Source: Candidatus Levyibacteriota bacterium
GTDB taxonomy: Bacteria > Patescibacteriota > Microgenomatia > Levybacterales > UBA12049
Length of the DNA: 33,972 nt
Assembly (NCBI GenBank): GCA_016204535.1
Contig: JACQKL010000009.1
Location: 1-33,972 of the forward strand
Reading direction: 5' to 3'
This document shows, one piece after another, positions 1 to 33,972 of the stretch; position 1 is the stretch's first letter; each line of letters starts with the position of its first letter. A model generated the notes under the pieces. The model did no database searches. It had not been told where the DNA came from and saw nothing but the letters and a program-made list of their open reading frames with translations. Made by a program: the position numbers and the translations under genes.

Positions 1-531
1 CCAGGGGTAACATTCGAAGATCAAGGAGATATTTTCGAAGTCATAACCTATAACAACATGCATCTTCGAAAAACAAGTTCTGTTGTGCAATTAAAAGTCA
101 GGAGTCTCCGAAGAGGCGGAACAATTGAGAAAACTTATGGGAGCAACGGAGAGGTAAATCCTGTATCAATTACCCGCCAAGAGTTGCAATATCTCTATAA
201 AGACAACGAACTAGGATATTTTATGGATCCTCAAACTTTTGAGCAGGTAGGTGTCCCTTTGAAAAATCTGGACGGACACATGTTTTTAAAAGAAGGAGAA
301 ACATTGGTTGTTAAATTTTATAAAGAAGAACCATTAAGCATCACTCTTCCACCCAAAGTTAAACTAAAAGTTACAGATACCAATCCGGGAGTAAAAGGGA
401 ACTCCGCAACCAACGTCTATAAAGATGCAACACTGGAAACAGGGCTTAAAACCAAGGTTCCTTTATTTATCGATATCGGAGACGAAATCATAGTTGACAC
501 CCGCGACGGCTCCTACACCAACCGCGCATAA
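1..531 (+). CDS. efp: Translation elongation factor P, 5'-truncated by window edge
   Basis: Frame is open from base 1 (PGVTFEDQGDIFEVITYNNMHLRKTSSVVQ...); C-terminal ATLETG...VPLFIDIGDEIIVDTRDGSYTNRA is typical of EF-P. Confidence 0.93.
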   Translation, partial: PGVTFEDQGDIFEVITYNNMHLRKTSSVVQLKVRSLRRGGTIEKTYGSNGEVNPVSITRQELQYLYKDNELGYFMDPQTFEQVGVPLKNLDGHMFLKEGETLVVKFYKEEPLSITLPPKVKLKVTDTNPGVKGNSATNVYKDATLETGLKTKVPLFIDIGDEIIVDTRDGSYTNRA

Positions 532-543
532 ACTACTCACCTG

Positions 544-572
544 TTGCTACATTCTTATTTTTCCAGTATAAT
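544..572 (+). promoter_or_regulatory. Putative sigma70-like promoter for uvrA (TTGCTA-N17-TATAAT)
   Basis: -35 TTGCTA 544-549, -10 TATAAT 567-572, 17-nt spacer. Confidence 0.55.
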
Positions 573-631
573 TATTGATCGTTTAAAAATAAAATTATGG
601 ACAATATAGTCATAAAAGGGGCAAGAGAACA

Positions 632-697
632 CCCCAGTAAAATGCTTACTTGCTCGCAAGGATTACATCCATGCCTCGCAAGAGCGCATTTACGGGG
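632..697. repeat. Palindromic insertion-like element (CCCCAGTAAAATGC ... GCATTTACGGGG)
   Basis: Imperfect terminal inverted repeat at 632-645 and 686-697, internal direct copies of CTCGCAAG; lies between two near-copies of the uvrA start. Confidence 0.55.
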
Positions 698-714
698 CAA
701 GCAATCTTAAACAT

Positions 715-3603
715 ATGGAATACATTAAAATCAAAGGAGCAAGAGAGCACAATCTTAAGAACGTAGACCTTGAAATTCCTAAAAATAAGCTGGTGGTTTT
801 TACCGGCCTATCCGGGTCTGGTAAATCCTCTTTAGCTTTTGACACTATTTATGCCGAAGGACAGCGCCGGTATGTTGAAAGTCTTTCTTCCTATGCCAGA
901 CAATTTTTGGGGATAATGAAAAAGCCGGATGTTGATCTGATCGAAGGTTTGTCGCCGGCAATTTCCATTGACCAAAAATCAGGAAGCCACAACCCCAGAT
1001 CAACTGTCGGAACAGTCACGGAAATTTACGATTATTTAAGGCTTTTATTTGCCCGCATTGGCCACCCCCATTGTTCTAACTGTGGAAGGGAAATAAGTCA
1101 CCAAACACCAGAGCAGATAACCAATGCTGTTCTTGCGCTTACGAATAACTCTATCTCCAAAAAACTTAAAATTTTAATACTGGCTCCGATTGTCAAAGAC
1201 AGAAAAGGCGAATACAAAGAACTTTTTGCTGATCTTAAAAAGAGGGGTTACAGAAAAGTCAGGATTGATAAAGAAGTTTTTTCTTTAGATGATAATTTTA
1301 TTTTGATTAAAACAAATAAGCATACAATAGAAGTTATTATTGATGAAGTTATCTTAACAAGCAATACGGATAGGCTCAGGATTGCAGAAAATGTTGAAAA
1401 AGGCTTAAGGCTTGGCAATAGCGAATTGATTGTTTCGGTCGTTTCCGACGCCGGATTCAATATCCCAGCTAAACCCAAAAAAATGAGCGATGAGCTTTTT
1501 TCGGAAAAATTTGCCTGCCCTGTCTGCGGAATTTCAATTCCCGAGATAGAACCTCGAATTTTTTCTTTTAATACGCCTCATGGAGCATGCGAAATGTGTA
1601 ATGGACTAGGAACTCTTTTGGCGGTTGACCGTGATTTGGTTTTTAATGACAACCTCTCTATATCTGAAGGGGGAATTCTACCATATTCAAATCTTTTCGA
1701 AAACGACACCTGGTTCTCAAGAACGATTATTGAGTTTTGCCAAATAAATAATATTCCCTTGAAAAAAAGGCTTCTTGAAATTTCAGAAGATAAAAAAGAT
1801 CTTCTCCTGCAGGGAACCGGAGAAAAAATATATAAGGTAGTGGGAAAAAACAGATGGGGAAGATTAACCGAAATTCATGAACCGTTTAGAGGAATTCTAT
1901 GGGACTTAAGAGAAAAATATCAATCGACAGACTCCATGTTTTTAAAATCACGAATCGAAAAATTTATGAGATATGAAACTTGCACGACTTGTAACGGAGC
2001 ACGACTTAAAAAAGAAGCAATGCACATAACGATTGGTGAAAAATCAATTATCGATATTTGCAATCTATCTATTATTGACGCTTTGGAATTTATCAAAAAA
2101 ATTAGCAATTTGCTCTCTTTGCGAGAACAGGAAATTTCCAAACTAATCTTAAAAGAAATTAAAGAAAGACTTTTATTTTTAAAGGATGTGGGATTGGATT
2201 ATTTGACCCTTTCAAGGGGGGCACAAACCTTGGCAGGAGGAGAAGCACAAAGAATAAGACTTGCATCTCAAATAGGGAGCGGATTAACAGGGGTTTTATA
2301 TGTTTTGGATGAACCATCAATTGGACTGCATCAAAAAGATAATAAAAAGCTCATCGAAACACTCAAAAAACTAAGAGACTTAGGGAACACGGTTTTGGTC
2401 GTTGAACATGACCGGGAAACAATGGAACAATCGGATTACATTGTGGATTTTGGCCCGGGTGCAGGAGAAGGGGGCGGACACATTGTCGCCAAAGGCACAA
2501 TAGAAGAGATTAAGAGAAACCCTAATTCTATTACTGGTAAATATTTATCCGGAGCAAAAAAAATTAAGTTGACATCTGATACATTCAAGAACCAAGATCT
2601 ATTTCATGTCAAAAAAACCTTATCGATTTTTGGAGCAAAGGAACATAATTTAAAAAACATTGACGTTCATTTCCCTTTGCAAAAAATGATAGTTGTAACC
2701 GGCGTTTCCGGATCGGGAAAATCTACTTTAATCAATGATATTTTGTATCAAGCACTTATGCAATTACAAAACCCCTATCACCGGGAAAAACCGGGTCGCT
2801 TTGCAAGAATTGAGGGATATCAAAATATCAAAAGAGTTTACATGATCGATCAGTCTCCAATCGGCAGGACTCCAAGAAGCAATCCTGCAACTTATACAGG
2901 AGCTTTTACATATATACGTGATCTGTTCTCTAAAACAAAAGACGCGAAAGTTAGAGGATATAATCCCGGAAGATTTTCTTTCAATGTCAAAGGCGGACGC
3001 TGCGAAGCCTGTGAAGGAGAAGGACAAATAAAAATTGAAATGCAATTTTTACCTGATGTTTATGTAAAATGTGAGGTATGTAACGGAAAACAATATAATA
3101 AGGAGGCGTTAGAGATCTTTCTTGATGGAAAAAATATTGCTGACGTGTTAGCAATGAGTGTTCAAGAAGCATTACGTTTTTTTTCTTTTGTCCCAGTACT
3201 TTCACACAAACTGCAAACTCTTAACGACGTCGGATTGTCTTACATAAAACTTGGCCAGCCGGCTCCAACCTTGTCAGGGGGAGAAGCGCAAAGAGTAAAA
3301 TTATCAGACGAATTATCTAAAAAAGGACAGAATTGTCTCTATTTATTGGATGAACCGACAACCGGTTTGCATTTTGCCGATCTGGAAAAACTACTTTTAG
3401 TTTTGCGCAACTTAGTTAATAGAGGGAATACGGTTATTGTCATCGAGCATAATTTGGATGTTATTAAAAGTGCGGATTATATAATTGATCTTGGTCCTGA
3501 CGGAGGAGAAAAAGGCGGAGAAGTAGTTGTGATTGGCACTCCGCAGGAAATTACAAGAAATCCCCGTTCTTACACCGGCCAATTCCTGAAAAAAGTTTTA
3601 TAA
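715..3603 (+). CDS. uvrA: Excinuclease ABC subunit A
   Basis: Full-length UvrA: two Walker A motifs ([18 protein letters not shown]), CxxC zinc motifs, [11 protein letters not shown] signature. Confidence 0.97.
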
Positions 3604-4788
3604 ACTTGTTTCTTGTTTGGAGAAAAGGATTTTTGCCCAGAAAGAGACTAAAAGAACAATTATTCCACCCAAACCGAAAAGAAGAGGAAAACCCAAAATT
3701 CCAATTAATAGTCCGCCTAACATTGCTCCCATTGCAGTGCCAAGCGGTGAAAAAATAGTGTCTATTGCAGCTGTTTCGCTGGAATCTTTCGCAAAAGTTT
3801 TAGACAATATTCCGGATCTTATGGTATTCGTAATAAATCCTCCCAGTTCCATCATTTCCATCAGTATTAAAATTCCCATAAATCCAATTCCTGATCCAAA
3901 AATGCCAAACAGAATAGATCCAATAGCGAAAATAAGACTGCCTTTAAAAACATTACTACCGATTTTTGAAACAAAACTTATGCCATATATTGAAATCGGC
4001 ACAAAAATTGCAGAAAGTGTTGCTGCAAAAATTAGAATAGTATTTTGGCTCCAACCAATCGATTTTAAGAAAATTACAAAAAATGCCTGATAAAAACCTC
4101 CGACAAGTAAAACAGCCAAAGAAGTTGCTATGAAAGGCAGTGTATTTTTACCAAAAATTAGTTTTGAGAGATTCAAAAATTCTTTAATTGAGTAATTTAA
4201 ATTTATTGCGCTATGAAATAAAATACTATTTGTTCTAAAAAAGAAAAAACTTAAGACAATATTTAGGATATGAATTATAAAACTAGCCGCAAATACACCT
4301 GTAAATCCAAAACGCCAAATTAAGACAGCTCCAATTAACGGCGCAAATTCTGAGGCATAATAAGGCGCAGAATAAAACCAGCCAAATGACCTAGCAGGTT
4401 TTTCAAAACGTGCACCGATCAATATTCCTTTATGGCTGACAAAAAACAAAGCTGCGGAAATTCCCAAAAGTACCTGCATAAAGTAAAACACTGAAGAAGA
4501 AGAAGACATATAAATCATTCCTAACGAATAGATTGCATAGCCGATAATTCCCAAAACAATCAGAAAAACAGGTTTAAATTTATAATTTAAAAAACCAACT
4601 ATCGGTGCAAAAAACACAATTGGTAAATATATCAATAAATAGGAATAACCAATCTGATGAAACGCTAGGCCCTTACTTAAAAGGAAAAGAGGAAAGTAAA
4701 GTGAAAAAAGTTTGTACCCAAACATTAACAGGAAATGAGAGAAGGTTGCTTTTCCGGTTACATGGTCAATGCTTGGCAACAAACTCAT
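3598..4788 (-). CDS. MFS-type transporter
   Basis: 396 aa with ~12 hydrophobic segments, MFS-like pattern; converges on and slightly overlaps uvrA. Confidence 0.7.
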   Translation of the reverse strand: MSLLPSIDHVTGKATFSHFLLMFGYKLFSLYFPLFLLSKGLAFHQIGYSYLLIYLPIVFFAPIVGFLNYKFKPVFLIVLGIIGYAIYSLGMIYMSSSSSVFYFMQVLLGISAALFFVSHKGILIGARFEKPARSFGWFYSAPYYASEFAPLIGAVLIWRFGFTGVFAASFIIHILNIVLSFFFFRTNSILFHSAINLNYSIKEFLNLSKLIFGKNTLPFIATSLAVLLVGGFYQAFFVIFLKSIGWSQNTILIFAATLSAIFVPISIYGISFVSKIGSNVFKGSLIFAIGSILFGIFGSGIGFMGILILMEMMELGGFITNTIRSGILSKTFAKDSSETAAIDTIFSPLGTAMGAMLGGLLIGILGFPLLFGLGGIIVLLVSFWAKILFSKQETSL

Positions 4789-4845
4789 TAAATTATCCTA
4801 ACAAATAGATATATCTAAGACAAGTATGGTAACATTAAAGCATAA

Positions 4846-6678
4846 ATGCAAAAACTGTTTGTAATTATTTCTTTTTTTATCTATTTTTTTTATTTTCCAC
4901 TAAGTACATTGGTTTTTGGAGCATCTAATTTCATAACAGACTATCAAGTAACCTACAATGTCCTGGAAAATGCGCTAACCCATGTCACATTTAATGTGGC
5001 GCTAACAAATCGGTCAAGTCAATATTACGCATCCTCTTATAGCATACAGGTCGGATTTAAAAATATAGAAAATGTTTTAGCATCAGATTCGGATGGAAGA
5101 ATCATTCCGGTTGTTGCTAAAAGTGACGATGGAAATAATATTGAGATTACTTTTAACAAAAAGATTGTTGGCCTTGACAAAAAGCTTTCTTTCACAATAT
5201 CTTTTGATACTCCAGACATTGCGCAAAAGGAAGGCGTAATTTGGGACATTAATATCCCTGGACTTGCAAAACAGATTGAATATGAGATTTTTAACGTAAA
5301 AGTAATTGTGCCGAAATTTCTAGGTAATCCTTCCTATATTAAACCTGATATTGGAAAATTTAACGGCACCAATTTGAATTTTACAAAAGATGATCTTGGA
5401 GAATCGGGAATTTCTATTTCTTTTGGAGAGGCAGAAATTTATAGTTTTGATCTTGCATATCATTTAAAAAATTCGAATTTATTTCCAGTCAAAACGGAGA
5501 TTGCTCTCCCGCCGTCCACGAATTATCAAGATGTTGAAATAACCGATATTAATCCCAATCCCCAAAACGTTATTCAGGATATAGATGGGAATTGGCTGGC
5601 TCAATATATTCTTGCTCCTTCCAAAAAAATGGATATTAAAGTTAAGGGAAAAGCGAAAATTTTACTTCGTCCAAAAAAAGAACCTTTATCGCAAGAGCTA
5701 ATAAAAGAATATTTAAAAGAACAACCGTTTTGGCAAACTACAAATAGTCAAATAAAAAAATTAGCTTTAAGTCTTAAAACTCCTTATGAAATTTATCAAT
5801 ACGCTGTAAATAATTTAACCTATGATTTTACAAGAGTCGAGTCAGAAAAACCAAGAGTTGGAGCGAAAGGGGTGTTAGAAAATCCAACCTCTGCAGTTTG
5901 CCTAGAATTTACAGACCTTTTTGTCGCCTTAGCAAGAGCGGCCGGAATTCCTGCGCGAGAAGTAAATGGTTTTGCATATACCAAAAACTCAAAAGAAAGA
6001 CCACTGTCTTTGGTAAAAGACGTCTTACATGCATGGCCTGAATACTACGATTTCGATCTTGAAAGTTGGGTGATGGTTGATCCAACGTGGGGAAATACAA
6101 CTGGAGGCGTTGATTACTTCTACACTTTAGATTTTGACCATTTTGCTTTTGTTATAAAGGGCATAAGCAGTACCTATCCTATACCAGCTGGTGGATATAA
6201 AATCTCTGGAACTAATACGAAGGATGTAAATGTTGAATTTGCGAATAGCTTTGACCCACCAAACCAAGCGCTTTCTTTTTCGGAAAATTTTTCTAAAAGT
6301 TATTTTTCAGGTACAAATATACAGGGAAACATCTTAATTAAAAATGTTGGCCCTATAATATCTTCACCTCAAGTAATTACTGTCGCGTCCTCATTTTTAA
6401 AGCCAAACCTTCAGAAACTATACTTTGGGAAGATTCCTCCACAAGGCTCACTAATAATTCCTGTTAGTTTTAACAAGCCCTCAATTTTGACAAATAAAAG
6501 CGATACTATTAGAATGTCCCTAAGCGGAAACGAAATCTCAAAAAATATCATAATATCTCCATTTATTCTAAATAAATGGACAATTGCAGGAGGAATTTTA
6601 TTTGCTAGCATCATTACCTTATTATCAATGGTTATCTACAAAACCAGGAATTTACTTATTTTTAGACAAAAAAAATAG
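4846..6678 (+). CDS. Secreted/membrane transglutaminase-like domain protein
   Basis: N-terminal signal peptide; TSAVCLEFTDLFVALARAAGIPAREVNGFAY, HAWPEYYD and VMVDPTWG give the Cys-His-Asp transglutaminase-like motifs; C-terminal TM. Confidence 0.88.
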   Translation: MQKLFVIISFFIYFFYFPLSTLVFGASNFITDYQVTYNVLENALTHVTFNVALTNRSSQYYASSYSIQVGFKNIENVLASDSDGRIIPVVAKSDDGNNIEITFNKKIVGLDKKLSFTISFDTPDIAQKEGVIWDINIPGLAKQIEYEIFNVKVIVPKFLGNPSYIKPDIGKFNGTNLNFTKDDLGESGISISFGEAEIYSFDLAYHLKNSNLFPVKTEIALPPSTNYQDVEITDINPNPQNVIQDIDGNWLAQYILAPSKKMDIKVKGKAKILLRPKKEPLSQELIKEYLKEQPFWQTTNSQIKKLALSLKTPYEIYQYAVNNLTYDFTRVESEKPRVGAKGVLENPTSAVCLEFTDLFVALARAAGIPAREVNGFAYTKNSKERPLSLVKDVLHAWPEYYDFDLESWVMVDPTWGNTTGGVDYFYTLDFDHFAFVIKGISSTYPIPAGGYKISGTNTKDVNVEFANSFDPPNQALSFSENFSKSYFSGTNIQGNILIKNVGPIISSPQVITVASSFLKPNLQKLYFGKIPPQGSLIIPVSFNKPSILTNKSDTIRMSLSGNEISKNIIISPFILNKWTIAGGILFASIITLLSMVIYKTRNLLIFRQKK

Positions 6679-7885
6679 AGTTTTGTATGTTGGAAAAGCT
6701 AAAAATCTCAAAAAAAGAGTTAATTCCTATTTTGCCAAATATGCCAACTTAGGTCATAAAACCAGTGTTCTAGTTTCCAAAATTAGCAAAATAAAAACTA
6801 TTATTGTTGATTCCGAAATCCAAGCCTTTCTCCTTGAAGCAAATTTCATTAAAAAGTACAAACCAAAATATAATATTAAACTCACTGACGATAAAGCTTA
6901 TCCGTTAATACGAGTTACCATTAAAGACTCATATCCGAAAATATTAATTGCTAGAAGAACTTCAGATAAAAATTCTTTGTATTTTGGCCCTTTCCCCAAC
7001 TCTACCAAAGAACTTAGAATCACGTTGAAAATAATAAGGAAAATCTTTCCCTTCCAGTCGGTACCAAACCATCCCAAAAAAATATGCTTATATAATCATC
7101 TAGGTCTTTGTCCATGTCCGCCTGTTTTTGATTCTCCTGAGTTTAAAAAAGAATATCGAAAAAGTATAAAACACATAATTGATTTTCTAAATGGAAAGAG
7201 TAAAAAAATTATTAAAGATCTAATAAAAGAAAGAGATTTACTAAGTAGTCAAGAACAATTTGAAAAAGCTAATGTTTTACAAAGTAAAATATCGGCAATT
7301 GAACTAATTACTGGTCCTTATTACGCCAGATTTGATTCTGACTTAAGCCCTAATCTTTTGGAGGATTTAAGAGCAAAAGAAACCGAAGATCTAATGAGAA
7401 TTTTAAATGAAAACAAAGTTGCTGTTAAAATTCTTAGAAGAATTGAGTGTTTTGACATCTCCAATGTATCCGGCAAAAACGCAACAGGCTCTATGGTAGT
7501 ATTTACTAATGGAGAAAAAAATAGCTCTCAATACAGAAAATTTAAAATTAAAACCCTAAATTCCCCAAATGATTTTGCGATGATGGAAGAAGTTCTCCAA
7601 AGGAGAATTCAGCACAAAGAATGGCCTTATCCTGATTTGCTAATAGTTGATGGCGGAAAAGGACAGGTGTCTTCTGCTTTAAAAGTTTTAAGAGAGATTA
7701 AAACTCATATTCCAATTATTGGTCTTGCAAAAAAAGAAGAGACAATAATTTCCTCTGACTTTAAAGAAATAATTCTGTCCAAAAATTCCGATGCGCTGAA
7801 ACTTGTAATGAGAATTCGCGACGAAGCCCACCGCTTTGCCATCACCTATCATCGAAAGCTAAGAGGTAAATCCTTCTTACTCTGA
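6602..7885 (+). CDS. uvrC: Excinuclease ABC subunit C, short form apparently lacking the C-terminal HhH domain
   Basis: KPGIYLFLDKKNRVLYVGKAKNLKKRVNSYF (GIY-YIG), UVR motif, CFDISNVSG...LLIVDGGKGQ endonuclease domain; AGGAGG at 6588-6593 is 8 nt before TTG 6602. Confidence 0.88.
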   Translation: MLASLPYYQWLSTKPGIYLFLDKKNRVLYVGKAKNLKKRVNSYFAKYANLGHKTSVLVSKISKIKTIIVDSEIQAFLLEANFIKKYKPKYNIKLTDDKAYPLIRVTIKDSYPKILIARRTSDKNSLYFGPFPNSTKELRITLKIIRKIFPFQSVPNHPKKICLYNHLGLCPCPPVFDSPEFKKEYRKSIKHIIDFLNGKSKKIIKDLIKERDLLSSQEQFEKANVLQSKISAIELITGPYYARFDSDLSPNLLEDLRAKETEDLMRILNENKVAVKILRRIECFDISNVSGKNATGSMVVFTNGEKNSSQYRKFKIKTLNSPNDFAMMEEVLQRRIQHKEWPYPDLLIVDGGKGQVSSALKVLREIKTHIPIIGLAKKEETIISSDFKEIILSKNSDALKLVMRIRDEAHRFAITYHRKLRGKSFLL

Positions 7886-7921
7886 CACCCTCCAGGTGTC
7901 GCTTCACAGGTGTCGCCTCAC
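7884..7921. repeat. REP-like palindrome (GACACCCTCCAGGTGTC) plus adjacent half-repeat AGGTGTCGCCTC
   Basis: Perfect 6-bp stem, and a 14-nt near-perfect tandem AGGTGTCGCTTCAC/AGGTGTCGCCTCAC; same core at 23180, 26127 and 26860. Confidence 0.8.
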
Positions 7922-7929
7922 CCCGTATT

Positions 7930-8349
7930 CTAAAATTCCAATACTGGCTCTTTTCCATCCGCAACGGGGAAAATTTTTTGATCAAACAGTTTAATTCTTT
8001 TGGGTGTAATTTTAAACATACTTCCTTTTACTGCTTGATCCGTTAGTTTTGGGTTGACAACTCCAAGGTTGGTTTTCCAAAGTTTTAAAGCATACTTAAT
8101 TTTAGATAATCCAGAAATTTGTTGGGCGATGCCTGATAATTGAAGTCCGCTTTTAGATTTATTTATGTCTTGATTACTATCAGCAATAACTATAGCAACT
8201 TTTGGATTCTGCAGAATCTGTTTAACGTGCAATGTGTCTGGGCTACTTAGAAAGTAGAGATTTAAATCTTGATCAAAGGTATAATAGACAGTCGCGATCC
8301 AAGGAAAATCTCCGTTGGCTCCAACCACCATGAGATGTTTATTTTCCAA
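7930..8349 (-). CDS. Pyridoxamine 5'-phosphate oxidase-like FMN-binding split-barrel protein
   Basis: GDFPWIATVYYTFDQDLNLYFLSSPDTLHVKQILQNPKVAIVI pattern; probable TTG start at 8349. Confidence 0.75.
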   Translation of the reverse strand: MENKHLMVVGANGDFPWIATVYYTFDQDLNLYFLSSPDTLHVKQILQNPKVAIVIADSNQDINKSKSGLQLSGIAQQISGLSKIKYALKLWKTNLGVVNPKLTDQAVKGSMFKITPKRIKLFDQKIFPVADGKEPVLEF

Positions 8350-8362
8350 TCACAAACACATT

Positions 8363-9721
8363 TCATTTCACAGACACTTCGTAATAATAAGGAAAAAAGA
8401 GAAATAAAGCCGGAGGGTCGGAAAAAATATATTTTTGAAATTCCGAGTATATTTTAATCCGCTTTTGCATGTCTAATTCTTTTCTTCCATCCTCAAGGAG
8501 CTTGTCTATCCTTTTATTATCATAGTGGGTAATATTGTTTATTTGATCCGAATGCCAAAGCGTGTATTGGTCAGGATCCGGCGAAAGCTTAAATTCTCCC
8601 AGAAAAATTTGGAAGCTTGTGGGAATCTCTTTAGCAATTCTTATCTTCGTATTAATATTTAATTTTTTCCACGTATTCGCAATTATTTTAGCAGTTTCCT
8701 CGTATTTTGGTAAAGTATCAATTGTCAAAAATATCTTGCTGTCTTTCGTTGCTATTTCGGATTTATCTATAAGTAGCTTTGCATGTTCAAGATCCTGGGT
8801 ATAGGTATTAACACCCTGTTGACTTACGTAAGAATAGGCCGATAATGGGCTTGAATTTCTTTCTCCCTGGAAAAACTCATTTTGCATCGTATACCACAGG
8901 CCTTCTCTCAAAGTTTTTGATGACATTATCTTGTCTTTCGTGTTAAAAAAAAGAGTTACTAAGGAATTGCGATTTACCTTCTTTTCAATTTTTACGTTTT
9001 TAAATGAAGCAAAGGTTGTATTTTTAAAACTTATATCGGACAGGTTTATAATTTTTGACAATTCACCAAGCGCAAATGCAATTTTCAATGAATTCATTGT
9101 TGGGTAGAATAATTGATACTCGTATATTTTGCGATCTTTTTTAGAATAAAGCTCCATAGACTCAACAAAATTACCATTAAGCTTTATTTTTTTCACCCTG
9201 TAGTCTCCAACTCCGATAAAACCTTTTTTAAAGATCGGACGCGTTACAGTGGCAAGAAAAGGTGAATAATTATCTTTCAAATTAAAAACTATCGTATATT
9301 TGTTTGGTCTTATGACCGAAACATCGGAAAATCCATAATTAATATCATCTGCTGTTAAATTTTTTCCATCGGAAAAATATATATCTTTCCGCAAATAAAA
9401 AGCATAGGCTTTTCCGTTAGGAGCAATTCGCCATTTTTCGGCAATATCTGGCTTAATACTTCCATCCTTTGCTATTTTGGTCAAACCCCTTGATATTTTT
9501 GCCAAAATCTCTTGCGGTAAATCGTCTGTAGTAAAAGAACCAACCATACCTATCGTTTCTTTTTCTACAAAGGGAAGAAGTGTTACGAAATATGATAGAA
9601 AAAAATTAAGAAGAAGAAATGCAAAAAGCCCTATTCCAAAAAAATATAAAATATTCTTTCCCCATCTTTTGATATACGCTTTTACTAACCAAAAAATGAG
9701 TCTTTTTCGGAAAATAATCAT
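8363..9721 (-). CDS. ABC transporter extracellular solute-binding protein (SBP_bac_5/OppA-like), N-terminal TM anchor
   Basis: LTKIAKDGSIKPDIAEKWRIAPNGKAYAFYLRKDIYFSDGKNLTADDINYGF matches family-5 SBP. Confidence 0.85.
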   Translation of the reverse strand: MIIFRKRLIFWLVKAYIKRWGKNILYFFGIGLFAFLLLNFFLSYFVTLLPFVEKETIGMVGSFTTDDLPQEILAKISRGLTKIAKDGSIKPDIAEKWRIAPNGKAYAFYLRKDIYFSDGKNLTADDINYGFSDVSVIRPNKYTIVFNLKDNYSPFLATVTRPIFKKGFIGVGDYRVKKIKLNGNFVESMELYSKKDRKIYEYQLFYPTMNSLKIAFALGELSKIINLSDISFKNTTFASFKNVKIEKKVNRNSLVTLFFNTKDKIMSSKTLREGLWYTMQNEFFQGERNSSPLSAYSYVSQQGVNTYTQDLEHAKLLIDKSEIATKDSKIFLTIDTLPKYEETAKIIANTWKKLNINTKIRIAKEIPTSFQIFLGEFKLSPDPDQYTLWHSDQINNITHYDNKRIDKLLEDGRKELDMQKRIKIYSEFQKYIFSDPPALFLFFPYYYEVSVK

Positions 9722-9726
9722 AGATT

Positions 9727-9939
9727 TTAATGGGGTATGAGAAGAATTATTGATAAAATCCCAAAAAGAAATGCCAAGACTATTGTAGAAAATATAAGTA
9801 GTTTGTCTATACTTTGCTTACTTCGATAGAATTCTCCACCTCCTCCAAAAGAACTGGATAGGCCTGAGCCTTGCATTTGTAGCATAATTACTACAATAAG
9901 GGCAACCGCAACTATTATCTCAGCCAGATTTAAAATCAT
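9727..9939 (-). CDS. secG: Preprotein translocase subunit SecG
   Basis: 70 aa, two TM segments, VIMLQMQGSGLSSSFGGGGEFYRSKQSIDKLL. Confidence 0.88.
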   Translation of the reverse strand: MILNLAEIIVAVALIVVIMLQMQGSGLSSSFGGGGEFYRSKQSIDKLLIFSTIVLAFLFGILSIILLIPH

Positions 9940-10080
9940 GATATTTTAATTATACCACTCCGCTTTAATTTTTTACAAATTGGTATGACTTCGCAGCCTC
10001 ATGCTAATTTTAATCCAAAATTTTAAATCGATATTCAAAGCTTCGTAGGTATTCCTGATTTATATTTTGTAAGCGGAGAG

Positions 10081-11037
10081 TCATATATTTTCGAGTATTA
10101 TCTTTGCAAGTTTTTGGGAGTTATGATACAAGGGAAATCCTTCATCCGCTAAATCGCTTTGTATAACCTTAATTGAATTATCTTCTTTGAATCCGTTTAT
10201 ATTGACATATTTATATTTGAGTTTTGAAGGAATTGTGGGGCGGTAGTTATTGTTAACTATGACTTTGCTAAACGGAAAATCATCTAAGTGTCTTTTTACA
10301 GCCCTAATATAGTCGTTAACATCATATCCTCTTGTTTCAAATGGCTTATTGGTGACATTAACTACAAATATTTTTAGAGCTCGGCTATTCTTAAGTGCGC
10401 TACTTACCCCCCTAACAATTAGAACTGGTAGAACTGTCGTGTATAGATCTCCCGGCCCTGCAATTATCACTTCTGCCTCAGCTAAGCTTTGAATAAATTT
10501 AGGATTTACCTTTGTATCAGGAGGATTAAGGAAAACTTTTTCCAATATCCTAACGCCTTTATATTTACCCGTATCTATCGTTTCTTCTCTATGAATTATT
10601 TTACCCTCAATTGTTTCGGCCGATATGGATACCATTCCTGTTGTGGCCGGTAAAAAATTACCGATGATATTAAAAGTCTTTTTAAAAAACTCTATTGCTT
10701 TTTCAAAATCTCCCGTTATTTCAAGCATTGCCGTCAAAATCAAATTTCCAAGCTTTTGCCCTCCCAGCTCTTTATCTTTTCCGTATCTATCTCCTTTAAA
10801 TCTATGCATTAGGAGATTAGCTAAATTAGAATCGTTACCTTTAATTAAGGCCACCATGCATGAAACTAAATCTCCGGGAGGCGGAACATTATAAAGACGT
10901 CTCAATCTTCCAGAAGAACCGCCATCATCCGCCAAAGAAACTACAACAGTGATATCACTAAAATAATCTTTTAAACCCTTTATCAAATTGACTGTGCCAA
11001 TGCCTCCTCCAAGACAAACTATTTTTTTGTTAACCAT
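10081..11037 (-). CDS. YvcK/CofD-like family protein (gluconeogenesis factor family)
   Basis: CLGGGIGTVNLIKGLKDY...VVSLADDGGSSGRLRRLYNVPPPGDLVSCMVAL. Confidence 0.9.
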   Translation of the reverse strand: MVNKKIVCLGGGIGTVNLIKGLKDYFSDITVVVSLADDGGSSGRLRRLYNVPPPGDLVSCMVALIKGNDSNLANLLMHRFKGDRYGKDKELGGQKLGNLILTAMLEITGDFEKAIEFFKKTFNIIGNFLPATTGMVSISAETIEGKIIHREETIDTGKYKGVRILEKVFLNPPDTKVNPKFIQSLAEAEVIIAGPGDLYTTVLPVLIVRGVSSALKNSRALKIFVVNVTNKPFETRGYDVNDYIRAVKRHLDDFPFSKVIVNNNYRPTIPSKLKYKYVNINGFKEDNSIKVIQSDLADEGFPLYHNSQKLAKIILENI

Positions 11038-11423
11038 TTTAATAATCCAACAATAAAAGATAAAAAGGCAGATACAACAATAAATGCAAAAAAATTATTA
11101 ATATAAACTTTCGGAATAATAAAGCCGGCAGTTGAGAGACCTGAAAAGGTAAATGCTGTTATAGAAATATTCGTTACAAAAATTGTTAAAAGATATAAAA
11201 TAATTGCGTTAATTAAAAAAGAAAATAAGCCTAAAGTTACAATATTTAAAGGTAAAGTAACTATACTTAAAATCGGTTTTACAATCAGAAATAGCATTGA
11301 CAGTGCAATTCCGCCGATAATATAGGTTGTTAATCCGCCGTAAATTTTCAGTCCTGATATAATTTGCGATGTTAAAAAAAGGGCAACGGAGTAGTAGATA
11401 ATACTCCTTGCGATTGACTTCAT
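11019..11423 (-). CDS. Phage holin family 4 / YvlD-like membrane protein
   Basis: 134 aa, four TM segments, KPILSIVTLPLNIVTLGLFSFLINAIILYLL typical of Phage_holin_4_2. Confidence 0.75.
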   Translation of the reverse strand: MKSIARSIIYYSVALFLTSQIISGLKIYGGLTTYIIGGIALSMLFLIVKPILSIVTLPLNIVTLGLFSFLINAIILYLLTIFVTNISITAFTFSGLSTAGFIIPKVYINNFFAFIVVSAFLSFIVGLLKWLTKK

Positions 11424-11476
11424 AAGCTACTTGATGCTAGCAAATATAATTCATCCTGTCAACGGAAAATCTCCAC

Positions 11477-11505
11477 TTGCAACTCTTAAATAATCAATGT
11501 ATTAT
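11477..11505 (+). promoter_or_regulatory. Putative promoter TTGCAA-N17-TATTAT, 7 nt before ATG 11513
   Basis: -35 at 11477-11482, -10 at 11500-11505; implies a leaderless start at MNAFVCPNCG. Confidence 0.5.
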
Positions 11506-11512
11506 GTCCAGG

Positions 11513-12661
11513 ATGAATGCTTTTGTCTGTCCTAATTGCGGAAAAGAAATATCTGAAGCGTTTAGACTTCGCATTGAAAAAGATATCATCGCTAAAGAAC
11601 AAGAAAAACACAAAAAAGAATTGGAAGCCGTAGAATTAAAAGCAGAAGAGTCGTCTCTTAAGAAAGTAAAAAAAGAATTTGAGTTACAACTTAAACAGTC
11701 CACCGAAGAAGCAAATATCAAAGAGGAGCGAAATAAAAAATTAACCGAACAACTCACTCAATTGATGATCGAGCTTCGAACTGCCAAGGAAGAAAAAAGA
11801 GAAGTCAAGCTGGAAATGCAAAGGAAGTTATTGAAAGAGGAAGAAGAAATTCGTCTTGATGCTCAAAAGAAAGCTGAGGAAAGCTTGCATCTTAAGATAA
11901 TTGAAAAAGACAAACAGCTTGCAGATGCTTTAAAAGCCAATGATGAGATGAAAAGAAAACTCCAGCAAGGTTCGCAACAAACGCAAGGTGAGGCCTTTGA
12001 GGCAGAATTTGAAAAAATGTTAAAACATGAATTTCCCAATGATCAAATTACAGAAGTAGCTCATGGAGCTAAAGGGGGAGATATTCTTCAGAAGGTAAAG
12101 GATCGAAACGGAAACTCTTGCGGTAAAATACTTTGGGAACTTAAAAATACAAAAACTTGGAGCGAATTATGGATTGATAAATTGAAAGGAGATCAACGCA
12201 ACGCTATTGCGGATTACGCCGTAGTAATTTCCGAAGTGGTGCCAGAAGAGATAGAATCTGCGCGATTTTATAAAAATATTTGGGTAACAAAACGAAATTT
12301 CGTAATCGGTCTTGCTTGTGCTCTTAGACTTAATCTAATACAAATTGCCATGGCCAAACGCGCAAGCGAGGGAAAGAAAGATAAATCAGAACTTCTCTTT
12401 TCATATCTTTCAGGTACTGAATTCAGATTAAGAGTCGAGGCAATCGTTGATGCTTTTACTTCCATGCAGGTTGAAATAGAAAAAGAAAAAAGGTATTTCT
12501 CAAATAAGTGGGCAAGGGATGAAAAGAACATTCGTCAAGTCATTGACAATACTTATGGCATGCACGGAGACTTAAAGGGAATCATAGGGAATACCTTTCC
12601 CCAAATTAAGGGTTTAGACGCAGAACAGTTAAGTCTTAAAGACGGAAAAGAAAACTCTTAA
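11513..12661 (+). CDS. DUF2130-like coiled-coil protein with N-terminal Zn-ribbon-like CPNCG
   Basis: MNAFVCPNCGKEISEAFRLRIEKD..., long coiled coil, then GEAFEAEFEKMLKHEFPNDQITEVAHGAKGGDILQKV...ILWELKNTKTW (DUF2130-like). Confidence 0.82.
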   Translation: MNAFVCPNCGKEISEAFRLRIEKDIIAKEQEKHKKELEAVELKAEESSLKKVKKEFELQLKQSTEEANIKEERNKKLTEQLTQLMIELRTAKEEKREVKLEMQRKLLKEEEEIRLDAQKKAEESLHLKIIEKDKQLADALKANDEMKRKLQQGSQQTQGEAFEAEFEKMLKHEFPNDQITEVAHGAKGGDILQKVKDRNGNSCGKILWELKNTKTWSELWIDKLKGDQRNAIADYAVVISEVVPEEIESARFYKNIWVTKRNFVIGLACALRLNLIQIAMAKRASEGKKDKSELLFSYLSGTEFRLRVEAIVDAFTSMQVEIEKEKRYFSNKWARDEKNIRQVIDNTYGMHGDLKGIIGNTFPQIKGLDAEQLSLKDGKENS

Positions 12662-12668
12662 GCATTAC

Positions 12669-12697
12669 TTGACAAGATAATAAATTATTATTAATAT
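12669..12697 (+). promoter_or_regulatory. Putative promoter TTGACA-N17-TAATAT, 6 nt before ATG 12704
   Basis: Perfect -35 consensus, 17-nt spacer, leaderless geometry. Confidence 0.5.
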
Positions 12698-12703
12698 AAT
12701 TAT

Positions 12704-13330
12704 ATGCCCAAAAAATCAACACTAATTCTTCTAGCGATCTTTTTATTTTTCTTTTTAACCACAAGTGTTGGCGCACAAACTGCAAGCAATGCCTCTGATT
12801 TAAAACAGGAAATACAGGATTTAAGAGAAGAAAAAAAGGCGGCCGTTGACAAAATAAAAGAAGATACCAAGGCAATGATTCAGGCTAAAAGAGATGAGTT
12901 TAAGGCACGTTTGCAAACCATTAAAGATCAAAGAAAAAAAACACTTCTTGAGCGTATTAATACAAAACTTGAAAACATAAACAAAAAGCACACTACCAGA
13001 TTTAGCAAAGTACTCACGAAAATGCAAGCAATCTTAGATCAGATAACGCAAAGCACGATTGATGGAAAAATTTTAGAAGATAGCAAAATTGTTCAAGTTT
13101 CTATAGATACGGCTAAAACTGCGGTAGCAAGCCAGTCAGCCAAAACATATATAATAGAAATAACCGATGAATTGAGTTTAAGATTGAATGCGCAAACGGA
13201 AATAATGCAATTAAGACAGGATTTGGTTACGGTGCATAATCTAGTTCTAGATACAAAACAAAAAGTTCAAAAATTGAGAGTAGATCTGGCTATAATAAAA
13301 AAGGGGGCAACAAGTTCAGCAAATTTATAA
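12704..13330 (+). CDS. Hypothetical secreted coiled-coil protein
   Basis: Signal peptide (LILLAIFLFFFLTTSVGAQT), then charged coiled coil. Confidence 0.6.
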   Translation: MPKKSTLILLAIFLFFFLTTSVGAQTASNASDLKQEIQDLREEKKAAVDKIKEDTKAMIQAKRDEFKARLQTIKDQRKKTLLERINTKLENINKKHTTRFSKVLTKMQAILDQITQSTIDGKILEDSKIVQVSIDTAKTAVASQSAKTYIIEITDELSLRLNAQTEIMQLRQDLVTVHNLVLDTKQKVQKLRVDLAIIKKGATSSANL

Positions 13331-13333
13331 AAT

Positions 13334-13711
13334 ATGGAACCAAATAATGCTCAACCAATAAATCCTATCGCTCAAACACAACAAGCAGTAGGAGTTAATC
13401 AGCCTTTAGCGCCTGAGAATACTCAACCTCCCACCCAGAGTGTACCCGAAAATCCGAAAAAGGGTAGTAGCAAATCACTAATTCTGCTTTTGCTTCTTCT
13501 TGTATTAGCAATTGGAATTGCGGCTTATATCTTATTTGCAAAAAGTCAATTGAATTATATCCAAAACTCATCCAGCAATAATTCGACTGTTGTCTTGCCG
13601 ACCTATATCCCATCGCCTTCGCCAATTTGGCAAATAACGGCAGATGATCTGGATGTGGGAAGTCCGGAAGCAGATCTTCAAGATCTTGAAAAAGACTTAA
13701 ATGGATTATAA
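13334..13711 (+). CDS. Hypothetical Pro/Gln-rich single-TM protein
   Basis: Starts just after the previous gene; one TM, low-complexity tails. Confidence 0.55.
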   Translation: MEPNNAQPINPIAQTQQAVGVNQPLAPENTQPPTQSVPENPKKGSSKSLILLLLLLVLAIGIAAYILFAKSQLNYIQNSSSNNSTVVLPTYIPSPSPIWQITADDLDVGSPEADLQDLEKDLNGL

Positions 13712-13722
13712 ACAGAAAACAT

Positions 13723-14409
13723 CTAGAAACTATTTTTCGTCACTTCGTAAATAGAAAACTTTAAATCCGATCCTCTGTAGAGAAATTCAAACATGACCGA
13801 GTTTTTTTTATTGTTGGTAATATAGAGATTTTGCAAAGCATTACCATTTACATTTCCCGGCATTTTGTAAATTGAAACCCCATATTCCTTAGAGATTTCC
13901 GGGATTGCCGCGAAGTCATGGTTTGTTGGCGCAAATACTTCCAGTTTTGCATTTTTTGCTACCCAATATATAAGAGAAGCTAAATGACAGATTCCATCTC
14001 CTGCTAAATAACCATCGGACTTAAATCCATCACCAAAGTTAAAATTGGCATTCGTTGTCTTAACAACGCTACCTTTATATTTTGGCAGAACATCCTCATG
14101 GAATGCAAATGTTTGCTTGGAAAGTAAGAAAAATTTGTAACTAAAAGGCTTTTTGACTTCGTCCCAATTAATCTCATCTTTCTTTTTGACCTTTCCATTA
14201 AGATAAGCTAAATTTAAAAGTATATTGTCTTTAAAAACTTCGTTTACTGCCTTTTCACTATGTCTTTTTTCAAGGGATATTTTTTCCGAAGACAATCGAT
14301 TGACGTGCACAGTATTGCTGTCTATTGCAGGAATAGTAAGTTGAATTAAGAAAAATAATATAGGACCGATAAATTCTGTTTGCATATTATAAATGCTACC
14401 CATTTTCAA
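13723..14409 (-). CDS. VanW-like family protein
   Basis: GYLAGDGICHLASLIYWVAKNAKLEVFAPTNHDF resembles the VanW core motif; start codon uncertain (MQTEF possible). Confidence 0.65.
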   Translation of the reverse strand: MKMGSIYNMQTEFIGPILFFLIQLTIPAIDSNTVHVNRLSSEKISLEKRHSEKAVNEVFKDNILLNLAYLNGKVKKKDEINWDEVKKPFSYKFFLLSKQTFAFHEDVLPKYKGSVVKTTNANFNFGDGFKSDGYLAGDGICHLASLIYWVAKNAKLEVFAPTNHDFAAIPEISKEYGVSIYKMPGNVNGNALQNLYITNNKKNSVMFEFLYRGSDLKFSIYEVTKNSF

Positions 14410-14491
14410 ACAAAGAACCTTGATTCTATCATACTATAAGATTAATGTCAACACTCTTTACTTTTGTCTAAAAAAAGTATTATATGAATAT

Positions 14492-15208
14492 ATGGGAAAC
14501 ATCCGCAAAACTATCAAGGCAAAAAGGCAACACATTTTTCAAATACTGGCACTCTTGTCAATTATTTTCTTGACTGTATCTTTTTTAGGCATGAAGCTAA
14601 CATCTAAAAAAAGCCTTTGCGCAAACTCAATATCCTGCATAAAAAATCTTGGAGGCACCTTTAAAACAAACGGACAGAGAGCTACTTTTGAAGGAAAAAT
14701 CGTAGCTGTTCCCCCAAAAGCACAAGGAAAAATTCAACAAGTGGTTTTGGGAGAAGCTGCAGCTGAAAAAAGAATAGAAGTTAACTTAACAAATCAACAT
14801 TTATACGCTTATGAAGGCAATAACCTCGTCTATGACTTCCCAGTTTCAACAGGAAAGTGGTCAAAAACACCAACAGGCACATATAGAATCTGGATAAAAT
14901 TAAAGTACACAAGTATGGCAGGAGGAAATAAAGACTGGGGAACAGATTACAATCTCCCAAATGTTCCCTATGCGATGTATTTTTACAATGATGATATTCC
15001 CAAAACCAGAGGCTATGGTCTTCATGGAACATACTGGCACAACAATTTCGGACATCCCATGAGCCATGGAGGCGTTAATATACAAACAGAAAATGCTGAA
15101 AAACTATACTATTGGGCAGATCCGCCAATTAAAGACAATACCACTTATGCGGATCAGGAAAACCCCGGAACAAAAGTGATAATTTACGGAGTAACCCCAA
15201 ATGAATAA
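14492..15208 (+). CDS. L,D-transpeptidase (YkuD) paralog with SHGG in place of SHGC
   Basis: IEVNLTNQHLYAYEGNNLVYDFPVSTGKWSKTPTGTYRIW...YGLHGTYWHNNFGHPMSHGGVN; start taken at MGNIRK. Confidence 0.85.
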   Translation: MGNIRKTIKAKRQHIFQILALLSIIFLTVSFLGMKLTSKKSLCANSISCIKNLGGTFKTNGQRATFEGKIVAVPPKAQGKIQQVVLGEAAAEKRIEVNLTNQHLYAYEGNNLVYDFPVSTGKWSKTPTGTYRIWIKLKYTSMAGGNKDWGTDYNLPNVPYAMYFYNDDIPKTRGYGLHGTYWHNNFGHPMSHGGVNIQTENAEKLYYWADPPIKDNTTYADQENPGTKVIIYGVTPNE

Positions 15209-15953
15209 GTCAACCTCTTGGGGAAAAGTAGCTAGATGGTACAATGAATTACTCAAAAACGGCAATTCTTATCAACAAACGCTTATTTTACCCAATTTAA
15301 TAAGATTGCTTCAGATTAAAAAAGGAGAACTTGTATTAGATCTTGCGTGCGGTCAAGGTTTCTTTGCCAGAGAGTTCGCAAAACTGGGGGCAAAAGTTAT
15401 TGGAGTAGATATTTCTTCCGAATTAATTGATATAGCCAAAAACAACAAGAATTATATTATCGAATATCATGTGTCCCCGGCAGATAAGCTGACTTTTTTG
15501 CAAAACGAGAGTATCGACAAGACTATAATTGTGTTGGCTTTGCAAAACATCCAAAACGTAAATGATGTTGTGAAGGAAGCAAATCGCGTTTTAAAGCAAA
15601 ACGGCAAATTATTTATCGTCATAAATCATCCCTGCTTTAGAATTCCTAAAGAAAGCTCCTGGGGATGGGATGATAAGCTGAAAATTCAATACCGAAGATT
15701 AGATAGCTATCTAAGTGAATCTAAAGAAATAATTCAAATGCACCCCGGCAATAAACCTTGGGAAAAAACTATCTCTTTTCATAGGCCTCTCCAATTCTAT
15801 TTTAAAGCCTTGTCAAAAAATAACCTTCTCGTATCTCGGCTTGAAGAATGGAATTCAAATAGGATAAGCGAACTCGGACCAAAAAAAGAAGCTGAGGATG
15901 CTGCACGCAAAGAGTTTCCTCTTTTTCTATTTCTGGAAGCTTTTAAACAGTGA
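15201..15953 (+). CDS. Class I SAM-dependent methyltransferase
   Basis: ELVLDLACGQGFFAREFAKLGAKVIGVDISSELIDIAKN motif I; overlaps the upstream gene by 8 nt. Confidence 0.9.
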   Translation: MNKSTSWGKVARWYNELLKNGNSYQQTLILPNLIRLLQIKKGELVLDLACGQGFFAREFAKLGAKVIGVDISSELIDIAKNNKNYIIEYHVSPADKLTFLQNESIDKTIIVLALQNIQNVNDVVKEANRVLKQNGKLFIVINHPCFRIPKESSWGWDDKLKIQYRRLDSYLSESKEIIQMHPGNKPWEKTISFHRPLQFYFKALSKNNLLVSRLEEWNSNRISELGPKKEAEDAARKEFPLFLFLEAFKQ

Positions 15954-16023
15954 GCCGCCCGGGAATCGGACCCGGAACCTATTCCTTAAGAGGGAATTGC
16001 TCTACCAATTGAGCTAGCGACCC
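15951..16023 (-). tRNA. tRNA-Lys (anticodon CTT), no encoded CCA
   Basis: Minus strand GGGTCGC..GCTC..GAGC..ATTCC-CTCTTAA-GGAAT..CCGGG-TCCGATT-CCCGG-GCGGCTC-A folds as a cloverleaf. Confidence 0.93.
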
Positions 16024-16070
16024 TTACGAGTAAGTATACTACACGCTGCTAAATGAGGCAAATATATTGC

Positions 16071-16703
16071 CTAAAATTCTGTGGAGAGTTGGATGACGGC
16101 TTTGCTTGGCACCTCGAACCAATAAGAGGGTCCCTTTGAATTATCCTGTTTGATAGTATTAATAATAATTAAAGTTTCCGAAGCCCAACCTGTTGCCTCA
16201 TTAAAATTATTTTCGGTAATTTTCTGTTTAAATAAATCGCTTGCGGCAAGATACGTTTCCCCGGTTGCAAAAGGAGCACCTGCAGCATTAAAAACAAAAA
16301 TACTTTTGTTACTTCCTTTATTTTCCTGTATAAAAAAATATTTATTATCCGGAGACCAGGTATTGAAAGGAATAGTCATGTTTTGTGTTGAATTCAGTAT
16401 TTTAGTAAATACGAGTTGTTCATTTGCGTTGTTTTCATCCGCGGTTAAAAAATCATAAGTTGACGTATCGTCATCATTTTTCGTTATTTTCATAATCACT
16501 TTTTTTGTTCCGTCCGGAGAGATCTGTGAGGAAGTAGTAATCTTTGAGGAAGCATCAATTTCAATAGGGGCAACCGGCATTTTAAAGGAAACATTAAATT
16601 GCGTTTGGCTATTATTGCGCAGGACAAAAAATAAACTAGCTGCCGCAGTCACAGTTATCAAAAAAAATGTCTCAAGCTCCAACTGATGTCTTAATGTAAG
16701 CAT
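16071..16703 (-). CDS. Hypothetical membrane-anchored protein
   Basis: N-terminal TM, SPDGTKK and WSPDNKYFF propeller-like repeats. Confidence 0.6.
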   Translation of the reverse strand: MLTLRHQLELETFFLITVTAAASLFFVLRNNSQTQFNVSFKMPVAPIEIDASSKITTSSQISPDGTKKVIMKITKNDDDTSTYDFLTADENNANEQLVFTKILNSTQNMTIPFNTWSPDNKYFFIQENKGSNKSIFVFNAAGAPFATGETYLAASDLFKQKITENNFNEATGWASETLIIINTIKQDNSKGPSYWFEVPSKAVIQLSTEF

Positions 16704-16710
16704 AAATTAG

Positions 16711-17403
16711 TCAAGCTTGTATGCATTTATTTGGCTCAATAAACTGATTGCAAACAGAAACAGCTGTTCCACGTTTGTCTTTTATCGGCCCATCAACCCA
16801 ATCAAATAGTTTATGTGCATCTACAGGACGCATATTCACACAGCCATGACTCATTGGGTAACCAAAATTATTATGCCAATATGCACCATGAAGACCGAAA
16901 TCATTGTAAAAGTACATTACCCAGGGAACATTGGGAAGATCATAATAATCTGCGCCTTGCCCGCCGGACATGCGAGTAGATCGTAACTTTGTCCAAATAT
17001 TATAATTTCCAACCGGTGTACGGCCCCATTTTCCGGAAGAGATTAGTACTTGCATAAATTTATTGCTGCCTTCATAGGCGTATAGCGTTTGTGTTGATAG
17101 GTCAACATAAATATGTTTGTTGCTGTTAGAAACATTTATGCCAAGAACTGATGTTTGAGAAGTTTCCATGGCTAAATCGATCTTTGGAGGAGTAATTTTA
17201 TGCCCATGAAAAACACCAACAGCATTATTGTTTACGTTCAAACTCAAGTCACTTTTGCAAGTTAACGAATTTGCGCAATGAGCCTGTGGCTTAAAGAAAG
17301 ATCCAATTGTAAAAATAGCGACACTTATAAAAAGCAAAATGAAATAAAGCTTAAAATAATGCCAAACAGTTCTTACGTTTCTTTTAACCTTCCTGTAGGC
17401 CAT
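16711..17403 (-). CDS. L,D-transpeptidase (YkuD), intact catalytic motif
   Basis: IYVDLSTQTLYAYEGSNKFMQVLISSGKWGRTPVGNYNIW...HGAYWHNNFGYPMSHGCVNMRP. Confidence 0.9.
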   Translation of the reverse strand: MAYRKVKRNVRTVWHYFKLYFILLFISVAIFTIGSFFKPQAHCANSLTCKSDLSLNVNNNAVGVFHGHKITPPKIDLAMETSQTSVLGINVSNSNKHIYVDLSTQTLYAYEGSNKFMQVLISSGKWGRTPVGNYNIWTKLRSTRMSGGQGADYYDLPNVPWVMYFYNDFGLHGAYWHNNFGYPMSHGCVNMRPVDAHKLFDWVDGPIKDKRGTAVSVCNQFIEPNKCIQA

Positions 17404-17510
17404 ACCATATCATTGTAAGCATATTTCCATTTCTTTGGCAATATTCAATTGGCCACTTTTATCTATCAAGCTCGAAATCCAAAACAAGGTTGATCCTTGT
17501 GTGCCCTTAC

Positions 17511-17535
17511 GCAGTCACCTTCCAGGTCTCAAGCT
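17511..17535. repeat. Degenerate copy of the REP-like palindrome (GTCACCTTCCAGGTCTCAAGCTAA)
   Basis: Matches the 23180-23202 copy apart from a few substitutions, including the CAAGCTAA flank. Confidence 0.6.
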
Positions 17536-17562
17536 AAGTGTTATATCTTTACCCAAGGTGGC

Positions 17563-17611
17563 ATATCTGTTCCACCTCTAGGGTGGAAAAAGAAAAGGAT
17601 TGAACAGATAT
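17563..17611. other. Nested intergenic hairpins
   Basis: ATATCTGTTC 17563-17572 pairs with GAACAGATAT 17602-17611; inner TTCCACC-TCTAG-GGTGGAA 17570-17588; alternative GGTGG 17557-17561 with CCACC 17572-17576. Confidence 0.5.
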
Positions 17612-17637
17612 CAGACTATGAACATTACGTCTTTTAG

Positions 17638-17667
17638 TTGACAAATGTCCACTTAGAGATTTAATAT
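17638..17667 (+). promoter_or_regulatory. Putative promoter TTGACA-N17/18-T(T)AATAT upstream of 17681 CDS
   Basis: -35 TTGACA 17638-17643, -10 near 17661-17667; implies start ATG 17681, not 17666. Confidence 0.5.
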
Positions 17668-17680
17668 GGGACTGCAATAT

Positions 17681-18448
17681 ATGGTTGAAAGGCAAAAAAA
17701 CATTTCTCGTTTATATCGCCTTGCTGGATTTTTTGGATTATCTGATTATGAACCAACATCTCATATGCATTCCAAAAAAGCAATTCAATCTCTGGGTAGA
17801 GATTTAAATTATCCTTTCTCTAGTTATACTATTTGCCGAGGATTTGTGAACTTGGGAGTAGAATTAAAAGACCGATTAGCTACTTTCGACACCGTACTTA
17901 GCGATGATGCCGGAGGAAGATTAGTTTCATTGGTAATGGGAAAACTAATTAATTTCCAAAGAGAAGCTCTCAATCTTCCACCTAGTCGAGTCTTCTTCCT
18001 AGCAAGTAGTGTAAATACAAAAGCTCATGCAGAAATAGAAGCCTTTCTAGCAAGCAGGCGATCTGAAATAGGCAATGCCTTAGTCTGTACGCAATTTGTT
18101 GATTCAGGAACGACGATAGATATGCTTTCAGACATTATTGATCGATTAGGAATTCGTTATACTCTGGCAATTTTAGAAGATGGAACAGTCTTTTCCTTCC
18201 AAAGAGATAAAAAGGGTCATAAATATAAATCTGCACACAGTGGAGTTATCTATGTATCAAAACTTCGAGAGATGACTAAGTTTATGGATAATCCTTCACT
18301 TACCGGAGTTTACACAATTAAAGATCAACTTGATCCTTTTCCTAAAAAAGCCCAATCAGAAAATGTTAGCCAAAGCGTTACAAAAACCAGAGCAGATTTA
18401 GAAGTTTTTACTGCGAGACTAGCCAAAGCGATAGGCATCAAGTTATAA
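17681..18448 (+). CDS. Phosphoribosyltransferase-like protein
   Basis: VLSDDAGGRLVSLVMGKLI and ALVCTQFVDSGTTIDMLSDII resemble a PRTase PRPP loop. Confidence 0.5.
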   Translation: MVERQKNISRLYRLAGFFGLSDYEPTSHMHSKKAIQSLGRDLNYPFSSYTICRGFVNLGVELKDRLATFDTVLSDDAGGRLVSLVMGKLINFQREALNLPPSRVFFLASSVNTKAHAEIEAFLASRRSEIGNALVCTQFVDSGTTIDMLSDIIDRLGIRYTLAILEDGTVFSFQRDKKGHKYKSAHSGVIYVSKLREMTKFMDNPSLTGVYTIKDQLDPFPKKAQSENVSQSVTKTRADLEVFTARLAKAIGIKL

Positions 18449-18491
18449 ATAATTCTACACAATGAGGTTTCTTCGTGTATAATGGTAAATT

Positions 18492-19373
18492 ATGTTAAAA
18501 GTTCATTTTTATAAAGCACAGTGCCGACTAGGCATTATTTATCATCCTATTCATCAGAAAGATTTTAACATTGGCGTTGAAGATGGACCCGATGCAATAC
18601 TTACAAACTCTTTTCTTAAAAAGTTCAAAGAAAATCGAACTTCGGAATTTAATTTTCTCAAACCCGAAGAAATTGATAGAAACAACTATTTAAATATTAT
18701 TGCCGAAAATCTTGAAAGTTTTAAAAATTTAATAAATAAGACCTTAAAGGCAAATGAAACGCAAGTTGTAATCGGCGGAGATAACTCTGTAACTTTTTCT
18801 TCACTTCTCGCTTTAATTGAAAGAGTAGGAGATGCCAAAAAAATTGGCTATATCCAGCTTGATTCACATGGTGAAATGAATTTATATAAATCTAGTCCTA
18901 CAAAAAATTTTCATGGAATGTATATGCGGCCATTCCTTGACAGTTTTGATGTTCCAATAATCAGCAATTTAGTCACTCAAAAACTTCCGCTAAAAAACAC
19001 GCTTTTTATTGGAGATCAGGAGTTGGACGAAGAAGAAAGTATATTTTTCAAGAAAAGCAAATTGAAAAACATAAATAGAAAAAATGTTTTGGAAGATAGA
19101 AAAATTGTTTTGGAATACTTGAAAAAATTTACTTCTTCTTTTGAATATCTTCATGTAAATTTTGACGTTGACGCATTTAACAAAAAAGGAGTACAGGCTA
19201 CGGGTATTCCCTCGGGCAATGGCTTTAAGCTTAAAGAATTAATTCCTTTAATTGAAGTCGTTTCCAAACATCCGCGCCTATCTTTAGATTTGTCTGAGGT
19301 TAACCCTCGAAAAATTGGAATTGACAAAACCATAAGGATTGTGCATGAAGTATTGTTGCGTTTTCTAAGTTAG
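18492..19373 (+). CDS. Arginase/agmatinase/formiminoglutamase-fold (ureohydrolase) protein with altered metal motifs
   Basis: VIGGDNSVTFSS, YIQLDSHGEMNLY, HVNFDVDAFNKKGVQATGIPSGNG, LDLSEVNP. Confidence 0.82.
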   Translation: MLKVHFYKAQCRLGIIYHPIHQKDFNIGVEDGPDAILTNSFLKKFKENRTSEFNFLKPEEIDRNNYLNIIAENLESFKNLINKTLKANETQVVIGGDNSVTFSSLLALIERVGDAKKIGYIQLDSHGEMNLYKSSPTKNFHGMYMRPFLDSFDVPIISNLVTQKLPLKNTLFIGDQELDEEESIFFKKSKLKNINRKNVLEDRKIVLEYLKKFTSSFEYLHVNFDVDAFNKKGVQATGIPSGNGFKLKELIPLIEVVSKHPRLSLDLSEVNPRKIGIDKTIRIVHEVLLRFLS

Positions 19374-19379
19374 CTTAAT

Positions 19380-19865
19380 TCATCTTCTTAAATACAATAT
19401 TACCCCTATTATTATTAAAATACTAGAAGCTGTTAGGGGAGTAAAAACGGGACCAATCCAAAGCACTGGTATCATAAAATAGATATCGATATCAAAAAAG
19501 CTTTTCGGCCAACCGGTTAGATATTTTAAAAAAACATAATAGAAAATATCCCAAACCCCAAATACTATTAGAAACGCTCCAATTCTTTGTCTCCATTTAG
19601 TACGAGAAAGAAACGAAACTGCAAAGAGCACAATTATTGTAGCGACTTCTCTTTGAATTTCCGTAATGGTAATTACAGCATTATTTAGTATTGGAACTTC
19701 AGCTTGAATAAAAGCGATTACGCCTAGATCGAAAAGTGTTTTATAATTATCTAAGGAATATCCATTATTATAACCAGACATATCTCGTAAATAGGAAACT
19801 ACTGCAGCCTCAACAAATGCAAAAGCAATTCCAAAAATTATTAAGATAAACAATTTCTCTTTCAC
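19380..19865 (-). CDS. Hypothetical multi-pass membrane protein
   Basis: 161 aa, ~4 TM segments, long uninterrupted ORF between well-placed neighbours. Confidence 0.6.
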   Translation of the reverse strand: MKEKLFILIIFGIAFAFVEAAVVSYLRDMSGYNNGYSLDNYKTLFDLGVIAFIQAEVPILNNAVITITEIQREVATIIVLFAVSFLSRTKWRQRIGAFLIVFGVWDIFYYVFLKYLTGWPKSFFDIDIYFMIPVLWIGPVFTPLTASSILIIIGVILYLRR

Positions 19866-19917
19866 GATTAAGATTTATAGCATCCAGCAACTAACAAGTC
19901 TGTTATAATCATTACCA

Positions 19918-20490
19918 ATGAAAACTATCGTCCTTGCTTCTAAATCTCCCAGAAGAAAAGCATTGCTGGAAAAAATCGGATTAAAGTTTATTATTTATCC
20001 TAGTAATTACAAAGAAGCCAATATCAGCTTGCCTCCTGAGAAATATGTTAAACATTTGTCTTTGCAAAAAGCAAAAGTTGTTGGTAAAAAATTTAAAAAT
20101 GCTTTAATCATCGCGGCAGATACTATTGTGGTAATAGATAGTGAAATTATAGGTAAGCCAAAAGATTTAGAAGATGCAAAGAGAATTTTAAAAAAACTCA
20201 GCGGAAAAATGCATTTTGTCTATACAGGCTTCACAATTTTTGATACGGATTCTCAGAGATCAAAAACAAAGTCTTCGAAAAGTAAGGTTTATTTTAAAAA
20301 TTTAAGTAGTAGGGAAATAGAAAGTTACGTAAAAAGCGGAAAACCATTTGACAAAGCAGGAGGCTATGCAATTCAGGAAAAAGCCGGAATTTTTATCAGA
20401 AAAGTTGAAGGAGATTTTTTTAATATCGTAGGTCTTCCAATTTATTCCCTCGTGAATGAATTAAAAAAGTTCGGATTTGATATAATCTAA
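19918..20490 (+). CDS. maf: Maf family nucleotide pyrophosphatase
   Basis: IVLASKSPRRKALLEKIG...AADTIVVIDSEIIGKPKDLEDAKRILKKLSGKMHFVYTGF. Confidence 0.95.
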   Translation: MKTIVLASKSPRRKALLEKIGLKFIIYPSNYKEANISLPPEKYVKHLSLQKAKVVGKKFKNALIIAADTIVVIDSEIIGKPKDLEDAKRILKKLSGKMHFVYTGFTIFDTDSQRSKTKSSKSKVYFKNLSSREIESYVKSGKPFDKAGGYAIQEKAGIFIRKVEGDFFNIVGLPIYSLVNELKKFGFDII

Positions 20491-20497
20491 GGGCTAC

Positions 20498-20571
20498 GCG
20501 CCTGTAGCTCAGCGGATTAGAGCATCTCGCTTCGGACGAGAGGGTCGGGGGTTCAATTCCCTCCAGGCGCA
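20498..20571 (+). tRNA. tRNA-Arg (anticodon TCG), no encoded CCA
   Basis: GCGCCTG..GCTC..GAGC..TCTCG-CTTCGGA-CGAGA..GGGGG-TTCAATT-CCCTC-CAGGCGC-A. Confidence 0.96.
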
Positions 20572-20574
20572 CTA

Positions 20575-22026
20575 ATGAAAATTATAAGCCTCATAATTAC
20601 AAAATATAAACATGAACTAATCCTGGTTTTCTTTATTCTTGTTTATGTTTTTTATTTTACGACTGCCAGTTTTTTTAGATATGACAATTTTTATACCGGC
20701 CGTTTTGATTTGGGCAATATGGACCAAACGGTCTGGAATACTATTAACGGAAGAATTTTTCAGGCATCAAGCGATCTAATCCCGTTATCCAGATTGTCCG
20801 CTCATGCGGATTTTATGCTTATTTTATTATCTCCGTTTTATTTGCTTTGGTCCCATCCGAAAATGCTTCTCTTAATACAGACCGTTGTTTTGTCTTTCGG
20901 AGCAATTTTTGTATTCTTAATAGGAAAAGAGATTCTTAAGAATAAAAATCTGGCTTTAATATTTAGTATCTTATACCTTATGAATCCCCTACTGCAGCTC
21001 ACCAATCTGTATGATTTTCATGCTGTTACGTTGTCTACCACTTTTCTTTTGGCTTCTTTTTATTTTTTAATTAAAAAAAAATATTTTTTACTGGTAATCT
21101 TTCTTTTACTATCTGGCATAACCAAAGAACAGGTCTGGATTATAGTAAGCATCTTTGGAATTCCTTTATTATTTAAAAAAGATATGAAATTAAAAATTTT
21201 AGGAGCAGGCATTATGCTTTTTTCTCTTTTTATTTTTGGACTGTTGGGTTATCTTATTTGGTATGCAATTCCGCAAAGTCTAGGCAGAGAACATTTTGCA
21301 GTATCTTATTACTCAGACTTTGGAGATTCGCCGCTTCAAGTTATTAAAACGATAATTTTTTCTCCCCAAAAAATTTTATCAACTGTTTTTAAAGAAGACC
21401 GTCTTGAGTATCTAAAACAATTATTTATACCCCTTGGATTCATCTCTTTCTTAAATCCTCTGGCTCTTGTATTTAGCATTCCCGATTTATTTATCAATCT
21501 TTTAAGCAAAAATCCCCAGCTCCATCAGATTTACTATCAATACACCGCAAATATTACTCCGTTTATTTTCATTTCTGCAATTTACGGTGTAAAGATATTT
21601 ATTAAATGGTTTCCAAAAATACCCAAATTTTTTATTTCATTTTATCTTATAATTTTTACGCTTTTATCTTCTTTTCTTTTTGGACCGCTGCCGGGAGGAA
21701 AAAATTCTAATCTTGATATGTTCACCAAACCTCAGCCAAAAAAACAAATTATAGAAAACTTCATTTCCAGAATTCCGCAAAAACACAGTGTTGCTGCTAC
21801 AAATAATTTGGGCTCACACGCTTCTCAACGAAGAGACATTTATACAATTCCGGAAGGAATAGACAGCGCAGACGTAATTCTTTTCTTATTAAATGATCAG
21901 TTTGCCCAGCCTTCCCTACAAGCTCAAAAAGAAATGGTTGAAAATTTAAAACAAGATAAGAGTTACATAAAAGTCTTTGAAAAAGATGATTTTGTAGTAT
22001 TCAAAAAAAGAGAAATTATGCTATAG
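20575..22026 (+). CDS. DUF2079 family membrane protein
   Basis: FFRYDNFYTGRFDLGNMDQTVWNTINGRIFQ plus many TM segments. Confidence 0.85.
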   Translation: MKIISLIITKYKHELILVFFILVYVFYFTTASFFRYDNFYTGRFDLGNMDQTVWNTINGRIFQASSDLIPLSRLSAHADFMLILLSPFYLLWSHPKMLLLIQTVVLSFGAIFVFLIGKEILKNKNLALIFSILYLMNPLLQLTNLYDFHAVTLSTTFLLASFYFLIKKKYFLLVIFLLLSGITKEQVWIIVSIFGIPLLFKKDMKLKILGAGIMLFSLFIFGLLGYLIWYAIPQSLGREHFAVSYYSDFGDSPLQVIKTIIFSPQKILSTVFKEDRLEYLKQLFIPLGFISFLNPLALVFSIPDLFINLLSKNPQLHQIYYQYTANITPFIFISAIYGVKIFIKWFPKIPKFFISFYLIIFTLLSSFLFGPLPGGKNSNLDMFTKPQPKKQIIENFISRIPQKHSVAATNNLGSHASQRRDIYTIPEGIDSADVILFLLNDQFAQPSLQAQKEMVENLKQDKSYIKVFEKDDFVVFKKREIML

Positions 22027-22034
22027 TATACCTT

Positions 22035-22838
22035 ATGCCCTACGTTTTAAAAGCAACCGGACAAAAAGAGTTATTTAGCGAAGAAAAGCTACGCTTATCC
22101 ATACAACGCTCCGGCCTACCAGCGAACCTTACCGAGGGAGTCGTAAATCACATTAAGCCTAAATTATACGAAGGGATTCCAACCGCTGAAATTTATAGAC
22201 ATATTACTGAATTTTTAGGCAATTCATCTAACCCTTTTAATAGGAGCCTGTATAGTCTGAAACAAGCGATTATGGAACTTGGTCCAACCGGCTATCCTTT
22301 CGAAGACTACATTTCCGAAATTTTGAAAATGGAGGGATATGCAACAACAGTAAGGCAGGTTTTGCAAGGAACTTGTGTTAGTCACGAAGTGGATGTTGTT
22401 GCCCAAAAACAAAACAAATACATGATTGAGTGTAAGTTTCATAATAATCCAGGGGGAAGATGTCAAATCCATGTTTCGCTATATACAAAGGCCCGCTTTG
22501 ATGATATCAAAGAAAAACACAATTTTAATGAGGCTTGGCTTGTAACCAATACCAAAATTACGCCTGATGCTCTAAATTATGCAATCTGTAGCAGGATGAA
22601 AGTAATTTCTTGGGATTACCCAGCGCAGGGAAGTTTTAGGGATTTGGTTGAAAAATACAAACTTTACCCAATTACAGTACTCTCCAGTATTTCACAAGCG
22701 CAAAAACAGTTATTAACTACAAACCATATTGTTTTAACTAGAGATCTTTACAAGAACCCCTCTTCTTTGGATGTTTTGGGGCTCCCAAATGGTAAAAGTA
22801 GCTCCATTCTTGCTGAATGTCAGTTTCTTAACGCATAA
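22035..22838 (+). CDS. ATP-cone domain fused to a Mrr-like PD-(D/E)XK nuclease domain
   Basis: MPYVLKATGQKELFSEEKLRLSIQRSGL (ATP-cone) and SHEVDVVAQKQNKYMIECKFH (D...ExK motif). Confidence 0.75.
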   Translation: MPYVLKATGQKELFSEEKLRLSIQRSGLPANLTEGVVNHIKPKLYEGIPTAEIYRHITEFLGNSSNPFNRSLYSLKQAIMELGPTGYPFEDYISEILKMEGYATTVRQVLQGTCVSHEVDVVAQKQNKYMIECKFHNNPGGRCQIHVSLYTKARFDDIKEKHNFNEAWLVTNTKITPDALNYAICSRMKVISWDYPAQGSFRDLVEKYKLYPITVLSSISQAQKQLLTTNHIVLTRDLYKNPSSLDVLGLPNGKSSSILAECQFLNA

Positions 22839-22857
22839 AATCCTTATATTCAAACCT

Positions 22858-22903
22858 AATCAACTCCCTGTGTTGATTCATATCTGAACATCGGGTATCC
22901 GAT
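22858..22903. terminator. Two intergenic hairpins between convergent genes, possible bidirectional terminator
   Basis: AATCAAC-TCCCTGT-GTTGATT 22858-22878; ATCGG-GTAT-CCGAT 22890-22903. Confidence 0.45.
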
Positions 22904-22925
22904 AGTAGGTTGATATGTGTGAATT

Positions 22926-24164
22926 TCAAATAGACTCGTGGGCGAGCTTTATTCTTTCATATTTATCAGCCAGATAACCATTTGGAACAGTTGTCAATTC
23001 ATCAGCGTATAGTAAAGAACCATTGCGGATAGTGTGGTTACCAAATTTTTCATTAATTTCATCTATTATTTTTTGTACTTTTTCTTTTTTATTATTTATA
23101 TCAAACAAGGAAAGCGGCGTATTTACCGAATCTTCTAAATTCCCAACCCATACGCTTATTTGCCTTACATAATTGAGGCGACACCTTCCAGGTGTCAAGC
23201 TAATACACATATCAAAAATCTCTTTTCCCGTATCGAAATATGCTTCGTATGTTTTTCTTGCATGAAAATTATCTGAACCCCTTAAGGATAATCCTACAGT
23301 TCTTGCTTTTTTACTTAACCTTCTTAGTTTTATGCTAACTTCTTCGCAGAGTTCAAAGATGTTTTGCAAAACTACACTTTTATTGTATTCATTTTTGGGC
23401 AAACAATAATTTCTGCCAACCGATTTTACCGCCGGAGCAGTGGTAAAAAAGTTTAAAGAATCTGAATCTATTCCCAAACCTATGTTTTTCAGAAAATGCC
23501 CTTCGGAATTTTTAAATTCTGAGATTAGCAAAGATAGGGAAGCATTTCGCAACTGCAAAAGAGTATAAATACCAATTTTATTAAGGCGTAATTTAATTCT
23601 TTCTCCAATTCCACACATATCAGTTAGTTTTGCCTGAAAATAAACCAATTCAAGATTATCTTTGGTAATTTCAAATACTCCATCCGGCTTATTAATGCCT
23701 GATGCCAGTTTGGCCAACAATCTATTGTGAGAAATGCCGACCGAAACCGTAATATATTCACCAATTTCTTCTCTTATTTCTTGTTTCAGTTTTATTATTA
23801 AGTTATATACACCATTAAACAGATGGGAAGTAGCCGTAACGTCCATAAATACCTCGTCAATTGAAAAAAGCTCAACAAAAGGGGAAAAATTTTTACAGAT
23901 ATTTAGAAACTTTTTTGATATTTCAAAGTACTTAACAAAATCTGCTTTAACTAAATTAAGAGTTGGGCAAACTTGTAATGCTTCATAAGTGCGAGCGCCG
24001 GTTTTAATGCCTATTTTTTTGGCTTCTCGACTTGAGGCAATAATACAGGTTCGTCCATTTGCAGCTGTCACTCCAAGAGGTTTGTTTCTAAGCTTTGGAT
24101 TATATTGCTGCTCAACGCTGGCAAAGAACGAATCAAAGTCAATGTGAAGAATTGTTTTCTCCAT
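22926..24164 (-). CDS. dinB: Y-family DNA polymerase (DinB/ImpB family) containing an in-frame REP-derived segment
   Basis: ILHIDFDSFFASVEQQYNPKLRNKPLGV, FSIDEVFMDVT, VGISHNRLLAKLASGINKPDG. Confidence 0.93.
   Translation of the reverse strand: MEKTILHIDFDSFFASVEQQYNPKLRNKPLGVTAANGRTCIIASSREAKKIGIKTGARTYEALQVCPTLNLVKADFVKYFEISKKFLNICKNFSPFVELFSIDEVFMDVTATSHLFNGVYNLIIKLKQEIREEIGEYITVSVGISHNRLLAKLASGINKPDGVFEITKDNLELVYFQAKLTDMCGIGERIKLRLNKIGIYTLLQLRNASLSLLISEFKNSEGHFLKNIGLGIDSDSLNFFTTAPAVKSVGRNYCLPKNEYNKSVVLQNIFELCEEVSIKLRRLSKKARTVGLSLRGSDNFHARKTYEAYFDTGKEIFDMCISLTPGRCRLNYVRQISVWVGNLEDSVNTPLSLFDINNKKEKVQKIIDEINEKFGNHTIRNGSLLYADELTTVPNGYLADKYERIKLAHESI
23175..23202. repeat. REP-like palindrome GAGGCGACACCTTCCAGGTGTCAAGCTA inside dinB
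   Basis: 7-bp stem GACACCT-TCC-AGGTGTC; first 20 nt identical to the copy at 26122-26141. Confidence 0.85.
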
Positions 24165-24250
24165 ATTTTAAGAATACGGAAAAAATATCCGAAAAACAAT
24201 AGAACAAAAGTGGAATAAAAAGTATCAAAAACAGTCAGCTTCTTTTGTGC

Positions 24251-24256
24251 TATAAT
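24251..24256 (+). promoter_or_regulatory. Putative -10 box (TATAAT) of typA
   Basis: Perfect -10 consensus 40 nt upstream of ATG 24296. Confidence 0.45.
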
Positions 24257-24260
24257 TATA

Positions 24261-24292
24261 AGACAGCCAAAGAAGGTTTCCGGCTGTTTTTA
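24261..24292 (+). promoter_or_regulatory. 5' hairpin plus U-tract in typA leader (attenuator- or stabilizer-like)
   Basis: AGACAGCC 24261-24268 pairs with GGCTGTTT 24282-24289, followed by T-rich run before ATG. Confidence 0.45.
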
Positions 24293-24295
24293 TTT

Positions 24296-26119
24296 ATGGA
24301 TTCATTTAAGGCTGAAAAGATAAGAAATATCGCAGTAATTGCCCATGTTGATCATGGAAAAACAACTTTAGTTGATTTCATGCTTAAGCAGTTTAAGGCA
24401 TTTCGTGAAAATGAGGCAGAAATGCAGCAAACCACAATTTTAGATTCCAATCCGCTGGAAAGAGAACGGGGAATTACCATTCTGGCTAAAAACACTGCTA
24501 TTAACTATCAAAATTACAGAATTAATATTATTGATACTCCCGGCCATGCCGATTTTTCCGGAGAGGTGGAGAGAACATTAAACATGGCGGACGGAGCACT
24601 TTTAATTATTGACGCCTTAGAAGGCCCTATGCCGCAAACAAAATTTGTGCTTAAAAAGGCTCTAGAGATGGGTCTTAAGATAATTGTTATTATAAATAAA
24701 ATAGACAAAAAGCTCGCAAATATTAAAGATTCTTTTGAAAAAACCAATGATCTTTTTTTGGAGCTTGCCACTGATACAGATCAATTGAACTTTCCTGTTC
24801 TATATGCGATAGGTCGCGAAGGAAAAGCAGCAGAAAAGCTCGAGGACGTACAAAACTCTACCAGTTTGGATGCAATAATGCAAGTAATTGTAAAATATAT
24901 TCCAGCCCCTCGTGTTGAAAAAGGCCCTTTTAAGATGCTTATAGCCGCACTTGATTACGATTCCCACAAAGGAAAACACGTCATTGGAAAAATAAGAAGC
25001 GGAAGTCTAGAAAAAGGACAAGCAGTTGTTTTAATCAAAGCCGACAATAAACCAATACCAGCAAAAATTGAGAATATTTTTATAAACCGTGGGCTTAAAA
25101 AAGAAGAGGTTGAGGAAGTAACTGCAGGCGAGATAATTGAAATAACTGGAGTTAACAATGTTTCGATCGGCGATACGCTTACCGACCCGACCAATCCGAT
25201 TGCGCTTCCTAGAATTAATATCGAAGATCCAACAATTAAGATTGCTATTTTTGCCAATACTTCCCCCTTTGCCGGAAAAGAGGGAAAATTTTCCAACTCA
25301 AGACAAGTCTATGAAAGATTGCAAAAAGAACTAGAAACAAACATAAGTCTTAAGCTAGAAGTCAGAGATGACAAATTTATAGTTTCAGGCCGTGGAGAAC
25401 TGCATTTATCTATTCTAATTGAAACCCTAAGACGGGAAGGTTATGAATTTCAGGTTGAGAGACCTGAGGTTATTACAAAGGTTATTGATGGAGTAGAGAT
25501 GGAGCCGGTTGAAGACCTAATTGTAGATGTTCCGCAAGAATTTCAAGGAATTGTCACCAGAGAACTTGGAGAAAGAAGGGGAAAGATGACAAATATGACA
25601 ATCGACGGTAAAGACAACATCAGATTTGAATATAAAATTCCTTCAAAAGCTCTTCTTGGCATAAGAAATGTTTTACTGACTAACACAAAAGGAACTGCTG
25701 TAATTAACACTATGTTTGATAAATATGAACCACTGACTCCTCCTCTTCCAAAAATTAGAAACGGGGTTTTGATTGCCTCAGAGCCCGGAGTTGCCTTAAC
25801 TTTTGGACTGCAAAATGCGCAAGGACGAGGAATAACTTTTATAGATCCCGGAACTCCTGTTTATGAAGGAATGATTATCGGGCTTAACTCCCGAGGAGAA
25901 GACATTGAGATAAATGTAGCCAAAGGAAAACATTTAACTAACATGAGAGCTTCAACCAGTGATATTGCAATTGCCCTAACTCCGCCTCTAAAAATGAGTC
26001 TTGAGCAATATTTGGATTTCTTGGAAGACGATGAGCTTCTGGAGGTTACGCCCAAGAATTTAAGACTTCGCAAAAAGCTTCTCACCAAACTTGATCGCGT
26101 CAGAGCCGCGAGAGTATAA
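24296..26119 (+). CDS. typA: Translational GTPase TypA/BipA
   Basis: IRNIAVIAHVDHGKTTLVDFMLKQ, NPLERERGITILAKNTAI, DTPGHADFSGEVER, TypA-like C-terminus; start taken at MDSFKAEK. Confidence 0.96.
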   Translation: MDSFKAEKIRNIAVIAHVDHGKTTLVDFMLKQFKAFRENEAEMQQTTILDSNPLERERGITILAKNTAINYQNYRINIIDTPGHADFSGEVERTLNMADGALLIIDALEGPMPQTKFVLKKALEMGLKIIVIINKIDKKLANIKDSFEKTNDLFLELATDTDQLNFPVLYAIGREGKAAEKLEDVQNSTSLDAIMQVIVKYIPAPRVEKGPFKMLIAALDYDSHKGKHVIGKIRSGSLEKGQAVVLIKADNKPIPAKIENIFINRGLKKEEVEEVTAGEIIEITGVNNVSIGDTLTDPTNPIALPRINIEDPTIKIAIFANTSPFAGKEGKFSNSRQVYERLQKELETNISLKLEVRDDKFIVSGRGELHLSILIETLRREGYEFQVERPEVITKVIDGVEMEPVEDLIVDVPQEFQGIVTRELGERRGKMTNMTIDGKDNIRFEYKIPSKALLGIRNVLLTNTKGTAVINTMFDKYEPLTPPLPKIRNGVLIASEPGVALTFGLQNAQGRGITFIDPGTPVYEGMIIGLNSRGEDIEINVAKGKHLTNMRASTSDIAIALTPPLKMSLEQYLDFLEDDELLEVTPKNLRLRKKLLTKLDRVRAARV

Positions 26120-26120
26120 T
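26085..26120. repeat. Left copy of 36-bp imperfect direct repeat flanking the RAYT region
   Basis: CCAAACTTGATCGCGTCAGAGCCGCGAGAGTATAAT versus 26909-26944: 32 of 36 identical. Confidence 0.85.
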
Positions 26121-26121
26121 C

Positions 26122-26160
26122 GAGGCGACACCTTCCAGGTGCAATACGCAGACACCTTCT
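26122..26160. repeat. REP-like palindrome at the 3' side of the RAYT gene
   Basis: GAGGCGACACCTTCCAGGTG plus GACACCTTCT; GACACCTT 26151-26158 is the reverse complement of AAGGTGTC 26842-26849. Confidence 0.8.
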
Positions 26161-26162
26161 TT

Positions 26163-26816
26163 TTATGCCATCTCTTCATGTATTGCCCGCTCCAAAAGTT
26201 TTATTGACCTACCATAATCTTCTTGATCTAAAACAAACTTCTCATATGCTTCGGGTGAGGAAAATCCATCCATAATATAATTTTTGTGACAAAATCCCTT
26301 TTTAATTCCCAAATACTCCAAATAAGAAGAGTAAGTATATTTCCTAAGGTCTTTAGTAAGATAATCTATTAAGGGATTTAGATGAATATATCTAGACACA
26401 TGAATCAATTGCTCATCACTTTCTATTCTTACGGCCTTGAAACTTCCTTGAAAAAGCGGACCAACTCTTTTATATCGAGTATTAAAATATTTTGTATAGC
26501 TATTGCTTAATTTACTCAAGAACATTGTTATCCCGTTATCATTGACTTGTTTAAGAAGTAAATGAAAATGATTTGGCATCAAACAATAGCTAACTACTTC
26601 AGCGAAAAGCGGTCCGGAGAAAGTGTTTTTATCATCAACCTCCATCCTGCCCCTAAAAGAAAAACGCACATGCTGATCTCTTGCTCTGTAATAATTAAGA
26701 GAATCTGTAAAGCGACTGTAATCTCTTTTGTCGATAAATGTTGTTCTCTTCTCAACGCCGCGGTTGAACACGTGGTAAAACTGGTTATTTGCAAAAACTG
26801 TTTGTTGATAAGACAT
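26163..26816 (-). CDS. REP-associated IS200/Y1-like tyrosine transposase (RAYT)
   Basis: FYHVFNRGVEKRTTF, VSYCLMPNHFHLLLKQ (HxH), YTKYFNTRYKRVGPLFQGSFKAVRIESDEQLIHVSRYIHLNP. Confidence 0.93.
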   Translation of the reverse strand: MSYQQTVFANNQFYHVFNRGVEKRTTFIDKRDYSRFTDSLNYYRARDQHVRFSFRGRMEVDDKNTFSGPLFAEVVSYCLMPNHFHLLLKQVNDNGITMFLSKLSNSYTKYFNTRYKRVGPLFQGSFKAVRIESDEQLIHVSRYIHLNPLIDYLTKDLRKYTYSSYLEYLGIKKGFCHKNYIMDGFSSPEAYEKFVLDQEDYGRSIKLLERAIHEEMA

Positions 26817-26841
26817 AAGCTTAGTATGAAGTTTTTTAAAT

Positions 26842-26877
26842 AAGGTGTCAATAGCTGTTCACCCTCCAGGTGTCAAG
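26842..26877. repeat. REP-like palindrome at the 5' side of the RAYT gene
   Basis: AAGGTGTCAATAGCTGTTCACCCTCCAGGTGTCAAG. Confidence 0.75.
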
Positions 26878-26908
26878 TTGGAAAATAAAATACTAAATCC
26901 CTTAATCT

Positions 26909-26944
26909 CCAAACTTGATCACCTAAGCGCCGCGAGAGTATAAT
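26909..26944 (+). promoter_or_regulatory. Right copy of the 36-bp repeat; promoter TTGATC-N18-TATAAT 7 nt before ATG 26952
   Basis: -35 TTGATC 26915-26920, -10 TATAAT 26939-26944. Confidence 0.6.
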
Positions 26945-26951
26945 AAAATAT

Positions 26952-27515
26952 ATGTCTCACGAAACTATTATTCCAGAAAACTCACCCGAACGTATCTTGC
27001 GAGTGAAAGGGTATTCTCTTTGGCTTGTGCCGGAAGGAAAGGAGCTTGAAGAACTAAATAATCTAGTTGATGAATTAGCCAAAAAATTCAATGCGCCTTT
27101 ATTTATTCCTCATGTAACAATACTGGGAGGCATTGATTTGAAAGAAGAAGATGTGATTGCAAAAACAAGACAAATTGCAATAAATCAAGAGGCATTCGAC
27201 ATAGAACTTAACGAAATCAAATATGAAGGAGCATGGAATCGGGCTCTTTTTATTAGAGGCAAAGATTCACCAGAGCTTACTAATCTTTTTAAAAATTCAC
27301 ATGCCATATTTCAAGCGGGTAATCCTCCCCCATTTCCTCACATGAGCATAGCATACGGAGCGTTTCCGAAAGAGGCAAAAGAAGAAGTGATAAGAGAAGT
27401 TAATGGTAAGTATCCTTCTAGGTTTAATGTCTCATCTATCCAAATTTATAACACAGACGGCCTTGTGTCTGAATGGGGAAAAGTCGCAGAAATCCCTCTG
27501 CCCACAAGAGTATAA
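26952..27515 (+). CDS. 2H phosphoesterase (cyclic phosphodiesterase-like)
   Basis: GYSLWLVPEG, FIPHVTILGG, FPHMSIAYG: two HxT/S motifs. Confidence 0.82.
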   Translation: MSHETIIPENSPERILRVKGYSLWLVPEGKELEELNNLVDELAKKFNAPLFIPHVTILGGIDLKEEDVIAKTRQIAINQEAFDIELNEIKYEGAWNRALFIRGKDSPELTNLFKNSHAIFQAGNPPPFPHMSIAYGAFPKEAKEEVIREVNGKYPSRFNVSSIQIYNTDGLVSEWGKVAEIPLPTRV

Positions 27516-27523
27516 TAAGTTTA

Positions 27524-28345
27524 ATGAAAACTGTTGATCACATGTTAATACTAGACGTGGATGGAGTGATCAGTAATTTAAAGGATAAAAAATCAAATCC
27601 TGAAGTACTACGGTATATTGCAAAAGAGCTGAGAAATGGAAAGCCAGTCGCTCTCAACACAGGAAGATCAACAGAATGGGTTCTTGAAAGGACATTGCAA
27701 CCTCTCGTTGATGACCTCGAAACCAGAAAATATTTGAAAAATTTGATTATTGTTGGAGAAAAGGGTGGCACATGGATGGATTTTGATGAAAACGGCCAGC
27801 CCCAAGACCATATTGATAAATCTATATCTATTCCTCAAAATTTGCAAAATGATGTTAGAAGCCTTGTCAATTCAAAATATTCGGACTCAACTTTTTTTGA
27901 TTTAACAAAAAGAACAATGATCTCAACTGAAATGAGAGACGGATATGACATGACATCTTATGGTGAAGACCAAAAACTTTTGGCTCCACAGGTTGATGAA
28001 CTAATTAGAAAATACCAATTAGAAAATGTTTTAGTTGTAGAGCCAAATCCGATTGCATACGATATACAAAATATAGAGGTTGGAAAACATCTTGGGATTA
28101 AAAGAATTTTAAATTGGCTGAAAGATAAAGGTATGAAAATTGTAAAATTCACCACAATAGGAGACAGTCCGGGAGATATAAAAATGGCTCAAGAATTAAA
28201 TAAAAATAATCTTAAAGTCAGACATGTACATGTAGGCAAGAAAGGTACTCATGAGGACTCATACCCATTTGAAGTAATAACTACAGAAAGAGAATACGAA
28301 GAGGGGACTGAAGATTTTCTAAAAGGATTGCCAAAGAGTAAATAG
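27524..28345 (+). CDS. HAD superfamily hydrolase (IIB-like)
   Basis: MLILDVDGVISNLKD, VALNTGRSTEWV, TTIGDSPGDIKMAQ; start taken at MKTVDHM. Confidence 0.85.
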   Translation: MKTVDHMLILDVDGVISNLKDKKSNPEVLRYIAKELRNGKPVALNTGRSTEWVLERTLQPLVDDLETRKYLKNLIIVGEKGGTWMDFDENGQPQDHIDKSISIPQNLQNDVRSLVNSKYSDSTFFDLTKRTMISTEMRDGYDMTSYGEDQKLLAPQVDELIRKYQLENVLVVEPNPIAYDIQNIEVGKHLGIKRILNWLKDKGMKIVKFTTIGDSPGDIKMAQELNKNNLKVRHVHVGKKGTHEDSYPFEVITTEREYEEGTEDFLKGLPKSK

Positions 28346-28373
28346 ACTGGCATCTTCGTGCTACAATAGCCTT

Positions 28374-29579
28374 ATGAATTTGGCGTATAGACTAAGACCT
28401 CAGAATTTGGAAGAATTTTTTGGGCAGGAACATTTGGTAGGTGTTGACAAAATTCTTCGGAAAATGATTGAGAGCAAAACTCTTTTTTCCATGATTTTGT
28501 GGGGACCTCCGGGGTCTGGTAAAACGACTCTTGCTCAAATTATTTCCAAGACTACCAATTCTGATTTCTATGCTCTATCTGCAGTACAAACAGGAAAAGA
28601 GGATTTGAGAAAAATAATAATTTCCGCAAAAAAGAGTCAAGAAAAGGGAAAAAAGACTGTTTTATTTATTGATGAGATTCATAGATGGAACAAGGCGCAA
28701 CAAGACAGTCTTCTACCGCATGTTGAGTCAGGACTCATAACTTTGATTGGCGCTACAACTGAAAATCCATCTTTTGAAGTAATAAGTCCATTGTTATCCA
28801 GATGCAGAGTTTTTGTTTTGAAAGGATTGGACGAAAAAAATCTTGAAAAAATCTTGGATATTGCTTTGAAAGACAAAGAAAAGGGTCTTGGAAAACACGG
28901 AAAAACAATTACAAATGACGCCAAAGAATTATTAATAAGACTTTGCGAACAGGATGCGAGAATAATGTTGAATGCTTTGGAACTGGCAGTCACTAATTTC
29001 AAAAGCAAACAAATTACAAGCGAGATCATTAAGGAAGTATTTCAAACACGAAGTGCAGGTCTTTATGACAAGAAAGCAGATGAACATTACAATGTTATTT
29101 CGGCCTTTATTAAATCCATGCGAGGGTCCGACCCTGATGCTGCTTTGTACTACATGGCTCGCATGCTTGAGAACGGGGAGGATCCGAAATTTATTGCAAG
29201 GAGAATGGTAATTTTTGCAGCTGAAGATATAGGATTAGCTGATAGGGGAGCCTTAATTCAGGCAAATGCTGCGTTTGATGCGATACACAAAGTTGGCATG
29301 CCAGAAGCTCAGTTAATTCTAGCTTATTCTTGTTTGTATTTGTCAAATGCAAAAAAATCAAGAGCTGTTGTTAATGCGCTTGACGAAGCAAAAGCAGCTG
29401 TTTATGAATTCCCAAACGAACCAATTCCGTTTCATTTAAGAAATGCACCAACGAAATTAATGAAAGAATTAGGGTATGCTAAGAATTATAAGTGGAGTAG
29501 AACTTATGTCGGCCCAACCAGCAACATATCTTTCTTACCGGAAAAATTAAAAGGCCGCAAATTCTTCAAGCCCGACTAA
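28374..29579 (+). CDS. rarA: Replication-associated recombination protein A (AAA+ ATPase)
   Basis: [69 protein letters not shown]. Confidence 0.96.
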
Positions 29580-29636
29580 CTCTTCCAAAATTACAAATAT
29601 TGACAGACACAATTTATTTGTGTGATAATTTTTCTA

Positions 29637-30356
29637 ATGGACTCTCAAAATAACTTACCTCAAAATTCAAACAATCCCCAAGGCATGACCAATCTTAATT
29701 TAAGTTCAAGTTTTTTCTCAAAACTCAAATTCTTCTTAGTAAAAAATAAATCAATAATTCTGATAATTGCTGTTTTAACTCTTATCTCTTTTGGTTCAAC
29801 GACCTATTTGTTGATGACAAACAAAAAATCATCTTCTTCAACCAAGTTTCCTTCAATAAGTACTACGCTTCCTTCGCCAACACCTACACCGCTAGAGAAA
29901 ATTTCCGAGACTCCAACTCCAACCCTTACTCCTACGCCCAGCATTCCGATGACGGAATTAACAGCCAGCTGGAGCGCTTATGTCAGCTCTAAATATTCCT
30001 ATTCTATAAAATATCCAATAGGCTGGATTGCACAGAAAACAGTCCAACAAGATCCAAAAATTCTAGAATACGTTGTCTTTAACCCAAAAGATGCAACCTC
30101 CTCTGGAAATTTATCCATTACCCTTTCTTATGGCACAAGAACATATAATGAAGCTTTACTTATTGATCCCCAGGTAGGAGAAGCTCTTATAGTAGCCTCT
30201 GTCAGCGCAACAAAGAAAAATACGAAAAATTCCGACGGGGTTGAGTCCACAAGTATTATTATTCCAACTGGTACAAATACAATTATTATGTATGCAAAAG
30301 CAAAATATGTGGATATTTTAACTCAGATGTTAACCACCCTCAAACTCCCAATTTAA
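29637..30356 (+). CDS. Hypothetical membrane-anchored protein with Pro/Thr-rich linker
   Basis: TM then SPTPTPLEKISETPTPTLTPTPS linker, C-terminal SSKYSYSIKYPIGW; TTGACA-N18-GATAAT promoter, 7 nt before ATG 29637. Confidence 0.6.
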   Translation: MDSQNNLPQNSNNPQGMTNLNLSSSFFSKLKFFLVKNKSIILIIAVLTLISFGSTTYLLMTNKKSSSSTKFPSISTTLPSPTPTPLEKISETPTPTLTPTPSIPMTELTASWSAYVSSKYSYSIKYPIGWIAQKTVQQDPKILEYVVFNPKDATSSGNLSITLSYGTRTYNEALLIDPQVGEALIVASVSATKKNTKNSDGVESTSIIIPTGTNTIIMYAKAKYVDILTQMLTTLKLPI

Positions 30357-31644
30357 GGGTCAATACTGAATAAGGAATTTCCTCTGGCTTAGGTTTTCCA
30401 AGAGGATGTTGATATGTCCTAACTTGTGGCGGCCAATCAGCATATTGATCCGCTTTATCGTAGTTAATAACCAATATGCTTTTCCCCTTCATTTCTTGAC
30501 GCTTTGCAAGCATCAAAGCAGTATATAAGTTTTCTGCTGTCGTATTGCCTATAAGGTTACGCGGATTCCCATGCCGCCAAGCATAGGTATTAACACGTCT
30601 CTTATAGTCTCTCCACTCATCGCCAACCAACACAATACCATCTATCTTATCAATTTCGACAAAAGGAGGTTCATATCCCGGTGTACTTGCTCCAAAAGAA
30701 TCGTGATATGTCATTTCTTCTCTTTCTGGCATTTTAAAACCATAGATTTTTTCAAATTCTTCTCGCATCTTTTCTTCACCGAATTTTTTTCGTAATTTTC
30801 TTACTGCGTTTGTTGGCGAGTTTCTATGTTCAACCCCAATAATCTCTACATTCCCATATGCGGCGCGTAATCCTTCGGATATTCCCTTTAAGGTGGATCC
30901 ATTCCCCAATGTACTTATGAAAACATTTATTTTTGCTCCTTTTGGTAATTGAGCAACTACTTCCTCAGCAATAGCTCTAAATGCACTGGGAGTTATAATA
31001 TTTTCCGAATGATTTGGCACAATAACAGTATCTTTTCCTCTCTTAAAAATTATAACTGGTGTTCCTTCCAGTACGCAATTTTTTCGTTGGTATCCTTTGT
31101 TTTTTAAATCAACCACTATTTGCCTGAACTTTTTGGTAACTTTTCCAATACCGCCATGTTCATCGGCATGAATAACATTTGCCCCAAACGCCTTCATATC
31201 TTTCACACGCTCAGAAGGAATTTCATCGGCATGAGGAACAACAATGTCTAGCTTAAATCCTAATCTGCTACAAGCCCACGCAAAAGATCTTCCGGCACTT
31301 CCAGAAGTTCCTTCCAGTATTCTATCCCCTGGTTTTACAAAGCCTTTCATCTCGAGTCGTTTTAATATGGCAACAGAAACTCTATCATAGTGGCTTTCTG
31401 TGGGATTTTCAGATTCTCTTTTTAACCAAATAGTCACTCCATTTTCCAATCTCATTGAATCGAGGGGAGTACTTCCAATCATCTTCTCAAGTCGAGAATA
31501 TTGCCCTAAACGATCCTGAGGAGTTTTAAGCTGTTCCATTGATACGATACCAAAAGCATGTTCCCGTTCTGCAAGACGATCCATCATGCCTCTTTCCGAA
31601 ATCTCTGTCAGCTCAGTTCTTGGATGGTAATCGTGTTCGTTCAT
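30340..31644 (-). CDS. PLP-dependent fold type II (cysteine synthase-like) protein with Tyr at the usual PLP-Lys position
   Basis: IGSTPLDSMRLENGVTIWLKRESENPTESHYDRVSVAILKRLE...EGTSGSAGRSFAWACSRLGFKLDIVVP...STLGNGSTLKGISEGLR. Confidence 0.8.
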   Translation of the reverse strand: MNEHDYHPRTELTEISERGMMDRLAEREHAFGIVSMEQLKTPQDRLGQYSRLEKMIGSTPLDSMRLENGVTIWLKRESENPTESHYDRVSVAILKRLEMKGFVKPGDRILEGTSGSAGRSFAWACSRLGFKLDIVVPHADEIPSERVKDMKAFGANVIHADEHGGIGKVTKKFRQIVVDLKNKGYQRKNCVLEGTPVIIFKRGKDTVIVPNHSENIITPSAFRAIAEEVVAQLPKGAKINVFISTLGNGSTLKGISEGLRAAYGNVEIIGVEHRNSPTNAVRKLRKKFGEEKMREEFEKIYGFKMPEREEMTYHDSFGASTPGYEPPFVEIDKIDGIVLVGDEWRDYKRRVNTYAWRHGNPRNLIGNTTAENLYTALMLAKRQEMKGKSILVINYDKADQYADWPPQVRTYQHPLGKPKPEEIPYSVLTLKLGV

Positions 31645-31693
31645 GAAGTAATTATATCACGAAAGATAGAGAGTCTCAAACTATAGGGCGCAG

Positions 31694-31767
31694 GGTGGCA
31701 TAACGGACTCGAACCGTCAACCCTCAGGTCCACAACCTGATGCTCTAACCATTGAGCTAATGCCACC
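31694..31767 (-). tRNA. tRNA-His (anticodon GTG) with encoded G-1, no encoded CCA
   Basis: G-GTGGCAT..TCAGG-TTGTGGA-CCTGA..GACGG-TTCGAGT-CCGTT-ATGCCAC-C. Confidence 0.95.
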
Positions 31768-31784
31768 ATTCAGCAAGGCAGGTG

Positions 31785-31858
31785 TGACCCAGGTGCGAGT
31801 CGAACGCACGACCTACTCTTTAGAAGAGAGTTGCTCTATCCAACTGAGCTACTGGGTC
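31785..31858 (-). tRNA. tRNA-Arg (anticodon TCT), no encoded CCA
   Basis: GACCCAG..ACTCT-CTTCTAA-AGAGT..GTGCG-TTCGACT-CGCAC-CTGGGTC-A. Confidence 0.95.
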
Positions 31859-31930
31859 ATAAATTTTTCTTAGGTATATTTTACAATATATTAGGGATCA
31901 AGTAAACAAAAACCCTGGGAATATCGTTTG

Positions 31931-32944
31931 TTATTTTATAAACGGTAGTGGCGGAATAATATTGGTTAGACAACGAATTCCCGCACAAGTTAGATGTGGG
32001 ATTTTCACCAGAGGCACATCGGTTGTAAATACTTTGTCCCTTCCCAACATATTAACCAGCGTTAATTCCAGATCATAAGCTTCTGAGTTTGTCATTGCTA
32101 TTGATCTATCTTCAAACTGTATTAAATTTAGTGCTAAAGGAGGCAAATTGCTGTCGTCAACTTCAACCATTTTCACCCCCACAAATTCGCAGGCCTCCCT
32201 GATCATTCTTCTTGTATGATTCCCTTGTCGTGAGTATGAGTCTGCTACAATCAAAGATAATTTGCCACTCTGACCTTCAATTAAGGTTGCATGACCGTCG
32301 ATATGATCCTCTTTAAAATCATGTTTTTGCTCACGCGGATCAACGAAAGGCAAAACTCCTATTCTAAAACCGCTTTGTCTTAACCTAGCTGTTTCATCCT
32401 TAAAGTTTCTATTAATATCTCGAGTAATAAATATTACTTTTCCACGCGTCAATACTCTTCCTCCTTCTCCCAATCCAGAACGAACAATGTCTTCGCTAAT
32501 ACTCCAGGCGTTTTTATTTGCCAAAATCTTTCCATCAACAAATGTATGGGCGTCCCGCGGGTAACATTTATATTGATCGCTCGTTAAAAAGTGTGCGCCA
32601 ATTGGCCTATATTTATCTAATAATTTCTGAGGTAACCTTACCTCTTCCGTAAATAAAATATCTCCACCATTTTTCCCAATAAGAAACTTTGTTTTTGTTA
32701 CAAAAATATTTTCTTTTCTGACTAATTGCGCAAGTAAGCTATAAATAGCATCATACTCCTCAAATAAAGCATATAGCGTTTTCTCATTGGGCTTCATTGT
32801 AGATACGACACGTTTATTCTCTTTGTTTGCATATGCAAAAGCCGCTAAAAAATCCGGGCTGGGCAAAAGAAGTTTGCAGCCGGGCTTTAACCTCTCAGTT
32901 TTACTTGGTAATTCGGATTTAGACGGTCCTTGTTCAGCAGTCAT
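31931..32944 (-). CDS. Pentein/arginine-deiminase-superfamily-like protein
   Basis: YPRDAHTFVDGKILANK, EDHIDGHATLIEG, C-terminal TCAGIRCLTNIIPPLP with a Cys at the expected catalytic place. Confidence 0.6.
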   Translation of the reverse strand: MTAEQGPSKSELPSKTERLKPGCKLLLPSPDFLAAFAYANKENKRVVSTMKPNEKTLYALFEEYDAIYSLLAQLVRKENIFVTKTKFLIGKNGGDILFTEEVRLPQKLLDKYRPIGAHFLTSDQYKCYPRDAHTFVDGKILANKNAWSISEDIVRSGLGEGGRVLTRGKVIFITRDINRNFKDETARLRQSGFRIGVLPFVDPREQKHDFKEDHIDGHATLIEGQSGKLSLIVADSYSRQGNHTRRMIREACEFVGVKMVEVDDSNLPPLALNLIQFEDRSIAMTNSEAYDLELTLVNMLGRDKVFTTDVPLVKIPHLTCAGIRCLTNIIPPLPFIK

Positions 32945-33001
32945 AAAAATAAAATTCCTGCTATTTTACACTATGGAAGTTTTTAAAGCAAAATAGGATG
33001 A

Positions 33002-33559
33002 TTATGTTTTGTTATTTTCTTCTTTTTTTAACTTAGCGACTTTGGTTATTTTTTTAATAACGTCTAGAGCATGTCCAGGAGGATAATTCAAATCATCCCA
33101 CCATTCAGGAGTTATCGCTTGCCAATCAAAAGTATTTTCAATGACAGGTTCTTCTTTGCCAGGATCAAATCTCATTTTTATGTGGATCAATACCTCTTCC
33201 GTACTACGGCGATTAGCACTTGCGACACTTCTATAATAAAACTCATGAATAGCAGACAATGAATTTTTATAGTCTGGGGTGGGCAATAGCGAAATCATAG
33301 TAACTCCCGGGCCTGAATCAAGGGAGGCGTTGGTTCTTTCCCTTCGATCTTGAGTATCGGCGATAACTTTCAGTTCATAATTATATTTTGGTAAATGGTG
33401 CTTTTGACGACCAGACCATGCTACAGCTGGAATATCTGTAAATAGTTCTAATAATTCTGCTATAGCCTCTTTAGTTTGTGCTTCTATACCTAGAGATTCG
33501 ACAATTTGTTGTCCGGGTTCTGTGTCCAAAGATGGTCTTATCCTCTCTCTAAATAGCAT
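33002..33559 (-). CDS. Hypothetical protein
   Basis: 185 aa ORF in the same orientation as its neighbour; no family recognised. Confidence 0.5.
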   Translation of the reverse strand: MLFRERIRPSLDTEPGQQIVESLGIEAQTKEAIAELLELFTDIPAVAWSGRQKHHLPKYNYELKVIADTQDRRERTNASLDSGPGVTMISLLPTPDYKNSLSAIHEFYYRSVASANRRSTEEVLIHIKMRFDPGKEEPVIENTFDWQAITPEWWDDLNYPPGHALDVIKKITKVAKLKKEENNKT

Positions 33560-33684
33560 ATCTATTTTAGTATTATAAGCTAATTGAAGTCAAAAAGAAA
33601 GCACTACATTAAGGTATTTTAACCACAAGAATCATTCGGTACATAGAGTATAGCATAAATTTAATAAATCCTTTTGGGTCATGG

Positions 33685-33972
33685 CTATTCTAATACCCCT
33701 GGGCAATTTTCCTCTACCCAGCTTTGTTCTTCTCCAGCTACCGGAAGGGTCTGTCCATTCCAATAAACTGTAGTCTGTTTGTCTTTTTCTGTAATCAAAC
33801 GCTCAGGACAGGTATTTGGAGGCAACACCTTTGATGAAACTCCCTGCTGTCCCGTATTTTTGTACAGACCACGATATGAGTTATGCAAAACATAAATTTG
33901 AAAGGCAAGAAAGCCAAAAACCAAAAGGTTTATGAAAAAGATAATCAAGACAACATTTCTCCTGCCTACTCC
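33685..33972 (-). CDS. Hypothetical membrane protein, probably continuing past the window edge
   Basis: TM N-terminus; frame stays open upstream of 33948 to the window end. Confidence 0.5.
   Translation of the reverse strand, partial: GVGRRNVVLIIFFINLLVFGFLAFQIYVLHNSYRGLYKNTGQQGVSSKVLPPNTCPERLITEKDKQTTVYWNGQTLPVAGEEQSWVEENCPGVLE

Follow-up and report, generated by a model that had tools for sequence, protein, structure and literature searches.

RAYT (TnpA-REP) proteins accompanied by GTAG-type REPs and REPINs are known from E. coli, Pseudomonas and Stenotrophomonas (PMC2817692, PMC3116915), and RAYT genes have been reported to occur more often in large genomes (PMC6006769). One division of the family, Quentin subclass 2.1 or Bertels group 1, is reported to lack REPs (PMC6006769), which is a published survey result rather than a strict definition; the inverted repeats of subclass 2.1 have been classed separately, as TIRYT. 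These elements, also termed TIRtrons, consist of a RAYT-like gene and long inverted repeats, some of them self-complementary and moderately repeated, and many TIRYT belong to subclass 2.1 (PMC3733652). Within the open-access literature, a scope that leaves out subscription papers and preprints, no paper contained both 'RAYT' and 'Patescibacteria'.

We analysed a whole stretch of 33,972 nucleotides (the window) from a genome that is small, as a first-pass annotation of the window had supposed, and that was examined as a fragmented, 83%-complete assembly of 605 kb in 47 contigs; going by its relatives, it probably belongs to the Microgenomates, near Daviesbacteria. It is highly probable that this Patescibacteria/Microgenomates genome contains a RAYT with a cognate REP family, here called REP-A. 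The features of the window are as follows.

26163 to 26816, minus strand: RAYT gene, encoding a Y1 HUH transposase of 217 aa (H83-F84-H85; Y143 the predicted catalytic residue)
26122 to 26157, plus strand: REP-A unit on the 3' side of the gene, with foot GAGGC (26122-26126), hairpin GACACCTTCCAGGTGCA (26127-26143) and arm GACACCT (26151-26157)
26843 to 26879, minus strand: inverted REP-A unit on the 5' side, with foot (26875-26879), hairpin (26858-26874) and arm GACACCT on the minus strand (26843-26849)
26823 to 26851, minus strand: predicted RAYT promoter, with -35 TTGACA (26846-26851), a 17-nt spacer and -10 CATACT (26823-26828)
7884 to 7920, no strand assigned: REP-A hairpin with an additional foot-arm module, which overlaps the stop codon of uvrC (pattern match, copy alignment)
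17514 to 17530, no strand assigned: degenerate REP-A hairpin, intergenic (pattern match)
23175 to 23201, no strand assigned: double-foot REP-A hairpin, in frame in dinB (DNA polymerase IV), which folds well as ssDNA

The ORF is intact and contains both HVFNRG and CLMPNHFHLL, and its identification as a RAYT is borne out by the agreement of these motifs with a domain match and with the predicted fold. Pfam Y1_Tnp matched the protein over the family cut-off (E=5.6e-8), and NCBIfam REP_Tyr_transpos matched with E=2.6e-12 and 46.8 bits, a score which does not reach the curated cut-off of 80 and by which the protein is a diverged member. Residues H83, F84, H85 and Y143 were invariant in an alignment of 67 sequences. 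The best solved-structure match of an AlphaFold2 model (pLDDT 93.6) was 4er8, E. coli TnpA-REP in complex with a REP hairpin (E=3.2e-7), followed by IS200/IS605 transposases; a PDB sequence search gave chance viral polymerase matches only, and a search of anti-phage families gave no match. The HUH and Y motifs are present as NHFH and as YIHLNP, with its Y---NP signature, and together with FQ and SS they make up all four motifs listed for subclass 2.1 (NH[YF]H, FQ, Y[IV]HLNP, SS; Table 1 of PMC6006769). By motif, and not by tree, the protein agrees with Quentin subclass 2.1 (Bertels group 1); the trait of having no REP-like sequences beside the gene is not shared, as REP-like units flank it.

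The Y1 HUH fold, subterminal hairpins at both ends and a likely ssDNA chemistry are features in common with IS200/IS605, and the locus might be read as an ordinary insertion sequence of that family with terminal hairpins. We consider this very improbable, because the tyrosine motif is YIHLNP instead of Y---Q, the genome's three Y1 genes share only 33-44% identity and there are no near-identical gene copies, and it is the short units that are dispersed and not the gene. The RAYT gene is present once only, and its behaviour is not that of an insertion sequence.

Alignment of the copies defines REP-A as a compound unit composed of a foot, a 17-nt hairpin of the form GACACCT-NNN-AGGTGNA, about 7 nt and an arm, GACACCT. 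The RAYT gene lies between two inverted units with their arms pointing inward. The bracketing of the gene by cognate palindromes proposed in the first-pass annotation is confirmed, as is the exact inverted pair GACACCTT (26151-26158) and AAGGTGTC (26842-26849). Beyond this locus we found full units, bare hairpins with feet at both ends and foot-arm modules in tandem. The feet are GAGGC, AGCTT, AGCCT and similar, and the GT[AG]G tetranucleotide foot of canonical REPs was absent from those inspected; the REP-A system is not a canonical GTAG REP system. The dinB copy folds clearly as ssDNA (z=-3.2), the two bracketing hairpins weakly (z of -1.1 to -1.9).

Similar palindromes had been noticed elsewhere in the window, and copies were indeed located at 7884, 17514 and 23180; at up to 3 mismatches the window has 6 matches where 0.02 are expected, with one palindrome entering the count from both strands. 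Across the genome the same threshold gave 14 distinct hairpin places versus none for a reversed-pattern control, and their presence on six contigs besides the window's own refutes an absence of the palindromes from the rest of the genome. Coding sequence makes up about 87% of the genome, yet 10 of the 14 places are intergenic, several copies lying close behind stop codons; the other four hairpins are in frame within three conserved genes, carA, a murT-like gene and dinB. Separately, intergenic DNA on contigs C27, C46 and others contains repeats of the AGAATTCAGAATTC type, whose 12-mer AGAATTCAGAAT is present 15 times.

The genome's three Y1 genes each have different flanking palindromes. In a tree each of the three RAYTs falls in a different clade, and two of the three are neighbours of RAYTs from other candidate phyla, which suggests either transfer or old paralogy. 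The second RAYT, on contig C35 (L015 1270-2060), has on its two sides identical copies of TAGCTTCACAAGGCGTCCCCTTGCGAAGCTACTTGCGAAGCTA in direct orientation, for which no clear dispersed copies were found, and a degenerate copy of REP-C, the palindrome type cognate to the contig C4 RAYT, is situated at 22848-22895 of the window, between two genes upstream of dinB. In a matrix of ten RAYTs from three genomes (the host, the same-genus relative G003 and the single-contig, class-level relative G085), each RAYT had differing palindromes that were mostly confined to its own genome. The largest families comprised about 27, 15, 14 and 7 places and others had few or no extra copies, with almost no dispersed copies for REP-B of the host genome and for one RAYT of G003. 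Among 79 RAYT loci, which were picked by similarity to the window RAYT and thus represent its relatives and not all Y1 genes, a word of at least 10 nt was common to both flanks in 84%, compared with 8% of mismatched pairs, and the more alike two proteins were, the more their palindromes were shared (rho 0.28; maximum in permutations 0.10). About 7 REP-A-like matches were present in each of G003 and G004, though their RAYTs are only about 50% identical. The hairpin was absent from the same-genus genomes G001 and G002, the latter without a Y1 gene; the palindromes are therefore not equally present in a RAYT-less relative. Side observations on G085 concern its complete-looking 786-kb genome, in which contig C1 contains inverted, REPIN-like REP pairs with starts 39 bp apart (727596-727655, 735029-735088 and 742638-742697). 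One REP family of G085 has 9 of 12 places within 50 kb of its RAYT (P=1.3e-6); noncoding DNA is plentiful in this region too, and we therefore make no claim of spread in cis.

The position of several copies close after stop codons would also be expected if the palindromes were terminators or structured RNA elements that lie beside the gene by chance. This reading is barely credible: there is no T-run in the copies inspected, an Rfam search returned no family, some copies are in frame in genes, and cognate bracketing at most related loci, together with the cognate matrix, largely contradicts it.

By most of the tests applied, this is a RAYT/REP system. Set against the described systems, the RAYT and REP-A resemble RAYT/TnpA-REP in the HUH/Tyr protein of 4er8 fold, the single-copy gene flanked by inverted cognate palindromes, the dispersed and mostly intergenic copies and, in G085, the inverted REP pairs. 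They differ in the lack of a GTAG/GTGG foot, in an extra inner arm that doubles as a -35 box, and in having about 1-27 copies, rather than the usual >100, in a host genome of <1 Mb. A RAYT-like gene flanked by inverted repeats is shared with TIRYT/TIRtrons; unlike in these elements, the GGGGWSAS motif was not seen here, the hairpin-plus-arm design is consistent, and related loci are as a rule bracketed by matching palindromes.

The first-pass annotation suggested an active or recently active system, and comparison with relatives supports recency on the genus time scale only, through differences in the typA-RAYT junction and the dinB REP; any present activity is putative. In this genome the order after typA is the REP-RAYT-REP block, a repeat of 36 bp from the typA end, then a 2H-phosphoesterase gene and finally a HAD gene. 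Elsewhere typA is directly beside rarA (G002 and G003) or beside the HAD gene (G001), and the typA-RAYT junction was absent from all three relatives in which the typA end was read. Since the downstream neighbours differ as well, this is a changed junction and not a perfect empty site. The direct repeat of the typA 3' end flanks the block at 26085-26120 and 26909-26944 (32 of 36 positions identical), and its right copy includes TTGATC-18-TATAAT just before the ATG of the next gene and so may keep that gene's promoter. A search for a general target-site duplication at RAYT loci found none, a long direct repeat outside the REPs being seen at the window locus only. The dinB of G003 (75% identical) is without a REP, and because the site is of nearly the same length it may reflect replacement rather than clean insertion; carA and the murT-like gene had no orthologue in the part of G003 read, which left out most of contig C11. 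G003 also has a REP-A-like element just after uvrC (L018 1490-1540), at a different offset and with different neighbours from the window copy at 7884-7920, and these two elements may reflect shared ancestry or repeated insertion.

The inner arm on the 5' side overlaps the -35 box TTGACA, and the sequence here, TTGACACCT, reads TTGACA, 17 nt, CATACT, 6 nt and ATG. The RAYT promoter is predicted to be near-leaderless, with the 5' inner arm as its -35 box, both here and in many relatives. Among 86 RAYT genes, a promoter of the same placement with a score of at least 9 was found in 51%, versus 1.2% of shuffles, and an exact TTGACA in 42% versus 0.4%, the shuffles preserving base composition only. 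The arm matched its own 3' flank better than those of others (8.1 vs 5.6 nt), and TT preceded GACACC in 20 of 22 5' flanks versus 2 of 10 3' flanks, a bias that would follow from an arm which is a recognition site and acts as a -35 box only at the 5' end. If this arm serves the gene as its -35 box, a RAYT that occupies its own end would be expected to act as a repressor of its own gene as well, and the overlap suggests such autoregulation.

This coincidence of arm and -35 box in many relatives, together with single-copy genes and diverged paralogues, would also suit a RAYT that is now mainly a domesticated regulator, its hairpins and arms serving as operators and its dispersed palindromes controlling transcription or mRNA without being mobilised; a regulatory role of RAYTs and REPINs has been speculated on earlier (PMC8049555). 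We regard this as unlikely, given that the catalytic residues are invariant, that genome-private palindrome families imply spread within genomes, and that in-frame copies in genes are hard to explain as operators. With a RAYT that acts on its cognate REPs, the protein would bind single-stranded REP DNA at its hairpin, such as that on the lagging-strand template, and would read the foot and/or the arm. Cleavage through Y143 and rejoining of the ends would occasionally move or copy units to new sites; bare double-foot hairpins may be collapsed inverted units, and binding of the RAYT at its own 5' end would repress its transcription.

New in this system are the overlap of arm and -35 box, REP units without a GTAG foot in a subclass 2.1-type RAYT, and the finding that Y1 genes are common in related small genomes. 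Y1_Tnp genes were detected in 73 of 100 such genomes, although at least seven of the strongest matches look IS200-like and hence not all are RAYTs. A tentative wider proposal, which may well not hold, is that Patescibacteria have widespread, horizontally exchanged group-1-like RAYTs with compound REPs, one arm of which also serves a near-leaderless promoter as its -35 box, forming a self-limiting means of ssDNA editing in very small genomes. The presence of several RAYTs per streamlined genome, each with a private palindrome family, goes against the view that these genes are typical of large genomes. These loci also provide a natural set of co-varying protein and DNA pairs from which RAYT recognition may be learned, and the overlap of the recognition arm with the -35 box makes the proposed regulatory role of RAYTs and REPs directly testable.
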